From positions 1 through 64,000 of IMG/VR virus record IMGVR_UViG_3300005831_000060: a DNA stretch of 64,000 bases; one strand, given 5' to 3'. Shown here in pieces: positions 1 through 64,000 of the stretch; positions within the stretch are counted from its first letter, which is position 1; the number at the start of each line of letters is the position of its first letter. The translations under genes were made by a program, and so were the position numbers. The stretch comes from a virus. The notes beneath the pieces were generated by a model. It saw nothing but the letters and a program-made list of their open reading frames with translations, did no database searches and was not told the origin of the DNA.

Positions 1-134
1 GTCTGGAAGGTAGCAAGCAAAACCCACCCAGACGATGGAGCCAATGGGTCTAATCTATACCCAGCTGCTGGGCAAATTGTAGCAGGATCTGTTACTACAG
101 TTTTCACTACAAAATCTTGTTGTATCTTGCTCAT
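1..134 (-). CDS. Virion-region protein, N-terminal fragment (runs off the window)
   Basis: Leftward reading frame that begins with ATG at 134 and stays open to the window edge, giving about 44 residues (MSKIQQDFVV...). Its ATG overlaps the TGA stop of the upstream fibre gene in an ATGA junction, as is common in this cluster. The product is too short to assign; by position it is a tail or fibre-associated gene. Confidence 0.6.
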   Translation of the reverse strand, partial: MSKIQQDFVVKTVVTDPATICPAAGYRLDPLAPSSGWVLLATFQ

Positions 135-2938
135 AATTGTACTCCTGTTAATGTTACTAATCCTAATGCTGTTGGTGTAACTGTTAGTTGCTGAAATGCT
201 GCCATATTAGTGTTAAGTGCTACCGATAAGGTCGCAGCTGTGCCTTGAGATGTTTGCGTATTAAATACCAATGCCACCGGACAAGTATAAACAAATGCAG
301 TAAGCGACTGGAAGTCAATCCTTACAACAATAGTATTATCTGCGGGTATTACTACTTCGGCCCATGTGTTATTTTTACGACCATACAATTTGCTATCAGC
401 TGGAGCGTCAGGTATACCAGATGAATTCATAACCCATGATCTAACTCCAGCTGTTGTAGACGATAAAAAATAACCATCTACTGGTGGATTTCCTAACCCT
501 GGTTCATAAGAGTGGGTATGATCACCATACGCGGCAGTGATATGGTCGGTACCAAACCCAGGAAAAGAAACTGTTCCGTACGGAGCATAAGCATTAGCTT
601 CCATAGAGAATATACCAGTTGTATCATCGTATAGTATTGGGGCAAAGGCACTTAAAGAGTGTAACGTTAGTCCTGTCTCACCAGGATTACCTACGAATAG
701 TCGTTTTGTAATAGAATCATAATAAATTATTTTATCCCCTGTACCACTAGTAGCCCGTTGCCATTTAATAGTACCATCCCCGTAGATCTGAAAGGCGGGG
801 TAACCTACATTGTTTTTATCTTTTATTTCAAGAGATATTCCGTCTGATAGCACTGAGATGCCACCACCCGTATCACTACTATTAACAAGTACTGAAATAA
901 ACTGATCTTCTAAATAATAGTCTACATGCAGTGGTGCTACAGGGTTTACATTTCCAATAGCAATAAATCCATTAGGATAATACGCCCCACGACCAGCAGA
1001 CAACCAGAAGTATTTTTGCCACCCACGCGTACCTGAACCATTAGTCCCATACATATAATGATTACCAGGTGAAACAACATCATTAACTAATGCTAGTGTC
1101 ATATCATTTGATAAATCCCCACCACCAGTAATACTATGAATTGTATCAATATTCCTTACCAATGGTACATAATCATGAATATGCCCTAAGGAAGCAAAAT
1201 TAGTAGTTACCCATGCTTGAGGTGCATATGTTGTTGTATCATATGAGATCACCCCGGCAGCAGAGTATACTAGTCCTATTCCTTCTAATGGAGGTTGATA
1301 GTTAGTTGATACACTTATTGTACCATCTAGTAGTACAGTTATACCGTCTCCTATCATAACACCACCAAGAACATCTGATGTAGCTGGTTGAAAAACAAAC
1401 CCTGCGCTGGGAATCCTTTGCCATACAGAACCATTGTACATTACATCATCGCCTACTGAGTATGCAGTACCACTAAAAGTACCAGCAACAGTAACACGAT
1501 AATACCACCCTGCTGTACCATTACCATCCACAAGAGTAGGGGTATTAGTGTTAGCGTTCCAGGCTCCCTTATATATGTTAGAAGCGGTTACTGAAGACCA
1601 CGCACCAAGTCCATCAGAACTAGTGCATTTCCATACATAACCAGCAACAGCACCTGAAGTTATCTTCATAGATGGTACTGTAAGAGTTCCTCCAATATTT
1701 GTAAAGCCACCAGCAGTAACCTGTATAACACTTAGATTATTGATATCTACATCAAGTTGTGTTGGTGCAGATATAACCATCTTATTACTAACTTTAGATA
1801 TGGTATATCCGGATTCTAATGCGAATGTAGGAGCAGTAACCATAGCTCCGAATGTGGCACCTAATGCCGAAGAGTTTCCTCTTGCCAGAACAGTACTTAA
1901 AGTATCAGCCTCTACATACTGAGGAATTGTAGCTGTTAGAGTTGATAATCCATCGGTTCTTTCAAGGCTCAGTATTCTGGTGTTGTTGTCAAATGTCACT
2001 TTCTTAACATACTTATCCACAACAAGTGTACTAGATATTTCTTGTCCTCCATCTATTTGCACTTGTAATCCACCTTCTACTCCAGTACCAATATACTCCA
2101 TTACTTGACCTACTGTCCATGTTTCATCTCCAATTACTACCATCAAACCACCAAATGTAGTAGTAGATAAAAAATAATTAGCACCAATAGTATAGGATCC
2201 AGGAAGTATACCAGCTGTTATATATCTAAAAGAATTTGTACTAATTATATCACTAACAACACCAACTGTACCGGCATTAGTAGTACTATCAGCTTTAGTT
2301 CTTATCCATACTGTTTCCGATGGTTTTATTGTTTCTCCAATTGAGAACCCATGATCTGTTTGGTTTACTGTATAACCTGTAGTGATTATATTACTTAACA
2401 GAACTCTAGAGAGTACATTACCATTAGCCGAGTCTAGTATAGCAATATAGTCAGTATTTGAAAGAGCGGATTTTGATGTAGCTGCTAGAATTGATGCGCC
2501 TACGTTTTCTTTGTCAGTAACGTCAGCATAAGGTTCTATACTATTTAGCTTAACCAAACTGGGCGCAGTCATAAGACCCGCTAACGCAGTTGTTACCGCA
2601 GGTACTGTGATATCATCGCCAGAACTAGATAGAATATCAAGTGTTGTAGCAGTTTTATTTGCAATACTAAGATCGGTACTAATAATAGCACCACCAATTG
2701 ATACCAACTTACCATCCGTAACAACCGTCTTACCCCAAGATACTGATCTAGGTGTAAGTTGTGATGAATTTAGCATAGGCAATGAATCGCCATCCTGCAG
2801 AGTAACCTCAGATGGGGCCATATCTATAGCTGATTCCTTCATCAGAAATTCTAGAAGAAGATGTTCTCGGTTGAGTTTAAATTCTACTAGAGAGTGGACT
2901 TCATTGGCCACCAATTTATCTAGTTGCTTCTTTGCCAT
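131..2938 (-). CDS. Large tail-fibre-like protein (935 aa)
   Basis: A long protein rich in Thr, Ser, Gly, Asn and Val with many short beta-strand-like stretches and no catalytic motif, typical of trimeric phage fibres. Short phrases recur: segments around residues 540-640 and 740-830 repeat the theme GLVYSAAGVISYD / SAFAPILYDDTTGIFSMEANAYAP and HIHDY / DHTHSY, the latter resembling His-box motifs of fibre shafts. It sits just downstream of two other fibre-type genes and overlaps the next frame by four bases. Likely role: host receptor binding or distal tail structure. The fibre call is inferred from composition and position; the exact receptor is unknown. Confidence 0.65.
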   Translation of the reverse strand: MAKKQLDKLVANEVHSLVEFKLNREHLLLEFLMKESAIDMAPSEVTLQDGDSLPMLNSSQLTPRSVSWGKTVVTDGKLVSIGGAIISTDLSIANKTATTLDILSSSGDDITVPAVTTALAGLMTAPSLVKLNSIEPYADVTDKENVGASILAATSKSALSNTDYIAILDSANGNVLSRVLLSNIITTGYTVNQTDHGFSIGETIKPSETVWIRTKADSTTNAGTVGVVSDIISTNSFRYITAGILPGSYTIGANYFLSTTTFGGLMVVIGDETWTVGQVMEYIGTGVEGGLQVQIDGGQEISSTLVVDKYVKKVTFDNNTRILSLERTDGLSTLTATIPQYVEADTLSTVLARGNSSALGATFGAMVTAPTFALESGYTISKVSNKMVISAPTQLDVDINNLSVIQVTAGGFTNIGGTLTVPSMKITSGAVAGYVWKCTSSDGLGAWSSVTASNIYKGAWNANTNTPTLVDGNGTAGWYYRVTVAGTFSGTAYSVGDDVMYNGSVWQRIPSAGFVFQPATSDVLGGVMIGDGITVLLDGTISVSTNYQPPLEGIGLVYSAAGVISYDTTTYAPQAWVTTNFASLGHIHDYVPLVRNIDTIHSITGGGDLSNDMTLALVNDVVSPGNHYMYGTNGSGTRGWQKYFWLSAGRGAYYPNGFIAIGNVNPVAPLHVDYYLEDQFISVLVNSSDTGGGISVLSDGISLEIKDKNNVGYPAFQIYGDGTIKWQRATSGTGDKIIYYDSITKRLFVGNPGETGLTLHSLSAFAPILYDDTTGIFSMEANAYAPYGTVSFPGFGTDHITAAYGDHTHSYEPGLGNPPVDGYFLSSTTAGVRSWVMNSSGIPDAPADSKLYGRKNNTWAEVVIPADNTIVVRIDFQSLTAFVYTCPVALVFNTQTSQGTAATLSVALNTNMAAFQQLTVTPTALGLVTLTGVQL

Positions 2939-2939
2939 A

Positions 2940-3794
2940 CTATGGTATTGCTATTCCGTTATAAATAAAATTAAGAGTGTTATAGTCAGTTGTTGATATA
3001 GCTGGAGAAAATATCTCTTCCCTACTAATTCCTGCTAGTGTGCCACCATTAAGATTCTCTTTTATCATTATAGTATTTTTATAGGTCGGAGTAAGCCTGG
3101 ACGATAAATAAGACATAGTTCTTTCAGCTGCAGTCCAGTAATAAGGACTACTACCATTATAGCTCCAGTTATTTGCAGTCCATACCTCGGGTAGAGAATA
3201 CGGATTACCGACATATGCATTCTTATTGAATATAGGTTCTATAAGTGCTGAGTAATCGATTATACCATCACAGAAATTATGTCTATTAAACACTCCTGGG
3301 TACTCTAGCACGTTACCAAATATATCTACTCCGGGTTGGCTATTAGATGCCGGTATCATTCCGACATTTCTATTAAATCCATTTTCTATAAAGTACATGG
3401 ATCCTCCAGTAGTTATATCTTTAGTAAATCCACTAGATGAACCATGAGTACCGTATACAGTGACATTATACCCAGAAGTTACATCTGGTATATAAACACC
3501 ATTTGATAATGTAAGATCCCAAAATACTCCGGCAGGAAATATAACAGAATCACCCACAACAGTAGGTGTAGTGGTACCATTAGTACCACACGATACAACT
3601 GTTACACCAGCTAGTGATGTAAATGAAATACTAGCACTACCATTAGATACCCCAGCTACTCCTGTTATATTAGCCTCTCCCCAATTAGAACCTTTTCTAA
3701 AAAACTTGTGTGTTGTAGAATTATATGTTCCTGGTATACTAGGAGGCCCAAACGGCCCCCTGTATAATATGTGTTTATCAATTTCTAATTGCAT
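2940..3794 (-). CDS. Tail/fibre-associated structural protein (284 aa)
   Basis: Gly, Ser, Thr and Tyr-rich beta-type protein lying one base from the 935-aa fibre gene and six bases from the 1075-aa fibre gene, so all three are co-transcribed. No domain is recognised. The N-terminus contains a YRGPFGPPSIPGTYN stretch and the middle has aromatic-rich strands (WTANNWSYNGSSPYYW). Position and composition suggest a fibre tip, receptor-binding or baseplate component. Confidence 0.55.
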   Translation of the reverse strand: MQLEIDKHILYRGPFGPPSIPGTYNSTTHKFFRKGSNWGEANITGVAGVSNGSASISFTSLAGVTVVSCGTNGTTTPTVVGDSVIFPAGVFWDLTLSNGVYIPDVTSGYNVTVYGTHGSSSGFTKDITTGGSMYFIENGFNRNVGMIPASNSQPGVDIFGNVLEYPGVFNRHNFCDGIIDYSALIEPIFNKNAYVGNPYSLPEVWTANNWSYNGSSPYYWTAAERTMSYLSSRLTPTYKNTIMIKENLNGGTLAGISREEIFSPAISTTDYNTLNFIYNGIAIP

Positions 3795-3800
3795 ATTGTA

Positions 3801-6800
3801 TTAGTTTAGCTGCCATATTCCTGGATGAACTTCTATCACCACATCTGGTTCTAGTGCTATCAATTTGGTATTAGGAGCGGATTCATTGGAATAGTAGACA
3901 TCTACATTATAGGTGGTTGAATTATTAATAGCTATTACAACCGGTTTCTCGCGTTGGTAATCTATTACCACATCTATATTAGAAGCGGCAATATCCATTG
4001 TAATTTCATACCTATCTACAGAGGTACCTATCGATAATGTAGTTGTTAATGCTGTTGTTGTAACTTCTACTACATTGTATTTCAAATTACCAATTCTCTT
4101 TATACCTATAGGTGTTACCTCGTAAATATACTGTTTATTGATAACTCTATGCCCTATATTAAATGCCCAATCAATACCTTCTGTCTCACCTATATATAAC
4201 TCGTACTCATCTCCAGGTGTAGAGAATCTATACGTCCAATTCAATTCATCTTCAAGTTCATCATATGCTTCTGTAGGAAGATCCGGGTACAAATCTAATT
4301 GCTGTGGAGTATTTCCTGTATGCAAGAACTGTACCCACGGCAACCATTGCTGCGCCATTCCATCCCTACCTCTAGCCCATAAATCAAAACTAGTAGTTCT
4401 ATCTACCCACTGTGTAGCTAATTGATACTTATGTTTATTTGTGTCAGCTCCTTGTTGGTTGAATAAGTATGAACTATCGATAGTTTCTATCTGCCACGAT
4501 CCATCTTTTGGTACATTACTAATAGTGGAATGTACTGTACCTAGGTCGTATAATCCCCTACTAATTAGATTATTAGCTGATAGTGATGAGAACCCTAGCG
4601 CTCTAGAGTATCTAAATTCATCCCATGGCTTGTCGTGTAGTCTATCTGCATTATCTGCGAAACGAGTTTTTATAGCAACCTTATCACCTCCACTATCCGT
4701 CCAATAGAATATGTATTTCATATTATTAGTACTCAATGAAGTTCCTAGCTCTGCTGTACTAGACAATCCAACTTCTTTTGAATCATGAGAACTATAGATT
4801 TGATCCCAGTTAAATAATTTACTAACATTATCAAATCCTATATTCCAGTTAATTCTATTTTGTTCTGTTACATGTAGGTCAGTATTCGTGGTATGTTCTT
4901 CGAATACAGATGTACTAACCGCATCTAGCAATTCTAACATAATATCCTTGGTCAGATATGTTACCTTACCAGAGTTAGAATTTCTACCCAGTACAAATGG
5001 TTCCGGGATATCTTCTATAGATGTTATAGCAACATCATACAATTCAACTAATTTATGCGCGCCGGGAGAAGTTCCTGTACCTGGTACTGTCCAGTTTTCT
5101 AAATACTCTCCGGTTATTACAACATCAGATCCAATAACTAATTTACCATCAGCACTTTTATAGATAGGTAAATCAACAATACTCACTGATTGTGTTAGCA
5201 GATTATCGAATACCTCAATACCTGTGTTAGTAGTTCTTAATTTTCTAGAGTTGTTATAAAACAGTTCTATGTTGGGAGTAGATCCTCCATTAAAGGCTAT
5301 CACTTTTGACCCATTCTGTGAGATATCAGAATATGTTGAGTAGTTAGTTAATTTGAAATCACTGCTATATCCATTTTTAGATAATGTGATAGATGGAGAA
5401 GTAGATTTAATGGTAAGATTACCTAGAGTCGATGAATTCTTTGTGGAATCACCAAACACTATAGAACCATTAGGATTTATAGTAATCGCATCTCCGACAG
5501 TATCTTCTGATATTTTAAACGAATCCCCTGCCCTAAATAGTAATTTGGAATTATTATTAGTGATATTTATAACAAACGCAGGACTAACAACACCAGTGGT
5601 AAATACCTTAATAACATCCGAACCAGACGAACCATTTATATTCAATGCAGTTCCTACTGTAGTGATATTAAGAGTTCCTGTCATCGAGTCACCTGTTATG
5701 TCTACAAATAGATCATCAGCTTGTGACTTAGTATAATAGTTGGATAGATCTATAGGGGTATCAGCAGGGTCTTGCACTGCCGACCATATACCACCTACTT
5801 TTTTTAGTACATAACCATCTGGCGCAAACTCCACATTATTGGCTACATCAGTTAGTTCATAGATGTATAAATCCACAGCACCGTCAAATGATGTGTTACC
5901 AGTAATATGCAAATCACCATGAATTGTAACTAGTTCTCCTACAGCATCTAATGATGCATCACCTAAAAGTATAGATCCGGCATATACATAACTATCTGTT
6001 AGTATAGGAAGTGTAGAATAATTATTAACCGACAAAACCTCATGCAAAGAAGTTTGATGAGGGTTGTTTAGATTTGCTACATGATTATTAAAAGCACTGA
6101 TACTTGCATAATATGTATCTGCAGTAGATTTAGTTAAGTAAATAGATAGATCCGGTTGTGGTAATGTAGAAACATCAGCGATGTTCCACTCACCATTTAC
6201 AACCCGTAATATTCCTCCTTCTATGCTAGGGTAAGCATTATCATTAACATCACTTAGTAATCGAAGTGGTATATTAGTGTTATCAGCACTAAGTATACCC
6301 ATGACTGTTAAGTTGTTATTAAACACTGTATTGCCAGTGAAAGTAATATCACCATTACTTCTCACTACATTAAGTACCTCACCTAGTTCTAATCCTAAAT
6401 CATCGTATCGTCTAAGACTAAAGTTAGATCCGACATTTCCTATTCCTGTCTCATCGTCTTCAAGCAAAAAAGAAAAGCGTAAATGGTTATTCTCCATTCT
6501 AAAATGGTGTTTTCCATTCACGCCAGTTCCTGCGTTAGATGTTACCCAATCACGGACAAACAACTCACCTCGCCCGGATAATGTTGCGCCCACTATATTA
6601 GCATAGTTCTTAAATACAGCAGTAGAGTTATCTTCATTACCACCAGTAACTTCAATACCAAATCCAACACTGCTTGTATTAGTGAATGATGCTGCAGCCC
6701 AGGCGTTTCCAGAAGTAGTTTCCACTACTGTAAATTTGTTTACAGCAGCGTTGGTTCCTAATGCAACCTTTCCCGACGTACTTATAAACAACCTATAGGC

Positions 6801-7028
6801 TGACTTGGTGGCATTCCAAACGACAAAGTCATACCCTAACGCAGAAGCTGATTTAAGCTGAATGACATCACTACCAGACTTTTTAAATTCTAATAATGAT
6901 GTCAACCCTATAGCCCCGATAACATCTAGCTCTAATACTGGATTACGATTATTTATTCCTACTTTTCCGCTGGTATTTGTATTATACAAATCTCCGGCCA
7001 GATTACTTTCCCAGTAAGTTAGTGCCAT
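3801..7028 (-). CDS. Long tail fibre with a pyocin-knob-like C-terminal region (1075 aa)
   Basis: Very long fibre-like protein. The N-terminal 100 residues (GKVGINNRNPVLELDVIGA) match the repetitive shaft style of phage fibres. Near residues 850-940 there is a stretch with the spacing of pyocin-knob domains (GSWQIETI, YQLATQWVDRTTSFDLWARG, WLPWVQFLHTGN), which in other phages bind surface glycans. The last 130 residues form a separate beta-rich tail. It is flanked by two further structural genes in one leftward operon. Family resemblance of the knob was judged by eye; fibre assignment is fairly secure. Confidence 0.7.
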   Translation of the reverse strand: MALTYWESNLAGDLYNTNTSGKVGINNRNPVLELDVIGAIGLTSLLEFKKSGSDVIQLKSASALGYDFVVWNATKSAYRLFISTSGKVALGTNAAVNKFTVVETTSGNAWAAASFTNTSSVGFGIEVTGGNEDNSTAVFKNYANIVGATLSGRGELFVRDWVTSNAGTGVNGKHHFRMENNHLRFSFLLEDDETGIGNVGSNFSLRRYDDLGLELGEVLNVVRSNGDITFTGNTVFNNNLTVMGILSADNTNIPLRLLSDVNDNAYPSIEGGILRVVNGEWNIADVSTLPQPDLSIYLTKSTADTYYASISAFNNHVANLNNPHQTSLHEVLSVNNYSTLPILTDSYVYAGSILLGDASLDAVGELVTIHGDLHITGNTSFDGAVDLYIYELTDVANNVEFAPDGYVLKKVGGIWSAVQDPADTPIDLSNYYTKSQADDLFVDITGDSMTGTLNITTVGTALNINGSSGSDVIKVFTTGVVSPAFVINITNNNSKLLFRAGDSFKISEDTVGDAITINPNGSIVFGDSTKNSSTLGNLTIKSTSPSITLSKNGYSSDFKLTNYSTYSDISQNGSKVIAFNGGSTPNIELFYNNSRKLRTTNTGIEVFDNLLTQSVSIVDLPIYKSADGKLVIGSDVVITGEYLENWTVPGTGTSPGAHKLVELYDVAITSIEDIPEPFVLGRNSNSGKVTYLTKDIMLELLDAVSTSVFEEHTTNTDLHVTEQNRINWNIGFDNVSKLFNWDQIYSSHDSKEVGLSSTAELGTSLSTNNMKYIFYWTDSGGDKVAIKTRFADNADRLHDKPWDEFRYSRALGFSSLSANNLISRGLYDLGTVHSTISNVPKDGSWQIETIDSSYLFNQQGADTNKHKYQLATQWVDRTTSFDLWARGRDGMAQQWLPWVQFLHTGNTPQQLDLYPDLPTEAYDELEDELNWTYRFSTPGDEYELYIGETEGIDWAFNIGHRVINKQYIYEVTPIGIKRIGNLKYNVVEVTTTALTTTLSIGTSVDRYEITMDIAASNIDVVIDYQREKPVVIAINNSTTYNVDVYYSNESAPNTKLIALEPDVVIEVHPGIWQLN

Positions 7029-7036
7029 ATGATTTA

Positions 7037-7639
7037 TTATGTTATGATTGTAATTGTAAAGGTAGTGAGACTAGGCACAGGATTACCCGCGAAGTATACA
7101 AAAACATTTATCTCTTTAGTCTGCACTCCAACATAGTTTATTTTATAGTTACTGAGAAATACTGTTGTGGCTTCCTCAGCAACTGCTACAGAGTCTACTT
7201 CTAGGCGTACCATGTCAACTATTTCTGGTCCCGAATATACCGCTCTAATATCACAAATATCGTTTTCATTCAATGAGAAAGGAGCCGTTGATAGCAGAGT
7301 ATTGTTTATAAATAGTGATACTCCTACACCTACTGGTAACTGAATTGGTTGTGTATAGTTAGTTGATACTACCGATGAACTACCAGCTTTCGAGCTAGAT
7401 AGTGATAGTTTGATAACTAGACTAAGTTTTTCAAAATCAATTTCCTCGTTACCCTCAACATACTCATCCAGGAAGTTTGCTATAGAAGAATAGTAACTTA
7501 ACGAATCAATCCATCCTTTTATATCTCTTGAATTATAGGTATATGCACCGTAATTTCCTACGCGAGCTCCTATTTCATTAATGGTCTTAGCTAATCCAAG
7601 TCCAACTAATCCTTCTACTTCTTGACTGTATTGTGACAT
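7037..7639 (-). CDS. Structural protein of unknown function (200 aa)
   Basis: The first 85 residues look helical and the rest beta-stranded. No known domain is recognised. Its start codon overlaps the stop of the upstream 326-aa gene by one base (shared base 7639), so the two are translationally coupled. By position between portal-proximal genes and fibres it may be a connector, baseplate or fibre-attachment protein. Confidence 0.5.
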   Translation of the reverse strand: MSQYSQEVEGLVGLGLAKTINEIGARVGNYGAYTYNSRDIKGWIDSLSYYSSIANFLDEYVEGNEEIDFEKLSLVIKLSLSSSKAGSSSVVSTNYTQPIQLPVGVGVSLFINNTLLSTAPFSLNENDICDIRAVYSGPEIVDMVRLEVDSVAVAEEATTVFLSNYKINYVGVQTKEINVFVYFAGNPVPSLTTFTITIIT

Positions 7640-8619
7640 TAGGCTAAGAAATTATGTGTTGTTCTGTAGTAATCAGTACCTTGTAAAATAAACTGAGCCT
7701 CTGCAAATCTAGACTGATTAGCGTAGTAATCAATCGATGTGTGCAGTGCTTTAGCATTAATGTATGGTGTACCGAAATTATTATCTGATTGTACAAAATC
7801 TATCACTGTATCGCGATATATCTTGTTGTATTGTGCCATCCAGAATATGTCCCTCCTTACCCATGGATTATATTCAAATGAGTAATTGATTATATCGCCA
7901 ACAGAAACTGTTGTAATCCATTTATTTATAGGATGCCACTGTACTGTGTTTTCTAATGTTAATGGATTAGCATTATCGACTAAGGCAACATACACTGTAC
8001 CTAATTCCGGGTTATCACCTAGATTAGTGTTAGTGGTATCCTGACATAAAAATCCTTTCTTAACGAAACCAGAACTAACCAAACCATCGCATATACCAAC
8101 ACTAAAGATACTATACCAACCATCTTTTGCTATCGAGTCATTCGATATAACAGCGGATGGAAGACCGTCCACCGGCAAGGCCGATTTCTGGCTGTTAAAG
8201 ACAGCTACGTCTGAAAAAGGTGTAAGTAGTTGCGAAGAGTTTAAAGTGTTAAATAGCGTGAAATTTGTGGCTCCTACAGGGATGTTAATGGTTCTTTCTA
8301 ATGGAGCATTCTTATAAATAAGTTTTGGGTTGTATTTCTTATTTAGTAGATTATCGATCTTACGAGGAGAATCCATTAATACTATAGACGATAAAATATC
8401 ACCAGTCAATGATATCCTGTGATAAAACAGAAAATCTATTTTAGCAATGATGCTTCCAGTTCCGGGAATAGGATTATCAATTGTTATCCTATTTAATGTT
8501 AGATCCGATCCTGAGTAAGCTATAAAAGCGCCCATATCACTAACTGCTATATCTAACATGCCGGCACTGATATCCATGTTGTTAGAATACTGTTGTCCTA
8601 TATACAGAGTATTTATCAT
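7639..8619 (-). CDS. Structural protein, connector/baseplate region (326 aa)
   Basis: I chose the ATG at 8619 (MINTLYIGQQ...), which follows the upstream stop at 8621 by one base. An earlier in-frame start at 8712 would overlap that gene by 92 bases. The protein contains a carbohydrate-module-like phrase around WYSIFSVGICDG and FVKKGFLCQDTTNTNLGD that is echoed in the neighbouring 313-aa protein (DGWYSLLV... HESTNAFVKCLI), so the two may be distant paralogues. Probable virion component; no enzyme motif. Confidence 0.55.
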   Translation of the reverse strand: MINTLYIGQQYSNNMDISAGMLDIAVSDMGAFIAYSGSDLTLNRITIDNPIPGTGSIIAKIDFLFYHRISLTGDILSSIVLMDSPRKIDNLLNKKYNPKLIYKNAPLERTINIPVGATNFTLFNTLNSSQLLTPFSDVAVFNSQKSALPVDGLPSAVISNDSIAKDGWYSIFSVGICDGLVSSGFVKKGFLCQDTTNTNLGDNPELGTVYVALVDNANPLTLENTVQWHPINKWITTVSVGDIINYSFEYNPWVRRDIFWMAQYNKIYRDTVIDFVQSDNNFGTPYINAKALHTSIDYYANQSRFAEAQFILQGTDYYRTTHNFLA

Positions 8620-8620
8620 A

Positions 8621-9562
8621 TTAGATAGTAAAATTGTTACTTGAAATAACTGTAGTCTTATCCGGACCAAACATTGTATGATACTCAAATGGTATCGTAT
8701 TGATAGTGTCAACAGCTTTTATAGGGTCTCCACTTTCTAAATAGGCTACAGCAGCTTCACGCATTGCTGTAATCTTAGTCAGTGCTGTCATAGCCATCTT
8801 ATCATTATACTCTTTAAAGCTAGTAGCTTGAATACATGGAAATATGAATGATTGTTTGATATTTCTAGTTAAAAGAAACTCACTACATATTCTTAAGATT
8901 GCATCATTCACGGACAGACTATTTGTTGATGTAGCATATACAGACCAGTTTTCATCTGTCATAGACGTCCAGTTAGTCACTACAGTCTCTGGTCCATCAC
9001 CGGTATTAGCTATTAGACATTTTACAAATGCATTAGTTGATTCATGGTACAGAACGTCTCCGACTACATATGGTGTATTAATATTCCATAATGGTACATC
9101 TGTTACCAATAATGAATACCATCCATCTGTAGAAATTGGAAATCCAGTATTCTCTGATACAGAGGCTGTATACGGGTATGACAGTCTTTTACTTCCGTAT
9201 GTGGTATTTATATTTGCTTCGTAAGTAAATATTGTGATATCATAATTTACAGTTACTACACTAGATGAAGCTTTAATTAATGTCTTTCTAACTTTCTCGA
9301 TATTAAAGTCAATTTCAGATGCTACTGTCTGTGTGGTAGTTAATATCTCCAACGGCGAAACAGTCTGCAATTCCATATCAACGACATTGAAATGAAAACT
9401 CAATCTACGAATGTACCCAACAGGAATATCCTTATTGATGTTTACCTTTACATTATCTCCGTTGTTGATTAGGTATGCTGTCACAACATCTTTAGGAGAG
9501 GGCATTGTAACGCCACTCTCCTGATATAATTGATTGAATATTTCAACTTCTTTTACTTTCAT
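8621..9562 (-). CDS. Structural protein, connector/baseplate region (313 aa)
   Basis: Follows the portal gene by two bases in the same operon. The central part (residues 145-195) has the pattern DGWYSLLVTDVPLWN / YVVGDVLYHESTNAFVKCL, similar to the 326-aa neighbour. The C-terminal third is helical and ends with AVDTINTIPFEYHTMFGPD. No catalytic residues are evident. Likely a head-tail connector or tail protein because it is immediately portal-proximal; this is inference from order only. Confidence 0.55.
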   Translation of the reverse strand: MKVKEVEIFNQLYQESGVTMPSPKDVVTAYLINNGDNVKVNINKDIPVGYIRRLSFHFNVVDMELQTVSPLEILTTTQTVASEIDFNIEKVRKTLIKASSSVVTVNYDITIFTYEANINTTYGSKRLSYPYTASVSENTGFPISTDGWYSLLVTDVPLWNINTPYVVGDVLYHESTNAFVKCLIANTGDGPETVVTNWTSMTDENWSVYATSTNSLSVNDAILRICSEFLLTRNIKQSFIFPCIQATSFKEYNDKMAMTALTKITAMREAAVAYLESGDPIKAVDTINTIPFEYHTMFGPDKTTVISSNNFTI

Positions 9563-9564
9563 AA

Positions 9565-11883
9565 TTAGATGTTGTTTTTAGGTTCTGCTGACTGACCTGG
9601 ATTACCCTCTTCAGCCGACATATATAATTGTTCTCTTTCCAACTGAGCTATCTGACGTTTAACCTCAATCTGAGCATCATTAAACTCGCGCATATCCTTA
9701 CGTTTCTTCTCTTCCATATCATACTTAGAATTCTGTTCTGATTCTTTGAGTTGAACCTCTTTAGCTTTGAGTTGTCTATCTTCAGAAGATACACTATCAA
9801 GTTGTTGTTTAGCTTTCGAAAGTTCGTTTGTAAGTTGGTCAACTTGTTGTTTAAGTTGCTCGGCTGCTTGAGTAGCCTGTGTAAGTTGGTTATTTTCAGT
9901 CTTCTTGATAAGCCATGCTTTATCAATAATCTGCTTAACTTCTGTAGCAGAGTCAGATAGTATGATATGAATAATTGTGTTTGGATCTAGCATGCCTGCT
10001 ACAATTAAATCCTTAGCTACTTTCTTCATATCTGCAAGTTTACCGGCATCCTTAGATGAGTACGTAACATTGATAGAGTAGTCTGAGAAACAAAGATTCT
10101 CTGGTGCTATATTAAATACATAAGACTCAGCTCCCATAATATAGGCACCTTTCTTACCTTTAGCATAACATATCTTAGCGGTATTCAAAAGAGATGTTAG
10201 CATCCTCTTATGATTAGTTCTAATTAAGTCGAATAGATCCGCATTAATCATAAGAGATTGTTTGATTCCCTGCTTAACATTATCTACGGCATCGCGTTCT
10301 GCAATCTGCCCAAGCATTTGTGGGTTAGTAGCTGCAATTAAATCTGCTTGACGTTCCATGGTTTTTAACATACCATCGATAGCGGTCAGAGCTTGACCAT
10401 TTACTGAATCATCAAATGATCCATAGTGATTAAATAGTTGAGCTCCCGGTTCTGTTGGGTCAATTAATTCGAACCCATTCTTCTTAGCCGCGATAAACTT
10501 CATTAATCGTTCCATGAAGTTACTTCCCAATTGCTTAGGAATACCAGCAATATTTATTCTAGTTCCTGGAACACCTGAGTTAGCGATTAAGTTATCTCTG
10601 TAAAATAAAGTTAAGTCGTATACATCTTGTAGATCTTTCATAGCTCCCACTATAGAGAATGGTTTACCATTTCTATCATTGTATACAATACCACCATATG
10701 TGAATCCACAATCAAATGGTCTAGTTTCTGACCTAGTTATATGAGTACTTTTACCACAGTTTACATATACGCTATTAGCTATCCTAACTCCTTCGTACCT
10801 ATCTGTTCTCCATCCCCACTGTCCTACATCACCTTTATACCCATCTGTAGTTGTCTGATCTTCAATCTCTTCCGCATCAATCCTAACTTTGTTTAAAGCC
10901 ATCCATTCGACATGGTATACTTCAACTACATCAAGATTACTGTAAGACTTCTGTCCATTAACCGGATCATCAGCACCATAGTACCTATCAAGATCCCTAC
11001 CACTTCTAAGAGAGCGAGCCGTCTTAATTCTAGTTCTATCTGAGAATAATACCTTCTGCTGATCGTCATCCATATATTTACCATACTTACGAAGAAGTTC
11101 TTTTCTAGTTAAGTATTCGCGATGCACTATAGCATCACAGGTATCGATATACTGACTATTTGTGTTCTTATTATAGAAAATGTTTTCTGGTTTGATTATC
11201 TCTACGATAGGATCGGCCCCAACTCTGTCGCAATACACTCTATAGTAACTCTCTCCAGTTACCATTAAATCATGAGCAACTTGTTTTAGCTTCTGTGCTA
11301 AGTCCATTGGAGTATCCGACTCAAAGAATTTAAGTAAGTCCTGTCCAGCTATCTCAAAATCAGATAGATAGTTCTGACCAAACTTTTCTTGTAGTTTATT
11401 AGTAGCCTGCGTTAGATCTGTAACAGGCATACCACCATCAGGATTACCTCCGGCAATAGCCATTAGATTAGTTCTAACAAAGTTATCAATGATACTATTT
11501 AATTGTTCTAGATATCTTTTCTTCTTTACCTCGGCCGCTATATCGATTGTTTTATCGTCGATTACTGTTGCTTTGTACGTGAAGTTTTCTTCTACCATAC
11601 TTCCAACAAGTGCGTCAATACGAGGTTTAATTAAGTTAGTAAAGTTTAACTTAGATGGTGTACCAATACCAAAGTTCTCGGTCAGATACTTGAACTCCTC
11701 GGTGTCGCGCATACCATGGTAATAGTTACGATATGTACGAATGTACTTCTTCTCGCGTACTAAGTTGTTAATATAAAAGTCAATATTATTCTTAAGATAT
11801 TCTTCCGACATCTTTTCATTCTCGGTGTAATGAATATCTTCCAAGTACCCGTCACTATTGTACGGAGCCGTTTGTGTTGACAT
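9565..11883 (-). CDS. Portal protein (772 aa)
   Basis: Large protein with the overall plan of a dodecameric portal: an N-terminal helical and clip-like region (residues 20-180, including PRIDALVGSMVEENF), a central stem/wing section with DLYDL-type helices (residues 400-560, including TERQADLIAATNPQ), and a long charged C-terminal coiled coil (about residues 670-750, rich in Gln, Lys and Glu) like a barrel extension. It lies between the GroES-like gene and connector-type genes, and the terminase is in the same leftward block. It would form the DNA entry channel of the head. Assignment rests on size, architecture and neighbourhood. Confidence 0.75.
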   Translation of the reverse strand: MSTQTAPYNSDGYLEDIHYTENEKMSEEYLKNNIDFYINNLVREKKYIRTYRNYYHGMRDTEEFKYLTENFGIGTPSKLNFTNLIKPRIDALVGSMVEENFTYKATVIDDKTIDIAAEVKKKRYLEQLNSIIDNFVRTNLMAIAGGNPDGGMPVTDLTQATNKLQEKFGQNYLSDFEIAGQDLLKFFESDTPMDLAQKLKQVAHDLMVTGESYYRVYCDRVGADPIVEIIKPENIFYNKNTNSQYIDTCDAIVHREYLTRKELLRKYGKYMDDDQQKVLFSDRTRIKTARSLRSGRDLDRYYGADDPVNGQKSYSNLDVVEVYHVEWMALNKVRIDAEEIEDQTTTDGYKGDVGQWGWRTDRYEGVRIANSVYVNCGKSTHITRSETRPFDCGFTYGGIVYNDRNGKPFSIVGAMKDLQDVYDLTLFYRDNLIANSGVPGTRINIAGIPKQLGSNFMERLMKFIAAKKNGFELIDPTEPGAQLFNHYGSFDDSVNGQALTAIDGMLKTMERQADLIAATNPQMLGQIAERDAVDNVKQGIKQSLMINADLFDLIRTNHKRMLTSLLNTAKICYAKGKKGAYIMGAESYVFNIAPENLCFSDYSINVTYSSKDAGKLADMKKVAKDLIVAGMLDPNTIIHIILSDSATEVKQIIDKAWLIKKTENNQLTQATQAAEQLKQQVDQLTNELSKAKQQLDSVSSEDRQLKAKEVQLKESEQNSKYDMEEKKRKDMREFNDAQIEVKRQIAQLEREQLYMSAEEGNPGQSAEPKNNI

Positions 11884-11956
11884 AGTTAGCAGTATTGTTT
11901 TATTACTTATGTTTTAATACCAAAAAAGGGACTTAATCTCTTAAGCCCCTTATAGT

Positions 11957-12571
11957 TTATCCAGCGATGAATAATATGTCGTCCTCTCGAATGAGCTTTA
12001 ACTCAGAGTCTCCAGTGAATCGTCTGCGTTTAGCAATCACACCACACCAGGGTTCATATGCTACTAATTGTCCAACTTGATATCCAAGTTTTGTAGCCTG
12101 ACCAGTTTGTAATATTATGGCGTAATCAAGGTCTGTTAATCGTGGGTCTCGCGACTCTTCTTTACTAAGAACCAATCCATCTTCCGATTCATCAATCATT
12201 TTAACAGTAACTAATAGTCTGTCAGATGTAGGTTTAAGAGTTGCTTCAGATATATTTGCTGAATCTGAAACAATTGCTGTAATGTCATACCCGGGAATAA
12301 CCTTTAGTGATTTGTCATTGTCAGTTGCTATATGGTGTCCAGAGAATTGAGAGAACATCGCTATATCTCCAACCTGTAGTCCGGGACAATTGATATCCAA
12401 GGTAGCACTGGGCCCTAGTTTTTCTACCTCTCCTAAGTACATTACAATATTCTCAGGTACACTATCTTTCTGTCCTAGATACACACCGTCTTTCTCGGTA
12501 GTAACTTTCTGTACATTAACAAGCACTAAATCCTTTTGAGGTTCAATCTTTGTTGTGTCTTTGATTTTCAT
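11957..12571 (-). CDS. Tandem GroES-like co-chaperonin (204 aa)
   Basis: Two successive chaperonin-10-like halves can be read. Residues 8-100 contain PQKDLVLVNVQKV...DGVYL and a mobile-loop-length segment. Residues 108-204 start LKPTSDRLLVTVKMIDES, closely matching the GroES opening (RPLHDRVIVKR), followed by GLVL and a C-terminal strand EDDILFI. GroES is about 97 residues, so this is a fused double copy. Phage co-chaperonins such as T4 gp31 adapt host GroEL to fold the capsid protein. Its place just upstream of the portal fits that role. Confidence 0.8.
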   Translation of the reverse strand: MKIKDTTKIEPQKDLVLVNVQKVTTEKDGVYLGQKDSVPENIVMYLGEVEKLGPSATLDINCPGLQVGDIAMFSQFSGHHIATDNDKSLKVIPGYDITAIVSDSANISEATLKPTSDRLLVTVKMIDESEDGLVLSKEESRDPRLTDLDYAIILQTGQATKLGYQVGQLVAYEPWCGVIAKRRRFTGDSELKLIREDDILFIAG

Positions 12572-12595
12572 CTTCTTATTTTCATTTTGGTTTAG

Positions 12596-12667
12596 TAGCG
12601 AGGGTCGGAATCGAACCGACGTAATCCAGGGTTATGAGCCCGGTGGGTGACCAGCAACCTCCTCACG
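12596..12667 (-). tRNA. tRNA-Met(CAT)
   Basis: Minus-strand cloverleaf with anticodon loop CTCATAA, T-loop TTCGATT and a mostly paired acceptor stem (6 of 7). The anticodon stem has one mismatch. CCA is not encoded. CAT could also mark an Ile tRNA with modified C34. Confidence 0.85.
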
Positions 12668-12682
12668 ATGTAGTATTTTCTG

Positions 12683-12755
12683 TATTCCGGATAGGACTCG
12701 AACCTACACTCGACAGATTAGAAATCTGTTGCTTTATCCATTAAGCTACCAGAAT
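12683..12755 (-). tRNA. tRNA-Arg(TCT)
   Basis: Minus-strand cloverleaf: acceptor ATTCTGG/CCGGAAT fully paired with one wobble, anticodon stem ACAGA/TCTGT around loop TTTCTAA, T-loop TTCGAGT. CCA not encoded. Confidence 0.93.
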
Positions 12756-12788
12756 ATCTGTAAGTATTATAGTTATTATTATTGTAAA

Positions 12789-13016
12789 CTATGACGTATA
12801 AGTAGCATCATTTAGACACCAACGACAACTATTAACTTCTCCCAGTTTGAGTAATTTCATATATCTTTCTTTAGATACAAGTTTTCTATTCTTATTACTC
12901 ATCCATCTGGTTCCGCAATTATCTTTCTTGGAGTGTAAATCATGCACCTCATTAGTGTGAGTATTCAATAGGTAATGGTAACCCAGAAATTTCTTGATAT
13001 AGTAAATTATATTCAT
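12789..13016 (-). CDS. Small cysteine-containing protein (75 aa)
   Basis: I used the ATG at 13016 (MNIIYYIKKFLGYHYL...), which avoids overlapping the HNH gene that ends at 13021. The protein has a hydrophobic N-terminus, then a NEVHDLHSKKDNCG segment and a C-terminal NSCRWCL pair, so His and Cys residues could bind zinc. No family recognised. It follows the HNH endonuclease gene by four bases and lies inside the tRNA block. Confidence 0.6.
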   Translation of the reverse strand: MNIIYYIKKFLGYHYLLNTHTNEVHDLHSKKDNCGTRWMSNKNRKLVSKERYMKLLKLGEVNSCRWCLNDATYTS

Positions 13017-13020
13017 AGTG

Positions 13021-13566
13021 TTAATTTTTATAATATTTACTTCTGTATGTTCTTGCACTATTCTTATTCTTTGATTTATATGTATCTAACTGAGAATCAC
13101 AATTAGGGCATATACATCTAAAGTTTTCTCTGGTATTATTAGCAGCATTACCATCTATATGATCCAGTACAAATATTAGTGGTTTGTCATTCCAGTACGA
13201 ATCTATTCCGCATATAGCACATTTATTACCCTGCTCTTCTAGTATGAATCTCTTTATAACAGATACATTAAAATTACCCCGCTGATTCTCTTCTGGTGAT
13301 TCTATAAACTTATCATATATCATTTTGGATAAATGTTTCTTGGAACAATCAACACCACAATATACATTATTCTTTGTGTGCGATATATTATTTCCACAAT
13401 ATCTGCATAGTCTTGTCTTCTTTTGTCTTGATAAATCAATTCCTCTTCTTTTTGCAGCTTTTCGTATTGACGAAGCATTTACCTCAAACATAATACCAAC
13501 ATCTTTACATGAGTTACCCTTGGTAACTAGCAAATCATATAAAATTTCTTTTGTGTATGTATTCAT
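13021..13566 (-). CDS. HNH homing endonuclease (181 aa), free-standing
   Basis: N-terminal helix-turn-helix (about residues 5-45: SCKDVGIMFEVNASSIRKAAKRRG), then a CRYCG / YCGVDC zinc-ribbon pair, then the HNH core at residues 125-165 (CAICG, LDHIDGNAANNTRENFRCICPNC). The HNH fold cuts DNA through a metal-bound His. It lies between tRNA genes in the same orientation and no group I core was seen around it, so it looks like an intergenic homing gene. Confidence 0.85.
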   Translation of the reverse strand: MNTYTKEILYDLLVTKGNSCKDVGIMFEVNASSIRKAAKRRGIDLSRQKKTRLCRYCGNNISHTKNNVYCGVDCSKKHLSKMIYDKFIESPEENQRGNFNVSVIKRFILEEQGNKCAICGIDSYWNDKPLIFVLDHIDGNAANNTRENFRCICPNCDSQLDTYKSKNKNSARTYRSKYYKN

Positions 13567-13580
13567 ATCATATTAATATG

Positions 13581-13665
13581 AGCCCCTAGTAGGATTCGAA
13601 CCTACGTGTCTTAGTTCAGATCCAGATTACAAATCTGGTGCAATCGACCACTATGCGATAAAGGC
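13581..13665 (-). tRNA. tRNA-Thr(TGT)
   Basis: Acceptor GCCTTTA/TAGGGGC pairs along its length, anticodon stem CCAGA/TCTGG with loop TTTGTAA, T-arm GTAGG/CCTAC around TTCGAAT. The variable region is about 15 nt, long for a Thr tRNA. Confidence 0.9.
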
Positions 13666-13674
13666 GATTTAATC

Positions 13675-13724
13675 CGGCCGTAGATAGAGTGTTAAACACC
13701 GTCGATGTTTCGACGCTACGACCG
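13675..13724. ncRNA. 50-nt three-way-junction RNA element between tRNA genes
   Basis: On the plus strand CGG+CGTAG (13675-13683) pairs with CTACG+CCG (13716-13724), leaving one C/A mismatch. Inside are two perfect 5-bp hairpins, 13689-13699 (GTGTT/AACAC) and 13701-13714 (GTCGA/TCGAC). It is too small for a tRNA and has no anticodon-like loop. Orientation is unknown; the neighbours are transcribed leftward. Confidence 0.5.
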
Positions 13725-13729
13725 AATAG

Positions 13730-13802
13730 TCTAAGTAGAAGGGCTCGAACCTTCGATCTCGTGGTCCCAAACCACGCGGATTACCAACTTTCCCACACCT
13801 AG
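13730..13802 (-). tRNA. tRNA-Pro(TGG)
   Basis: Acceptor CTAGGTG/TACTTAG fully paired with wobbles, anticodon stem CGTGG/CCACG with loop TTTGGGA, T-arm GAAGG/CCTTC around TTCGAGC. Confidence 0.92.
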
Positions 13803-13810
13803 ATGACTCA

Positions 13811-13866
13811 CTGCAGGCCATGCCTTTTCACGGGTGCTACGATTATCAGTCGTTGATCACCTGCAG
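13811..13866 (-). ncRNA. D-armless tRNA-like element (56 nt)
   Basis: A perfect 7-bp closing stem CTGCAGG/CCTGCAG flanks, in tRNA order, a 6-nt linker in place of a D-arm, a hairpin ACGA-CTGATAA-TCGT whose 7-nt loop reads as anticodon GAT, and a hairpin CCGTG/CATGG with loop AAAAGG where the T-arm would be. The T-loop lacks the TTCRA pattern. It sits four bases from tRNA-Ser. It may be a degenerate tRNA-Ile, a minimal tRNA or an unrelated RNA. Confidence 0.5.
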
Positions 13867-13870
13867 GAAG

Positions 13871-13957
13871 CGGAAGATAGAGGACACGATCCCCAGGCAC
13901 GAATGCCCCACTTGTTTTCAAGACAAGGACCCAGGCCGACCCCAGATATTATCTTCC
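13871..13957 (-). tRNA. tRNA-Ser(TGA)
   Basis: Perfect acceptor GGAAGAT/ATCTTCC, anticodon stem CTTGT/ACAAG around CTTGAAA, and a class II variable arm closed by GGCA-TTCG-TGCC. The T-loop (ATCGTGT) departs from TTCRA and its stem has a mismatch, so function is likely but not certain. Confidence 0.82.
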
Positions 13958-13963
13958 AAATTG

Positions 13964-14036
13964 TTGTTCCATCAAGGCTCAAACTTGAAATCTTCTGGAC
14001 CAAAACCAGACGTGTTATCAATTACACTACAGAACA
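13964..14036 (-). tRNA. tRNA-Gln(TTG)
   Basis: Acceptor TGTTCTG/TGGAACA pairs fully with two wobbles, anticodon stem TCTGG/CCAGA with loop TTTTGGT, T-arm TCAAG/CTTGA around TTTGAGC. Confidence 0.88.
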
Positions 14037-14090
14037 ATATACGCGTACTATTGATTAATACGCTTGTCATAAATTTATGACGTAATATTT

Positions 14091-14351
14091 CTACGTCCTG
14101 CTAACCAAATAGGTTCCAGGTAAGTACCTGTGCCAGGCATACCCGGCAGTTTCATTACCAAATACCCAAAATATATCTGCACTATGATCGAGTACAAATG
14201 CTATACCCTGTTGTTCTAACTGGTTAACAAAGTGCTTATCCAATGGGTAATTCTTACTATCCTCATCGATAGCCAATAGAACAACATTAATATTTTCATT
14301 CATCAAATCTTCTGGTGTTAACCTGATTGATGAGTAACCATGAATTTCCAT
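14091..14351 (-). CDS. Hypothetical protein (86 aa)
   Basis: Small acidic protein (MEIHGYSSIRLTPEDL...), apparently a single alpha/beta domain with NINVVLLAIDEDSKNY and GIAFVLDHSADIFWVFG strands. No family recognised. It lies alone between tRNA genes in the leftward block, preceded by a 28-codon frame. Confidence 0.55.
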   Translation of the reverse strand: MEIHGYSSIRLTPEDLMNENINVVLLAIDEDSKNYPLDKHFVNQLEQQGIAFVLDHSADIFWVFGNETAGYAWHRYLPGTYLVSRT

Positions 14352-14359
14352 ATCTATTA

Positions 14360-14446
14360 CTAATTAAAATCTTCTTCTCCTTCTGTGGGAGCATACACGA
14401 TGTAATCTACTTCCTCATGTACTTCTTCGTCAACTAATGTAACCAT
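14360..14446 (-). CDS. Very small acidic protein (28 aa)
   Basis: ATG at 14446 to TAG at 14360 encodes MVTLVDEEVHEEV...EGEEDFN, with about ten acidic residues. It fills the gap between tRNA-Phe and the 86-aa gene with the same orientation and codon style. It could be a DNA-mimic-type or regulatory peptide, but size makes even its reality uncertain. Confidence 0.4.
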   Translation of the reverse strand: MVTLVDEEVHEEVDYIVYAPTEGEEDFN

Positions 14447-14466
14447 GATGATCGGTTTAAAATTTG

Positions 14467-14539
14467 TGGAGAGAGGTGGATTCGAACCATCGACACCCAG
14501 ATCTTCAATCTGGTGCTCTACCAACTGAGCTACCCCTCC
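14467..14539 (-). tRNA. tRNA-Phe(GAA)
   Basis: Acceptor GGAGGGG/TCTCTCC, canonical D-arm GCTC/GAGC, anticodon stem CCAGA/TCTGG with loop TTGAAGA, T-loop TTCGAAT with one T-stem mismatch. Confidence 0.93.
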
Positions 14540-14544
14540 GGGTG

Positions 14545-14618
14545 GGTGTTGTATCGGCTACGACCCGATGATCTCCTGAACCACAATCAGGTGCTTTGCC
14601 CAACTAAGCTAACAACAC
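14545..14618 (-). tRNA. tRNA-His(GTG), leftward copy
   Basis: Acceptor GTGTTGT/ACAACAC with the His-type C discriminator, anticodon stem CCTGA/TCAGG with loop TTGTGGT. The T-arm ATCGG/CCGAT has the unusual loop GTCGTAG. A second His(GTG) gene is at 40691. Confidence 0.85.
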
Positions 14619-14620
14619 AG

Positions 14621-14694
14621 TGGAGCTGATGAGAATCGAACTCACCTCACAAACTTTGCAAAAGTTCATCGCCAGCCTTGGTACATGCGGCCCC
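14621..14694 (-). tRNA. tRNA-Ala(TGC)
   Basis: Anticodon stem GAACT/AGTTT around TTTGCAA and T-arm GTGAG/CTCAT around TTCGATT are normal, acceptor GGGGCCG/CAGCTCC pairs at 6 of 7. The D-arm region is atypical and lacks the GCTC/GAGC pattern. Its 5' end abuts the stop of the HNH gene. Confidence 0.75.
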
Positions 14695-14697
14695 TTA

Positions 14698-15213
14698 TTA
14701 TAATGATATTAATCCTTGTTCTAACATAGCATGATGATTTGGGCATAACCAAACTAAGTTACTAGTGTCATTTATTTCTTCTACTAATGTATCATGATCA
14801 AATTGTAGTATACTTTTAATATGATGTACTTGTAATATAGAATCATAGGTATGGTCTTTGCAGTAACTACACACTCGTTCAATACCAGAGTCAGCCATTA
14901 CTTTTCTAGAGTGATATCTAATCTGCTGACACTTAGAAGATAGATATGTTTTGTCTTTGGTATAGAATCCTAAACTTTTATTTGCTGTGGATACTGAATC
15001 TCTATAACAGTCAACACATAAGTCTGAACTTCTACTTACCTTCTCACCACAGTTTATACACAAGTGTATTACCTTCGGCATTTCCCTTCTTTTATTATTA
15101 AAAGAAGCCGCACAACTCCTAGAACAAAACTTCTTACGTTTAAGTTCGTATGGTGGAATACCTTCTTTTATTGTAAGTACATTATTGCAATGTAAGCATC
15201 TCTTTTCTTCCAT
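14698..15213 (-). CDS. HNH endonuclease (171 aa) inserted in the tRNA block
   Basis: Zinc-ribbon pairs at residues 6-35 (CLHCN, FCSRSC) and 51-70 (CINCG, CVDC), then an HNH domain at residues 115-165 (CSYC, LQVHHIKSI, NLVWLCPNHHAMLEQG). It starts 12 bases after a truncated tRNA 5' fragment and ends three bases before tRNA-Ala, so it appears to have landed in or next to a tRNA gene. Free-standing homing endonuclease is the best call. Confidence 0.85.
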   Translation of the reverse strand: MEEKRCLHCNNVLTIKEGIPPYELKRKKFCSRSCAASFNNKRREMPKVIHLCINCGEKVSRSSDLCVDCYRDSVSTANKSLGFYTKDKTYLSSKCQQIRYHSRKVMADSGIERVCSYCKDHTYDSILQVHHIKSILQFDHDTLVEEINDTSNLVWLCPNHHAMLEQGLISL

Positions 15214-15240
15214 ATTTTAACCAACTGAGCCAACGTCCTA
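15214..15240 (-). pseudogene. tRNA 5' fragment cut off by the HNH gene
   Basis: Read leftward this is an acceptor-like AGGACGTT followed by a canonical D-arm beginning GGCTCAGTTGGTT, after which the sequence passes straight into the HNH start codon. No matching 3' half was found beside it. Confidence 0.55.
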
Positions 15241-15352
15241 TTTAAGATAAGTATACGCAGATATCATAACATACTTCTAGAAGTGCACAATCTGTACACA
15301 AAGTAAGTACAGGTTCATTATTTATATCTTTATTCATCCAACTATGTATAAT

Positions 15353-15484
15353 GGATAAGTATCAGTACCGGCTTTAGATCTTACCTACGCACAGTGAGGT
15401 ATCCGGATTTCTTACTCGCATTGCCTAATCATTGAGCGCTTATACATTTCGGCTGCCGTGCGTGTCATTATTCAAATACTTACC
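15353..15484. ncRNA. Structured non-coding element upstream of the tRNA block
   Basis: GGATAAGTAT (15353-15362) pairs with ATACTTACC (15476-15484) with one bulge. Inside, ACGCAC/GTGCGT and TACC/GGTA pairs can form. It lies between the HNH gene and tRNA-Tyr, where no open frame is evident. It may be another tRNA-like RNA or a processing signal. Confidence 0.35.
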
Positions 15485-15496
15485 CATTATATCATG

Positions 15497-15577
15497 TGGA
15501 GCGGGACGGATTTGAACCGCCATAGCCGAAGCGAGGGTTTTACAGACCCATGATTTCACCCACTTACCATCCTCTCC
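15497..15577 (-). tRNA. tRNA-Tyr(GTA)
   Basis: Anticodon stem TGGGT/ACCCT around CTGTAAA, a class II variable arm (CGCTTCGGC region), T-arm GGCGG/CCGTC around TTCAAAT, acceptor GGAGAGG/CCGCTCC with one mismatch. Confidence 0.9.
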
Positions 15578-15617
15578 ATTGGTCTAACAAGACTATTATA
15601 GGAAATTTTTCTGAGTA

Positions 15618-17828
15618 TTACTCGTCTTTATTTAATATATTGTAGTCGTCATCAAATCTAGGTTTACCTGAAGCATCTACCCAACGTACAGGACTAGAAC
15701 CTATACCGGAAGTTTCAGTAAATATAGAACCTGTACCACTTGGAAGTTCTCCAAAGTGTCTATAGCCGTACTCGTCTACATGCCAACCAAACATATTAAA
15801 CCCAGCAGTTTCATTACCAGCTTCTTTAGATGGTTCGCCAAGCATGTCTTCATCTGCTAATTCACATAGACCCATGGCGATCACCAAGTCAAACTTAGTT
15901 CTATCCTCTCTCTGGTAATCTCTTAACTGCTCAAGTAGATCTATGAACAATATGTTCTGGTAATAATCCTCGATGTACTCCTTTACTTTTCCGTCCTGGT
16001 GATCTATAACTGCAGGAGTAGCTGTGGTACCTATTAGATTTGTTCTCTTAACACCAAATAAAACATCTGTACCATCTCCGGCCGAAGCTGTAGCTATCAT
16101 AGGACGTTTCATTAATCTGTGATATTGCTTACAATCTCTAAAGTAACCAACTATACCAATCTTTGTGTACTCGATATTTACCTCTGCATCATAATACATA
16201 GCTAGTTTTAGAGCATTCTCATAATCCCAACGAACGTCGAGACTCCTGCCTATGTACTTGGCTACATATAAGTTAGATGTTTGTTTAAAGTATTGGCCGT
16301 CAACAATTCTCTTCTTAACCAACATAGCCAGAGAAGATCTATTCTTTGTAGAAGTTGAATCAAGTTGTCCTTGATCAATCCCATCTAGTCCTGCAACATA
16401 AAGACCCTTATAAGTCATATCACCATTTGGCCCTCTATACGGGTGTTCGATTATCTCTATATCACCCTCTGTGTTTGGAGACCACTTAACTCCTTTAATA
16501 GTTCCATTAGGAGTCTTGATCCATTCCAGATACCCGCGTTCTGGTTTCTTAATATCAGGTTCGAAATTGATTCTTCCCCACTGCTCGGCTATCTTCCTCT
16601 GGTTGAAGTTGTTAGTACCCATCTTACGAAATACCTCTTCAATAGTGTAAGGGTACTCCTGAGTTACTTTTGAATGGATTTCCATATCATCGCGAGTACG
16701 CTCGCGCTCTTCATCCAGATATGCTTTCGATGCTTCAACATTATTCACACCAGTTTCTTCCCATCCTTGACCCCCTAACAAATAATGAGCCGGTAAAAAG
16801 AAACCATGTTCTTTACCGAAGTCTGTTAACGGTAGGATGTGATACGACTTAGGTTTAGTAAACACATCCTTCGCTTGATCCGACTTAACTGATCCACCGG
16901 TACCAATCATAAACACACGACACTTCTGGATTGATCCTACGCGCCATGATCCGATAGATGCACCGATACAAGATTTTAAATCACCTACGCCGCTACTCCA
17001 GTCACCGATTTCCTCAAGCAACTGAATATCCGGACGAGATCCCCTGGTTACCCCGGGATTGTCACCATATACAATACGTTGTACACGCGAACGTGGTCCT
17101 TCTTTATATTTAACACCATCTCTAACTACCTCTTGTCCAGACTCTATCATACCTTTGGTATCCTGTAACCTAGCTAATGCTAATGTTGGATGTACCTCAG
17201 CTATGGAGTCAAGCATAAGTCTTAGTTTGTTAAAGGCCTCTTCCGCATGTGTTGCATTGGATGCCGATACAATACCGTGACTCTTAGGTTTAAGATGATA
17301 AGTCTTTGCTATTACAGATAAGATCGAGTAAGTTTTACCACTACCACGACCTGACATCCATGTGAACGCCTGGTTATTGTAATGGGCTTCTTCCATCAAC
17401 TTAAATATGTAATCATGCATATAAGAGAAATAGGGGAACTGCACATCAAATTCATTGGTGATTTTACCTCTCTTGTTCTTCTTTGCTACAAGGAACGGAG
17501 TGAAGTTCAATAACCAATAATGATCGCCGGTTACCCTATACCCTTTCCATTCAAAACCGTACACTGCGCGCTTTAGTTGTTCCTCATACCACTCTATATT
17601 CTCTAACGAATCTAATGGTACTGGTGGCGGCATTCTGCCCTCGAAAAACTTCTCGGGCAGTTTACTACCGTACATATAAGCGTCAATCCCCAGCTCTGAT
17701 GGCTTTAGACCACTGTAACCTGTCTTCTTACGCAACCACTCTTTCTCTTGTCTCCAAGCATCGGCCTGCGCACATAGTTCTCGGTCAGGGGTCCATATTT
17801 GTGAGATATTATCTACATTTTCTTTCAT
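15618..17828 (-). CDS. terL: Terminase large subunit (736 aa)
   Basis: ATP-driven DNA-packaging motor. Walker A GRGSGKT is at residues 160-166 and the Walker B/catalytic Glu segment is around 267-273 (DIQLLEEIGD). The C-terminal half (about 470-690) holds the RNase H-like nuclease region, beginning YVAGLDGIDQGQ and continuing with DVRWDYENALKLAMYYDAEVNIEYT. An N-terminal 130-residue extension precedes the ATPase domain. It follows two paralogous helical genes and a small zinc-ribbon gene, one of which may supply the small-subunit role. The tRNA block separates it from the portal. Confidence 0.93.
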   Translation of the reverse strand: MKENVDNISQIWTPDRELCAQADAWRQEKEWLRKKTGYSGLKPSELGIDAYMYGSKLPEKFFEGRMPPPVPLDSLENIEWYEEQLKRAVYGFEWKGYRVTGDHYWLLNFTPFLVAKKNKRGKITNEFDVQFPYFSYMHDYIFKLMEEAHYNNQAFTWMSGRGSGKTYSILSVIAKTYHLKPKSHGIVSASNATHAEEAFNKLRLMLDSIAEVHPTLALARLQDTKGMIESGQEVVRDGVKYKEGPRSRVQRIVYGDNPGVTRGSRPDIQLLEEIGDWSSGVGDLKSCIGASIGSWRVGSIQKCRVFMIGTGGSVKSDQAKDVFTKPKSYHILPLTDFGKEHGFFLPAHYLLGGQGWEETGVNNVEASKAYLDEERERTRDDMEIHSKVTQEYPYTIEEVFRKMGTNNFNQRKIAEQWGRINFEPDIKKPERGYLEWIKTPNGTIKGVKWSPNTEGDIEIIEHPYRGPNGDMTYKGLYVAGLDGIDQGQLDSTSTKNRSSLAMLVKKRIVDGQYFKQTSNLYVAKYIGRSLDVRWDYENALKLAMYYDAEVNIEYTKIGIVGYFRDCKQYHRLMKRPMIATASAGDGTDVLFGVKRTNLIGTTATPAVIDHQDGKVKEYIEDYYQNILFIDLLEQLRDYQREDRTKFDLVIAMGLCELADEDMLGEPSKEAGNETAGFNMFGWHVDEYGYRHFGELPSGTGSIFTETSGIGSSPVRWVDASGKPRFDDDYNILNKDE

Positions 17829-17852
17829 ATCAACATATTGAATTACAACACT

Positions 17853-18002
17853 TTACTTCTTCTGAGTAGGTGTCTTTTCTAACTTATTAGACTTAACTAG
17901 GATCCCTCTCCTGCGAGTACTCCATCCATTCTTACTTTGGTCGCATGTTGGACAGTTTGGTACTTTGTTTGTTGGTGGTGTTACCGGTTTCTTTAGAATC
18001 AT
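17853..18002 (-). CDS. Small zinc-ribbon-like protein (49 aa) overlapping the gene before terL
   Basis: ATG at 18002, TAA at 17853. The product is MILKKPVTPPTNKV, then PNCPTCDQ, a basic patch STRRRG and a Lys-rich tail, so it has a proline linker, one CxxC pair and a charged end. The first 71 bases overlap the 3' end of the 217-aa gene in another frame, and the rest fills the gap before terL. Coding is supported by the sensible composition and gap fit. Function unknown. Confidence 0.6.
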   Translation of the reverse strand: MILKKPVTPPTNKVPNCPTCDQSKNGWSTRRRGILVKSNKLEKTPTQKK

Positions 18003-18585
18003 GTTTATTTGGTTTAGTGTTGATGTCGCCTTTGGTTAGTGGGGATAGCCCGCCGCGTAAATGTTTTGGTACAGTACCCTGGACAATCATTGATACCATA
18101 GAAGCTTTGGTCTGGATTAGTGTTACGATATCTTCTAATACATTGTTAATGATATCTATGTTAGTACTATACGATATAGTATCCGGACCGAAGTTCTTTT
18201 CGATGCGAGGAGTAGTTTCCATTAACATCTCGCGAAACTGATCCATCTTTTTATCATAAGCATAGACATCTTTATCCTCATCTTGTACAATTTCCTTGTC
18301 ATAACATTTGATTGCCTCAATCGTTAGCTCATGCCATTCCTTACCTAGAGTATTATAAATGGAATAGTCCTCATCATTAAATGCAACCATGGCTGCTTCT
18401 CTTTGTTTATCTACATAAGGTACATCGCGTATAGGATTATCATAGGATATATCGCATACTAAGAATACATACAATAATATCTGATTTCCTATTTCCAGGT
18501 CCTTATTTATAATCTTGTTGAATATCTCGCTGGTTAGTGAATTCTTATCCACTATTGTTCTGGATTTATCTAACATGAATTTCAT
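17932..18585 (-). CDS. Helical protein A of a tandem paralogous pair (217 aa)
   Basis: Shares a scaffold with the adjacent upstream gene: hydrophobic FLVCDISYDNPIRDVPYVDKQREA here versus FLLCDLTEENQLRDVPSAKKEEEA there, and a closing RGGLSPLTKGDI versus LSPLSRGNI. The C-terminal 30 residues are Thr/Lys/Asn-rich. It overlaps its paralogue by four bases and a small ORF at its other end. Position before terL would suit a small terminase or packaging accessory, but no HTH is obvious. Confidence 0.65.
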   Translation of the reverse strand: MKFMLDKSRTIVDKNSLTSEIFNKIINKDLEIGNQILLYVFLVCDISYDNPIRDVPYVDKQREAAMVAFNDEDYSIYNTLGKEWHELTIEAIKCYDKEIVQDEDKDVYAYDKKMDQFREMLMETTPRIEKNFGPDTISYSTNIDIINNVLEDIVTLIQTKASMVSMIVQGTVPKHLRGGLSPLTKGDINTKPNKHDSKETGNTTNKQSTKLSNMRPK

Positions 18586-19196
18586 AATCCATCCTCCCTA
18601 TCTGCCAATGAAGGTAATGCTATATTACCCCTACTTAACGGTGATAACGTAGTACCACCCCTAACTCGCTGTGTCATAGCTTCTCTACGCACTGCTGCTA
18701 TTACATTGATCTTTGATTTCTTTACAGCGTCTAGTTTCTTCAGGCCCTTGGTTATGATTGCTGAGTTTGAAACAAAGGTTGTTACACCATTCTTAAAGTT
18801 CTCTACCGTTTCCGGTTTAGTTTCTTCAAGTACATTCCTTAACTCATCTGCTTTAATATCAAAGGCTTCCAATATTCTTTCTTCTGGTATTGTGTTGTAC
18901 TTAATAAAGCAAGCAATGGCCGGCTCTAGTACTTTTAATTCTGCTTTGGTGAATACCCTGGATTTATTTCCAAAGGCATGGAACTTAGCTTCCTCTTCTT
19001 TCTTAGCCGAAGGCACATCGCGCAGTTGGTTCTCTTCTGTTAAATCACATAAGAGAAATATGAAGTAGAATAACTTATGTGCTTTTTCTTTATCTTCTGC
19101 TGTATCCCAGTTCCATAGATCACGGAAGGGTTTGAACATAAAGAATATTTCATCTGTTATTATGCGTTCCTTTCTAAACTTAAATCGTATTGCCAT
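18582..19196 (-). CDS. Helical protein B of a tandem paralogous pair (204 aa)
   Basis: I chose ATG at 19196 (MAIRFKFRKERI), which aligns with the start of paralogue A (MKFMLDKSRTI) and avoids overlapping the 68-aa gene; an ATG at 19229 is possible. Largely alpha-helical with a conserved core CDLTEENQLRDVPSA and a C-terminal RGGTTLSPLSRGNI. Immediately upstream of paralogue A with a four-base overlap. Function unknown; packaging or head role inferred from place. Confidence 0.65.
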   Translation of the reverse strand: MAIRFKFRKERIITDEIFFMFKPFRDLWNWDTAEDKEKAHKLFYFIFLLCDLTEENQLRDVPSAKKEEEAKFHAFGNKSRVFTKAELKVLEPAIACFIKYNTIPEERILEAFDIKADELRNVLEETKPETVENFKNGVTTFVSNSAIITKGLKKLDAVKKSKINVIAAVRREAMTQRVRGGTTLSPLSRGNIALPSLADREDGL

Positions 19197-19197
19197 A

Positions 19198-19404
19198 TTA
19201 TATTGTTGGTTGTTCATATTGTTCGCCACATTTAGAGCAGGTTAACAATACATACATAGTTGCATCATCGTATACGAATCCATCCGACTCGTGTCTACAT
19301 GGCTCACCAGATTTAGTTGGAGGTGGTAGAGGGGACCGGCCTAAAATTTGCAAGATCCCCTCTACTAAACTCTCTTGATTATCTTCGAAATTACTTCGAC
19401 TCAT
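19198..19404 (-). CDS. Small zinc-ribbon protein (68 aa)
   Basis: Contains PCRHES followed by a second pair CSKCGEQYEQ near the C-terminus, a Cys/His layout of a single zinc ribbon. The first 35 residues form a helix plus a proline stretch (GRSPLPPPTK). Ends one base before the next gene's start. Likely a small nucleic-acid or protein-binding factor; no specific family recognised. Confidence 0.55.
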   Translation of the reverse strand: MSRSNFEDNQESLVEGILQILGRSPLPPPTKSGEPCRHESDGFVYDDATMYVLLTCSKCGEQYEQPTI

Positions 19405-19630
19405 AATGCACTAAGTCCTTGGTATTGAACCGTTTCTCCTGGGCCTCAAATGTAGTTGTAAACCAAATACATGTGATTCCGAATAGCACTGGTTTGCTAT
19501 CTTTAAATGAACTCTTGTCGTCTCTAAACGAAGTCTTATCAATTGACTTGACCATCATAATTGGTTTGCATGGTAAATCTTGTTTAAGTGTTACCAAGTC
19601 CCCCGGTGTGAAAAATACTTTTTCTTCCAT
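19391..19630 (-). CDS. YodC/DUF2158-like small protein (79 aa)
   Basis: The pattern FTPGDLVTLKQDLPCKPIMMVKSID ... CIWFTTTFEAQEKRFNTKDLVHY follows the DUF2158 layout (F-x-GD-V-LKSG-MTV ... C-WF ... F-L), a small beta barrel found in many phages and proteobacteria. Molecular role unknown. It overlaps the following gene by 14 bases. Confidence 0.6.
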   Translation of the reverse strand: MEEKVFFTPGDLVTLKQDLPCKPIMMVKSIDKTSFRDDKSSFKDSKPVLFGITCIWFTTTFEAQEKRFNTKDLVHYESK

Positions 19631-19672
19631 TATCTATTACATTTGCTATTTAATATACATCATATAGTTTAA

Positions 19673-19891
19673 TTACTTAGCAGTCTTCGTTGACTTAAGA
19701 ATACCACCTATTTTTAATCCTAGTATTCCACCTTCTTTATGTTTCCACTTCGCAGCATTCTGTGCAAAGATCGCGCGCTTCTTAGTTACTGGGTTCTTAC
19801 TATGAGTAAGTTCCTCTGTGCTCTTACCTGTAGCCTTTTTAGTTGCTGTGAACTTTCCTTTGTTCTCTGGTTTGATATGTATTGTTGACAT
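19673..19891 (-). CDS. Small basic protein (72 aa), likely virion-associated
   Basis: Lys-rich sequence with the phrase GKFTATKKATGKSTEEL and then NPVTKKRAIFAQNAAKWKH. This style recurs in small proteins encoded beside virion genes of Bacteroidetes phages, as I recall it. Its ATG shares a base with the stop of the 359-aa gene, so it is translationally coupled. Possible DNA-binding or internal head protein. Confidence 0.55.
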   Translation of the reverse strand: MSTIHIKPENKGKFTATKKATGKSTEELTHSKNPVTKKRAIFAQNAAKWKHKEGGILGLKIGGILKSTKTAK

Positions 19892-20970
19892 TATTTATTA
19901 TTTAAAAGATCCACACCTTGTTTAACCCAATAAGTTCCTGGTATACCACGCTCTGCAGTTTTTGCTAATGAACCTAGTATTGGTTCTGTTTCACTCCATC
20001 CCAGTTTAGTAGCTTGACCAGCCAGTACTTTACCTAACTCTTGATCAGCTTTCTTTGTTATGTATCTCGATAAGAATCCAGAAGCTTTACCAGCATAGAT
20101 GGCAGCCCCACCTAATAATACCATATCGATAGGTGAGTCAGTTATCTCTGCTCTACCTGATGCCTGGTTATACCATTCAGGAGATTTCCTCCATGCTTGA
20201 ACAGTAGAGTCAAGTTGGGCCGGTGATAATTCTTTCCGGGGAATTAACTTACCACCTTCTTGATATATACTAGGTGTGAAATTAGTTGACTTGGATAGGT
20301 TTAAATGTTCCGGCCGGTTAGGTTCTGCACCAAACAATCTTTTGTAGTAATCAGGACTATACAATTCCCTAGTCTGTCTAGATGGAAAATAACTTCCATC
20401 CTTTCCCCATTCTCCGGCGTAGAATCCATCTGCACCATGGTACTTAGATTCATTACTGAATGTTGGGTGATTAGGTTTCTTCCAAGTATCTGTACCATGT
20501 CCATCTGAATCTCTCTTAGCATAATCACCTGATTTCCAGAATCCCTGCACATCATAAGCTCCCTGATCCATCATAATATCTCTACCTTGTTTAGCAGATT
20601 CTGCTTTAACCCAGGCATCAAAATTAGGTTTCTCTTCAGGCGTTAGTTCTGTATTATACTTACTCTTGAACATAAACTCTGGATCCTGTTCTGGTATGAT
20701 TGGTTTCGTTCTTAGTAAACCTCCTTGTTGAAACTTCCTCTTAGCAGGCCATCTCGGGTTCTTATTTCGTGGTGAAGTATCACTCCCCGGGTTTGATGTC
20801 GGGGAGGCTACCTTATTTCGTTCAGTCATTGTATTGACTTTCTTTCCAACCTCTGCTCTCCCTCGATTAACTTTGGGAGTAGTGTTGGGTAGCATCGTGG
20901 ACTTATCCGTTTCTGGAAACATCCTTACGATACCACTCCTTCTTCCAGCTAGTAACTTAGTCATTGTCAA
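19891..20970 (-). CDS. Virion-type protein with a HPTFSNESKY motif (359 aa)
   Basis: The N-terminal 100 residues are basic and Pro/Asn-rich. The middle (about 120-230) carries FDAWVKAESAKQGRDIMMDQGAYDVQGFWKSG, then KKPNHPTFSNESKYHG and GKDGSYFPSR, a module I associate with large internal virion proteins of Bacteroidetes and related phages. The C-terminus has hydrophobic helices (IDMVLLGGAAIYAGKASG) that could contact membrane. It pairs with the following 459-aa gene. Likely an ejected or internal protein; catalytic function not evident. Confidence 0.55.
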   Translation of the reverse strand: MTMTKLLAGRRSGIVRMFPETDKSTMLPNTTPKVNRGRAEVGKKVNTMTERNKVASPTSNPGSDTSPRNKNPRWPAKRKFQQGGLLRTKPIIPEQDPEFMFKSKYNTELTPEEKPNFDAWVKAESAKQGRDIMMDQGAYDVQGFWKSGDYAKRDSDGHGTDTWKKPNHPTFSNESKYHGADGFYAGEWGKDGSYFPSRQTRELYSPDYYKRLFGAEPNRPEHLNLSKSTNFTPSIYQEGGKLIPRKELSPAQLDSTVQAWRKSPEWYNQASGRAEITDSPIDMVLLGGAAIYAGKASGFLSRYITKKADQELGKVLAGQATKLGWSETEPILGSLAKTAERGIPGTYWVKQGVDLLNNK

Positions 20971-22350
20971 CTATTTAGCTAATTGAATATCTTTTTTTGA
21001 TGCTATAGCTCTAGCAGGTATAGGTCGTAACCTAGAGAGAGGCTGATTATCAAAAGCTCTTGGAGTATTCTCTGTAACTTGCTGTGATAGTACTCTTGGA
21101 TGAGATGTAGCTAACTGAATCTCTTCCCTTGGTGCTGCTAGTTTAGCAGGTATAGGTTGTATTTGGTGAAGTGCTTGAGTATCGAAATCTGTTGGATAAG
21201 ATCTAACTAAACGAACATCTTCTCTTGGTGTACGTATTATACCAGACAGTGGTTGTATTCTAGAGACTGGTTGCTCAGATCTTGTACTGTTCATAGCAGT
21301 AGTATGGTTAGCAGTACCAGTATCACTTTTTGTCGAAGCAGCTGGCTGTAGCGATTTAGGTACTATAGGAGAACTAGCTTTTGCTTTTTGATCTACCTTA
21401 GGAGTAACTGGTGGATTCTGTTTAGGTGGAGTTATATCACCACTCTTGGTTCCACCTGGTGTAACTACTTTAGTATCACTGACTTTAGTGGGACCATTAG
21501 TCTTGCCTGGGTTTGCTACCCTTGTAACATACTCTGACCTCTTTGGTTTCTCTGAATGAGATCCAATAAAGTCGGCAAGCGTTCCGGCAACCCCAATCCC
21601 CGCAACTCCATAACCTATCTTCTTAGCGGTAGATCCTCTTGGAGTAATTGCTTTAACACCTGAAGATACTGCGCTCTTGGTTCCACTTGCTATTTTACTA
21701 GGGATTCCCTTGATAGCATTTTTAGCATCAATACCTGCAACGTGTACCTTAGTAGTCCATGGTATAACTGGTTCAACAGAGCCCGGTTTAAGACCGCCCA
21801 TAAATGATCCAGCCTCAGCTTTACTTAGTTCAGTAAATGCATGCGCTGCACTAGGCTGTGCTGTTGCTTGAGTTGTAAATGAGAATGGTGCATGCGGTGT
21901 ACCGGTTCCAGGTTTACCCGGATTCCGTACTATATTTTGTGCTTGAGATTTAATAAACTGTTGTCCCTCTTTAGCAGCAAATTGTTTACCTTCTCTAGCT
22001 GCATACTGAGTAGCATACTTACCATATTTTACTCCACCAACATATCTTCCTGGTATAGGAGCAATACCAGTGATAAGCGGTTGGTGTCTTATAGCAGAGT
22101 GCCTAGCTTCTTCTTCTGGAGTTAGTACATTGAATGGGTTATCTGCAAATTTATCAACTGCCTTAGCATATTGACCAACCCTACCAGTAATAGCACTGAT
22201 GAAATCGCGAGCAGTCTTTGGTATGTAGTTATTATATAGGTATTCGGCTCCAGTATCTACAGCATCAGATGCCCTACCAGGTAAATCCCAAGATTCTCTT
22301 TTATACTTTATATCACCCAGTGGGCGTATACCTAATTGGTTGTTATCCAT
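20971..22350 (-). CDS. Proline-rich virion-type protein with C-terminal repeats (459 aa)
   Basis: An Ala/Gly helical N-terminal half is followed by a Pro/Thr/Lys-rich linker (about 255-350). The last 110 residues hold three degenerate repeats of the form QPLSxIxPxPxxIxxPREDVRLxxSxP (at roughly 355, 395 and 435). A short hydrophobic segment around 245-262 (GYGVAGIGVAGTLADFIG) could span a membrane. It ends directly at the start of the 359-aa gene. Probably an internal or ejection protein; no enzyme motif seen. Confidence 0.5.
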   Translation of the reverse strand: MDNNQLGIRPLGDIKYKRESWDLPGRASDAVDTGAEYLYNNYIPKTARDFISAITGRVGQYAKAVDKFADNPFNVLTPEEEARHSAIRHQPLITGIAPIPGRYVGGVKYGKYATQYAAREGKQFAAKEGQQFIKSQAQNIVRNPGKPGTGTPHAPFSFTTQATAQPSAAHAFTELSKAEAGSFMGGLKPGSVEPVIPWTTKVHVAGIDAKNAIKGIPSKIASGTKSAVSSGVKAITPRGSTAKKIGYGVAGIGVAGTLADFIGSHSEKPKRSEYVTRVANPGKTNGPTKVSDTKVVTPGGTKSGDITPPKQNPPVTPKVDQKAKASSPIVPKSLQPAASTKSDTGTANHTTAMNSTRSEQPVSRIQPLSGIIRTPREDVRLVRSYPTDFDTQALHQIQPIPAKLAAPREEIQLATSHPRVLSQQVTENTPRAFDNQPLSRLRPIPARAIASKKDIQLAK

Positions 22351-22390
22351 AATTATTAGAGTTTATATTTAAACATTATTATGTTGATTT

Positions 22391-23263
22391 TTAATACCCC
22401 ACTATATCAGTAGGCTTCTGTTTATACTTACAATCCATTCTACTATCATAGTACATTCCATCCCAAGTTTCATACACTGCCTGCAATTCCAAGTTCTCAT
22501 CCCAGAAAACTCTCATAGGATAACAAGGATGAAACTCATACCCACTCTCATTAACAACCACAAGTACCTTCTCTATTATCCTAGAAGGGTCCCCTGTAAG
22601 TGTCTGGTATATAGCTAACTGTATTGAATAATGCATCCAATTACAATCCTGCAAATACCTGAATGGTCCGGACATATTTTTATATCTACGACTTATCGGA
22701 TTATAGTAACTTTTTTTCTTAAGAGGATCCTTTAGGAACTTAAAATCGTATATCATATAATCATACTCATCAGTACCCGGTCTCTTCCTCTTCAATATTA
22801 TATCACTCTGACCAGCTAATCTAAGTTCTTCTGAATACACAAGTAACTCAGTCCTAGCTAATTCGTATCCTTTGTTCTTAATTTCTTGAATCAATGTAGG
22901 AACCCACTTAGCCTTAGGACTATTAGGTATATCCTTCTCATCAACGGTCTCACCATTAAGTAACTTCTCTCCATATTCATGAAGTCTAGTACCCATCCTA
23001 CTGGCCTCAACCCATTCCTCCATTACTTCTTTATAATCACGTCCGTAGTACTGTGACTTCTTATCTTTAGTAACTCTCCTAGCAACATCCTCCTGTATAA
23101 ATTCCTCATACTCGAACTCCTTTATTAAAGTAGTCACACTATTGAACTCAAAATTCTCATCATCCAACATAATATAGGTATGGGTATCTTCGATAAACCC
23201 TACCTTCTTATCCATAGAAATGTTATCCAGTAATCTTCCGTTTACTTCTAGCTTTTCTCTCAT
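22391..23263 (-). CDS. PD-(D/E)XK nuclease (290 aa)
   Basis: RecB/Cas4-exonuclease-like signature: GTRLHEYGEKL at residues 91-101, then RTELLVYSEELRLAGQSDII (138-156) giving the acidic D154, and MIYDFKFLK (170-178) giving the D-x-K half of the active site. Such phage nucleases resect or degrade DNA during recombination or host takeover. It overlaps the upstream GIY-YIG gene by 41 bases. Confidence 0.75.
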   Translation of the reverse strand: MREKLEVNGRLLDNISMDKKVGFIEDTHTYIMLDDENFEFNSVTTLIKEFEYEEFIQEDVARRVTKDKKSQYYGRDYKEVMEEWVEASRMGTRLHEYGEKLLNGETVDEKDIPNSPKAKWVPTLIQEIKNKGYELARTELLVYSEELRLAGQSDIILKRKRPGTDEYDYMIYDFKFLKDPLKKKSYYNPISRRYKNMSGPFRYLQDCNWMHYSIQLAIYQTLTGDPSRIIEKVLVVVNESGYEFHPCYPMRVFWDENLELQAVYETWDGMYYDSRMDCKYKQKPTDIVGY

Positions 23264-23726
23264 ACTTCTTATTATACTTATTAACGATAGAACTACTTAT
23301 ACCAGAAACCATTGCTATCTGTTCATCAGTAGGAATCGTAATTCCCATCTTAAACAAAACTCCAATAGCCTCTCTAACTGTCTTAGCATGAGTACTTCTA
23401 CTATTCTTACTCCTTCCATGTACTCCAGCTTCTCCACCCTTAGTAGAATTAGTAAGCATATGTACTTGCCCATATTTATCGATAAAGGCCTCCTCCGCCG
23501 CAAGTGCTGCATCCATACTAGCATAAACTCCTAGTGTAATCACACCCACATGCTTCCCAGCATTAACCAATCCATATAACCACTTCTCTTTAGCAGTCTT
23601 ACTCCTAGCACAATCAGATATATGCTGACCAAACCTAATGATAGGAGTCTTAGCAGTATACCCTATGTACTTGATATTATCCTTAGTCTCTTCGAACAGA
23701 GCATACACATAGTATTTACCCCTCAT
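23223..23726 (-). CDS. GIY-YIG nuclease with HTH tail (167 aa)
   Basis: The N-terminal domain shows the GIY-YIG plan: YYVYALFEE ... IKYIGYT, a following Arg in PIIRFGQH, and EEAFIDKYG as the metal-binding Glu region. Residues 118-160 form an HTH (IPTDEQIAMVSGISSSIVNKY) that resembles the tail of the upstream 266-aa protein. It could be a free-standing homing endonuclease or a repair-type nuclease. Confidence 0.7.
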   Translation of the reverse strand: MRGKYYVYALFEETKDNIKYIGYTAKTPIIRFGQHISDCARSKTAKEKWLYGLVNAGKHVGVITLGVYASMDAALAAEEAFIDKYGQVHMLTNSTKGGEAGVHGRSKNSRSTHAKTVREAIGVLFKMGITIPTDEQIAMVSGISSSIVNKYNKKYERKARSKRKITG

Positions 23727-24516
23727 TCACAGATATATTTAGTTTCTTTATATAGGTCCTATCAATTATCTTACTAGCCGTGGGTATAGAAATTCCAGCA
23801 ACTTCTGCTATCGCAGCCTGGGTAATAACAACACCTTCCTGTACCAACAATTCTATAGCCTCTAATATTGAATGCACCGTTCTTAACTTCTTAGTCAACC
23901 CGGTATCCTCCCAGTAACTCTTAACAGCATATATAGACTCTTCAGTAAACTCAGCTACTTCCTTAGTCTTATACTTAGTATCGATAGTCATGAATGATCT
24001 CATCTCATCCAGGTATCTACCTCTAATGATTCTACCGGCTTTTCTTCTAACATCATTAGTACAATCCTTACTAATCCACACATCTCTATAAGCAAATATC
24101 TTATCACTTAATGTAGGTAGTATTGAAGTGATATCTTCTAACGCATAGGCATCTTCCACCGCCTTATGTAGAATATCATCACTAACATTATATGCATATG
24201 AATTTCTAAACCTAAACTTTATCAATATAGCAATTACATCTACCTGTTTAGCATTCAAACACCTTAAGGCTAGTGCATTCTGGAATATTAATTGATACTC
24301 TCCTAATAAAGGAAGCATGAATGGTAACATATTAAATGTTATTCTCATATGGTATTCATCAGTAATAACCCAACCCTCTTCATTCCAATCATACCCATTA
24401 GGGCAGTCATTGGCATTAGACCATTTAATAGATCCAAGCATATCCAGTACACTAACTGGGTCAACAATCTGTGGTACTATCTTAGTCTTCTTCTCTCTAA
24501 CAACTATCTCAATCAT
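23716..24516 (-). CDS. HTH protein, first gene of the leftward operon (266 aa)
   Basis: First leftward gene after the divergent junction, with an 11-base overlap into the GIY-YIG gene. The body is helical without a recognised domain. Residues 222-255 (VVITQAAIAEVAGISIPTASKII) form a clear helix-turn-helix. The same tail style occurs in the GIY-YIG protein. It may regulate the leftward operon or act in replication; this is inference. Confidence 0.6.
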   Translation of the reverse strand: MIEIVVREKKTKIVPQIVDPVSVLDMLGSIKWSNANDCPNGYDWNEEGWVITDEYHMRITFNMLPFMLPLLGEYQLIFQNALALRCLNAKQVDVIAILIKFRFRNSYAYNVSDDILHKAVEDAYALEDITSILPTLSDKIFAYRDVWISKDCTNDVRRKAGRIIRGRYLDEMRSFMTIDTKYKTKEVAEFTEESIYAVKSYWEDTGLTKKLRTVHSILEAIELLVQEGVVITQAAIAEVAGISIPTASKIIDRTYIKKLNISVNEG

Positions 24517-24972
24517 GCGTCTTTACTATAAACTTTAAAAAATGGTCGAACTCGCTTAACATATAACATGTGTAATCGACCAAAAGTTTCAGTTCCCTTA
24601 CTACTCCTACGTTCTAGAAGTTTTGTATATTCTTATTATAGTTAAAATACTCGTGGTATGCATGTTGTAGTATCTGTAAATATAGGTACCTCATATAAAC
24701 TACCCCCGGTCTATTTGTAGTTGGGTATGGATATTCATTCTACTATCCGGGTACACCTAGCTTAGTATGGTACTATTGTATTCTATATAAAATTACTTTG
24801 TGTACATGATAGTGTATAGGTCATATACTTTGAGCCCCGTCAGGTTTCCCAGGGGAAATGAAATTCTAGTTTGGTCACCGGGGTACCCCATCAAACAAAA
24901 GCGATATTTCCACTACACCAGCATTAACTTACCTGACGAGGAATAAACTTCGTAGGTTTAATTTTACATACT
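24517..24972. promoter_or_regulatory. Divergent intergenic region between the leftward and rightward gene blocks
   Basis: 456 bases without a gene, where transcription must start in both directions. An inverted repeat TGGTCGA/TCGACCA lies near 24542-24577 in front of the leftward operon. A strongly structured segment (24835-24941) lies in front of the rightward genes. No promoter box could be fixed with confidence. An origin of replication is possible but unsupported. Confidence 0.5.
24835..24941 (+). ncRNA. Structured leader or ncRNA at the divergent junction
   Basis: CCCCGTCAGGT (24835-24845) pairs with ACCTGACGAGG (24931-24941) at 10 of 11 positions. Inside are a TTTCCC/GGGAAA hairpin (24845-24858) and a TTTG/CAAA stem enclosing the palindrome GGGGTACCCC (24880-24889). 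The 107-nt multibranched fold ends 31 bases before the first rightward start codon, so a leader switch or small RNA are both possible. Confidence 0.45.
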
Positions 24973-25194
24973 ATGAAAAGATTTAATGCAGATCAAGGCA
25001 GAGACCTACTGATCATCGTTGTGAGTTTATTATTTATAGCACTCTTCATGTGTATAAGGAAATATGCTATCAGTGTCAACCCTAAGGACATTGAATTCCT
25101 AGGCACCTTAAGCCTTGGTATCTTTATCTTCTATGTAGCGGCTATTGTGTTTATTATCAAAGTTGTTAGATCAATCAAATATCCTAATAACTAG
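24973..25194 (+). CDS. Small membrane protein (73 aa)
   Basis: First rightward gene. Two hydrophobic segments, about residues 11-27 (LLIIVVSLLFIALFMC) and 44-64 (LGIFIFYVAAIVFIIKVV), separated by a polar loop, with a basic N-terminus. Probably a two-pass inner-membrane protein; role unknown. Confidence 0.6.
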   Translation: MKRFNADQGRDLLIIVVSLLFIALFMCIRKYAISVNPKDIEFLGTLSLGIFIFYVAAIVFIIKVVRSIKYPNN

Positions 25195-25196
25195 CC

Positions 25197-25325
25197 ATGA
25201 AGAAGATAAACGACGCACAATACATACTGATTATTAACTATTTTGTTGATATGATGTTTAGCAATGATATCAGAGTTGAATATGCAGCACAGATGAGTCA
25301 CATTGAATTCGTTCTTAATTATTAA
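25197..25325 (+). CDS. Very small protein (42 aa)
   Basis: ATG at 25197 two bases after the preceding stop, TAA at 25323-25325; product MKKINDAQYIL...IEFVLNY. Tight spacing and ordinary codon use support it. No motif recognised. Confidence 0.5.
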   Translation: MKKINDAQYILIINYFVDMMFSNDIRVEYAAQMSHIEFVLNY

Positions 25326-25366
25326 TCTTAACAACCTCGCGATGTATAGGTCAATCGTATACTCAA

Positions 25367-25588
25367 ATGACATATTACACAATTATAAAGTTACCCAGCT
25401 CTCCAGTAGAAGGTCGGTTTGATGCTGATGAGGCATATAATTTTCTAGTAAATATTATTAAGACAGAGGATGTTGCTGATGTTTTACCATTCAATAATAA
25501 AGGCAGGAATATCCTTCGATTAAAACATAATAACGGTAGTAAACAGTATATTGAAATTATTAAACACTCTAACAAATTAGAATCATGA
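25367..25588 (+). CDS. Hypothetical protein (73 aa)
   Basis: Small alpha/beta protein (MTYYTIIKLPSSPVEGRF...). Overlaps the next gene by four bases (ATGA), so it belongs to the same early-type operon. No family recognised. Confidence 0.55.
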   Translation: MTYYTIIKLPSSPVEGRFDADEAYNFLVNIIKTEDVADVLPFNNKGRNILRLKHNNGSKQYIEIIKHSNKLES

Positions 25589-25836
25589 AACAATACCAAA
25601 TTAACATGACGTACATGAACAACCCAGTGATGAGGATAGTGAATGAGGTATTCAATGCGCCTCATCATGGTATGTTGTGGACTATTACCATTGTGTTTGT
25701 TAACGATGATGGTGTGTGTTACAAAGAAGAAGCCACTGTATGTACAATAACAGGCCCAAAGACAATAAGTAAGAAACGCTTTGTTACCGGCGCTTACTTC
25801 GTATCTAAATGGTGGAACCACCGCATGCCTTCCTAA
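25585..25836 (+). CDS. Hypothetical protein (83 aa)
   Basis: Starts with MKQYQINMTYMNNPVM and has beta strands typical of a small single domain. Coupled to the upstream gene by a four-base overlap and followed at once by a terminator hairpin, so it closes the operon. Function unknown. Confidence 0.55.
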   Translation: MKQYQINMTYMNNPVMRIVNEVFNAPHHGMLWTITIVFVNDDGVCYKEEATVCTITGPKTISKKRFVTGAYFVSKWWNHRMPS

Positions 25837-25849
25837 TCTCTCGTGAAGT

Positions 25850-25878
25850 AATCCTCTAGTAATAGGGGATTATTTTTT
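25850..25878 (+). terminator. Intrinsic terminator
   Basis: Stem AATCCTCT/AGGGGATT (one wobble) with a six-base loop, followed by six T residues. Confidence 0.8.
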
Positions 25879-25986
25879 AACGAATACGACATCTAACTAG
25901 ACACCAGCCCAACCATTAGCGAGCGATCGGCAGTGCGCGACTGTACGTGGTTTTCGCTTCTTTTTCCAATCTTTAAAACTCATACT

Positions 25987-26607
25987 ATGAGCACAAAAGA
26001 TTCAGTTATCAACTTGCTTAAAGCAGTGGTAACAGTCGATTTCCTTTCCTCAATCGAGGCTTCAGAGTTATTCTGCAACGCATTAGTAGGCAAGTCCTTC
26101 GAACTCGTTGATGTTCCAGTACTCAAATCTAAAGTAGATCCTGCAAAGGAAATACCACAGGTTAAGTATCAGGGCAAGCATAGAAGCAACACTTGGTTTT
26201 TGGGCTCATTCCTCAAGAATGCAACTGTTGTTAGTGCTGAGAATGGCGTTGATTGTCCGTTGAATGTGTCGTTGATTGAACTTCGTCGTAAGGGCAAGTT
26301 TGCAACACGCTTCACAGTTGAGGGATTTGAACCATCAGTCGACCAACTTGGTAATGCATTCTATTCGAAGCAGGTCACTTCCGAACTTAAGGTGCGTAAG
26401 CTCTTAAGAGGTGAGATGATGGAAGCTTGGCTCTCTCGGGAGTACAGCGACCTGAAGATTGAAGCGACGAATTTAGTACGAGCTAACTACTCTACTTTAT
26501 TCCGCGATGATCTATGCACCGATGGAAAGCTTAACAAGCAAGCAGAGGATATTTACCGTCTCGGTACTATCAAACTGCGCGTCGCTGAGGTTGTAGAACT
26601 CGACTAG
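25987..26607 (+). CDS. Hypothetical protein (206 aa)
   Basis: I used the ATG at 25987 (MSTKDSVINLL...); a start at 25933 is possible but lies in promoter-like sequence. No domain is recognised. It has its own upstream region after a terminator and is followed by a structured RNA, so it is a single-gene unit. Codon use is richer in C/G-ending codons than its neighbours, which may mean strong expression. Confidence 0.6.
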   Translation: MSTKDSVINLLKAVVTVDFLSSIEASELFCNALVGKSFELVDVPVLKSKVDPAKEIPQVKYQGKHRSNTWFLGSFLKNATVVSAENGVDCPLNVSLIELRRKGKFATRFTVEGFEPSVDQLGNAFYSKQVTSELKVRKLLRGEMMEAWLSREYSDLKIEATNLVRANYSTLFRDDLCTDGKLNKQAEDIYRLGTIKLRVAEVVELD

Positions 26608-26711
26608 TGATTTAATGATCTAATGAACAGTGAGGGCCAGGATAAGTGCACCTGGTTAAGTATGGCATTCCAAAGCTATCGCCCGATCTGTTTATATAGT
26701 TCTTAAATCAC
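26607..26711 (+). ncRNA. 105-nt multibranched RNA
   Basis: A perfect 9-bp closing stem GTGATTTAA/TTAAATCAC encloses GGGC/GCCC, CCAGG/CCTGG and ATGGC/GCTAT helices, giving a nested three-way fold. It begins on the last base of the stop codon of the preceding gene and ends before the next gene's leader. No reading frame of note. Confidence 0.5.
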
Positions 26712-26770
26712 TTGGGAAAAGTTAAAATCTTTTCTTAGTTATTAGTTATTAATCAAGTAAATTAAACACA

Positions 26771-27100
26771 ATGAAAATTATCACAGTACAATCAAGAACA
26801 GCTGACGGAGCTGCACAGGTAATCGTAATGATCATGATTTCCTTAGGATTTGTTATTGGAAAGCGTGGCCTCTTAATCACGTATGATGTGCTAGCTAGAA
26901 CAGCAACTCTCGAATCAGATGATACAGAAACTATTCAGTGGTTCAGGGTATACGGAACGGCTTTATTAAGTACGAAGATGAAGAGGTATTACTGGGAGAA
27001 GTCGGCGGAAGGTCATGTAATACATAATCTAGCTGTGGATACTAGCAAACCATTCACTAGACTCCATCACACTGATTATCTTAAACAACTAAACCAATAG
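26771..27100 (+). CDS. Hypothetical protein (109 aa)
   Basis: Preceded by the A/T-rich box TAAATTAA at 26758-26765. A hydrophobic stretch at residues 16-33 (VIVMIMISLGFVIG) is followed by a basic, beta-type C-terminus. Single gene closed by a terminator 17 bases downstream. Unrecognised. Confidence 0.55.
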   Translation: MKIITVQSRTADGAAQVIVMIMISLGFVIGKRGLLITYDVLARTATLESDDTETIQWFRVYGTALLSTKMKRYYWEKSAEGHVIHNLAVDTSKPFTRLHHTDYLKQLNQ

Positions 27101-27117
27101 GATTAAATAATATAAGG

Positions 27118-27147
27118 ATGGCTCTCTTAGGAGGGCTATTCTTTTTT
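27118..27147 (+). terminator. Intrinsic terminator
   Basis: Nine-pair stem ATGGCTCTC/GAGGGCTAT (two wobbles) with loop TTAG, followed by T-rich sequence ending in six Ts. Confidence 0.8.
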
Positions 27148-27153
27148 AACCCC

Positions 27154-27188
27154 ACGACATCCAATAACGACATCCATAAACACGACAT
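27154..27188 (+). repeat. Three close copies of ACGACAT
   Basis: ACGACAT occurs at 27154, 27167 and 27182 just upstream of the 214-aa gene; another copy precedes the 206-aa gene (25886). Spacing of 13-15 bases suggests a protein-binding array. Confidence 0.5.
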
Positions 27189-27310
27189 CTATCCAGACTC
27201 CTGCTTCTTCTTACCCAGTCTCCAACGTATGGGTTTTGCTAGTAACCGCTAGTATGTAAAACTTATGGTGCACGTCGCGTTCTAATTATTAACACTTAAA
27301 TAAATTCGTC

Positions 27311-27955
27311 ATGAGTTTGAACAAAGAACAAAAAGCTATATTGCTAGTAGCTTTAAAAGAATCATTAGCAAAATCATCTGCTGGAATGCAGGCATTGGGT
27401 AGTGTAGAAATTGGTGATGAGATCAGCATTGTTGATTTCAAAACTGAGTCATCAAACCCACGGGCAAATGTTAGCCCAGAGAATCCATCGTATCAATTCG
27501 AAGGAGCGTCTCGTCGTAAATTCCAGGTATCTGGGCAGGGTATTCCAACCATGCGCGTATTATCAGAAGGTAAAGATGCTTCAGTACTTGGTGCTGAAAT
27601 GACCCTTGCTGCAGCTCGTACAAACCCAGATTTGATGTTCTTCAAACAGGCCCTTGAAGGTCTTGATGAAGGCAAAGAGTTGGACATCACCGCTGTGAAA
27701 TTCAAATGTGTTGCCAAATTAGCTCAATCAGATGCCAACGACCAAGCCAGACCAGCTCTTCTTCCTTCTTGCTACAAGAAGTTTGATGACTATCTTGCTG
27801 AAACTCGCGAGAGTAACGTGGATTGGAATGCAGCTCGTACTAGGTTACATGCTTCTGGTGTGAAACCTGACTTCGCTACCAAATCATGGGCAGTTGAAGC
27901 TGATCGTAAGTATTTCAGCAGCACTCCGGTGTTCGCCATTGCTTGGAATCAATAA
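27311..27955 (+). CDS. Hypothetical protein, probably highly expressed (214 aa)
   Basis: Single-gene unit with its own leader and terminator. Sequence starts MSLNKEQKAILLVALKESLAKSSAGMQALG and has an Ala/Lys-rich mixed fold with no known domain. The C-rich, regular codon use and the isolated placement resemble abundant early phage proteins such as single-strand-binding or host-takeover factors, but nothing ties it to one of these. Confidence 0.55.
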   Translation: MSLNKEQKAILLVALKESLAKSSAGMQALGSVEIGDEISIVDFKTESSNPRANVSPENPSYQFEGASRRKFQVSGQGIPTMRVLSEGKDASVLGAEMTLAAARTNPDLMFFKQALEGLDEGKELDITAVKFKCVAKLAQSDANDQARPALLPSCYKKFDDYLAETRESNVDWNAARTRLHASGVKPDFATKSWAVEADRKYFSSTPVFAIAWNQ

Positions 27956-27978
27956 GATCCGGGCACAAAGACTTTGAT

Positions 27979-28007
27979 AGGGGATTGCATTCGTGTAGTC
28001 CCCTTTC
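27979..28007 (+). terminator. Intrinsic terminator
   Basis: Stem AGGGGA/TCCCCT with a 14-base loop region and a following TTTCTT. Confidence 0.7.
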
Positions 28008-28020
28008 TTGAGTTCTAATT

Positions 28021-29250
28021 TTATTAATTACTAATCATTGTAATGAGGCTATTGCTATCATATAAAGATTACTGAACAACGGGTATCCTAACTAGATGAC
28101 CCAGTTCAAGCATTCTCGGATACACAAATAAAACGTCGGGATAAATTTGCTACCGTTGATAATCAATAATGGTAGGACGGAGGTGGCGGAACCTCAACTT
28201 TACGGATCATAAACCGTGACAAACCTGTGGGGCTACTGTGTTCTTATGATAGTTAGTAAATGCGATCAATACTATCATTATGGAATCCTAATCGCTTGGA
28301 TAAGAACAAGTTAGTGCAGACTATAAAATCAGGTAAACGTGTGGTAGTATGGTAGACTACGACATGCCATAACCAACAACGAGTCCTAATAAGACATTCC
28401 AACGTTGTAACATATGCTTAATGGGCAGGAATACCATTGACATGACCGAAATACAAGCACACGACATATCTCCTTCTCTATTAATAGAGTTAGTGGGATT
28501 AGATCGGTAGCGTATACCACGGCGTATTATTCTTTGAATACTCTTGAGCAGGAGTAATGGTGTGTGACGACATCATTGGTAAGGATAATATAAAACTAAC
28601 CATGACACGGACAACCGGTCCGGAGTGAATCAAACGGTACAGCTTTGTCAAGAGTTGGAGTCTTCATAGTGTGATTTTTGGTTAATTGATTAATTGTTTT
28701 TGAGCCAGCTACCCTCGCGCAATTGGGTGGTTGGCTTTTTTATTTGGGCTCATACTTTTAAATGTTATAGTATTAATGCATCCGATGCGATGTGTTAGTA
28801 GTTGATCCACACGGTGTTAGAGGAGTGATTCTCTGATGCTGTTGGGTCGACGTACTAGTGAGTGCCAATGACTACACACATTATTCTCTCGCTACGAGAG
28901 TCTACGATATTTGATTGCTGTCTGTATGGGGAGTCGTCTCCTAGTACCAGCACAGATCACCTGAACTCATGTAAATGATTGTTACAAATCGGGCCTTAGG
29001 GTTAAAGAACCGGGAGTAATACCATAATTAATCATACCATTGTGAGTATGGATCACTTAGTTTAGAGTCCTTAGGGATGCTCAGAGCACTAAGTATGGTT
29101 ATGGGTGAGGGTGTAAAACATTTACTTGCTGTCTGTATCAATCACCTTAAGGTTAGTATTGGTATGATGAGTGAGTTGCGTTGGTTAGTTGGTCCTTTTG
29201 GGATTTGCTTTTTTCGTGTCGACCTAATAGTTACTTGTTGAAGTGCGCCT
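28021..29250 (+). ncRNA. 1.2-kb gene-free stretch of structured RNA
   Basis: No convincing reading frame on either strand. Many local helices are visible: GTATCC/GGATAC (28083/28118), CTACC/GGTAG (28150/28171), GTTCTTAT/ATAAGAAC (28240-28247/28300-28307) enclosing GATAGT/ACTATC, ACAACG/CGTTGT (28377/28402), CGGAC/GTCCG (28608-28621), CTCTCG/CGAGAG near 28890 and ACTTAGT/ACTAAGT (29055/29090). A terminator divides it at 28703-28741. A short loop at 28204-28214 resembles a CAT anticodon arm but no full tRNA forms. Probably several small RNAs. Confidence 0.45.
28703..28741 (+). terminator. Intrinsic terminator inside the gene-free stretch
   Basis: AGCCAGCTACCC pairs with GGGTGGTTGGCT across a short loop and is followed by six or more Ts. 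Its presence shows that the upstream non-coding segment is transcribed rightward. Confidence 0.8.
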
Positions 29251-29340
29251 ATGATATGCTTACGTAGCAATATATCCATGGTAAGTCATAGACACAAGAG
29301 AATAACTATTAGGGTATGTAATTTATTTAAACCATATTAT

Positions 29341-29523
29341 ATGACTACAAGAATAATTGATTTCAATGAACCTATACCATACAGACTGTATAATCACCCA
29401 GTAATGGTAGGTATGCACCCTAAATGTTTACCTAGAGTGAGTACTAAGGTGCAGAGGAATACTCCATGTCCTTGTGGATGTGGTAAGAAAACAAAGAACT
29501 GTATTAACAATCTAACACGTTAA
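29341..29523 (+). CDS. Small protein with a SEC-C-like cysteine tail (60 aa)
   Basis: ATG at 29341 (MTTRIIDFNEP...) is preferred to 29251, whose extra 30 residues read like untranslated leader. The C-terminus RNTPCPCGCGKKTKNC follows the CxCx8-9C plan of SEC-C zinc motifs, which in SecA and other proteins bind zinc and contact ribosome or SecB. Function here unknown. Confidence 0.6.
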   Translation: MTTRIIDFNEPIPYRLYNHPVMVGMHPKCLPRVSTKVQRNTPCPCGCGKKTKNCINNLTR

Positions 29524-29525
29524 GA

Positions 29526-29762
29526 ATGAAACAATATTTAATACTAATTTCTGGTATAGGTGAGGTAAGAACCCATAAAGAAATTATCGAGTCTACTATT
29601 AAGATGGTAGGCTTGGACCCAAACGATTTTGTAATGGTGGGCTTGGGTACTTCAACATCACTTTGTATTGATACAGTGATTCATTCCAAGGAAGAAAACA
29701 AGCTTGCCATTGCTATGATTAAGTCTCATCTTACAGTAATGAAAGCAGACAGTATCAAATGA
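29526..29762 (+). CDS. Hypothetical protein (78 aa)
   Basis: Starts two bases after the previous stop and overlaps the next ATG (ATGA). Appears as a single alpha/beta domain (MKQYLILISGIGEVRTHKEI...). Unrecogn­ised. Confidence 0.5.
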   Translation: MKQYLILISGIGEVRTHKEIIESTIKMVGLDPNDFVMVGLGTSTSLCIDTVIHSKEENKLAIAMIKSHLTVMKADSIK

Positions 29763-29857
29763 AGAAAAGATGTATTACTTGTGGTACTATCTATGAGGGC
29801 ATTAGATGTCCTAATTGTGGATCTGTTGTGATAAGTGAACCTGAATCTTTAAAATAA
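29759..29857 (+). CDS. Mini zinc ribbon (32 aa)
   Basis: MKKRCITCGTIYEGIRCPNCGSV followed by a short acidic tail. Two CxxC knuckles 11 residues apart make a complete zinc-ribbon with almost nothing else. Coupled to the upstream gene by ATGA. Confidence 0.6.
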   Translation: MKKRCITCGTIYEGIRCPNCGSVVISEPESLK

Positions 29858-29864
29858 ATAAACT

Positions 29865-30695
29865 ATGGGAATATGGTCTAGAAAGAAACCGGTGATATTC
29901 ACTAAGGGTGCTGATCTCGATGTGGATGTAGCTATAGATGTGATGGAATTACCCGAGAAAGAGTCTATACCCACAGTGGCTGAGATTCATGAGACTTTCT
30001 TTTCTGAGGTTGATAGGTTACTAGAAAACGCACGCATATTCAGAGAAGTAGAAATTAAAAACCCTACTACCTATGAGAAAGGTAAAAGACTAGAAGCGCT
30101 AGGGTTTACTAATGCTAAAACAGTAGCTGATTCAAATAAGGAACAGAAGAGACTTGATGGTTTGGAAGCCGAGAATAAAGCTAAACAACTACTAGTTGAT
30201 GCTATTGAATACTTTACTAATAAGTATCCATTGTATCGATTCATTACTATGGATTCTATTAATAGAATCTGTGATAAGTATGGGTTGAAGCATGGTGAGA
30301 TTTACCTATATGAAGGTGAAGTACCGGATAAGAATCTAGCTGAGATTGAGAATGCTAAGATTGATGAAAACGATAGAGTATACTCAGCCCGTAGCGAGTT
30401 TTCTAGTGCTAAAGTTTTTATGAGTAAAAAAGAGAGTGGTGATTACAGAGACTCTGATAATAGATTTTTATCGTACTATGGTTGGGGTACTCTGGGATTT
30501 ATCATTGCTGCTCCAAGAAAAGACTTTAGAGCTAGTGCACAGGTAGAAGGTAATGAGATTACTGAGAGACCAGCTCCGCTTGATCCAATTGTAATGATGC
30601 CTGTAATATTTCAACGTAAAGTATTCTATTTAATCATATCAGCATGGGGTGATGAAGCATCTGATCCTGAAGTAGTTAACATGATTAATAACTAA
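29865..30695 (+). CDS. Hypothetical protein (276 aa)
   Basis: A charged helical protein. Residues 75-130 are Lys/Glu-rich and coiled-coil-like (NKEQKRLDGLEAENKAKQLL). Residues 130-160 (NKYPLYRFITMDSINRICDKYGLKHGEIYLYEGEVP) look like a small globular domain; the C-terminal hydrophobic strands (VMMPVIFQRKVFYLIISAWG) close the fold. No family recognised by eye. It heads a run of small zinc-containing genes. Confidence 0.6.
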   Translation: MGIWSRKKPVIFTKGADLDVDVAIDVMELPEKESIPTVAEIHETFFSEVDRLLENARIFREVEIKNPTTYEKGKRLEALGFTNAKTVADSNKEQKRLDGLEAENKAKQLLVDAIEYFTNKYPLYRFITMDSINRICDKYGLKHGEIYLYEGEVPDKNLAEIENAKIDENDRVYSARSEFSSAKVFMSKKESGDYRDSDNRFLSYYGWGTLGFIIAAPRKDFRASAQVEGNEITERPAPLDPIVMMPVIFQRKVFYLIISAWGDEASDPEVVNMINN

Positions 30696-30698
30696 AGT

Positions 30699-31058
30699 AT
30701 GAAAGTAACGAAGAAGACATTAAAAGCCGTTGATGACTTAATAGAGAAGTATTCTGATACATCCGATAAGATAATAGAAGATTTTGGTATATTTGCATGC
30801 CCTCTTTGTATAGCTAGTGGTAATACAAATAGCAATTCTGTGTGGTGTAAAGAATGTCCTAATTTGTATTTTGAAGGAGAATTACTTGGTTGTGTAAATA
30901 GAGGGAGTAAATATCCTAAACTGAATTACCAACATAAAAATAATTATCCAGCGTTAAAACAATTTTGGACTAAGTTCAAAGAAGCCGCTGAGAGTGGTAA
31001 AACATCTGGTGATTCAATCGAGTTTGCTTTAGAGCATTATAAAGATGAAGTGATATAA
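30699..31058 (+). CDS. Cysteine-rich small protein (119 aa)
   Basis: Residues 32-62 carry CPLC...WCKEC and a later Cys (LLGC), arranged as a zinc-binding module; the rest is helical. Ends one base before the next ATG. Confidence 0.55.
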   Translation: MKVTKKTLKAVDDLIEKYSDTSDKIIEDFGIFACPLCIASGNTNSNSVWCKECPNLYFEGELLGCVNRGSKYPKLNYQHKNNYPALKQFWTKFKEAAESGKTSGDSIEFALEHYKDEVI

Positions 31059-31427
31059 ATGAATAAGATTGAACAAGCTGCTTACGAGCATGCCGGACTT
31101 AAGGGTCCGCGAAATGACTATGATACAACGTATTACCAATCACAGGAGTGTAAGGTATATGATGCATTCGTAGCAGGTGCAATGGCTCCAGAGACTGAAG
31201 AGTTTTATCGTAGGAAGTATTCTGCTATTTGTGGAGAACATGATATTACTCCACTACCGACGCCGGGTGATGATGAGAAACTCAAAGAGATGATAATTAT
31301 CATGCTTGGAGAGGGACATAAGCTTAGGGCTGTAAAGACTTGGACTGAATATCATCCTGGATTAGGATTGAAAGCTAGTTTAGCTAAGATACGAGAAATT
31401 GAAGCTGAACTGAAAAATACTACTTAA
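31059..31427 (+). CDS. Hypothetical protein (122 aa)
   Basis: Helical protein (MNKIEQAAYEHAGLKGPRND...). The C-terminal half (EMIIIMLGEGHKLRAVKTWTEYHPGLGLKASLAKIREIEAEL) resembles the ribosomal L7/L12 C-terminal helix pattern (V-x-G-L-K-A) only loosely. Directly downstream of the previous gene and upstream of a structured RNA. Confidence 0.5.
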   Translation: MNKIEQAAYEHAGLKGPRNDYDTTYYQSQECKVYDAFVAGAMAPETEEFYRRKYSAICGEHDITPLPTPGDDEKLKEMIIIMLGEGHKLRAVKTWTEYHPGLGLKASLAKIREIEAELKNTT

Positions 31428-31446
31428 GCTAGTTTATGAACAGCTC

Positions 31447-31600
31447 CACATCCGGGGCCTAGGTCAGAAGACGATGTGATCACTACCGATAAGGCAGTGT
31501 TAAAGGGTGAGAGACCCTACTAGAATCTCGTTTATCGAGTAAAGCGGTTAAGGGTAGACCCGGGCGGTAAATAGTCGCGCAAGCAATTGCGGACCCGGGT
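31447..31600 (+). ncRNA. Chain of five hairpins (about 155 nt)
   Basis: Successive stems: CACATC/GATGTG (31447-31478), CACT..AGTG (31481-31499), GGGT/ACCC (31505-31517), CTCG/CGAG (31527-31539) and a long closing arm ACCCGGG/CCCGGGT (31558-31600) with an inner CGCAA-GCAA-TTGCG tetraloop hairpin (31578-31591). The 219-base gap has no gene. The regular array suggests a stable non-coding RNA rather than a leader. Confidence 0.55.
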
Positions 31601-31646
31601 GCCTATGCCGTGAGTACATTTTATTATTAACTATTAAACATTACTT

Positions 31647-31955
31647 ATGACTACATTACATAAAGATTATTTCTTAAGTAAAATGGAGGATAGGTTTATA
31701 ATAGCTAAGAATCCTAACCGACCGTTGGAATCCTACGAGGATCTTATAGATACTTCTAAAAGGTATTTATACGAAGAAGGGCAGAAGATTGTTACTCCAT
31801 TTGGTATACAAACCATTAAAGAGATTATTAAAGATTATAGCACAAGTCGTGGTTACGAATGGTTAATAATGGTGGAAGAAAATGGTAATCAATATAAACC
31901 ATGCGAGCTTATTGGTATATATGTGAATACTATTCCAGTATGTATTATTGAATAA
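31647..31955 (+). CDS. Hypothetical protein (102 aa)
   Basis: MTTLHKDYFLSKMEDRF..., with a beta-rich second half (IVTPFGIQTIKEIIKDYSTSRGYEWLIMVEENGNQYKPCELIGI) that looks like a small SH3/KOW-type barrel. Isolated between structured RNAs. Confidence 0.5.
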   Translation: MTTLHKDYFLSKMEDRFIIAKNPNRPLESYEDLIDTSKRYLYEEGQKIVTPFGIQTIKEIIKDYSTSRGYEWLIMVEENGNQYKPCELIGIYVNTIPVCIIE

Positions 31956-31961
31956 AACAAT

Positions 31962-32075
31962 GCCGAGATGCTACGTAATAGGAATGATGTAGTGAGAAAT
32001 GCCCATCAAGAGTACATGAGGACTTGTGCATATGTCCGATGACCCACCGCGAAGGTGTGAATCCTTCTCTCGGCT
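31962..32075 (+). ncRNA. tRNA-like element 1 of a tandem array (114 nt)
   Basis: Perfect 7-bp acceptor GCCGAGA/TCTCGGC, D-arm CTAC/GTAG with GG in the loop (31971-31992), and T-arm GAAGG/CCTTC with loop TGTGAAT (32051-32067). In between are 58 bases with a GGAC/GTCC hairpin instead of a clear anticodon arm. An intron, a very long variable arm or loss of function could explain it. Confidence 0.5.
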
Positions 32076-32087
32076 CTATTAAAACAT

Positions 32088-32169
32088 AACATACTAATAG
32101 TACAGTCAAGTGATCCTTGATAAGCCTGAGTATCGACCAGGGCGTAGCTAGTATATAGATCTGTATGTT
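32088..32169 (+). ncRNA. tRNA-like element 2 (82 nt)
   Basis: Closing stem AACATAC/GTATGTT (7 bp) with three internal hairpins in cloverleaf order: TCAAG/CTTGA, CCTG/CAGG and CTA/TAG. The middle loop could be read as a 7-nt anticodon loop GTATCGA with a U at position 33. No TTCRA T-loop. Confidence 0.4.
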
Positions 32170-32174
32170 AATTG

Positions 32175-32256
32175 GTCAGTACATGAAGAATAGCTCTTAT
32201 AGACTTGGTATCTATGATAGCGACACGTAGGCCAGCTACGAAGAATAAGTGTATAT
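32175..32256 (+). ncRNA. tRNA-like element 3 (about 82 nt)
   Basis: AAGA/TCTT hairpin, then a perfect 5-bp stem ATAGA/TCTAT with the 7-nt loop CTTGGTA (would read TGG, Pro), then CGTAG/CTACG hairpin. The ends GTCA..TACA and TGTA..TGAC pair with a bulge. Confidence 0.4.
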
Positions 32257-32354
32257 GACAACGGCTAGAAGTGAACCGGTATATGTGAGGCAGCCAGGAG
32301 GCTGACGGCGCGGACTACGAAGATCATAGGCCTAACAAGGTACGTAACTTAAAA

Positions 32355-32482
32355 TGCAGATGGATAGTGTGGAATCTTACACTCTGCAATCCCACACAGT
32401 TACTAGGTAACCCTATGCGTGTTGTTCCCTTGAGAAAGGATGGTATGTGTGCGGTTCCTTAGGTTCTAAAACACACAACACG
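32355..32482 (+). ncRNA. Hairpins and three-way RNA at the end of the array
   Basis: A bulged hairpin (32355-32388, TGCAG/CTGCA and AGTGT/ACACT), a GTTAC-TAG-GTAAC hairpin near 32399, and a three-way fold 32418-32482 closed by CGTGTT/AACACG with CCTT/AAGG and GTGTG/CACAC arms. No gene in this segment. Confidence 0.4.
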
Positions 32483-32629
32483 AAAAGTTCTCAGCAATGG
32501 TTAAATAGCAGACAGTCTCGCCCATACTGTCAACCAGTGACCCTACTCTATACAATGATCGCGATATTCGTGTCGCCTACCATTTAACTAGACAAGAGGG
32601 TGCTAAAAATAATTTAAAACTAACACATT

Positions 32630-32869
32630 ATGAAAAAAGGAAACCCAATCGCAGAAAAGATCCACCCAACATTAGTGGATATAAGTAATCTTAGTAAATC
32701 TGCTTGTCAAGCTATTCTCGATGTTGCTAATCCTAAATTTATTTGGATGAAATGTACATCAAGAACTGCTTTTAACAGAGAACCCAGCTCATTTGCGCTA
32801 AGGATTATTAATTCGGAATATGAACGACTAGCAAATGCTGGTTTAATACCTGATTACTTAGGATTATGA
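32630..32869 (+). CDS. Hypothetical protein (79 aa)
   Basis: MKKGNPIAEKIHPTLVDISNLSKSACQAIL..., helical; overlaps the next ATG by four bases. No family recognised. Confidence 0.5.
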   Translation: MKKGNPIAEKIHPTLVDISNLSKSACQAILDVANPKFIWMKCTSRTAFNREPSSFALRIINSEYERLANAGLIPDYLGL

Positions 32870-33153
32870 AAATAACTATCAAAGAATTCCTTGAGAAATT
32901 GGAGAGTTCACATAATCTAGTAACCAAAGATATTAACGATTTTGAGAGATTCTTACAAAAGAATAGACTTAAGACTCGTTATATCAATGCAGTGAATAAG
33001 AGTTATAACAGTTTGGATAGTTCGGAAGAGATGTTTAACTATGAGATTACACTAGTAGGACGTAATTGTCTGTGTAGTTGTATGGTAGATTGGACTCTTA
33101 ATCCTGATGATAATTGGGAATACATCAATTCTCAATGGCTTGAATTTGAGTAG
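32866..33153 (+). CDS. Hypothetical protein (95 aa)
   Basis: MKITIKEFLEKLESSHNLV..., alpha/beta with two adjacent cysteines (CLCSC). Coupled to the upstream gene. Unrecognised. Confidence 0.5.
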   Translation: MKITIKEFLEKLESSHNLVTKDINDFERFLQKNRLKTRYINAVNKSYNSLDSSEEMFNYEITLVGRNCLCSCMVDWTLNPDDNWEYINSQWLEFE

Positions 33154-33172
33154 TAACTAACACGTAAATTAA

Positions 33173-33715
33173 ATGACACAGTTTATACAAATTGATGTTG
33201 ATATTGATTACCCTGTAGGTGAACATATAGTAAAAAACGTAATCGAGATAGATAAGATGGCTAAAGCTTTGGTAGAATGCTACCCAGCTAGAGATATGAC
33301 ATTCTGGGTTACTGGTTCTTCTGGATCTATAATAGCAGCAATTATTTGCTCTAAATTACGGTGCAATACCAAGATAATCTATGTTAAGAAACCTAAGGAA
33401 GATAATCATCACATTGATGAACATCCACAACCAATTAAAGACAGTCTTAATATTATTGTTGACGATTTTACTAGATCATTCAGTACCATACAAAGAGTGC
33501 TAAAGGCTGTACAAGCTGACGGATTCAAACCTGATTGTTTATGTCTTGGCGGCTCTTTATGGGGTCATAAAATGGAACTTGACGTTAACACATTTCCTGT
33601 AATAATAGCATCTCGAATTTATATTCCTGGTTATACTATTGAGGAAAGTGGTATGGTAAGTATCGAAAAGTCTGTTGAGGAGTATATTATCGATAAGCTT
33701 AAAGATTCTATTTAA
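33173..33715 (+). CDS. Phosphoribosyltransferase-fold protein (180 aa)
   Basis: Preceded directly by TAAATTAA. The type I PRTase signature is visible as LNIIVDDFTRSFSTI (residues 92-106), in which two Asp residues and a Thr/Ser loop bind PRPP ribose-phosphate, and an upstream beta strand plus VTGSSGS loop at 46-52. Reaction unknown: such proteins transfer phosphoribose to bases or act as regulators. Shorter than usual (about 180-200) but complete-looking. Confidence 0.65.
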   Translation: MTQFIQIDVDIDYPVGEHIVKNVIEIDKMAKALVECYPARDMTFWVTGSSGSIIAAIICSKLRCNTKIIYVKKPKEDNHHIDEHPQPIKDSLNIIVDDFTRSFSTIQRVLKAVQADGFKPDCLCLGGSLWGHKMELDVNTFPVIIASRIYIPGYTIEESGMVSIEKSVEEYIIDKLKDSI

Positions 33716-33735
33716 CTAATTTAAACCCTACGAGT

Positions 33736-33993
33736 ATGGGAGTTATTATTGTTTTATTAGGATTTATATCCTTTTGTTTATTTTATGACCTATTCGAGGG
33801 TATTCGCTATAGAACTATTGGTTATCTATGTGATGTGTCAATCAGTGCATTCTTTTTATTTATGGGATTTCTATGGATATCATACAAAGAGATTTCTAAC
33901 GGTATGTCAGATACTACATTTAGTTTATACCTAGTAATCATAGTAGTTCTTATCCTTTTATATGAGAATTTCAAACACAAACTCCATGTCTGA
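33736..33993 (+). CDS. Small membrane protein (85 aa)
   Basis: Three hydrophobic segments: residues 2-18 (GVIIVLLGFISFCLFY), 33-52 (VSISAFFLFMGFLWIS) and 63-79. Predicted multi-pass membrane protein, role unknown. Overlaps the next gene's start by eight bases. Confidence 0.55.
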   Translation: MGVIIVLLGFISFCLFYDLFEGIRYRTIGYLCDVSISAFFLFMGFLWISYKEISNGMSDTTFSLYLVIIVVLILLYENFKHKLHV

Positions 33994-34153
33994 TACAACT
34001 TTTAAGAAGATGATACAGAAGGAGCGTGAAGATGAAAGATTTGAAAAAGCTCTTAAAGACTTTCGAGGTGATGAAGATGATCTTGATTGGTTGACAGATG
34101 ATGATCTTAAAATTGGTCTTAATGTTGATCTTAACGAACTATTCAGTGAATAG
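33986..34153 (+). CDS. Small acidic protein (55 aa)
   Basis: ATG at 33986 (MSDTTFKKMIQKERE...) preferred to 33962. The C-terminal half is strongly acidic (RGDEDDLDWLTDDDL), a feature of small inhibitors and DNA mimics. Followed by a terminator. Confidence 0.5.
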   Translation: MSDTTFKKMIQKEREDERFEKALKDFRGDEDDLDWLTDDDLKIGLNVDLNELFSE

Positions 34154-34210
34154 CAACTGGTAACTTAAAAGTAACTTAAATGGTGTGATAGTTGTGATAA
34201 CTGATTGTAT

Positions 34211-34247
34211 GAGGGTAAGCTAGTTAAATAGTGTATCCCTCTTTTTT
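34211..34247 (+). terminator. Intrinsic terminator
   Basis: GAGGG/CCCTC stem with a 21-base loop region followed by six Ts. Confidence 0.65.
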
Positions 34248-34256
34248 ATAATATTA

Positions 34257-34317
34257 AGGGTGTGTACAGCAATCTCCAAAAAAAGAAAGCTTCATTTTCC
34301 AAAACCAGCACCCTGTA
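34257..34317 (+). ncRNA. ACAGCAA-family RNA, copy 1
   Basis: AGGGTG (34257-34262) pairs with CACCCT (34309-34314). The 5' strand is followed by TACAGCAA and the 3' strand by GTAA, so TACAG could also pair with CTGTA. The loop is A-rich. Three other copies share this layout. Confidence 0.6.
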
Positions 34318-34375
34318 ATTATTGGGTTGGGTTAAATCCATACAGGATGGCGCCCTTCCCTTTAACATATCGCAA

Positions 34376-34852
34376 ATGAGTAAATTAACTAAGTATCTTG
34401 AGTCTAAGACCAGAGATGTAAAATACAATCCAAGTGGGTCATCTTACTTTGGGTTTGGTCATAGGCTTATTAGAGTTAGTGATCATTTACCTCCCATACA
34501 AAGACCTGAGGATTTGTATATCCTTGTTAGTGGTAATTCAAGTGTTATTTACACTGTAGCTGTATTCGGCAAGATATTTACATTCGTTAAACTAGGTGAG
34601 TTGAAGAAATTCATTGACCATTGGCTTATCATTGTTTCCCAGAAATTTAGGGTTGAAGATAAAGCCGAAGATAGACGAATATCTGATCTTAGAAAGGCTA
34701 ATGATTCTTTGAATAGAGCATTAATTAAAGCTAAAGGTGCTAAACCAATAGTTCTTAGTGGTATATCCGATAAGCTAGGAATAATTCCGGTTGAAGAGTT
34801 TACTGTTCCACAGCAAAAAGTAATAAAGAGTTTCATCAAACAAATAAAATAA
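34376..34852 (+). CDS. Hypothetical protein (158 aa)
   Basis: ATG at 34376 (MSKLTKYLESKTRD...); a TTG start further upstream would run into the RNA element. Residues 20-60 contain a GSSYFGFGHRLIRVSDH stretch with a beta character; the C-terminal half is helical and charged. Not recognised. Confidence 0.55.
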   Translation: MSKLTKYLESKTRDVKYNPSGSSYFGFGHRLIRVSDHLPPIQRPEDLYILVSGNSSVIYTVAVFGKIFTFVKLGELKKFIDHWLIIVSQKFRVEDKAEDRRISDLRKANDSLNRALIKAKGAKPIVLSGISDKLGIIPVEEFTVPQQKVIKSFIKQIK

Positions 34853-34854
34853 TA

Positions 34855-35085
34855 ATGGCTAAAGCTGCAGAAGTTAAATTGATTGAGGAGAAGGTTTACT
34901 CTACTGTTCATGACGCGGATATCGCGAAACACCTGAACGAATCATTGATCTGGGGTATCTGTTTTAAACAGGAAGATTTAACCAAAGAAATATTGGATAA
35001 TAATCCAGGTATGTATGAATATACCATAAAGTTCGACGGTCTTAAGCCTGCACAGGTAACTAAGATCCGTCCATGCAACAAATAA
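34855..35085 (+). CDS. Hypothetical protein (76 aa)
   Basis: MAKAAEVKLIEEKVYSTVHDADIAKHLN..., a small alpha/beta protein two bases downstream of the previous stop and just before two tRNA genes. No family recognised. Confidence 0.5.
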   Translation: MAKAAEVKLIEEKVYSTVHDADIAKHLNESLIWGICFKQEDLTKEILDNNPGMYEYTIKFDGLKPAQVTKIRPCNK

Positions 35086-35094
35086 TAGTTGTAG

Positions 35095-35166
35095 GGGCTT
35101 GTAGCTCAGCGGTAGAGCGCCACTCTGTTAAAGTGGATGTCGCTGGTTCAAATCCAGCCGGGCCCT
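35095..35166 (+). tRNA. tRNA-Asn(GTT)
   Basis: Acceptor GGGCTTG/CGGGCCC, D-arm GCTC/GAGC, anticodon stem CCACT/AGTGG around CTGTTAA, T-arm GCTGG/CCAGC around TTCAAAT. Confidence 0.95.
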
Positions 35167-35171
35167 CTAAT

Positions 35172-35258
35172 GGAGATGTGGGTGAGTGGCTTAAACCACC
35201 GGTATGCTAAACCGGAGGCCCGTAACAGGGTCCGGGAGTTCGAATCTCTCCGTCTCCG
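35172..35258 (+). tRNA. tRNA-Ser(GCT)
   Basis: Acceptor GGAGATG/CGTCTCC with G discriminator, anticodon stem CCGGT/ACCGG around ATGCTAA, class II variable arm, T-loop TTCGAAT. Confidence 0.95.
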
Positions 35259-35283
35259 CACGTAAATATTAATACTAACATAT

Positions 35284-35382
35284 ATGAACACACTTTTAGC
35301 TAGTGTATGTGCAGCAGTAATGTGCTGCTTTATTGGTTGGTTATTATTCAAAGCAGTAAAATGCTTTATTGACAATATCTAA
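35284..35382 (+). CDS. Single-pass mini membrane protein (32 aa)
   Basis: MNTLLASVCAAVMCCFIGWLLFKAV..., essentially one transmembrane helix with a short cytosolic tail, between a tRNA and an RNA element. The last base of its stop is the first base of that RNA element. Confidence 0.45.
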   Translation: MNTLLASVCAAVMCCFIGWLLFKAVKCFIDNI

Positions 35383-35455
35383 GGGGCTCAACAGCAACGT
35401 GCTTAAAACCATCTGCTTCATCCGCTGATTAAACAAAGGATGGGCCCCTGTTTTT
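35382..35455 (+). ncRNA. ACAGCAA-family RNA, copy 2
   Basis: AGGGGC (35382-35387) pairs with GCCCCT (35444-35449). The 5' strand is followed by AACAGCAA and the 3' strand by GTTTTT. AACAG and CTGTT are complementary. The T-run could also let it act as a terminator. Confidence 0.6.
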
Positions 35456-35516
35456 ACCAATACAATGAAATTATAAGACCTTCCTACATCAGTAAACGAT
35501 ACTGGTGAATAAAAAT

Positions 35517-35588
35517 GGAGCCTTCGTCTAGGGGTCAGGACACTGGGTTTTCAGTCCGGTAACACGAGTTCGAATCTCGTAGGCTCTA
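35517..35588 (+). tRNA. tRNA-Glu(TTC)
   Basis: Acceptor GGAGCCT/AGGCTCT, anticodon loop TTTTCAG, T-arm ACGAG/CTCGT around TTCGAAT. Confidence 0.95.
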
Positions 35589-35633
35589 CAAATTGTGATT
35601 GAGTTCACTAGTTTTAACCGTAAATTAAAAACA

Positions 35634-36227
35634 ATGACTTTAAAAGTTATTAAAGAATCTAATTTGGGCTGGTCCTCAAGGATAATCACAAAGATTAATA
35701 AGTTTGCTCCTAATGGTAAACCCATATCAGAGAAACAAATCCTTGCTGCTAAAAACCTTGGTCTGCGTGTAGACGGCATTACCGAAACAGAGAGTTTGGT
35801 ATGTGCTATCGATGTTGGTAGTGGTTATGCATTAAAGAATCTATCGATAGATGGTGTTAAATGCATCAAAACTATTATCGAGAAATTCTACAATGGTATA
35901 ACTATTACTGAAGATGATATCACTGATCTTCATGAACAAATTCGTGTTACCAAATCAGTGACATGCAAACCTTTTAAGATTACTCTTGAAGGCGGTGAAG
36001 TAATCAATTTAGACAAAAATGAGGCTTACTACTTTGCTGATAAACTTCCAAGTAAGTATAAAAGCGTGGTTATTAACCTAAATAGTATCTGTGGTTACAG
36101 CTTGCAAACGTATGGTTCTGACATCAAAGTTGGTTGTCATTACCACAACTACAATAGAATGATGGCCCATTTCAACGAAGTAATTTCATTCATGGAGGAA
36201 CCTGTAGGTGCACAAACAAGTATCTAG
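35634..36227 (+). CDS. Hypothetical protein (197 aa), paralogue pair member 1
   Basis: ATG at 35634 follows TAAATTAA at 35621. The layout (a short N-terminal Lys-rich segment, then KCIKTIIEKFYNGITITEDDI, FKITLEGGEVINLDKNEAYYFADKLP) is mirrored in the next gene (FVIPAAVAAKELYSVIPESLKITG), so they look like distant paralogues. Function unknown. Confidence 0.55.
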   Translation: MTLKVIKESNLGWSSRIITKINKFAPNGKPISEKQILAAKNLGLRVDGITETESLVCAIDVGSGYALKNLSIDGVKCIKTIIEKFYNGITITEDDITDLHEQIRVTKSVTCKPFKITLEGGEVINLDKNEAYYFADKLPSKYKSVVINLNSICGYSLQTYGSDIKVGCHYHNYNRMMAHFNEVISFMEEPVGAQTSI

Positions 36228-36822
36228 TGATAAATTTGGCTGTCGAGTTAATATTAGCTATGACAGAAAAGCATTCAATGGGGATAAAGAAATCTCCTAT
36301 ATGTCTGCTAAAGAAGCCGAATCGTTCGGATTCCCCATTGACCATATCACTATCGTTAAGTATGTGAAATGTGTTATCCGGTTTTCTGGTGTAGGTGATA
36401 TGAAGATCAATTCTCTTGAAGAATTAGAAGCCTTCTTAACCTGTATTAAAGCATTAGCTACATCTTCTGTTGTTAGTGATGAAGTGGTTGAAGCATTATC
36501 TGCTCATCCTCATATGAAGTTTACTACTGCTATTAGTGTTATAAAAGACATTGAAGTGGTAACTGCTGATGGAGAACAATTCGTAATACCTGCTGCTGTA
36601 GCCGCTAAAGAGTTATATTCGGTTATCCCTGAGAGTTTAAAGATTACAGGTAATCGTTTGACACACTTGATGACAAGAGCTGTATCTATGCAACCCAATG
36701 GCGAATTGAGATTGAATACCTGTAATGGTGAACCTTCAAATTATATTGGTTTCCTGGAAAGAACTATTGAAGCATATAAAGAGGCTACTGCCTCTTTAGA
36801 AACTGATGGTACAACTGATTAA
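36208..36822 (+). CDS. Hypothetical protein (204 aa), paralogue pair member 2
   Basis: Starts with GTG at 36208, inside the last 20 bases of the previous gene; this coupling supports the start, although an ATG at 36301 is an alternative. Contains IKDIEVVTADGEQFVIPAAVAAKELYSVIPESLKI, comparable to the previous protein. No known domain. Confidence 0.5.
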   Translation: MHKQVSSDKFGCRVNISYDRKAFNGDKEISYMSAKEAESFGFPIDHITIVKYVKCVIRFSGVGDMKINSLEELEAFLTCIKALATSSVVSDEVVEALSAHPHMKFTTAISVIKDIEVVTADGEQFVIPAAVAAKELYSVIPESLKITGNRLTHLMTRAVSMQPNGELRLNTCNGEPSNYIGFLERTIEAYKEATASLETDGTTD

Positions 36823-36829
36823 ATAATAT

Positions 36830-36912
36830 GCCCTCATGGCGGAATTGGTAGACGCGCTAGACTTAGGATCTGGTGCCGTAATGGTGTGTCGGTTCGAGTC
36901 CGACTGAGGGTA
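36830..36912 (+). tRNA. tRNA-Leu(TAG)
   Basis: Acceptor GCCCTCA/TGAGGGT, anticodon loop CTTAGGA, class II variable arm, T-arm GTCGG/CCGAC around TTCGAGT. Confidence 0.95.
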
Positions 36913-36920
36913 CCCATATT

Positions 36921-37247
36921 ATGAAGAAGTATACATTCACAAAGGATACTGATGGACGTTGGTACATCGTGTTACCCGAATGGCCCGAAAGCAGAGCAGA
37001 CCTTGAAATGGTTTGTGGAGCCGATGACCTACTCAATATTTTTGATGAAGGTTATGGAATTGTTAACTTAGTGTTAAGCACTGAGGAATTTGAAGGTAGT
37101 ATGAAGTTAACGTTAACAAACACCGATGGTGAGAGTGGAACCTATAGTTTCAATGAACTAAACATAGATATGGATATTTGGCTTTGTCCGGTAACTAAAT
37201 TTGTGTTTGATTACATACCTGAAATCATTTATTTTAAAAACTATTAA
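36921..37247 (+). CDS. Hypothetical protein (108 aa)
   Basis: Begins MKKYTFTKDTDGRWYIVLPEWPES, which reads like a compact beta-sheet domain, followed by acidic helices. Similar N-termini occur in phage proteins of unknown role. One base separates it from the next ATG. Confidence 0.55.
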   Translation: MKKYTFTKDTDGRWYIVLPEWPESRADLEMVCGADDLLNIFDEGYGIVNLVLSTEEFEGSMKLTLTNTDGESGTYSFNELNIDMDIWLCPVTKFVFDYIPEIIYFKNY

Positions 37248-37248
37248 T

Positions 37249-37626
37249 ATGAGCAACAATAAACGTTACTTCAAATTTATAATTGAGGAAGAAGACGGAG
37301 GTTCGGGAGTCGTAGTCAGTGCTAATGCTGATCGTAACTATATTCTTCGGAATATAATAGATACGATGCTGAGTCATGAACTACTGTATGAACTGCTTAC
37401 TACTGCTGCGGGAGCTGCTTTGTTTGTAAAAGAGAAAGCTGCTGAGTTGGGTATTACAGATAAAGAGCTGATAGAAAGAGTTAAAGTTATTCCTGGTTAT
37501 TCTGATGCTGATAGTTTTGATAGCGAAAAACTCACGCAGCAACCAGTTTCTGAAAAGGAACTTATCGAGCCTAAAGATCAGGCTCTTATTGACGAAATGA
37601 AAAACATCTTAAATGGAGGAAAATAA
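37249..37626 (+). CDS. Hypothetical protein (125 aa)
   Basis: ATG at 37249 (MSNNKRYFKFIIEEEDGG...). Shares its order with the next gene: a beta-strand opening, then an hydrophobic helix with HELLYELLTTAAGAALFVKEKAAELG. The C-terminus is acidic. The next gene starts at 37628. Confidence 0.55.
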   Translation: MSNNKRYFKFIIEEEDGGSGVVVSANADRNYILRNIIDTMLSHELLYELLTTAAGAALFVKEKAAELGITDKELIERVKVIPGYSDADSFDSEKLTQQPVSEKELIEPKDQALIDEMKNILNGGK

Positions 37627-37627
37627 T

Positions 37628-37972
37628 ATGTCGGAAAAGAACGGTAAAATGAAGTTTAAAATTGGAGCTAAGATTATTGATAAAGAATCAGGTAAATGCT
37701 CTACAACGCTTAGTATGGATTGCTCGCCAATATTCGTTATTGCAACTATTGCAAACTTATTAGTCAGCGAAGAAGGAAAAACCATTGCGCCTCTTATTAC
37801 TGAGGCAGTTAAATTAGCTGAGGTAGCTAAACATTCATCAGACCCATCTGCTACTATAAGTAAACTGATTGGTATCAAATCCAATTTGTTAGCTGGTATA
37901 GATGGTGATGAAAAGGCTGGTATGAAAGGCCTTATGGATATGATGTCCTTAGTCGACGAAATTAAGGAGTAA
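37628..37972 (+). CDS. Hypothetical protein (114 aa)
   Basis: ATG at 37628 (MSEKNGKMKFKIGAKIID...); a start at 37613 overlaps the previous gene. Looks like a distant paralogue of the 125-aa protein (beta opening, then a long helix ATIANLLVSEEGKTIAPLITEAVKLAE). Unknown role. Confidence 0.5.
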   Translation: MSEKNGKMKFKIGAKIIDKESGKCSTTLSMDCSPIFVIATIANLLVSEEGKTIAPLITEAVKLAEVAKHSSDPSATISKLIGIKSNLLAGIDGDEKAGMKGLMDMMSLVDEIKE

Positions 37973-37978
37973 TTCCTG

Positions 37979-38053
37979 GGACCTGTAGCCAAGCTGGTAA
38001 AGGCACCGGGCTCATAACTCGGAGATGCGTGAGTTCGAGACTCACTGGGTCCA
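37979..38053 (+). tRNA. tRNA-Met(CAT)
   Basis: Acceptor GGACCTG/TGGGTCC, anticodon stem CCGGG/CTCGG around CTCATAA, T-arm GTGAG/CTCAC around TTCGAGA. Confidence 0.92.
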
Positions 38054-38056
38054 CTT

Positions 38057-38130
38057 ACTGGTATAGTCTAAGCTTAAGGACGCCTCTTATTTCTAGGGGG
38101 TAATAGTGGTATTAAATCCACTTGCCAGTT
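38057..38130 (+). ncRNA. Divergent tRNA-like cloverleaf (TTT anticodon position)
   Basis: Acceptor ACTGGTA/TGCCAGT (7 bp), D-stem GTCT/GGAC, anticodon stem CCTCT/AGGGG around TATTTCT, T-stem AGTGG/CCACT. Every arm is present, but U33 is A, the D-loop lacks GG and the T-loop is an 8-nt TATTAAAT. It lies four bases after tRNA-Met. Confidence 0.5.
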
Positions 38131-38153
38131 ATTAACATTTTAATTCTATTAAC

Positions 38154-38339
38154 ATGATTTTTTGGATATTAATATTTGTTGTCTTAATTGCTATGGGCAT
38201 CAATCATACGATCGATGTAGCTATGGCTAGAAAAAGATCCTATTACCCTGGATTTGTATTATATTTCTGGTTAAGAACACTGCTATTATTATTACTAATA
38301 GTAGGGTTTTTTAGCCATCATATATTACGTATTCTATGA
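38154..38339 (+). CDS. Small membrane protein (61 aa)
   Basis: Two hydrophobic segments (residues 1-18 and 38-57) with a basic loop between (ARKRSYY). Overlaps the next gene by four bases. Role unknown. Confidence 0.55.
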   Translation: MIFWILIFVVLIAMGINHTIDVAMARKRSYYPGFVLYFWLRTLLLLLLIVGFFSHHILRIL

Positions 38340-38596
38340 GCGATAAGTTCAAGCGAGGGGATAAAGTACATTATGTACCCTACGATGGATGTACCAATGA
38401 AGAATGTCGTAATGGTGTGGTAAAGAGTGCCTTTAATGGGTATGATGATCATACTAATGTGTCATTTGGATGTGAAAATGAACCTGATAACTTTATGAAG
38501 TATAAGGGCGAATTGGTGCCGGATAATATGCTCGAACTCGACTGGGTTGAACAACATTTTCCGGAACCAGAAGAGAGTGAAGAAGATGAATTGTAA
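38336..38596 (+). CDS. KOW/SH3-like small protein (86 aa)
   Basis: MSDKFKRGDKVHYVPYDGCTNEECRNGVVKSAF... is a paralogue of the 73-aa protein at 41732 (KKGDLVHYEPYPNCPPEKYENGKVKTV). The GD-x-VHY-x-P start resembles small beta barrels that contact nucleic acid or ribosome. Acidic C-terminus. Confidence 0.55.
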   Translation: MSDKFKRGDKVHYVPYDGCTNEECRNGVVKSAFNGYDDHTNVSFGCENEPDNFMKYKGELVPDNMLELDWVEQHFPEPEESEEDEL

Positions 38597-38613
38597 TACT
38601 TAAATTAAACAGA

Positions 38614-38901
38614 ATGAAACACATTGCTATTGTTTTCTTATTGGCATTATTAACTGGCTGTTCGTCATTGGAGTATTTACCATACGATGTTGATGATATC
38701 CCTAAAACAATGAAGGCCCATAAAATTATTGTACAACAAGTATTGGACAATTACTATTTGATGGGTATGATTGACTACAGAAATTCTGTGTTAGGGGAAC
38801 CTTTGATTATTATTAATGGTGTTGACTTGTATTACCTTCATAACCTTAATAAGGTTAACCCAGGGTTATATAAACAAGCTAAAGACTTAATTGGTAAATA
38901 G
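38614..38901 (+). CDS. Small lipoprotein (95 aa)
   Basis: Signal peptide with a lipobox at LLTGC (Cys at residue 16), preceded by TAAATTAA at 38601. The mature part (NYYLMGMIDYRNSV) echoes a segment of the next protein (DAYIMGASVYRSQA). Expected to be anchored in the cell envelope; possibly a superinfection-exclusion or lysis accessory, by analogy only. Confidence 0.6.
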   Translation: MKHIAIVFLLALLTGCSSLEYLPYDVDDIPKTMKAHKIIVQQVLDNYYLMGMIDYRNSVLGEPLIIINGVDLYYLHNLNKVNPGLYKQAKDLIGK

Positions 38902-38902
38902 T

Positions 38903-39199
38903 ATGGGTAGATTTTTTACGGTATTAGGTATCGTTGCAACTATGGTTGCTGTATTTCTATTGTATATCACTACAGAACAAGCAGTTACCGATGCAAAAGC
39001 AAAAGAAGTTGAAACTACTAAAAAGACACAACAGTTAATCAATGATGCTTATATCATGGGTGCTAGTGTTTATCGATCCCAGGCATTGATGCTTGTAGCT
39101 GATTCAACCATTACTCGTATGGATACATTATTCATCTGGGAAACAAAAGATATCAACGATTCATTAGCTATAGAAGCAGCACAAAACTTTGATTTATGA
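38903..39199 (+). CDS. Small membrane-anchored protein (98 aa)
   Basis: ATG at 38903 (MGRFFTVLGIVATMVAVFLLYIT), giving one N-terminal transmembrane helix and an exported soluble domain that resembles the neighbouring lipoprotein. The pair, one membrane-anchored and one lipid-anchored, recalls Rz/Rz1 spanins, but here the genes are side by side rather than nested and the resemblance is only in topology. Confidence 0.5.
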   Translation: MGRFFTVLGIVATMVAVFLLYITTEQAVTDAKAKEVETTKKTQQLINDAYIMGASVYRSQALMLVADSTITRMDTLFIWETKDINDSLAIEAAQNFDL

Positions 39200-39306
39200 G
39201 TTTGCCTAGAAATATCCTTGTGGAAATTGTAAAGGAGCGAATAGATTCTGATGAGTGTAGTCGAGCTAAATCACTTGGATGTGATGGTTGTATTAATAAA
39301 ATTTAG
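39196..39306 (+). CDS. Very small cysteine-containing protein (36 aa)
   Basis: ATG at 39196 overlaps the previous stop (ATGA); product MSLPRNILVEIVKERI...CSRAKSLGCDGCINKI, with three Cys in the last 16 residues. Too short for a family call. Confidence 0.45.
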   Translation: MSLPRNILVEIVKERIDSDECSRAKSLGCDGCINKI

Positions 39307-39308
39307 TA

Positions 39309-39527
39309 ATGGATAAAGATATTGCGGTAAAAGCTCGTGCTAACTGTATTAAATGCAAACATAGACGATCTATTCCGGGTGATTGTCATATTAGTTGTGT
39401 AAAACCGGATTTGAATATGATTGGTAATTCACATGGTATATCTCATGGATGGTTCTTTTATCCATTCAATTTTGATCCTATATGGATGGCCAAGGAATGT
39501 TCTACTTTCGAAGAAAAAGAGTCTTAA
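39309..39527 (+). CDS. Cysteine-rich protein (72 aa)
   Basis: Cys pattern CIKCKHRRSIPGDCHISC plus CSTF near the end, typical of a small zinc-binding or iron-sulfur-like module of unknown role. Follows the 36-aa gene by two bases. Confidence 0.5.
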   Translation: MDKDIAVKARANCIKCKHRRSIPGDCHISCVKPDLNMIGNSHGISHGWFFYPFNFDPIWMAKECSTFEEKES

Positions 39528-39545
39528 CATTAAAATTTCATAAAC

Positions 39546-40352
39546 ATGAAAATCGGTACTAAACTAAACGTACTGTTAGCCCTAACAGATGCATTAAGGG
39601 CAAAATTCAAACATATGGTCACTGACCATACAGTGTTTTACAACAAATCACAAGGTGCATTCCTTGGTGAAAAGAATACCTATACTGCAAAGGAAGGTAC
39701 TGCTGATGAGCCAAGCAAACGTAGTTTTGTGAAAGTAATTACTACTGTTGATGAGAAGGTCGACTACTTCATTAAAGAGTCGGGACAGTTTATTGAGGCA
39801 TTGTTCTCACAAGAAAAGACTAACGCAATGGGTTTAGCGAAAGCTGAATTGGTTGTCGGTGGCGATTCTTGGGGCGAATTCACTTCATTGGAATTGTTAC
39901 GGTTGAAATCATTATTGGAATCCAAAGATATGGGTGATATGGAAGCAATGCTTTCTGTAATCCCAGTTCGTTCTGATTCTGAAGTATGGGCTGAAACTGC
40001 CTTTGATGAGTACGCCGATCGAAAGGTATGGGAAACTCCAATGGTTGCAGGTATATCACGCACAACTGATAAGAATGAATATATCCTAGAAGATCCTAAC
40101 TTAGTTGGGAAAACTTTACCCGCCGGATATCAACCAAAAACAGCTTTCAAAACTGTTGTTCGCGAAATTGGTGATTATACTATTCAGAAGTTTTCTGGTC
40201 AATGGTCTCACCGCCAGCGTGCAGCTGCAATGAAACGCCGTTCGGATTTGATCATTGCTGTAACTCAAGCCTTGAAAGAGTGCAACGAGTGTGAAGTGGT
40301 TAAATCAACGTTAACTGCAGATAAAATCTTTGGGTTCATCCTAAAAGGTTAA
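39546..40352 (+). CDS. Hypothetical protein (268 aa)
   Basis: Soluble alpha/beta protein starting MKIGTKLNVLLALTDALRAKFKHMVTDH. A conserved-looking middle has FVKVITTVDEKVDYFIKESGQFIEALFSQEKTNA. The C-terminal half contains GDYTIQKFSGQWSHRQRAAAMKRRSDLI. Many actinophages and other phages carry proteins of this look with unknown function; I do not assign one. Confidence 0.6.
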   Translation: MKIGTKLNVLLALTDALRAKFKHMVTDHTVFYNKSQGAFLGEKNTYTAKEGTADEPSKRSFVKVITTVDEKVDYFIKESGQFIEALFSQEKTNAMGLAKAELVVGGDSWGEFTSLELLRLKSLLESKDMGDMEAMLSVIPVRSDSEVWAETAFDEYADRKVWETPMVAGISRTTDKNEYILEDPNLVGKTLPAGYQPKTAFKTVVREIGDYTIQKFSGQWSHRQRAAAMKRRSDLIIAVTQALKECNECEVVKSTLTADKIFGFILKG

Positions 40353-40396
40353 ACGATATTATTGGTTCGAGCTTTAGTCTTAACCTTAGCCTTAAT

Positions 40397-40474
40397 TGAC
40401 GCTCCACAGCAGCAAATTAGACTTAGTGTTGATCCAAAAGACTTAGCTTGACCTTTATCGGTAATAAAGCGTCA
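40397..40474 (+). ncRNA. tRNA-sized RNA with a perfect 7-bp closing stem
   Basis: TGACGCT (40397-40403) pairs with AGCGTCA (40468-40474). The 5' strand is followed by CCACAGCAGCAA, like the ACAGCAA family. A TTAT/ATAA hairpin precedes the 3' strand. A direct repeat GACTTAG occurs twice inside. No canonical anticodon arm. Confidence 0.4.
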
Positions 40475-40508
40475 GGTGTCTAACTACAAAAATATACATA
40501 AGTATGTT

Positions 40509-40599
40509 TTTAAGTAGTCGGTCGCGGGTTTGAGTCCCGTCACGGCCTCTAAATATAATACACAAATGGCCGTGTAGCTCAGTGATAGAGCAACTACCT
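40509..40599 (+). tRNA. Permuted tRNA-Lys(TTT): 3' half precedes 5' half
   Basis: The 3' half (40509-40548) has the anticodon-loop part TTTAA, stem GTAGT, variable CGGTC, T-arm GCGGG/CCCGT around TTTGAGT and acceptor CACGGCC. After 19 bases the 5' half (40568-40599) has acceptor GGCCGTG, TA, D-arm GCTC/GAGC, anticodon stem ACTAC and loop start CT. Joined, they give a complete cloverleaf with loop CTTTTAA; the break is between U33 and U34. No intact cis copy was found. Confidence 0.7.
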
Positions 40600-40652
40600 A
40601 AGAAATGATAGCCTTAAGATAAATACATCTGAATACGCAATTACACAAGAGA

Positions 40653-40685
40653 CCCCACCCTTAGAAGGATACTGACTCGGTGGGG
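40653..40685 (+). repeat. Perfect 7-bp hairpin between tRNA genes
   Basis: CCCCACC (40653-40659) pairs with GGTGGGG (40679-40685) across a 19-base loop, between the permuted tRNA-Lys and tRNA-His. Confidence 0.5.
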
Positions 40686-40690
40686 TACAT

Positions 40691-40762
40691 GAGCAGGTGG
40701 TGCAGTGGTAGACACGCATGGCTGTGGAATGAATAGCGAAGGTTCGAATCCTTCCCTGCTTA
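40691..40762 (+). tRNA. tRNA-His(GTG), rightward copy with a weak anticodon stem
   Basis: Acceptor GAGCAGG/CCTGCTT and T-arm GAAGG/CCTTC around TTCGAAT are good. The anticodon loop contains GTG, but the stem pairs for only three or four bases (CAT/ATG). Probably functional or recently decayed. Confidence 0.7.
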
Positions 40763-40783
40763 CTAATTAATAAATTAAATCAT

Positions 40784-41038
40784 ATGTTTGAAGAGTATAG
40801 AGCTAGAATGCTTAAGTTTGTTAATAAGGCTGACTTAGCAATGTTTGAACTATTCTTACGTGAAAACGACTTGTTTGATAAGTTTGAAGCAAACTGTCTT
40901 ATACGTAATGAAATGGATATTACCCATGCTAGTGAATTACTTGCTAATGGGTTTAAATGGGATTCATCTCCTGAGAAATTAAACTTCTGGCTTATAGCTA
41001 GTCTTAAATGGGAGGAATTGTATGCAAGTAGGAGATAA
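40784..41038 (+). CDS. Hypothetical protein (84 aa)
   Basis: Helical (MFEEYRARMLKFVNKADLAMFELFL...), preceded by TAAATTAA and overlapping the next gene by 17 bases. Unrecognised. Confidence 0.5.
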   Translation: MFEEYRARMLKFVNKADLAMFELFLRENDLFDKFEANCLIRNEMDITHASELLANGFKWDSSPEKLNFWLIASLKWEELYASRR

Positions 41039-41732
41039 GGTATTTGTAGTAAATTGGAATAAGATCTATTCTACTATGTGGACATGGGAGAATGGAGAAC
41101 ATAAGTCTGTGTTTAATTGGGAAACTAAATTACCTGATTATTGTGATATTGATTTTCATTGGAAATATGAATATGAACCCAACTTAACTCTTAAGGGTAC
41201 TGTTAACAAACGTGAACCTAAGAAGTTAAAAAGTAAGACTCCTATTTATAAAGAGTATAAGTATGAGATCATAGAGATAAAACAACATCCATCGTACCCT
41301 GACACAACTATTTGTTTAATAGCATCTACCCACACTGACCAAGAGTGGAATCGTTGCTATGTACAAATTGGTATCGAGGGTCTGTCATATTTAACTCCAG
41401 AGCAATTTGCTGATAAGGAATTCAATGCCCTCAAAGAGTTTCATAAGGGTAGATATTCGGTATCTGGTCCTTATCCATTCAAAGAACTTCCGGAACAATT
41501 TCTTAAGAAGATTTATGATGCGGATGATAATGTACTATTTGGTAGTCATTACATTAAAGGCAAGGTTTACTATGCATATATCGATGGTTTCTTTATGAAA
41601 GATGGTGTTCCACATATACTTCAAGCAGGAATTGAGTATGATGGTAAGGGTAATACTGATTTACCAGAGGGTGCCATACTAATGGCTTACAGCGATTTAC
41701 CAAAAATGTTCCCCAACAATACTTTTAGATAA
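41022..41732 (+). CDS. Hypothetical protein (236 aa)
   Basis: Begins MQVGDKVFVVNWNKIYSTMWTWENG, a beta-barrel-like opening (GDKV-F-V) and is beta-rich throughout, with several Trp/Tyr strands (KYEIIEIKQHPSYPDTTICLI). Coupled on both sides by overlaps. Its start resembles the following small GD-x-VHY protein, so the group may share a fold. Function unknown. Confidence 0.55.
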   Translation: MQVGDKVFVVNWNKIYSTMWTWENGEHKSVFNWETKLPDYCDIDFHWKYEYEPNLTLKGTVNKREPKKLKSKTPIYKEYKYEIIEIKQHPSYPDTTICLIASTHTDQEWNRCYVQIGIEGLSYLTPEQFADKEFNALKEFHKGRYSVSGPYPFKELPEQFLKKIYDADDNVLFGSHYIKGKVYYAYIDGFFMKDGVPHILQAGIEYDGKGNTDLPEGAILMAYSDLPKMFPNNTFR

Positions 41733-41953
41733 TGAAAAAAGGAGATTTAGTTCATTATGAACCTTATCCTAATTGTCCTCCCGAAAAGTACGAGAATGGT
41801 AAAGTTAAGACAGTGCCACCTGATGTAATGGGTGGGTATTGTTTTGTGGTGTTTCACTGTGCCGGGGAATGGGATAAATACGAAGATTACACAGGTCAGC
41901 TAACCAAAATGGATAAGCTGAAACCTGGCTGGGTAGAAAATCCAGCTATGTAA
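41732..41953 (+). CDS. KOW/SH3-like small protein, paralogue (73 aa)
   Basis: MKKGDLVHYEPYPNCPPEKYENGKVK...GWV matches the 86-aa protein at 38336 over its length. Its first base is the last base of the previous stop codon. Confidence 0.55.
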   Translation: MKKGDLVHYEPYPNCPPEKYENGKVKTVPPDVMGGYCFVVFHCAGEWDKYEDYTGQLTKMDKLKPGWVENPAM

Positions 41954-41961
41954 AAATAATA

Positions 41962-42025
41962 AGGGGTCTTGCAGCAAGCAAACAAACATCAAACTTTTAA
42001 TTTGACACGTTAACAGACCCCTGTT
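41962..42025 (+). ncRNA. ACAGCAA-family RNA, copy 3
   Basis: AGGGGTCT (41962-41969) pairs with AGACCCCT (42015-42022), all eight bases. It is followed 5' by TGCAGCAA and 3' by GTTA. Separated from copy 4 by four bases. Confidence 0.65.
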
Positions 42026-42029
42026 ACTA

Positions 42030-42085
42030 AGGAGACATACAGCAATTCAAACTTCTAAGGTGAGAAAAACAAGTGTCTCCTGTTT
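42030..42085 (+). ncRNA. ACAGCAA-family RNA, copy 4
   Basis: AGGAGACA (42030-42037) pairs with TGTCTCCT (42074-42081), all eight bases. TACAGCAA follows the 5' strand and GTTT the 3' strand. Relative to copy 3 both stem strands change together, so pairing is conserved. Confidence 0.65.
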
Positions 42086-42089
42086 GTAT

Positions 42090-42163
42090 TGAGAGTTAGC
42101 TCAGTTGGTTAGAGCACGAAACTGATACTTTCGGGGTCGGGGGTTCAAGTCCCTCACTCTCAA
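42090..42163 (+). tRNA. tRNA-Ile(GAT)
   Basis: Acceptor TGAGAGT/ACTCTCA, canonical D-arm, anticodon stem CGAAA/TTTCG around CTGATAC, T-arm GGGGG/CCCTC around TTCAAGT. Confidence 0.95.
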
Positions 42164-42201
42164 CTTTTACCTACCATAAACAAGCAACAAGGAAGATCGG
42201 T

Positions 42202-42351
42202 GGATTGACACCCATACGGCGGAGCACTTACAAACGCAACTTGTAGTTCTTCTAAGGGAACGCTGTTTGTTGAGGTTGTTAGATCAAAAAGGCTTAAGGT
42301 AGTCCATCGTGGAGGAATCTGCGTAACTGGTGTCAATTCCAGTGTTCCCTT
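42202..42351 (+). ncRNA. Structured RNA with two competing long-range stems
   Basis: AAGGGAACGCTG (42254-42265) pairs with CAGTGTTCCCTT (42340-42351) at 11 of 12 positions. GGATTGACACC (42202-42212) is complementary to GGTGTCAATTCC (42329-42340) with one bulge. The two helices are adjacent and share base 42340. Lies between tRNA-Ile and a tRNA-like gene. Confidence 0.5.
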
Positions 42352-42396
42352 GAGGTTTAATATTACAGGCTTAGAACTGTATAGGTAAAGACATAT

Positions 42397-42471
42397 TGTG
42401 GTGTAGCTCAACGGTTAGAGCGTCGGTCAGGAGGTGATCGGAGGTCAGCGGTTCAAATCCGTTTGCCACTA
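42397..42471 (+). tRNA. tRNA-like gene with AGGAGGTGATC in its anticodon arm
   Basis: D-arm GCTC/GAGC and T-arm AGCGG/CCGTT around TTCAAAT are tRNA-like; acceptor TGTGGTG/TGCCACT pairs at 6 of 7. The anticodon arm CGGTC-AGGAGGT-GATCG would give anticodon GAG (Leu) without U33. Bases 42429-42439 are an exact complement of the conserved 16S rRNA 3' tail GATCACCTCCT. Confidence 0.6.
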
Positions 42472-42485
42472 CTAGTAATAATACA

Positions 42486-42647
42486 ATGAAAAGAGAAAAG
42501 AAACCAAACATTAGCGACGATGAAAGATGGACAGCTTATAATGAGTTAAAGTCTAAGGGTGATGTCATTAAAGCAGACAAGCTTAAAGAAGAGATCTTTG
42601 ATTCGTACAAGTATAAGAAACCATGTCATCATGTTGCAGAAAGATAA
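42486..42647 (+). CDS. Small charged protein (53 aa)
   Basis: MKREKKPNISDDERWTAYNE..., a helical charged protein with a HH pair near the C-terminus, filling the gap between two tRNA genes. The pattern W-x-AYNELKS-GDVIKADKL is helix-hairpin-like. No family assigned. Confidence 0.5.
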   Translation: MKREKKPNISDDERWTAYNELKSKGDVIKADKLKEEIFDSYKYKKPCHHVAER

Positions 42648-42649
42648 AT

Positions 42650-42723
42650 AGCGGGGTGGAGCAGTTGGTCAGCTCGCCGGGCCCATAACCCGGAGGTCAC
42701 AGGTTCGAGTCCTGTTCCCGCTA
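42650..42723 (+). tRNA. tRNA-Met(CAT)
   Basis: Acceptor AGCGGGG/TCCCGCT, anticodon stem CCGGG/CCCGG around CCCATAA, T-arm ACAGG/CCTGT around TTCGAGT. The third CAT tRNA in the window. Confidence 0.93.
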
Positions 42724-42806
42724 CAAATGGTGTTGTCGTAATCTCTGCCGAAAGGCACATAGACAGTCTCGCTGGACAGGGTGTACAACTGATTCCAGCC
42801 ACAAAT

Positions 42807-42881
42807 GGACATGTGCCCGAGCGGCTCAAGGGAACGGACTGCAAATCCGTACAACCGTGGGTTCGAATCCCTCCGTGTCCT
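42807..42881 (+). tRNA. tRNA-Cys(GCA)
   Basis: Acceptor GGACATG/CGTGTCC, anticodon stem ACGGA/TCCGT around CTGCAAA, T-loop TTCGAAT with one T-stem mismatch. The 83 bases before it contain a TGCC-GAAA-GGCA hairpin and a GCTGG/CCAGC stem but no gene. Confidence 0.92.
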
Positions 42882-42900
42882 CTAACTCTAAATTAAATTC

Positions 42901-43227
42901 ATGAGACAACTAGATGATCTGATGACTATGTGTTTTGTTGCTATGGCTTTGTTTATAGCTGCTTTCTATGGTCTAAAGATAAGAGAAGACTTACGTATAC
43001 CTAAGTACTACAATGTTAAATGCATTGTTGTATCAGATGGTCATTATAAGCCCGTCAACAACTTTGTTGTTCCTGAATCGTTTGTTATTGTTCAGTGTCT
43101 ACAGGATACTAGTATGATTACTACTCTTAATAGTATTAATCTTCCCGGGTTTATTGATTTTAAGTACAAGGTGGGTGATACACTACACTTTGACTTTATA
43201 CGTAAAGATCGCTTTCGAAAGAGATGA
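42901..43227 (+). CDS. Membrane-anchored protein (108 aa)
   Basis: One N-terminal transmembrane helix (residues 9-26, MCFVAMALFIAAFYGL) and a beta-rich soluble part. Preceded by TAAATTAA. Ends one base before a structured RNA. Unknown role. Confidence 0.55.
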   Translation: MRQLDDLMTMCFVAMALFIAAFYGLKIREDLRIPKYYNVKCIVVSDGHYKPVNNFVVPESFVIVQCLQDTSMITTLNSINLPGFIDFKYKVGDTLHFDFIRKDRFRKR

Positions 43228-43285
43228 TCGGTATCCCCCACCGGGATAGTATCCCAGTGCCTACAGCCCTATACATCTATACCGA
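43228..43285 (+). ncRNA. 58-nt RNA with a perfect 7-bp closing stem
   Basis: TCGGTAT (43228-43234) pairs with ATACCGA (43279-43285), enclosing the hairpin GGGAT-AGT-ATCCC. An alternative 7-bp helix ACAGCCC/GGGCTGT (43264/43295) crosses the end of the first, so the RNA could switch. Confidence 0.45.
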
Positions 43286-43328
43286 GTGTTAAGTGGGCTG
43301 TTTACTAATAATCTAAACTATTCATTAT

Positions 43329-43784
43329 ATGGAAAGTAGTACTAATTCACCAATCGGTAGTCACCATTGGTATGTGACATTGTTATCATTTGTTAAACAT
43401 GTAGGTGAGTATCTTAGAGATTATGGTAGTCCCAAACCAGAAGATACTTTAAATAATTGGGGTAGAGATTTGGTAAGTAATGCTGAAGAGCTTATATACG
43501 GATTTAATGCTGTGGAAGGATTCAAATCAATGTGTGGTTATGAAACTGTTAACCAGTGTGAAGACGCTAAACAATTAAAAGCTGCTGTACTTTTACTCGC
43601 TGATGCCAATGGTATGATCCAAGGCAGAAAGAGATCCTTTAAAGCAGCTAGAATGGCTGGGTTTGTTGAAGGAGTTATAGCCGGTGAATTACCTCCGGAA
43701 TGTCTTACAAGAGAGTTTGGTATTAGACAACAAGCACTTTATATTAAATACTACGAAGATAATGCGAAAGAAAACAAAAGTTAG
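43329..43784 (+). CDS. Hypothetical protein (151 aa)
   Basis: Helical soluble protein (MESSTNSPIGSHHWYVTLLSFVKHV...), with LKAAVLLLADANGMIQGRKRSFKAARMAGFVEGV in the middle. Overlaps the next gene by 23 bases. Not recognised. Confidence 0.5.
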   Translation: MESSTNSPIGSHHWYVTLLSFVKHVGEYLRDYGSPKPEDTLNNWGRDLVSNAEELIYGFNAVEGFKSMCGYETVNQCEDAKQLKAAVLLLADANGMIQGRKRSFKAARMAGFVEGVIAGELPPECLTREFGIRQQALYIKYYEDNAKENKS

Positions 43785-43932
43785 ATGGGGTATTGTTGTG
43801 GGTATGCTTTTCATAGCATTCTCTATTATGCACCCTGATCTATATCCCTCTACTGAACCAATCAAAGTCATTGCATTTTGTACTGGTGTATCTTTTCTAA
43901 CAATGTCGTTTATTCAAATTGATATCGAATGA
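43762..43932 (+). CDS. Small membrane protein (56 aa)
   Basis: ATG at 43762 (MRKKTKVRWGIVVGMLFIAF...) gives a positive N-terminus and two hydrophobic segments. Overlaps genes on both sides. Confidence 0.5.
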   Translation: MRKKTKVRWGIVVGMLFIAFSIMHPDLYPSTEPIKVIAFCTGVSFLTMSFIQIDIE

Positions 43933-44063
43933 AAGAAGTATTCATAAAACATCCTGCTATGTTCTGTATTACACTAATAACTATCGTTGAATTAATTACA
44001 ACAAAAGATGTTGAATTTTCAGTTATTATGTGGCTCTGTTATGGATTATATCGAATGAAATAA
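43929..44063 (+). CDS. Small hydrophobic protein (44 aa)
   Basis: MKEVFIKHPAMFCITLITIV...VIMWLCYGLYRMK; hydrophobic ends with a short polar middle, ATGA overlap with the preceding gene. Ends six bases before the tmRNA. Confidence 0.45.
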   Translation: MKEVFIKHPAMFCITLITIVELITTKDVEFSVIMWLCYGLYRMK

Positions 44064-44145
44064 TAATCGGGGATGACTGGTTTTGACAGCATTGTCAGTG
44101 GGTATTAGTCCGTGCAAGATGATGGTAGTCCATCGAACTATAGAG

Positions 44146-44190
44146 GACAACGTTCGCGTAATGTCTTTCGCTACGGCTCTTGCAGCTTAA
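44146..44190 (+). other. tmRNA tag reading frame
   Basis: Fourteen codons from GAC give DNVRVMSFATALAA and then TAA. The resume codon could be this GAC or the preceding GAG (44143). The ALAA end matches known protease-degron tags. Confidence 0.7.
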
Positions 44191-44365
44191 TATGGCGATT
44201 GGGTAGCTGTGATCCTAGAAACAGAAAATCAGCAAGTTGTTTTCCTTGTTTTCTCAAAATAAGGTGGTGGAGCTCCAGCTGTAAACAGTTGGTCCTAGGT
44301 GCTGGACGTCATTCCAGCTACGCACGTAAGTAGCACTAATATTACCGGATGTTTGGACGCGGGTT

Positions 44366-44817
44366 TAAAAGGAATCGGACCCACTGAGTAGGAATACTCA
44401 GTTAAATAATTGGAAGAATTGCTGGAAAGCTAAATAAATTAAATAGTTGGGACTATGTAGAGCCCATTAAAGTGAAGCAGTACATACTGAACGCTATTTA
44501 ATTTACATGTCAATCAGCAGCCGAGCCTCATGGAAGAATGAGGAAGGTTCAGAGACTAAGGACACTAAGGTGAGCCTAGAGCATCCGACACCCAGAACGG
44601 GTGATGATATAGTCCAACCCTTAACGAAAGTTAAGTATTTATTAATTTTGCTATTTCTTGTAAAAATTCTACTGTTTGGTTATGTGTTAATGTGTTCTTC
44701 ATCAGATTTATTACAGTAGTTACATGTACAATTAATTGTTTTCATATCTTTATGTTTTATAATGTATAATAGCATTATAATAATAAATATGGAACTGTGC
44801 GAAATTATTTTTTAAGG
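44366..44817 (+). mobile_element. Group I intron inserted in the tmRNA T-loop
   Basis: The upstream exon ends GGGTT and the internal guide GACCC (44378-44382) pairs with it with a U-G wobble at the splice site. A P7-type pair is visible (cAGAGACTA near 44550 and GATATAGTCC near 44606), and the last intron base is G (44817). No intact homing endonuclease is present; a short minus-strand frame with CTCNYC near 44745 could be a remnant. Confidence 0.85.
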
Positions 44818-44860
44818 CGATTCCCGCCATCTCCACTAAGTAATTAATAATCAGACGTTT

Positions 44861-45454
44861 ATGAAATCTTATAAATTAAAGAAAGAGTATCCAGGCTCTC
44901 CTCAACTTGGTAAGGTGATTGTCAGTACAACTAATGAATGGTTTACTATACAACCAGAGAAATATCCTGAGTTTTGGGAAAAAGTTGCTTCTAGAGTAGC
45001 TATACGATCAGTGGATGGTGTAGATATCCATGAAGGGGAGACCTGTTGGGTATATAATACTATGTGTAAAGTATCTAATTTCATTGTTAGTAAATACGAC
45101 TTAGATGGTATGGAGAAAGAAGTATTTAGTTCGCGTGAAGCAGCTGAAAAGCATCTTATCGATGAGATTAATATACGCTTAGAAGACTGTCATCTTCTTG
45201 GTTGTAATGTTCCTATTTATTCTTTATTGCCTAAAGAAGGGTGGAATGAAAAAGAAACCACTAGTCTTGAATTATGGATACGTCTTAGAATGGGTAGAAA
45301 TACTGCTAACTGGAAGTATTTCCGGTATAAAGAGTCACGCGATACATATGTAAGAGCTCATAAACCAATATACTCTACTGAGCAGATAATACAAGCATGT
45401 AAGGAAAAGGATGTTCCGTATTGGGATATAATTAACATTCTCCAAGGAGAGTAA
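44861..45454 (+). CDS. Hypothetical protein (197 aa)
   Basis: MKSYKLKKEYPGSPQLGKVIV... The N-terminal 60 residues (TNEWFTIQPEKYPEFWEKV) resemble a short module found in phage proteins of unknown role. The middle contains CKVSNFIVSKYD. Single gene between tmRNA and a tRNA. Not assigned. Confidence 0.55.
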   Translation: MKSYKLKKEYPGSPQLGKVIVSTTNEWFTIQPEKYPEFWEKVASRVAIRSVDGVDIHEGETCWVYNTMCKVSNFIVSKYDLDGMEKEVFSSREAAEKHLIDEINIRLEDCHLLGCNVPIYSLLPKEGWNEKETTSLELWIRLRMGRNTANWKYFRYKESRDTYVRAHKPIYSTEQIIQACKEKDVPYWDIINILQGE

Positions 45455-45459
45455 TAGTT

Positions 45460-45531
45460 GGGGGCGCAGTTCGGCGGTTGAATACCGGGTCTAAAAGCTC
45501 GGAGGCTTGGGTTCGAATCCCATCATCCCCA
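45460..45531 (+). tRNA. tRNA with an 8-nt anticodon loop (isotype uncertain)
   Basis: Acceptor GGGGGCG/CATCCCC with one mismatch, D-stem GTTC/GAAT, T-loop TTCGAAT. The anticodon stem CCGGG/CTCGG encloses eight bases, TCTAAAAG. Depending on register it could read TAA (Leu), CTA (amber) or AAA (Phe). Confidence 0.7.
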
Positions 45532-45534
45532 CAA

Positions 45535-45604
45535 AGAAAGGTATTATACGAAAGCGGAGATATCCAACAGAGACCGTCGCGGAAATGAGTCTCGATACCT
45601 TTCT
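45535..45604 (+). ncRNA. 70-nt RNA with a perfect 10-bp closing stem
   Basis: AGAAAGGTAT (45535-45544) pairs with ATACCTTTCT (45595-45604). Inside are GAGAC/GTCTC (45570/45589) and a small GGA-TCC pair. It lies directly after a tRNA and before a membrane protein gene. Confidence 0.5.
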
Positions 45605-45633
45605 CCCTTGAAACCATTTAATACAAATATAAA

Positions 45634-45831
45634 ATGAAGTTAAAATTGTATTTAGCAATATGTCTATTAATAGTCATTTTGTTTCTCTATGTTGGTATCT
45701 TTTTTCCTGCTGTTATGAGCACAAATTCAGATACTGTAGTCTTCCTGGGCCTTGGTTCATTATTTGTGATGCCAGTCATCATTTTTCTTGTGATTCGTTA
45801 TATTATCAAACTTGTTAAACAGTTGTACTAA
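45634..45831 (+). CDS. Small membrane protein (65 aa)
   Basis: Two long hydrophobic segments (residues 4-24 and 36-58). The next gene, a membrane-linked SPFH protein, starts one base after the stop, so the two may work together at the membrane. Confidence 0.6.
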   Translation: MKLKLYLAICLLIVILFLYVGIFFPAVMSTNSDTVVFLGLGSLFVMPVIIFLVIRYIIKLVKQLY

Positions 45832-45832
45832 A

Positions 45833-46690
45833 ATGAGAAGTAAATTAAATGTTATCTTGTTTGTCCTACTTGGGGCAATTATGTTTTCGTCATGTAAAAT
45901 TAAAGACGTTGAGCCGGGTACGGTTGCCGTCAAAGTAACCAAATTCGGTTCGAACAAAGGTGTTAATACTGTTGAGTTGACTCCAGGGCGTTATACTGTT
46001 GGTATTAATACCACTTTATATGCGTTTCCAACGTTTACACAGAACTATGTATGGACATCAGATTCAACTGAAGGTAGTCCTAATGATGAGTCCTTTAATT
46101 TTCAGGATATTCAGGGTTTGGAGTTAAATGCTGATCTTGGTATTACATATCATATACAACCGGATAAAGCAGATGTAATCTTTCAGAAATATCAGAAAGG
46201 ATTAGATGAAGTTACTCATATCTATTTGCGGAATATGGTTAGAAATGCTCTTGTGAATGCGTCTTCCACTATGGATGTAGCTGATATTTATGGAGCAGGT
46301 AAAACAGGGTTAATGTCTACTATTAAAAAGAATGTGATTGCACAATGTGAGCCTCTTGGAATTATTATTGAAGAAATCTACTGGATCGGTCGTATCAAAG
46401 TACCGGAATCGGTTAAGAAAGCTATTAATTCTAAGATCGAAGCTACACAAATTGCCCAACAACGTGAGAATGAGTTGAGAGCCACCGAAGCCGAAGCTGC
46501 TAAGAAAGTTGCTGTTGCTCAGGGAGAAGCCGATGCTCTTACCATTGCTGCTACTGCTGAATCTAAAGCTAATAGGTTGAAGGCTGCTGCTATTACTCCT
46601 GCTCTTATTGAGTATCAGAAAATTCTACAATGGGATGGTCATCTACCTCAGGTTACTGGTAGCAGTATTCCAATGATCAATTTGAAGTAA
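45833..46690 (+). CDS. SPFH/Band-7 (prohibitin-like) lipoprotein (285 aa)
   Basis: ATG at 45833 starts a signal peptide with lipobox IMFSSC (Cys at about residue 21). The mature protein has the SPFH domain (PGTVAVKVTKFGSNKGVNTVELTPGRYTVG...) and the usual C-terminal coiled coil rich in Ala/Glu (QQRENELRATEAEAAKKVAVAQGEADALTIAA). SPFH proteins form large rings that organise membranes; phage versions have been suggested to protect the membrane or act in exclusion. Lipid anchoring instead of a transmembrane helix is distinctive. Confidence 0.85.
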   Translation: MRSKLNVILFVLLGAIMFSSCKIKDVEPGTVAVKVTKFGSNKGVNTVELTPGRYTVGINTTLYAFPTFTQNYVWTSDSTEGSPNDESFNFQDIQGLELNADLGITYHIQPDKADVIFQKYQKGLDEVTHIYLRNMVRNALVNASSTMDVADIYGAGKTGLMSTIKKNVIAQCEPLGIIIEEIYWIGRIKVPESVKKAINSKIEATQIAQQRENELRATEAEAAKKVAVAQGEADALTIAATAESKANRLKAAAITPALIEYQKILQWDGHLPQVTGSSIPMINLK

Positions 46691-46700
46691 AAATAATGTT

Positions 46701-46773
46701 TGTGATGTAGCTCAGTTGGTAGAGCAGCTCCCTAACCCGGGGTATGCCGTGGGTTCGAATCCCACCATCACAT
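46701..46773 (+). tRNA. tRNA-Val(AAC)
   Basis: Acceptor TGTGATG/CATCACA perfect, canonical D-arm, anticodon stem GCTCC/GGGGT around CTAACCC, T-arm GTGGG/CCCAC around TTCGAAT. A34 is rare in bacteria outside Arg(ACG). Confidence 0.85.
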
Positions 46774-46777
46774 CAAA

Positions 46778-46922
46778 TGTACTATAGCTCAGTTGGTTAG
46801 AGTAGTGGTTAAAACACCACCGTCGACGATAAGTTGTTTGAAGTCTTGAAGTACAAGAGACTAGACTGACAGTATACGTGCCTGGGAGGGCGGGGTCGGG
46901 GGTTCAAGTCCCTCTAGTACAT
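46778..46922 (+). tRNA. tRNA with a ~70-nt insertion (isotype unknown)
   Basis: Perfect 7-bp acceptor TGTACTA/TAGTACA, D-arm GCTC/GAGT, and a variable-plus-T-arm block GGGTC GGGGG TTCAAGT CCCTC identical to that of tRNA-Ile at 42090. Between them lies a GTGGT/ACCAC hairpin, then about 70 extra bases with an AGTCTTG/CAAG helix. No full group I core seen. Confidence 0.55.
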
Positions 46923-46962
46923 CTATAGGGGGTAACCTAGTATTAAGTAAATAGTTGGTATT

Positions 46963-47241
46963 ATGCCGTTAAGTTATGATGATTATGAGCGCCGGCGTAT
47001 GATGGGGTATAATCCTTTTGATTCATATGGAATAGGTAGAGACCCTATTATAGAGATCAAGGAACCCGATGAAGGTAGAATTACTGTTGAGATTCAGGAT
47101 ATGAATACTGGGCGTAGATACTGTAAGGAATTTATATTATCATATAACCACAATAAAGGTCGAAAAGCTTTTATCCCTTCACCATTTGACGTTGAGCCCA
47201 CATATGGGTTAGCTAAGAAAATGTTAATGCTATTTTTATGA
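46963..47241 (+). CDS. Hypothetical protein (92 aa)
   Basis: MPLSYDDYERRRMMGYNPFDSYG..., with a beta-type middle (IVEIQDMNTGRRYCKEFILS by eye). Overlaps the next gene by four bases. Unknown. Confidence 0.5.
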   Translation: MPLSYDDYERRRMMGYNPFDSYGIGRDPIIEIKEPDEGRITVEIQDMNTGRRYCKEFILSYNHNKGRKAFIPSPFDVEPTYGLAKKMLMLFL

Positions 47242-47549
47242 GCACAGAAAAGAAATCGTTACTACAAACTGTATGGGAACGTACAGAAGCTGCTTGGGAT
47301 TCTATTAAACAGAGTCGTGCACAAGCTAATCTAAGGGCTAAAGCAGAAGTTGATCTTTTTGCGCTACAGTCCAAAGTTATTGAATGTGAAACAAAGCTTG
47401 AGAAAGCTATTGTAGCATCAAAAGATTCACAGGAATGGAAACCGATAAGAGAAGCTGCCTTAGCAAGGGATCTTACGAAAAAAGAATTGGAACAAGCCAG
47501 TATCCTGTACAAAGAGTTCTTCTTAGAAGAGCCTAAGTTCTTGAGTTAA
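47238..47549 (+). CDS. Coiled-coil protein (103 aa)
   Basis: Mostly a long heptad-like helix rich in Ala, Glu and Lys (residues 5-75). Ends in front of a terminator. Possibly a small scaffold or regulator; no family assigned. Confidence 0.55.
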   Translation: MSTEKKSLLQTVWERTEAAWDSIKQSRAQANLRAKAEVDLFALQSKVIECETKLEKAIVASKDSQEWKPIREAALARDLTKKELEQASILYKEFFLEEPKFLS

Positions 47550-47552
47550 TTT

Positions 47553-47573
47553 GACCATAGAGTGGTCTTTTTT
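47553..47573 (+). terminator. Intrinsic terminator
   Basis: GACCA/TGGTC stem with a five-base loop and six following Ts. Confidence 0.8.
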
Positions 47574-47605
47574 ATTAGTATATTAAATAACAAAACAAAA
47601 GTCTT

Positions 47606-48205
47606 ATGACAGTGAATGTTTCTTTGAACCTTACTAAAGGTGAACGTGTTGATTTAACAAAATCTAACCCTGGCTTGAAAATAGCTGCAATTGGTTTAGG
47701 TTGGGATGTTAATAGTGGTGCTGATAGTGCCTATGACCTTGATGGATTTGCTCTTGGACTGACCGGTGGTAAACTGGTTGATGCTCCTGGACATATCTGT
47801 TACTTCGGATCTCCGAAAACTGACGGTAAACCAGCTATCCTTGCCGGAGCTATTGCTCATTCAGGTGATAACCTCACTGGAGCAGGGGATGGTGATGATG
47901 AAACCATTTTGGTTGACTTTGCAAAATTGGCTGCCGGTGTTGATCAGATCATTATCTGTGTTAACATCTACCAAGCAAAAGATCGTGGAAATCAGAACTT
48001 TGGTCAGGTAAACAATGCATTCGTGCGTGTTTATGATTGGGATACCAAAGCTGAAATCATGAAATTCGACCTATCTGAAGACTACTCCGCATTCAACGGA
48101 ATGGTTATGGGTAAATTGTATCTGAAAGATGGTGAATGGAAATTCCAGGCTATCGGTGAAGGTAAAAATGGTAACATCAACGAAATTGCTGCTCTGTACA
48201 TTTAG
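47606..48205 (+). CDS. terD: TerD-family protein (199 aa)
   Basis: Full-length TerD domain: IGLGWDVNSG...YDLDGFALGL (residues 27-52), then HSGDNLTGAGDGDDETILVDFAKL (92-115) with the acidic calcium-binding positions, and VDQIIICVNIYQA. Family length is about 190. TerD proteins bind Ca2+ and act in the ter stress and phage-inhibition systems. It is separated from the following Ter-type genes by a terminator, so it may be expressed at a higher level. Confidence 0.9.
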   Translation: MTVNVSLNLTKGERVDLTKSNPGLKIAAIGLGWDVNSGADSAYDLDGFALGLTGGKLVDAPGHICYFGSPKTDGKPAILAGAIAHSGDNLTGAGDGDDETILVDFAKLAAGVDQIIICVNIYQAKDRGNQNFGQVNNAFVRVYDWDTKAEIMKFDLSEDYSAFNGMVMGKLYLKDGEWKFQAIGEGKNGNINEIAALYI

Positions 48206-48229
48206 TACCGGGCTAACAAACATGTAAAA

Positions 48230-48266
48230 TAAAGGCTGTGTAGGTAACTATACAGCCTTTCTTTTT
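48230..48266 (+). terminator. Intrinsic terminator after terD
   Basis: AAAGGCTGT/ACAGCCTTT, nine pairs, followed by CTTTTT. It separates terD from the vWA gene. Confidence 0.85.
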
Positions 48267-48269
48267 ATT

Positions 48270-48938
48270 ATGGAAAGTAAAATCGATTTTACGAAGTATG
48301 ACTACGTTATCTTAATTGATAAGAGTGGTAGTACTAACTTCACAGACTGTCCAGGAGGACTTTCTAGATGGAACCAAGAAAAAGAATGGGCTAAAGTAAT
48401 TGCTCAGAAGTGTGAAACATATGACTCTGATGGTATCGATGTAATCTTATTTGATAGTGCCATTACTCATTATACTAATGTTACTTCTGCTAAAGTCGAT
48501 GAGATATTCCGTACACAGGAGCCAGGCAGTACAACTAACCTTACAGATGCATTGAAGAAAGCTTTACAGCCATTCTTAAATCGTCGTAAAGAAGCTTCTA
48601 GTGGTTTCTTTGGTATTGGTAAACGACCATTTACTATTGATTTCAGTATCAAAGTTAAACCAATGATTATCATTGTATTGACTGATGGTGAACCAGATGA
48701 TAAATTTGGTGTTATCGAAGTAATTAAGAAGACTACCGAATGTATCCAGGGTCGTGATGAAGTCGGTATCACATTTGTTCAGGTTGGACAGAATTCAGAC
48801 GCTAGCAGGTTTCTGCAGAAGCTTGATGATGACTTAACTTCTGAAGGAGCTAAGTTCGATATTGTCGACTGTAAAGACTATTCAGCAATGAATAATTGTT
48901 CAATTGAAGATGTGTTCATTGGTGCTCTAACGGACTAA
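48270..48938 (+). CDS. vWA-domain protein, TerY/TerF-like (222 aa)
   Basis: MIDAS metal site begins IDKSGS at residues 16-21, with Thr in TTNLTDAL and Asp in LTDGEPDD further on, the three loops of an intact vWA domain. Insertions relative to a minimal vWA include FGIGKRPF. vWA proteins of ter loci act as metal-dependent scaffolds for a kinase or other enzymes. It lies only 64 bases after terD and one base before the HAD gene. Confidence 0.85.
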   Translation: MESKIDFTKYDYVILIDKSGSTNFTDCPGGLSRWNQEKEWAKVIAQKCETYDSDGIDVILFDSAITHYTNVTSAKVDEIFRTQEPGSTTNLTDALKKALQPFLNRRKEASSGFFGIGKRPFTIDFSIKVKPMIIIVLTDGEPDDKFGVIEVIKKTTECIQGRDEVGITFVQVGQNSDASRFLQKLDDDLTSEGAKFDIVDCKDYSAMNNCSIEDVFIGALTD

Positions 48939-48939
48939 T

Positions 48940-49611
48940 ATGCGTCGGTATAAACATTACTCTTTTGATTTGTGGTTAACACTTATCAAATCAAACCCCT
49001 CGTTCAAGGAGCAGAGGGATCAGATGTTTTTCGACTTATACAATCCTAATGGTGAGCGATTTGATACGATACGTGAGATTATAAAGCAAGAAGATAGAGC
49101 AGCTAATAAACTATGTGAGACTACTGGTATTCATGTACCGGTACAACATATGGTTGGAAGAATCTTGAGTAGATTGGGGGTCGATGCTAACATTGATATT
49201 GTTTCAATGGTGGTTGTACAGATCCAAAAGCTATTTCTTGAGTTTAAGCCTAGCTTCTATGATGCTAACACCAAAGCCACACTTGAACAATTATTCGAGG
49301 AAGGATCAACCATTAGTATTTTATCTAATACCGGGTTTATCTTAGGGGAAACCCTGGAGCAATGTCTTGGGGAGATGGGTATTCTTGCTATATTCGATGA
49401 AACTATCTACTCAGATCAAACTGGGTTTAGTAAACCTCATATCAAAATGTTTGGTAGGATTAATACTTATTCGAAATATCGTACTCACATCTTAAATGGA
49501 GATATTCTACATGTAGGTGATAATACTATCGCTGATGGTGCTTCTGTATCGGTAGGAATACCGTATTATCAAATAAACACAAACAATAAATCGATAAAAG
49601 ATCTCTTGTGA
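48940..49611 (+). CDS. HAD-superfamily protein of the Ter module (223 aa)
   Basis: HAD motifs: FDLWLTL at residues 9-15 (nucleophile D10), LSNTGF as motif II, FSKPHIKMF with the Lys of motif III, and VGDNTIADG as motif IV. The second Asp of the usual DxD is Trp (DLW), as in several ter-linked HADs, so strong phosphatase activity is uncertain. Overlaps the next gene by four bases; acts presumably with it on a nucleotide-like substrate. Confidence 0.8.
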   Translation: MRRYKHYSFDLWLTLIKSNPSFKEQRDQMFFDLYNPNGERFDTIREIIKQEDRAANKLCETTGIHVPVQHMVGRILSRLGVDANIDIVSMVVVQIQKLFLEFKPSFYDANTKATLEQLFEEGSTISILSNTGFILGETLEQCLGEMGILAIFDETIYSDQTGFSKPHIKMFGRINTYSKYRTHILNGDILHVGDNTIADGASVSVGIPYYQINTNNKSIKDLL

Positions 49612-50423
49612 AAGAAACCTTTTCATTACATCAGGTGACTTCTGCAACGAAGTTTCCTTTTAGTGCTGAATCATATAGTAAGTTTAAATTTGGATGTAAA
49701 GATACATCGCGTGAGTTTGGTCTTGCACTAGCCGAAGCATTTGCTTGGAAGTACATTATTACTAGACAATTACGTGGTCAAATTGTTGTGCTATCCAGCC
49801 CTTATTGTTTTATTCCAACGGCTACCTTCGCTATGAAGGATTACTTTGTTCAAAGACTGAATCAAATCTTAGTTCAATGTGATTTACCGGTGGTTGAAGA
49901 AACAAAGATACACAGAACTATTACATACAAAGAAGATTACGGTGAATTAAGTGCAGAACAAAGATTCAAGCTAATACAGAACGATGGTTTCCATATGGAT
50001 ACTAAGTTCATCGAAGGCAAGACTCTTGTGTTCTTGGATGATATTAAAATCACAGGTAGTCATGAACGTGTCATCGAGCGTATGTTGGATGGGTACGGCG
50101 TAGAGAATGATAGGATATTCGCTTATTTTGCGGAGCTTACAGACCCTACAGTCGATCCAAAGGTAGAAAATACCCTAAACTATGCCTTTGTAAAGAACTT
50201 GCTAGATCTCGATAAAATCATCAAGAATGAGGCCTTCGTATTAAATACACGAATAGTGAAGTATATTTTGAATTATGATCACTTAAATTTTGTGGTATTC
50301 ATTAACTTCCAACGACTTAAACTTGTTGAATCGATCTATCATCTTGCTCTTGGAAACAGTTATCATAAGATACCTGATTATCAAAATAACCTCAATTACA
50401 TTAAAAATCTATTAAGTAAATGA
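49608..50423 (+). CDS. Phosphoribosyltransferase-fold protein of the Ter module (271 aa)
   Basis: PRPP-binding motif TLVFLDDIKITGSHERV at residues 139-155 and an upstream hood region (GQIVVLSSPYCFIPTATFAMKDYF). In ter loci, PRTase and HAD enzymes were predicted to make a nucleoside-like metabolite (the proposal of Anantharaman and colleagues). Here the HAD, PRTase and TerC genes are joined by four-base overlaps, so they are co-translated. Confidence 0.8.
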   Translation: MKETFSLHQVTSATKFPFSAESYSKFKFGCKDTSREFGLALAEAFAWKYIITRQLRGQIVVLSSPYCFIPTATFAMKDYFVQRLNQILVQCDLPVVEETKIHRTITYKEDYGELSAEQRFKLIQNDGFHMDTKFIEGKTLVFLDDIKITGSHERVIERMLDGYGVENDRIFAYFAELTDPTVDPKVENTLNYAFVKNLLDLDKIIKNEAFVLNTRIVKYILNYDHLNFVVFINFQRLKLVESIYHLALGNSYHKIPDYQNNLNYIKNLLSK

Positions 50424-51346
50424 ATTGGATTTTATTCTTATTGATGGTAAGTGTATTGCTTGCCCTCGACCTTGGTGTGTTCAATAGAAAAGCTCATGCT
50501 TTCTCGTTTAAAGAAGCTGTGAGTTGGAGTGTATTCTGGGTTGCTATATCTTGTCTATTTGGTGTGTATGTATACCATCATTATGGACCGGAGTTGGGTA
50601 GTCAATGGTTCACTGCCTATGTTCTGGAAAAGTCTCTTAGCGTAGACAATCTATTTGTTATCTCCCTCATCTTTACGTACTTTGCTACTCCAGCTAAGAT
50701 TCAGCATCGCTGTTTATTTTGGGGTATCTTAGGAGCTATTATATTTAGGGGAGCATTCATTCTTGGTGGTGTAGCTATTGTTGATACTTTCGAATGGATT
50801 CTTTATTTATTTGGTGCCTTTTTAGTTTATTCTGGTATAAAGATCATTGTCTCGCAAGATGATGCGCCAGAAGTTCATGAGAATGTTGTGGTTAAGTGGT
50901 TTCAGCGGAATTTTAAGATAAGCCCGGAATACGAAGGAAGTAAATTCTTTGTTAAACGCTTTAAAAATGGTACCGCTATTAACCCTACAACTATCTTAGT
51001 GCCTACTGTATTGTTTGTGGTCCTTATTATGATTGAAACTACTGATATTGTATTTGCTGTGGATTCTATTCCAGCAGCATTTGGAGTTAGTAGAGATCCT
51101 TTCATCCTGTATTCAAGCAATGTTATGGCTATACTAGGTCTTAGAGCCTTGTATTTTGTTCTATTAAGTGTTATGGATAAATTCTGGTTACTGAAATACG
51201 GTATCGGGCTTGTTCTATCATTTATAGGATTAAAGATGCTTATTGGTCATTGGGTACATATTTCCTCTGATTTATCACTATTTATAACTCTTGGGGTATT
51301 AACTGCTAGTGTACTATTATCGCTGGTGTTTAAGCAAAAGGAGTAA
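50420..51346 (+). CDS. terC: TerC-family membrane protein (308 aa)
   Basis: Polytopic protein with about eight or nine hydrophobic helices. Diagnostic TerC residues are visible: ALDLGVFNRKAHAFSFKEAVSWSVFW near the start, EKSLSVDNLFVISLIF (acidic metal site) and IETTDIVFAVDSIPAAFGVSRDPFILYSSNVMAILGLRALYF. Alx/TerC proteins export or sense Mn2+ and supply metal to exported proteins. It closes the Ter module. Confidence 0.92.
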   Translation: MNWILFLLMVSVLLALDLGVFNRKAHAFSFKEAVSWSVFWVAISCLFGVYVYHHYGPELGSQWFTAYVLEKSLSVDNLFVISLIFTYFATPAKIQHRCLFWGILGAIIFRGAFILGGVAIVDTFEWILYLFGAFLVYSGIKIIVSQDDAPEVHENVVVKWFQRNFKISPEYEGSKFFVKRFKNGTAINPTTILVPTVLFVVLIMIETTDIVFAVDSIPAAFGVSRDPFILYSSNVMAILGLRALYFVLLSVMDKFWLLKYGIGLVLSFIGLKMLIGHWVHISSDLSLFITLGVLTASVLLSLVFKQKE

Positions 51347-51379
51347 CAATTTAATCCTGCATATCTAGTAAATAGATAA

Positions 51380-51571
51380 ATGCTCACTATGCGTGGATTA
51401 AGCGCATACTTTTTTATTATGACATTATTATTAGATCTTTTATTAGCCTTGGTAGTTGCTATTATGTCTTTTATGTTGTTTTTATTAATAGTTACCTGGA
51501 TAACACCAGAAGATGAACGTAAAGCAAATAAAGCCTTTATTGATAAACTTTCTGGAAAGACTCCATTATGA
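51380..51571 (+). CDS. Small membrane protein (63 aa)
   Basis: A 30-residue hydrophobic block (FFIMTLLLDLLLALVVAIM) and a short charged tail (PEDERKANKAFI). Overlaps the next gene (ATGA). Confidence 0.55.
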   Translation: MLTMRGLSAYFFIMTLLLDLLLALVVAIMSFMLFLLIVTWITPEDERKANKAFIDKLSGKTPL

Positions 51572-51804
51572 CATATATTGCAAAACAAACATATTGTCAA
51601 CATTGTAATAAAATACATGTTGTTGGAGTTTGTGAGGAACCATGGCTTCCTACGCAGGAAGCTGTAATAGTTGTTGATAAAACTTCTAATGTTAGGGGTA
51701 CTTATCATACATTATATTTCAAGTGCCCTAAATGTGATAATTCTTTCGTATTACTGAACTCTAATTACTGCCCTCAATGCGGTATAAAATTAAATTGGAA
51801 ATGA
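51568..51804 (+). CDS. Double zinc-ribbon protein (78 aa)
   Basis: CQHCNKIHVVGVC near the start and CPKCDNSFVLLNSNYCPQCG at the end, giving four Cys knuckles. Overlaps both neighbours by four bases. Probable zinc-binding adaptor; target unknown. Confidence 0.6.
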   Translation: MTYIAKQTYCQHCNKIHVVGVCEEPWLPTQEAVIVVDKTSNVRGTYHTLYFKCPKCDNSFVLLNSNYCPQCGIKLNWK

Positions 51805-51944
51805 AAAAAGTAACTCAAATAGTTCTCTCAGCGCCTGCACGTTTGTTTGTGGGTTCTTACATCACCAAATCTGGACAAGTGAAGAATCGCTATAAGGTTA
51901 ATCCTGATAGTCATCCTATTAAGGAAATTACTCATTATGTCTAG
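51801..51944 (+). CDS. Small basic protein (47 aa)
   Basis: ATG at 51801, TAG at 51942; MKKVTQIVLSAPARLFVGSY...ITHYV. Overlaps the gene before and the one after, which supports translation. Unrecognised. Confidence 0.5.
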   Translation: MKKVTQIVLSAPARLFVGSYITKSGQVKNRYKVNPDSHPIKEITHYV

Positions 51945-52302
51945 TTACCCTATAGGTGGTTATGCTCCCGGAAATTATCAGAAGGAATGTAAAATTTGTA
52001 ATGGTACTTTCCTGGGGGATAAATATGCAATACAATGCGAGCCTTGTGCTGTACGGTTTGTAGTTGCATACAATAAAGAAGTTAGTAAACCGCCTGTAAC
52101 AAGGATAGTAATACATACTCAAGAGATTACTGACTGTTCTGAGTGTCCTCACCGTGATATGCAGCCTGATTATTCAGCTGATTCATTTTCGAGAGAGGAA
52201 AAATGCATGTGTAATAAGCTTAACCGTATAGTACACAGATATGTTGGTACATTCGATAAAATGCCTGTACCCGAAGAATGTCCTTTAATAAATAAAGAAT
52301 GA
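51937..52302 (+). CDS. Cysteine-rich protein (121 aa)
   Basis: Multiple Cys pairs: CKICNG, CEPC, CSECPHR, CMCN and CPL, arranged as several zinc sites. Overlaps both neighbours. Unknown role. Confidence 0.55.
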   Translation: MSSYPIGGYAPGNYQKECKICNGTFLGDKYAIQCEPCAVRFVVAYNKEVSKPPVTRIVIHTQEITDCSECPHRDMQPDYSADSFSREEKCMCNKLNRIVHRYVGTFDKMPVPEECPLINKE

Positions 52303-52490
52303 AAAAGTATATCATCTTATTCCTGATTATTGCTATGGCTTGCTTGGGTACTTCTTGCAGTGCAATAGCTACATTTGTTTTTAAGGCTACCATTTTATTG
52401 ATTGTGGTTGGGTTTATTGTGCTAATCATTATTGTTTTGCTGTTCTTAAGATGGGTAAACAATTTTTGGAAGCACTGGTTTAACCGATAG
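52299..52490 (+). CDS. Small membrane protein with a lipobox-like N-terminus (63 aa)
   Basis: MKKYIILFLIIAMACLGTSCSAIATFVF... has a signal-like start with a possible lipobox (LGTSC) but continues into a second hydrophobic helix. Membrane protein of unknown role. Confidence 0.5.
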   Translation: MKKYIILFLIIAMACLGTSCSAIATFVFKATILLIVVGFIVLIIIVLLFLRWVNNFWKHWFNR

Positions 52491-52516
52491 TATAAAATCC
52501 TTAATTAAAGTAAGTT

Positions 52517-52897
52517 ATGTTAACAGTTGGTAATATTAAAGTTTCTTGGCGCTATTCAACCGACGAAGTGCCATTTTTCAGTGTTCGTAGAGTAGCTCCA
52601 CAAAAGCTAAGTACGCTCATTGATCCCGTAAAAACAGTTGTTCGTAAACGCGACGTTACAACATGTGAAGTTACCATTGACGATAAAACAGTTGCAATTG
52701 CTTCTGTGGTTCGTGGGTGGAAAGACAAGCAGTGCTATGAGACAGCACGTAAAATAAGCCTCAAACGTGCGACAGAGTGTGTTACTTGTGGGAATGCCGG
52801 ACCGGTTCCTTCTTTTACCAAAGAGCAAAGGAAAGCTATCTGGGAAGCCTACCGTACTTCAACCAAAGTTCCTCGTTGGAATGTAACGAAGAAGTAA
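52517..52897 (+). CDS. Hypothetical protein (126 aa)
   Basis: Basic beta-type N-terminus (TVGNIKVSWRYSTDEVPFFSVRRV), one CVTCG knuckle at about residue 95 and a Lys/Arg-rich C-terminus. Ends one base before the next ATG. Nucleic-acid binding is plausible from charge only. Confidence 0.5.
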   Translation: MLTVGNIKVSWRYSTDEVPFFSVRRVAPQKLSTLIDPVKTVVRKRDVTTCEVTIDDKTVAIASVVRGWKDKQCYETARKISLKRATECVTCGNAGPVPSFTKEQRKAIWEAYRTSTKVPRWNVTKK

Positions 52898-52898
52898 G

Positions 52899-53306
52899 AT
52901 GGGAATTTGTAAAGATATCCGTAGTACAGTATCTGGATTTAATGGATTGTTTACCACCCAAGATCTTATCAGTGCTCTTCCTGGTTATAAGGCTCGTAAT
53001 ATCATAATGTGTTTTCAATTGCTTATATACAGAGAAGGTATAGCCGAAAACACTACTCCATTAACATTGATTGGATTATTTAGAGCTGTAAATGGTGATG
53101 AATCTGTAAGGATGCATGCTAGGAATGCTCATCCAGTATCTGTGGATGGTAAACATTATGATACTATGGTTGCTGCTTGTAGATCAAAAAAACTAACTAC
53201 TTCTACAGTTATTAGTAGGTTTACATATGAGTCCAAAAAAGCCGGATATCCGGTTCATACCGTTACTTGTAGAGGGTATACAATTACTCGTTCGCATAAT
53301 TATTAG
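52899..53306 (+). CDS. Hypothetical protein (135 aa)
   Basis: MGICKDIRSTVSGFNGLFTTQDLISALPGYKARNIIMCF..., with an HTH-like N-terminal third and a beta C-terminus (PVHTVTCRGYTITRSH). It precedes the DUF2828 gene. No family assigned. Confidence 0.5.
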   Translation: MGICKDIRSTVSGFNGLFTTQDLISALPGYKARNIIMCFQLLIYREGIAENTTPLTLIGLFRAVNGDESVRMHARNAHPVSVDGKHYDTMVAACRSKKLTTSTVISRFTYESKKAGYPVHTVTCRGYTITRSHNY

Positions 53307-53357
53307 TGTATTGAAATAATAGCTCGACAGAGTTAGTAAAATCGTAATTTCATTATC

Positions 53358-54944
53358 ATGAATCAGTTTTTAAAAGCAGTTGCTAAAGAAGATGTATTCA
53401 CCGAGAATGGTGCAGTTTCCAACAGTACTACAGGGTCCAAGTTACTAGATGACTATGGAATCGCTGGTACATATCGTGGAAGGTCGTTTGATGATGTATC
53501 TATTAGTATGGTACAGATTTGGGATGAAGATCCGTTAAAGGCCCTTCAGCTTACATTCTATTTAAGGAATATCAGTCGTGTCGTTAAGATGTATGGTAAC
53601 CCAACAGAGAAAGTACAGGCTGGTCAAGGAGCGAAAGATGAGTTCCGCAAAAGGATGGTATGGTTGTTATACAATCACCCAGAAACCTTCTATGCTAACA
53701 GTCCGATAATCCCGCTGGTTGGTTCTTACAAAGATCTGTGGGAAATCATGGCTCTCGATTATTCAATGGAGAACAAGATGGATCGTAAATTGATCTATGG
53801 TGAAATGGTTCATGATCTTGCTGATGATAGCACACGTGAGTTGTTCTTAAAGTATCTACCTATAGGTAAAGCAGTTAGCAAACTGACTACAGATAGGAGT
53901 AAAGTTATGAACAAACTTGCTGCTGAATTCAGAGATTATAATAACCTGTCAGCTCGCGAAATTCGTAAGCTAAAGTCTAGTGGTAGTGGTCATGTTTGGC
54001 AACAGCTGATCTCTATTGGTAAGTTCAAAGATATTGCTTGGAAAACTATCCCTAGTCGGGCATTACTTAGCTTAGTGAAAGGTAAGTTCCTAAACAATCA
54101 TGAATTAACTGATTCGTATCAGGCCTGGTTAGATACTAAACCATTTGTACCTTTCGTAGGTTACCCACACGAACTTGCACATACTTTTTACAAAGAACAG
54201 CATAAATTATCTAATGCTGCTAAATCAACCATTAATAAACAGTTCGATGGATTGTTAGAAGTTGGTCGTAAATCTGGTGGTATTAAAGGTAATGTGTGGT
54301 GTGCATTGGATGTGTCTCCAAGTATGACATGGCCCGAATCTCGTATCGATGGTACGGATATCTATGCACTAGAAGTTTGCCTAGCTCTTGGTATTTATTT
54401 CTCTTCTTTAAATGAAGGTACGTTTAAAGATCATATTGTGGCTTTCTCTGTTAATAGCACTATTCATAAACTTGTCGGTACGTTTACCGAGAAGTGGCAA
54501 CAATGTATACGCATAAACGCTGGTGGAAGTACTAATTTCCAATCAGTTATAGATGCTATTGTTCGAGTACGTACTAGTCGCCCGGAGATTCCGTTGGAAG
54601 ACTTCCCGGAAACAATCTTAGTAGTTAGTGATATGGCATTTAATCCATCTGGGGTTGGTCGGGAAACTAATTACCAAACTGCAATGAACAAGTTAGCTGC
54701 TGTTGGTCTACCTAATGTGAAAATCATATGGTGGAATGTAGCTGCACGTACAAAAGATTTCCCTGCAACCATGGATGATCCAGGAACTTACATTCTTAGT
54801 GGATTCGATGGTACCATTATTACCTCTATCCTTGGTGAAACCGATAAAGTTAACACGAAAGGTGAAAAGATTCCTCCTACTATGTTGGAGGCCATGAATA
54901 ATAGTTTGTCTCAAGAAATATTCACATATCTAAAATTATCTTAA
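53358..54944 (+). CDS. DUF2828/TROVE-vWA protein, Ro60-like (528 aa)
   Basis: The N-terminal 300 residues are helical repeats with signatures of DUF2828/TROVE (DPLKALQLTFYLRN at 58-71, VGSYKDLWEIM at 121-131, RKLKSSGSGHVWQQL). The C-terminal 210 residues are a vWA domain with MIDAS GNVWCALDVSPSM at 311-323, AGGSTNFQSVIDAI and LVVSDMAF. In Ro60/Rsr the HEAT-like ring binds Y RNA and misfolded RNA. This phage version would be expected to bind structured RNA; that is inference from family relationship. Confidence 0.75.
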   Translation: MNQFLKAVAKEDVFTENGAVSNSTTGSKLLDDYGIAGTYRGRSFDDVSISMVQIWDEDPLKALQLTFYLRNISRVVKMYGNPTEKVQAGQGAKDEFRKRMVWLLYNHPETFYANSPIIPLVGSYKDLWEIMALDYSMENKMDRKLIYGEMVHDLADDSTRELFLKYLPIGKAVSKLTTDRSKVMNKLAAEFRDYNNLSAREIRKLKSSGSGHVWQQLISIGKFKDIAWKTIPSRALLSLVKGKFLNNHELTDSYQAWLDTKPFVPFVGYPHELAHTFYKEQHKLSNAAKSTINKQFDGLLEVGRKSGGIKGNVWCALDVSPSMTWPESRIDGTDIYALEVCLALGIYFSSLNEGTFKDHIVAFSVNSTIHKLVGTFTEKWQQCIRINAGGSTNFQSVIDAIVRVRTSRPEIPLEDFPETILVVSDMAFNPSGVGRETNYQTAMNKLAAVGLPNVKIIWWNVAARTKDFPATMDDPGTYILSGFDGTIITSILGETDKVNTKGEKIPPTMLEAMNNSLSQEIFTYLKLS

Positions 54945-54945
54945 T

Positions 54946-55197
54946 ATGAATCGTTTATTAGCATTTTTGGGTCTTAACCCATTGTCTCGTTTGAAGAAAG
55001 CTTCTAAAGCTTATGTAAAAAGTTCACGCGCTATCAACAAGCATGCAGGTAATGCTGCTGCTGAGATTGACGAACGCATCAATAACCTCGATGTGGCCCG
55101 TTCGGCTGCTCTCGATGTAAAATCATTTGTTCTGGACCTCGACAAAGTGGCTAATGCTACAACTGTTGGTTTGGACAAGATGGTAACCCTTAAGTAG
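54946..55197 (+). CDS. Small helical protein (83 aa)
   Basis: Ala/Lys/Val-rich helix (residues 20-80: KAYVKSSRAINKHAGNAAAEIDERINNLDVARSAAL) with C/G-ending codons unlike its neighbours, suggesting high expression. Starts one base after the DUF2828 gene. Unknown role. Confidence 0.5.
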   Translation: MNRLLAFLGLNPLSRLKKASKAYVKSSRAINKHAGNAAAEIDERINNLDVARSAALDVKSFVLDLDKVANATTVGLDKMVTLK

Positions 55198-55204
55198 GGT
55201 TACC
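55182..55204 (+). terminator. Hairpin over the stop codon, possible terminator
   Basis: GGTAACCC (55182-55189) pairs with GGGTTACC (55197-55204) with the stop codon in the loop region; only a weak T-run follows. Confidence 0.45.
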
Positions 55205-55274
55205 ACCTACTTTTGTTGTAAATTAAATTAGAGTTTAGTTAAATTTTATTACTTACATTATCAAAAATCAATCT

Positions 55275-55550
55275 ATGACAATTACTGTCAATAAAGTTGA
55301 TAAAGAGTCTGGTGAAGCCTTAAGTGCTGGATATTATGCAGCATCGGAAATAATCCTTAGCAGTGAATGGAGAATTGCTAATTTAGTACGTAATGCCAAA
55401 CCAAAAACAACTGATGTAACATCTGCAGCAGTTAAATTTAAGTGTGCAAAGGGTCAGTTAATCTATATTGTACCACTTAGATGTTTGAGTGATGACCAGC
55501 TGAAGGTAGTTTCAGCACTAGTTGATAACCAATTAAAACGTAAGAAGTAA
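55275..55550 (+). CDS. Hypothetical protein (91 aa)
   Basis: MTITVNKVDKESGEALSAGYYAASEIIL..., alpha/beta; its last base is shared with the next gene's ATG. No family assigned. Confidence 0.5.
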   Translation: MTITVNKVDKESGEALSAGYYAASEIILSSEWRIANLVRNAKPKTTDVTSAAVKFKCAKGQLIYIVPLRCLSDDQLKVVSALVDNQLKRKK

Positions 55551-55792
55551 TGGTCATTTCCATTTTCATCTTAAAAGATACCGTACTGTTAGAAAAACAA
55601 GTTGGTATTGTTGCTCGTACTCTTGAAAATAAAGGTATGGCTCGCAAAGAGGCTCTAGAACAAGCTCAGAAAGAAGTTTCTGATATACAATGCTCGTACA
55701 GGGTTCTTTCTACTTCACGTGAGGTTAATGCACGCGATATTGTGAATGATATTGTTGGAGATAAACGTTACCGAACTCGTATAAGTTATTAA
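55550..55792 (+). CDS. Hypothetical protein (80 aa)
   Basis: MVISIFILKDTVLLEKQVGIVARTLENKGMARKEALEQAQKEV..., helical. Followed at one base by the NAMPT gene, so it belongs to that operon. Confidence 0.5.
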   Translation: MVISIFILKDTVLLEKQVGIVARTLENKGMARKEALEQAQKEVSDIQCSYRVLSTSREVNARDIVNDIVGDKRYRTRISY

Positions 55793-55793
55793 T

Positions 55794-57221
55794 ATGTTTC
55801 AACCAAATTTTTGTACAGCGACTGACTTTTATAAGTTTGGTCACTGGTGTCAATATCCAATGGGTATGGACAGTATACATTCGTATTGTGAAGCACGTGA
55901 AGGGGCATTGTTTCCTGAAATCGTGTTTGCCGGTATTGTACCATTACTGAAGGACTTCTTTGTTGGTCAAGTGATCACAAGGGAGAAGATCGAAGAAGCA
56001 GCATTTATTGTTGGTGGTATGGGTGGATTTCCTGAATACTTTAATCGGGCTATGTGGGAACATATACTTGATAAGTATGATGGTAAACTTCCACTAGCTA
56101 TCAAAGCTCTTCCAGAAGGTACTGTTGTACCTGCTTCGACACCTTTATTCACTATAACTAACCTTGGTGGAGCAATTACTCAACCATTGGTAAACCACGC
56201 AGAGACCCTATTATTACATATATGGTCTGCTACTACAGTAGCAAGTGCGTCTCGTTACATTAAGAAAGAGATCTTGGATAAGTGGGCCGCTAAAACCGGT
56301 ACTCCTGCACTGACAATATGGCAGTTACATGATTTTGGATTCCGTGGTGTAAGTAGTTGGCAAACCGCAGTATACTCTGGTATTGGTCACTTAATCTCTT
56401 GTAGAGGAACTGACACATCAGATGCTGTACGAGGTATTTGTCATTACTATGATACTAAAGAAATCCATGGTAACTCTGTATGGGCCACTGAACATTCGGT
56501 TGCAACATCCTATGGACCTGGTACAGGTGAAGTTGACTACGTACTAGCTCAACTTAATAGGGCGCCTGATAATGCAATTGTATCATTAGTAATGGATAGT
56601 TACGATACATTTAATTTTGCTAAGAACGTCATGGGTCATCCGCTAGTAATGGCAAAGGTAAAGGCTCGGGCCGGAAGAACAGTAGTTCGCCCAGATAGTG
56701 GTGAACCGGTATCAGTAAACTTGCGTGTGTTGGATATCCTTGGTAATGTATATGGTTTCTCGATAAATGATAAGGGTTACAAAGTCCTTGATCATAATGT
56801 TGGAGTTCTTCAAGGAGATGGTATGGATTACTTAACCATTGATAAGTTGTTTGAAGGTATAGTTACGATAGGTAATTGGTCTTCTGATAACCTAGTGGTT
56901 GGATCAGGCGGTGGTTTGTTACAGAAATGGAACAGAGATACTCTACGATTCGCTATTAAAGCATCCCATGGCTCTATTGATGGAGTTGGATTTGATATCT
57001 ACAAAGATCCTATTACTGCTAATACCGGTAATGAAACCAAAGCTTCCAAAAGAGGTTTACTAAAGGTTTGTAGGGTTGTTAATGGGTATACTACCATATC
57101 ATCAAGTAGCTGCTCACCGACTATGTTTAATTCGTATGTGGATGATATGAAACCCTTGTTTAACACAGGGGAACTTCTAATCACCCCAGATTTCGATGAT
57201 GTAAAACGTCGTGCATTATGA
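55794..57221 (+). CDS. nampt: Nicotinamide phosphoribosyltransferase (475 aa)
   Basis: Makes NMN from nicotinamide and PRPP. Family signatures are visible in order: TDFYKFGHWCQYP (residues 9-21), LHDFGFRGVSS, GTDTSDAVRG, ATEHSVATSYGPGTGE with the catalytic His, LVMDSYDTFNFAKNV, and RTVVRPDSGEPV, the PRPP-binding loop. Length (475) matches full-size NAMPT. The next gene, overlapping by four bases, encodes the NMN adenylyltransferase, giving a two-step nicotinamide to NAD route. Confidence 0.93.
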   Translation: MFQPNFCTATDFYKFGHWCQYPMGMDSIHSYCEAREGALFPEIVFAGIVPLLKDFFVGQVITREKIEEAAFIVGGMGGFPEYFNRAMWEHILDKYDGKLPLAIKALPEGTVVPASTPLFTITNLGGAITQPLVNHAETLLLHIWSATTVASASRYIKKEILDKWAAKTGTPALTIWQLHDFGFRGVSSWQTAVYSGIGHLISCRGTDTSDAVRGICHYYDTKEIHGNSVWATEHSVATSYGPGTGEVDYVLAQLNRAPDNAIVSLVMDSYDTFNFAKNVMGHPLVMAKVKARAGRTVVRPDSGEPVSVNLRVLDILGNVYGFSINDKGYKVLDHNVGVLQGDGMDYLTIDKLFEGIVTIGNWSSDNLVVGSGGGLLQKWNRDTLRFAIKASHGSIDGVGFDIYKDPITANTGNETKASKRGLLKVCRVVNGYTTISSSSCSPTMFNSYVDDMKPLFNTGELLITPDFDDVKRRAL

Positions 57222-58321
57222 GTTTGTTAGTCAAACTTATTGAAGCAAAAAAAGCCTTTTCCATAATAGAGTTGGGTTGCGGTGTCCCCGTGGCCCACTC
57301 TCTTATGTTACAGCGTGGTTCAAGTAAAGTACTTACCATGGCTTGTTGTCCTTATGGTAGAGATTACCAATCTGAGATGACTGGCCTGGATTTAGGAGCT
57401 GTTAGATCAGTTTCTGTTGAAATGGAACAAGAGTTACTAAAGAACTTATATGATGATTCTCATGGAGAGGATTTTCATATAGCTTACTCGATGCAGTCAG
57501 GATCCACAGCTAGGGTTAGCCATGGTTATATTGGAATTTGTTGCGGCGAATATAGTGCAATCTACCATGTGACTCTTGGTCAAGAAATGAGTAAAGACAT
57601 TGCAGGTAAGTGTATGGTATCTATCGTAGAAGATATTATAGAGTATCATATACTGAGTGGTAATATGAGTACTGTTGGGAAAGATGGTAAAACATCATTC
57701 ATAGATGGTGCTTGGTCTTGTCATGATTTGAATAAAGAATCGGTTACGTTTGATCCATCGATAATGCCGCATAACTTTGGTACTTTTTGTTGGGCTGCCG
57801 GACAATGGCATCGTGTTGTCGATATACTCAGACAACTTGAAGGTGGTATGTGTCTTATTAAAGGAAGTTTTAACCCTCTACATGATGGGCACAAACAATT
57901 GATGGGTGCAGCAATGGACTTTACCAATATACCTTTAATGTGTATGACTTCTCATACGTTGGATAATAAGAATACGGCACTACATGAATTAGTTGAACGT
58001 GCACAAAAAATGCCCGGAGCTATATGTGTGATTGACAGTCATAATGTCTATATGAGAGAACTTATTGCTGATCTAAAACAGTGGGATAACGGTCCTAAAA
58101 GGACTATCCATTTGTTTATGGGTATTGATGTATTCTCTAAATTCGATGTTAACGATGTATCCGAGGAGGTTAAAATCCATGTATATCATCGTGTATGCGA
58201 AGTAGGTAACATATCATTCCATGACAGTATGTACTCAACATTGTCATCTACATCGATAAGAGAAGCTATAAAAGAAGCAACAATAAAACAACTCAATGAA
58301 ACAGATACACCAATTGTTTAG
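57218..58321 (+). CDS. CinA-like domain fused to NMN adenylyltransferase (367 aa)
   Basis: Residues 1-150 resemble the CinA C-terminal domain, an NMN amidohydrolase fold (IIELGCGVPVAHSLMLQRGSSKVL, FHIAYSMQSGSTARVSHGYIGIC). Residues 211-360 are a nucleotidyltransferase with GSFNPLHDGH (216-225) as the HxGH ATP site and SSTSIREA near 345-352 as the ISSTxxR motif, so this part joins NMN and ATP to make NAD. Coupled by ATGA to NAMPT. A CinA-like half could be inactive or deamidate NMN. Confidence 0.85.
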   Translation: MSLLVKLIEAKKAFSIIELGCGVPVAHSLMLQRGSSKVLTMACCPYGRDYQSEMTGLDLGAVRSVSVEMEQELLKNLYDDSHGEDFHIAYSMQSGSTARVSHGYIGICCGEYSAIYHVTLGQEMSKDIAGKCMVSIVEDIIEYHILSGNMSTVGKDGKTSFIDGAWSCHDLNKESVTFDPSIMPHNFGTFCWAAGQWHRVVDILRQLEGGMCLIKGSFNPLHDGHKQLMGAAMDFTNIPLMCMTSHTLDNKNTALHELVERAQKMPGAICVIDSHNVYMRELIADLKQWDNGPKRTIHLFMGIDVFSKFDVNDVSEEVKIHVYHRVCEVGNISFHDSMYSTLSSTSIREAIKEATIKQLNETDTPIV

Positions 58322-58742
58322 TGAAGCATTTATTGAAGCTGAAGAAAAAGGCTATGACCACATAGTAATTGCTGTCGATCTACATGGTACTATTGTCAAT
58401 TCAAAATTGTATAATAGAATCAAAGGTACTGAAGAAGAGAAACTTGCACATTCTATATACCATAAGGCTATTGAAGCTTTAACTCTGATGACTGAGGACC
58501 CTAGAATTGAAATGTTCATATATAGTGGTACTGAACCATCATCTTTAGTTAGAATCAAGAATAGTCTCGAGAAATACTTTGATATAAAGGTTGCTTTGAG
58601 TTATTCTGCTGATACTACCATTGATAAACAATCATTTACAAAGAAACCCTATTTCAGTATTCTTCTGGATAATAAGGCTGGGTTCGACCCTGTACATGAC
58701 TGGGATACTATTTCGAGTATTTTAAAACTACAAAAGAAATGA
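58296..58742 (+). CDS. HAD-like hydrolase (148 aa)
   Basis: IAVDLHGTIVN at residues 25-35 is a HAD motif I with the second Asp replaced by His; MFIYSGTEPSSLVRI is motif II. The domain is short, without a cap, and ends in VHDWDTISSIL. It overlaps the neighbours on both sides, so it is co-translated with the NAD genes. Possible phosphatase on a pathway intermediate; activity uncertain. Confidence 0.7.
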   Translation: MKQIHQLFSEAFIEAEEKGYDHIVIAVDLHGTIVNSKLYNRIKGTEEEKLAHSIYHKAIEALTLMTEDPRIEMFIYSGTEPSSLVRIKNSLEKYFDIKVALSYSADTTIDKQSFTKKPYFSILLDNKAGFDPVHDWDTISSILKLQKK

Positions 58743-59269
58743 CACCAGAACAAAAGAAAGTTATGGAAGAAGTTCCATTCCCTATAGTATTTTCCTGTAT
58801 TGACTTGATACTCACTGTCGGAAGTAAGATAGTGTTTATCAAAAAGTCGTACAAAGATAATCTACTTAGATTACCGGGCGGTATGGTAGATACTACCGAC
58901 CTCACTCTGAAACATACTGTTCGCAGAGAAGCTAAAGAAGAGGTTAATGCCAACCCTGAGTGTATGGAGTTTAATGATGATTTTAGAGTTATGTCTTTCA
59001 TGACTCAGGACTCAAATCGTTACAACCCAGATTCATCTAAACACAGACTCAAGACTACTTTATTTCATGTAAGGTATACAAATCCATTTGAACCAGCTAT
59101 CCTTGATGCAAATGAGGGATTGAAAGCTGGAGATGATGCTGATGGTATTGAGTTGGTCCCCATCAAACAATTATTTGATATCGATTGGGTAGCAAAAAAT
59201 ATTATGCCGGGACATATCCCTTTACTGTACTACTGGTTAGGACAATATGATGGTGATAGGTACATTTAA
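58739..59269 (+). CDS. Nudix hydrolase (176 aa)
   Basis: The Nudix box reads GGMVDTTDLTLKHTVRREAKEEVN (residues 47-70): the REAKEE core is intact, while the first acidic position is Asp rather than Glu. Such enzymes cleave nucleoside diphosphates linked to X, for example NAD, ADP-ribose or PRPP. Coupled by ATGA to the HAD gene, so the substrate is probably in the NAD pathway. Confidence 0.85.
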   Translation: MTPEQKKVMEEVPFPIVFSCIDLILTVGSKIVFIKKSYKDNLLRLPGGMVDTTDLTLKHTVRREAKEEVNANPECMEFNDDFRVMSFMTQDSNRYNPDSSKHRLKTTLFHVRYTNPFEPAILDANEGLKAGDDADGIELVPIKQLFDIDWVAKNIMPGHIPLLYYWLGQYDGDRYI

Positions 59270-59489
59270 TGGGTTTCCTGTAGAGTACGATGAGTTATCG
59301 GAAACAGCTTCTTGTAAAGGAGTTGTCTTTACTTTATCGCAGGCTGAATTAGCTATAAAAGGTGCTAATAGACTTGGAAATGCAAAGCGTATTGAGATAA
59401 CAGGTGCCAAGATAAGAATTGATTGCTTAGCTGATACCTTAGAAGTATTTAATAATTTAATTAAAAAGGCAAAAAAATGTCAAAAGTAA
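59247..59489 (+). CDS. Hypothetical protein (80 aa)
   Basis: Starts at 59247 or 59250 inside the end of the Nudix gene and overlaps the AAA gene by 13 bases. Small alpha/beta domain (TFNGFPVEYDELSETASCKGVVF). No family assigned. Confidence 0.5.
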   Translation: MMVIGTFNGFPVEYDELSETASCKGVVFTLSQAELAIKGANRLGNAKRIEITGAKIRIDCLADTLEVFNNLIKKAKKCQK

Positions 59490-60898
59490 AAGTTCCCCGC
59501 GAGGTAGATAATCATTCTATTAAAGGGTTTAGAGAAGAACTGTATTATGCTATTCATTTAGCAGTAACAGGAATGTTTGGACCATCTGTGTATGAACCTA
59601 CTGAAGGTATGTCTGGGGAAAGTGATCCTGAGTTTTTAACTATAGTTGATCCAGACACAGATGAGAGTATTAGAATGCCTCTTGGATCTTTAAGTATTGG
59701 TGAGTTCAATATAGATGGTACTTTGAAAAAGAAGCCATTAACTGATGATGAACGGCACAAAAAAGATTATCGCCGTCGTAATAATATCTATGATGACGAG
59801 GATGAAGAATTAGCGACAAACATTAATATAAGTTGTTACTATGACTTTGCTAATGTTCAAATGATTCTTGAGGTTGATGCACCTAAAACCCGAAAAGAGG
59901 AAGCAGATGCTTTGGTTGGTATGGTTAAAACTATGTCTAAAACCAGATCTTATCTACAACATAAAGTATTGAAAATTATTGTTGATGATAATGAAAAACA
60001 AACTGTTTCTATAATCCCTGTTAATAAGATTAAAAATCAGGATGTTTTTATTTACTCTGAAATTCGCACAGGATTAATTCCTATTGTATCCAGATTAACT
60101 GGTAAATCTGATAATCTTGGTATTAATAATAAATACTCTTTGTTGTTGCATGGTAAAGGAGGGACTGGTAAGACATCTATGATGTTTAACTATGTAAGTC
60201 CTATTGCAATTGAAAATGGGTATACTGTTATCTTTTGTGAAAATGCAAAACACTACGAAAAGATTCTTGACATTGCTGAAGTATTAGTATCTGAACGTGG
60301 GTGGAAAGTTATCACAATTGTAGAGGATATTGATCAAGCTTTCGATGGAGAAATTCGCGGAGAGATGCAACAAAATATCCTTAATAAAATCGATGCAGGG
60401 TACAACAAAGATCTTAAATTGATCAATGTTATGACAACCAATTATATCGATCGTATTTCTTCGTTTATGATTCGTGCTGGTCGTATTTCTAAATTACTTC
60501 ATGTAGGCGGAATACCTGCTATAGATGTTTTACCTTTTTGTGAACGCTTTATGGGTAAAATGTATGATAGTAAAGCCGATTATTCATCATGTGTTGATAT
60601 ACTTACAGATATGCCGGCATCTTTTGTACGTGAAATTATCGATGAAGCTAAAACATTAGCTAATTCATTTAATGATGTTACTATTTCCCCCCATTTATTT
60701 AGCACAACAGTTAAGTCATATAAACATCAAGAGGAACTAACTCTTCGTTCTAGTTATGATCCTAAAGATAAAGTAGTTGATGCTATTCGTATTATTTTTG
60801 ATGCTGTTGGTATTAACCCAGAAAACCTTACTAATATTCTTCAATATAATAGTAATAAGGTTATTATGTCTATGGGCAAAGAATGGCCTGTTGAGTGA
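59477..60898 (+). CDS. AAA-family ATPase (473 aa)
   Basis: N-terminal 200 residues of unknown fold precede an AAA domain: Walker A GKGGTGKT at 226-233, Walker B VITIVEDID at 278-286, sensor-1-type NVMTTNY and an arginine-bearing FMIRAGRISK. The layout (unique N-domain plus one AAA module and helical lid) suggests a remodelling ATPase. It overlaps the next gene by four bases. Phage role unknown; replication or host-complex remodelling are possible. Confidence 0.75.
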   Translation: MSKVKVPREVDNHSIKGFREELYYAIHLAVTGMFGPSVYEPTEGMSGESDPEFLTIVDPDTDESIRMPLGSLSIGEFNIDGTLKKKPLTDDERHKKDYRRRNNIYDDEDEELATNINISCYYDFANVQMILEVDAPKTRKEEADALVGMVKTMSKTRSYLQHKVLKIIVDDNEKQTVSIIPVNKIKNQDVFIYSEIRTGLIPIVSRLTGKSDNLGINNKYSLLLHGKGGTGKTSMMFNYVSPIAIENGYTVIFCENAKHYEKILDIAEVLVSERGWKVITIVEDIDQAFDGEIRGEMQQNILNKIDAGYNKDLKLINVMTTNYIDRISSFMIRAGRISKLLHVGGIPAIDVLPFCERFMGKMYDSKADYSSCVDILTDMPASFVREIIDEAKTLANSFNDVTISPHLFSTTVKSYKHQEELTLRSSYDPKDKVVDAIRIIFDAVGINPENLTNILQYNSNKVIMSMGKEWPVE

Positions 60899-61314
60899 TG
60901 GTAAAGAAACACGCCTATTTATTAAAAGATGATTACTACGAGTCTCGGAGTGTTGGTACCAAGGCTCGTAGTAATAAATATTGTTCTCACTGTAATAGTA
61001 TTATTCCCAAAGGAGAACCACATACTGTGCATTCATTCTATCCGGAGTTTGCTACTTACCCAACACATAATCAGTGTAATGATGACTTTATGGCTTCTCT
61101 TATAGCGAACTCAGATACTAAAGAAGGTGGAGATGTAACCAAAGAGTATGCCAAGGTAATCAATGATGCTTTGGAGAATGATGAACTGGTGTATATGGTA
61201 CGAGATCTAAAAGATACGAAATTAATGGCTGTAAAAAACGTTAAAGAGCTCTTGGGTATCGGATTAAAACCAGCAAAGGATATCGTTGATGCGATTCACC
61301 AAATCTATAAGTAA
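60895..61314 (+). CDS. Zinc-finger protein with an L7/L12-like C-terminal domain (139 aa)
   Basis: Residues 25-60 contain CSHC...HTVHSF...HNQC, a likely zinc site. Residues 100-139 (MAVKNVKELLGIGLKPAKDIVDAIHQIYK) match the ribosomal L7/L12 C-terminal helix-turn (V-x-LLG-GLK-AK-VD), which binds translation factors. Coupled to the AAA gene. A link to ribosome manipulation is possible but inferred. Confidence 0.7.
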   Translation: MMVKKHAYLLKDDYYESRSVGTKARSNKYCSHCNSIIPKGEPHTVHSFYPEFATYPTHNQCNDDFMASLIANSDTKEGGDVTKEYAKVINDALENDELVYMVRDLKDTKLMAVKNVKELLGIGLKPAKDIVDAIHQIYK

Positions 61315-61364
61315 TTAAATTGCTGTAAATTAAAAAGTATCTAATCAATATTTTTTAAATTGAT

Positions 61365-64000
61365 ATGGCTGTAATAGAACAAAAGTTCATAGAGACAGAA
61401 GGTGGTATTCGTAAGAATATCGATCAGGATAGCATGCCGTTAGCCTTGGATATCCTTCAACGTGGTCTTTATGCATTCCCAATTCAATCAACTATTAGAG
61501 AATTGACTTCCAATGCCTATGATGCAATCAAGGAACGGGATGTTGCTCTCGCAATTATTCGCGGTGATTCGGCTGTAGAGAACCACTTCGATGTAACTAA
61601 ACAAGATAGCATCTATCATTCGTCGGGGTGGGATCCTAGTTATTTCGATCCAACATGGCTATCAACTGATCCATTAGTTCATATTTATTATGAAGAGGGT
61701 GTATCGAAGGATATATTAAGGATTGTTGATAATGGTGTAGGCCTTGGTAAACAGAGACTTATAGGCTATTTTCAACTCAATAAAATGTAAAATTCAAATT
61801 AATTAACTATAATATAGGTACACAAATACTTATATTATGAAATCAGGTGTATATACTATCACAAATACTGTTAATGGAAAAATGTACGTAGGGTCAGCTC
61901 AACGATATTTTAGTTCTAGATGGTCAGATCACAGACGTAAATTACGATCAAATACTCATTATAATGATCATTTACAACGTTCTTGGAACAAGTACGGAGA
62001 GGAATCATTTAGATTTGAGATTCTCGAGACTTATCCCCCAGAATATTGTTTACAAATGGAGTACTATTGGGTTAATTTGTTAGATACCGTTAGTAATGGT
62101 TATAATGCTGATTATCCTGGTCTGGGAACTACTGGGTTTAGGTTTGGTAAATCCACTAAAGCCAAAATGTCTGCTAAAGCAAAATTAAGAGATCAGTCTC
62201 ATTTACATACTCAAGAAGTATGGAAAAAGATTAGTGAATCTTCTAAAACTGCACAACTTGGTAATACAAATAGAAGAGGAACTGGTAAGTATGGAAAGTG
62301 CGAGAAATATGATTCTAAATGGAATTTAGTGCATACATATGACAATCCATATCAAGCTTTCAGAGATCTTGGACTAAATCATGCATCACATATTATCAGA
62401 TCTTCTATCAACAGTACAACATGTAAAGGATTTCATTGGGTAGTATACAACAAAGAAGGTAATTTAATAGAATAGTTGAGTATAAATTCCGTTAAACGGG
62501 GAAACTCCTGAAGAGGACAATCCCGTGCTAAATCAGTTAGAAATAATTGTAAATGCCGAACGACTAGAGATGACGCTTACTGGGTAAAGCCAAAGCTATA
62601 AAGTTCTCCACGAAAGCGGGACACTGCTTGCGGTTTGCAAGTTAAAGATATAGTCTACTCTACAACTATAACAAGATAAATTGTAGAAAGTATAGGATAA
62701 AGAGCCTATATAAATAATAAAATGTATTCTACAAAGCGTGCGAATAAAGATGCTTTGGGGAAATGGGGTAAACACAATCAATTTTTCTAACTATAATATA
62801 TTTGGTACGATTTTACAATTAATCCAAATAAATAGTTATGGTATCTTATAATGATGAATTTAAGAATATTGACACAGAAGCTAAAGCATATTTTCTAGGT
62901 TTCTTTCATGCTGATGGTAGTTTGCATTACTCTAAAATTGCATATAGCAGTTGTAGTAAGTTAAAACTAAGTATTAAAGATGAGGAAATTATTAAACGAT
63001 TTGAAAGTGAATTTCCATTCTTTAATATATCATATAGCGAGGATAGTTATGTGTGGAATAATGAGGAACGATTTAATAACAAGGTAGTATTGAGGTCTTA
63101 TAATAAAGAGCTTTATACTGATTTAGTTAATATTGGTGTAAAATCGGTATTATTAGATTTACCTGAAGAATTATTTATTCATTATATCAGGGGTTATATA
63201 GATGGCGATGGTTGTTATTCAAAGCAAATTACAGATGGAAAACCATATTGGAATATGACTTTGTGTATTACTGAACCTGAAATAATACCACTACAAGACT
63301 TTTTTAACAGTTATGGTATTCATTCAACAGTTAGACAACAGGGGAAAATATATGTACTTAGAGTGCGTAGAAAAACTGATGTTGAATTACTGGTTGGTCT
63401 ATTATACTCTGATTCATCATGGTACTTAAAAAGAAAAAAGGCTTTAGTCGATGAAATCCTAAGCCCCATTAAAATCGCGTGAACTCACGGAAAGCCCTCC
63501 CTTGAAGGGTAATCGTGATCCAAGCTTTGCAGGAATGCATTGAAGGAGCAGAGACTAACGTATGGAGTCCAGAACGGACAGTAAAACGACACGAGCGCGC
63601 GACACCCTGGTTTAGGGTGATGACATAGTCCGAACATCATACTATGGTAAAGTATGAGAATTAAAGGATAAAGAGCCTTTAAGATAACAAAGTGTTAGGT
63701 AGTAAAGTAGCTCTATCATTGAATGTTGACTCTTTTAGGGTAATCAACAGATATAATGGTAAAAAGTTCAAATTCGACGTCTATTTAGACAAAGTGGACC
63801 CTGTAACTCCCAAAATAAGTGGTGGAAAAGTAAATGAGTATTTACAGTTAACAGATGATTGTATAGCTTATTACGAAGAAACCTCGGAAAAGAATGGGTT
63901 AGAGGTTCAGGTTGAAATTAAAAAGCATAATAAGAAGTTGTTATTTGAGGCTATACAGTCTCAGTTAATGTACCTTCCTAATATCAAAGTATACACTAAA
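61365..64000 (+). CDS. rIIA: rIIA-like GHKL ATPase, three exons, 3' end beyond the window
   Basis: Exons 61365-61781, 62725-62769 and 63695-64000 join in frame to give 256+ residues. The GHKL boxes are ELTSNAYDA (46-54) and DNGVGL (122-127), then after splicing YSTKRANKDALGKWG|LGSKVALSL, the rIIA-type glycine loop. The two introns flank the 15-codon second exon that carries the STK motif. rIIA proteins influence lysis inhibition and exclusion in T4-like phages; the partner rIIB, if present, would lie past the edge. Confidence 0.85.
61782..62724 (+). mobile_element. Group I intron 1 of rIIA, GIY-YIG gene in the P1 loop
   Basis: The exon end ACTCAAT pairs with the guide GTTGAGT (62475-62481), a U-G wobble marking the splice site. 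A P7-type AGACTAG...GATATAGTC pair is visible at 62565/62648. Ends with G at 62724. The guide lies directly after the GIY-YIG stop, so the whole gene sits in loop L1. The 3' tail GGATAAAGAGCCT is nearly identical to intron 2. Confidence 0.85.
61837..62475 (+). CDS. GIY-YIG homing endonuclease in intron 1 (212 aa)
   Basis: GIY-YIG core: GVYTITNTVNGKMYVGSAQ (residues 4-22), SSRWSDHRRKL with catalytic Arg, and LQMEYYWVNLLD with the Glu. The linker carries NUMOD-like DNA-binding units (KSTKAKMSAKAKLRDQ and DNPYQAFRDLGL...GFHWVVY), as in I-TevI-type enzymes. It would cut an intronless rIIA to spread the intron. Confidence 0.9.
   Translation: MKSGVYTITNTVNGKMYVGSAQRYFSSRWSDHRRKLRSNTHYNDHLQRSWNKYGEESFRFEILETYPPEYCLQMEYYWVNLLDTVSNGYNADYPGLGTTGFRFGKSTKAKMSAKAKLRDQSHLHTQEVWKKISESSKTAQLGNTNRRGTGKYGKCEKYDSKWNLVHTYDNPYQAFRDLGLNHASHIIRSSINSTTCKGFHWVVYNKEGNLIE
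62770..63694 (+). mobile_element. Group I intron 2 of rIIA, LAGLIDADG gene in the P1 loop
   Basis: The exon end TGGGGT pairs with the guide GCCCCA (63463-63468) with a U-G wobble at the splice site. That guide lies within the 3' end of the LAGLIDADG gene, so the gene is inside loop L1. P7-type AGAGACTA and GACATAGTCC occur at 63551/63623. Intron ends G at 63694. Confidence 0.88.
62838..63482 (+). CDS. LAGLIDADG homing endonuclease in intron 2 (214 aa)
   Basis: Two LAGLIDADG motifs, YFLGFFHADGS (about residues 14-24) and HYIRGYIDGDGC (about 114-125), so one chain forms both halves of the active site. It ends inside the intron guide, which overlaps coding sequence. It would cut the intronless rIIA site, independent of the GIY-YIG gene. 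Confidence 0.9.
   Translation: MVSYNDEFKNIDTEAKAYFLGFFHADGSLHYSKIAYSSCSKLKLSIKDEEIIKRFESEFPFFNISYSEDSYVWNNEERFNNKVVLRSYNKELYTDLVNIGVKSVLLDLPEELFIHYIRGYIDGDGCYSKQITDGKPYWNMTLCITEPEIIPLQDFFNSYGIHSTVRQQGKIYVLRVRRKTDVELLVGLLYSDSSWYLKRKKALVDEILSPIKIA

Follow-up and report, generated by a model that had tools for sequence, protein, structure and literature searches.

The stretch of DNA analysed here (the window, 64,000 nucleotides) belongs to a 66,750-base IMG/VR virus record and carries a tmRNA gene whose T-loop is interrupted by a group I intron. The locus has the following features:

44069-44365, + strand: tmRNA exon 1, from the acceptor 5' strand to the second T-loop base
44069-44075, + strand: acceptor stem 5' strand GGGGATG, 7 bp with CATCTCC at 44828-44834
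44103-44109, + strand: helix P2 5' strand TATTAGT, 7 bp with 44335-44341
44121-44140, + strand: pseudoknot PK1, GATGG/CCATC (5 bp) and TAGT/ACTA (4 bp), pseudoknotted
44146-44190, + strand: tag reading frame DNVRVMSFATALAA ending at a stop, read from GCAGCTTAA
44335-44341, + strand: helix P2 3' strand ACTAATA, paired with 44103-44109
44359-44363, + strand: T-stem 5' strand GCGGG, 5 bp with CCCGC at 44823-44827; its bases are shared with intron P1
44366-44817, + strand: group I intron, 452 nt, after the second T-loop base (T55), with terminal G
44373-44382, + strand: internal guide AAUCG-GACCC (P10 + P1), complementary to all ten bases of GGGUU-CGAUU
44383-44635, + strand: catalytic core P2 to P9, helix strands paired
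44646-44723, - strand: HNH endonuclease C-terminal remnant, decayed and antisense, VTTVINLMKNTLTHNQTVEFLQEIAK against the cr113_1 HNH C-terminus
44818-44838, + strand: tmRNA exon 2, with the remaining T-loop, T-stem, acceptor 3' strand and A73; CCA not encoded

Exon 1 starts at 44069 with GGGGATGACTGGTTTTGACAG, the usual tmRNA 5' end, and positions 44818-44838 read CGATTCCCGCCATCTCCACTA, where exon 2 proper is 44818-44835 and CTA at 44836-44838 occupies the CCA position. Encoded CCA is also absent from the other tRNA genes of the window, with which the missing CCA of the tmRNA agrees. When the exons are joined, the 7-bp acceptor GGGGATG/CATCTCC includes the alanine identity pair G3.U70, and the T-arm across 44365/44818 becomes GCGGG-TTCGATT-CCCGC with a 7-nt loop. 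The tag has an ALAA end and small residues before the stop; its resume codon would be GAC, by likeness to the GGC AAC start in the related phage contig L263. The initial annotation had described a phage tmRNA here, and the intact acceptor, T-arm, PK1, P2 and tag, together with phage genes on the contig, bear this out.

The intron matches the Rfam group I model RF00028 end to end at 44357-44636 (76.3 bits, gathering cut-off 50, E 1.4e-17), and the alignment includes P3, P4, P6, P7, P8, P9 and a P7.1-like insertion. The minimum free energy fold of the core also gives P2, P4, P6, P8 and P9, and the pairing of P2, P8 and P9 is kept with different bases in L263 and in the crAssphage cr6_1. A U.G pair lies at the 5' splice site in P1, and the chance of a perfect 10-bp guide pairing within the first 25 nt alone is about 0.004. 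Boundaries are supported by P1/P10 and, independently, by relatives with and without the intron. The earlier reading from the letters alone proved exact in its exon and intron limits (44069-44365, a 452-nt insert, 44818-44838), and its group I assignment, U-G wobble, terminal G and P7-like pairs all held in this comparison; the exon-guide pairing, given there as GGGTT with GACCC, extends to the full 10 bp, and the break between the second and third T-loop bases (TT/CGATT) agrees with the joined arm and with the empty-site relatives.

About 180 A+T-rich nt separate P9 from the intron end. On the antisense strand of this segment, VTTVINLMKNTLTHNQTVEFLQEIAK matches the HNH C-terminus of crAssphage cr113_1 with a score of 64, reached by 0 of 1000 shuffles, and that of contig L378 with a score of 55; its place and orientation are those of the intact HNH genes in the cr6_1 and L378 introns. 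An overlapping antisense frame matched the HNH N-terminus about as well (score 60), so that with such a short remnant one of the two matches must be chance; the C-terminus is preferred because it alone fits the cr6_1/L378 position, and the N-terminal match was set aside. No intact homing endonuclease gene was found in or beside the window intron, which has this remnant only, whereas relatives have intact HNH or LAGLIDADG genes.

The covariance search that had been proposed as a check succeeded in one half: the group I core was matched, so that the absence of such a match, named beforehand as refuting, did not occur, but RF00023, the tmRNA model, made no call on the unspliced window locus. ARAGORN made none on the joined window exons. 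Exons of equivalent kind in related phages do pass the RF00023 cut-off, and ARAGORN also misses the intron-less tmRNAs of contigs L333 and L334, which score 89-90 bits with RF00023, so its silence on the window tmRNA is weak evidence.

Portal protein and terminase genes lie on the contig. The terminase is nearest to those of Crassvirales (23-35% identity), a kinship that points to a host among the Bacteroidota. Besides two more group I introns (RF00028), the window holds at least 18 tRNA genes. No SmpB gene was found in the contig, and the phage tmRNA presumably uses host SmpB and proteases.

Pattern scans of viral contigs in IMG/VR found a tmRNA interrupted after T55, with both junctions visible, in 16 more contigs: L263, L033, L274, L277, L278, L280, L283, L285, L373, L375, L377, L378, L379, L380, L381 and L382. 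L280 and L283 are identical in the compared stretches and may be one phage. Records of 354.8, 90.7 and 68.6 kb are included, the rest being below 10 kb; viral status follows the IMG/VR classification, and L263 additionally shows phage-family genes. In L374 only the core and the 5' junction are visible. Because the patterns were derived from the window and favour this site and guide, the number of contigs does not measure frequency. RF00023 scores exceed the cut-off in L382 (77.9), L379 (72.0), L375 (69.6), L381 (68.8) and L376 (51.4), and RF00028 scores in L373, L374, L375 and L377-L381 (70-104 bits). In L375, L379 and L381 an RF00023 tmRNA (69-72 bits) adjoins an RF00028 intron (70-71 bits), all over the cut-off, and ARAGORN calls the joined tmRNA in L263, L278, L375 and L382. 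Judged by these matches, intron-form tmRNAs prove widespread in phages. An exact scan of the viral contigs with the window's own exon gave no match, and no tmRNA was found in the SPFH-neighbour relatives L004-L012. Matches with the T-loop TGCGATT were rejected, being ordinary tmRNAs and not introns.

The same tmRNA occurs without interruption, GACAGGGGTTCGACTCCCCTCACCTCCAC, in two contigs, L333 and L334, with the T-loop joined exactly at the intron site. In the L277-type contigs, exon 2 is immediately followed by an HNH gene of opposite orientation (6/6 of those extending there). Within this phage group the introns are 99.6-100% identical and the HNH gene beside the tmRNA is mostly above 99% (the exception being L278, 93%), whereas differences in the tmRNA exon reach 10%. 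Between L277 and L280, for example, 31/393 positions differ in exon 1 (92.1% identity), but only 1/223 in the intron (99.6%) and 1/530 in the HNH gene (99.8%); L280 and the intron-less L333 differ at 7/393 (98.2%). As the identities of exon, intron and HNH gene disagree, intron and HNH gene have moved more recently than the tmRNAs diverged, and recent homing is indicated in the L277-type group. Structural constraint on the intron could add to its high identity but would not explain that of the HNH gene. The association suggests that the intron-less tmRNA is cut by the neighbouring HNH enzyme. In L333/L334, a GIY-YIG-like endonuclease gene stands where the intron-bearing relatives have the HNH gene.

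Published crAssphage genomes carry related arrangements. In cr6_1 (NC_055894) an intron scoring 96.7 bits occupies the same T-loop position and contains an antisense HNH gene with 43% identity to the L277 HNH. This tmRNA is permuted, with its 5' half GGGGCATTATGGTTTTGACAGC downstream of the 3' half. The base preceding exon 2 is A and not the expected G, which makes splicing of cr6_1 uncertain. The tmRNA of cr4_1 (NC_055893) is also permuted, and its group I intron lies after T60, the last T-loop base, with a different guide. Related crAssphages have RF04321 permuted tmRNAs or an SsrA annotation. The RF04321 two-piece tmRNA of crAss-like phages is also a phage tmRNA, with T-loop introns in cr6_1 and cr4_1, but its halves are reordered, whereas the window gene has the ordinary unpermuted order. 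The permuted-plus-intron form is absent from Table 3 of PMC11915505. The permuted tmRNAs of cr6_1 (L363, NC_055894 36000-41500) and cr4_1 (L364, NC_055893, 1622-2510) are unannotated; the former has a RAGATH-7-associated RNA immediately upstream and the latter an antisense HNH-type gene. The permuted tmRNA of cr113_1 (L369, NC_055896, 1850-2418) has no intron and a changed T-loop, TATCGTAT; beside it lies an intact HNH gene of this family, and the site may be resistant to homing.

The initial annotation had described tmRNA introns as reported in a few bacteria. This understates them: PMC11915505 reports 883 unique bacterial intron-form sequences, whose introns all lie within the T-loop and fall on four sub-sites, and its position 3, which from the 1-8 numbering used there appears to correspond to the site after T55, is represented there only by sequences of the class Bacteroidia. 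Like the window intron, these bacterial introns are of group I, interrupt the T-loop, have U.G at the 5' splice site and end in G, and some carry homing endonuclease genes (PMC11915505); the tmRNA intron of C. botulinum was described as self-splicing (PMC2729099). They are bacterial genes, whereas the window gene and its relatives are phage genes. The intron covariance model of PMC11915505 was, by its account, applied to bacterial genomes; the paper includes 79 phage tmRNAs, and no intron form from a phage is mentioned in its main text. Further searches of the open-access literature found no case of a phage tmRNA intron. The phage-encoded intron-form tmRNAs are apparently an unreported set, T-loop introns in bacterial tmRNAs being already known. 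Strict junction patterns found no bacterial counterparts at this site in 391 genomes of the class of a 'Bacteroidetes bacterium' or in 395 genomes of the class of a Prevotellaceae genome, negatives that bound exact-pattern copies only. BLAST with the window intron in such genomes retrieved tRNA-Asn introns instead. These anticodon-loop introns of Bacteroidota are likewise group I introns in a tRNA-like gene, but at a different site and in a separate tree clade.

A group I core sequence is shared with introns of phage protein genes (Dulem virus 41 polymerase, Vibrio phage terminase, T4 td type), that of the Dulem virus 41 DNA polymerase having about 80% identity to the window intron over 148 core positions. 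Unlike these, the window intron sits in a gene for a functional RNA and has a guide that fits the T-loop. A tree of 161 core columns, with P1 and guide left out, places the window intron with L374, L378, L377, L380, L382 and a phage polymerase intron (UFBoot 76). L263, L277 and L280 fall apart from these, near L375, L379, L381, cr6_1 and cr4_1, and L373 pairs with a psbA intron (96). At least two intron invasions are likely but, the tree supports being moderate, not proven. A first tree had put the window intron closest to a polymerase intron alone; this placement was dropped, as the added phage tmRNA introns enclose the window copy.

Taken together, the locus very likely represents a phage tmRNA with a self-splicing, mobile group I intron and a decayed HNH gene, spliced for tmRNA function; it is a real and probably functional example, from a phage, of the intron-form tmRNA class. 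We infer self-splicing, splicing-dependent aminoacylation, homing through HNH or LAGLIDADG enzymes and use of host SmpB. Before splicing, the guide would pair with both T-loop halves, and two transesterifications would excise the intron and join GGGTT to CGATT. From the pairing, formation of the T-arm, addition of CCA and charging with alanine would take place only after splicing, and the tmRNA would presumably then be served by host SmpB and proteases. The intron appears mobile, as in related phages it accompanies homing endonuclease genes (HNH, LAGLIDADG) whose products probably cleave tmRNA genes that lack the intron. As its HNH gene is reduced to a fragment, the window copy would now be passively maintained.

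The initial annotation had suggested that the intron ties ribosome rescue to splicing. This stands insofar as the T-arm cannot form before splicing, but its regulatory sense is unsupported. In its regulatory form, the intron would be a switch whose splicing efficiency (GTP, Mg2+, folding, translation state) times the appearance of active tmRNA in infection. The T-stem 5' strand is locked in P1 before splicing, so that active tmRNA needs splicing, and introns occur at this site in many phages; close relatives nevertheless lack the intron, its distribution tracks homing genes and a conserved regulatory domain beyond the core was not seen, which makes a switch improbable. Slightly less probable still is a dead tmRNA, a relic whose intron no longer splices: the silence of RF00023 and ARAGORN, the decayed HNH gene and the A+T-rich tract after P9 would suit it, but core helices, guide, acceptor pairs and tag frame are intact, and neutral decay would not preserve them. 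That the split arose in assembly or binning, or that the resemblance is due to chance, is conceivable for a single metagenomic contig but can practically be dismissed: the covariance E-value speaks against it, and the structure recurs in many independent contigs as well as in two crAssphage genomes already published.

Beyond the preferred reading of a functional, spliced phage tmRNA, it may be proposed, at somewhat under even chances, that phage T-loops are a recurrent landing site for group I introns of two to three lineages (at least two, probably three), with several endonuclease types and in both tmRNA orders, and a reservoir for the Bacteroidia introns. If so, the rare Bacteroidia introns at this sub-site derive from phages, and a permuted tmRNA with an intron needs both splicing and two-piece processing. 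The crAssphage genes that combine permutation with an intron would represent a gene form so far unreported, and one present in abundant gut viruses. If the introns are phage-borne and mobile, phages carry the invasion into ribosome-rescue genes, and the phage's own rescue RNA depends on RNA splicing. Phage tmRNAs are seldom studied, and interrupted ones are missed by automated tools. Since one phage tmRNA exists in both empty and occupied alleles, homing, splicing and any fitness cost can be tested directly.

Several observations concern the surroundings of these loci. Clp-type ATPase and M20-like peptidase genes lie a few kb from the tmRNA in both L263 and L277. In the 62.9-kb contig L265, a tmRNA 3' end without a 5' half (11746-11764) resembles the attachment site of an integrated element. 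In the related 175-kb phage contig L004, several tRNAs at 3587-10966 have unusual anticodon loops (gaag, taaa, aa), and a cta anticodon also occurs. Hatchet ribozymes are found in the window at 28196-28334 (+ strand, 77.2 bits) and about 1.7-1.9 kb upstream of the tmRNA loci of cr114_1 and cr115_1 (L365 469-597, L368 611-749). A window tRNA gene at 46778-46922 (+ strand) has about 70 extra bases, which ARAGORN gives as an anticodon-loop intron but which look more like a very large variable region; they are not group I. At about 61365-64000 (+ strand), two group I introns (RF00028, 62424-62686 and 63399-63658) appear to interrupt a GHKL/ATPase-like gene that by eye resembles rIIA, and a GIY-YIG and a LAGLIDADG endonuclease gene accompany them. 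At 55794-58321 (+ strand), a nicotinamide phosphoribosyltransferase gene precedes one of cytidylyltransferase-like (NMNAT-like) type, and the two may serve NAD+ salvage in the phage as a pair.
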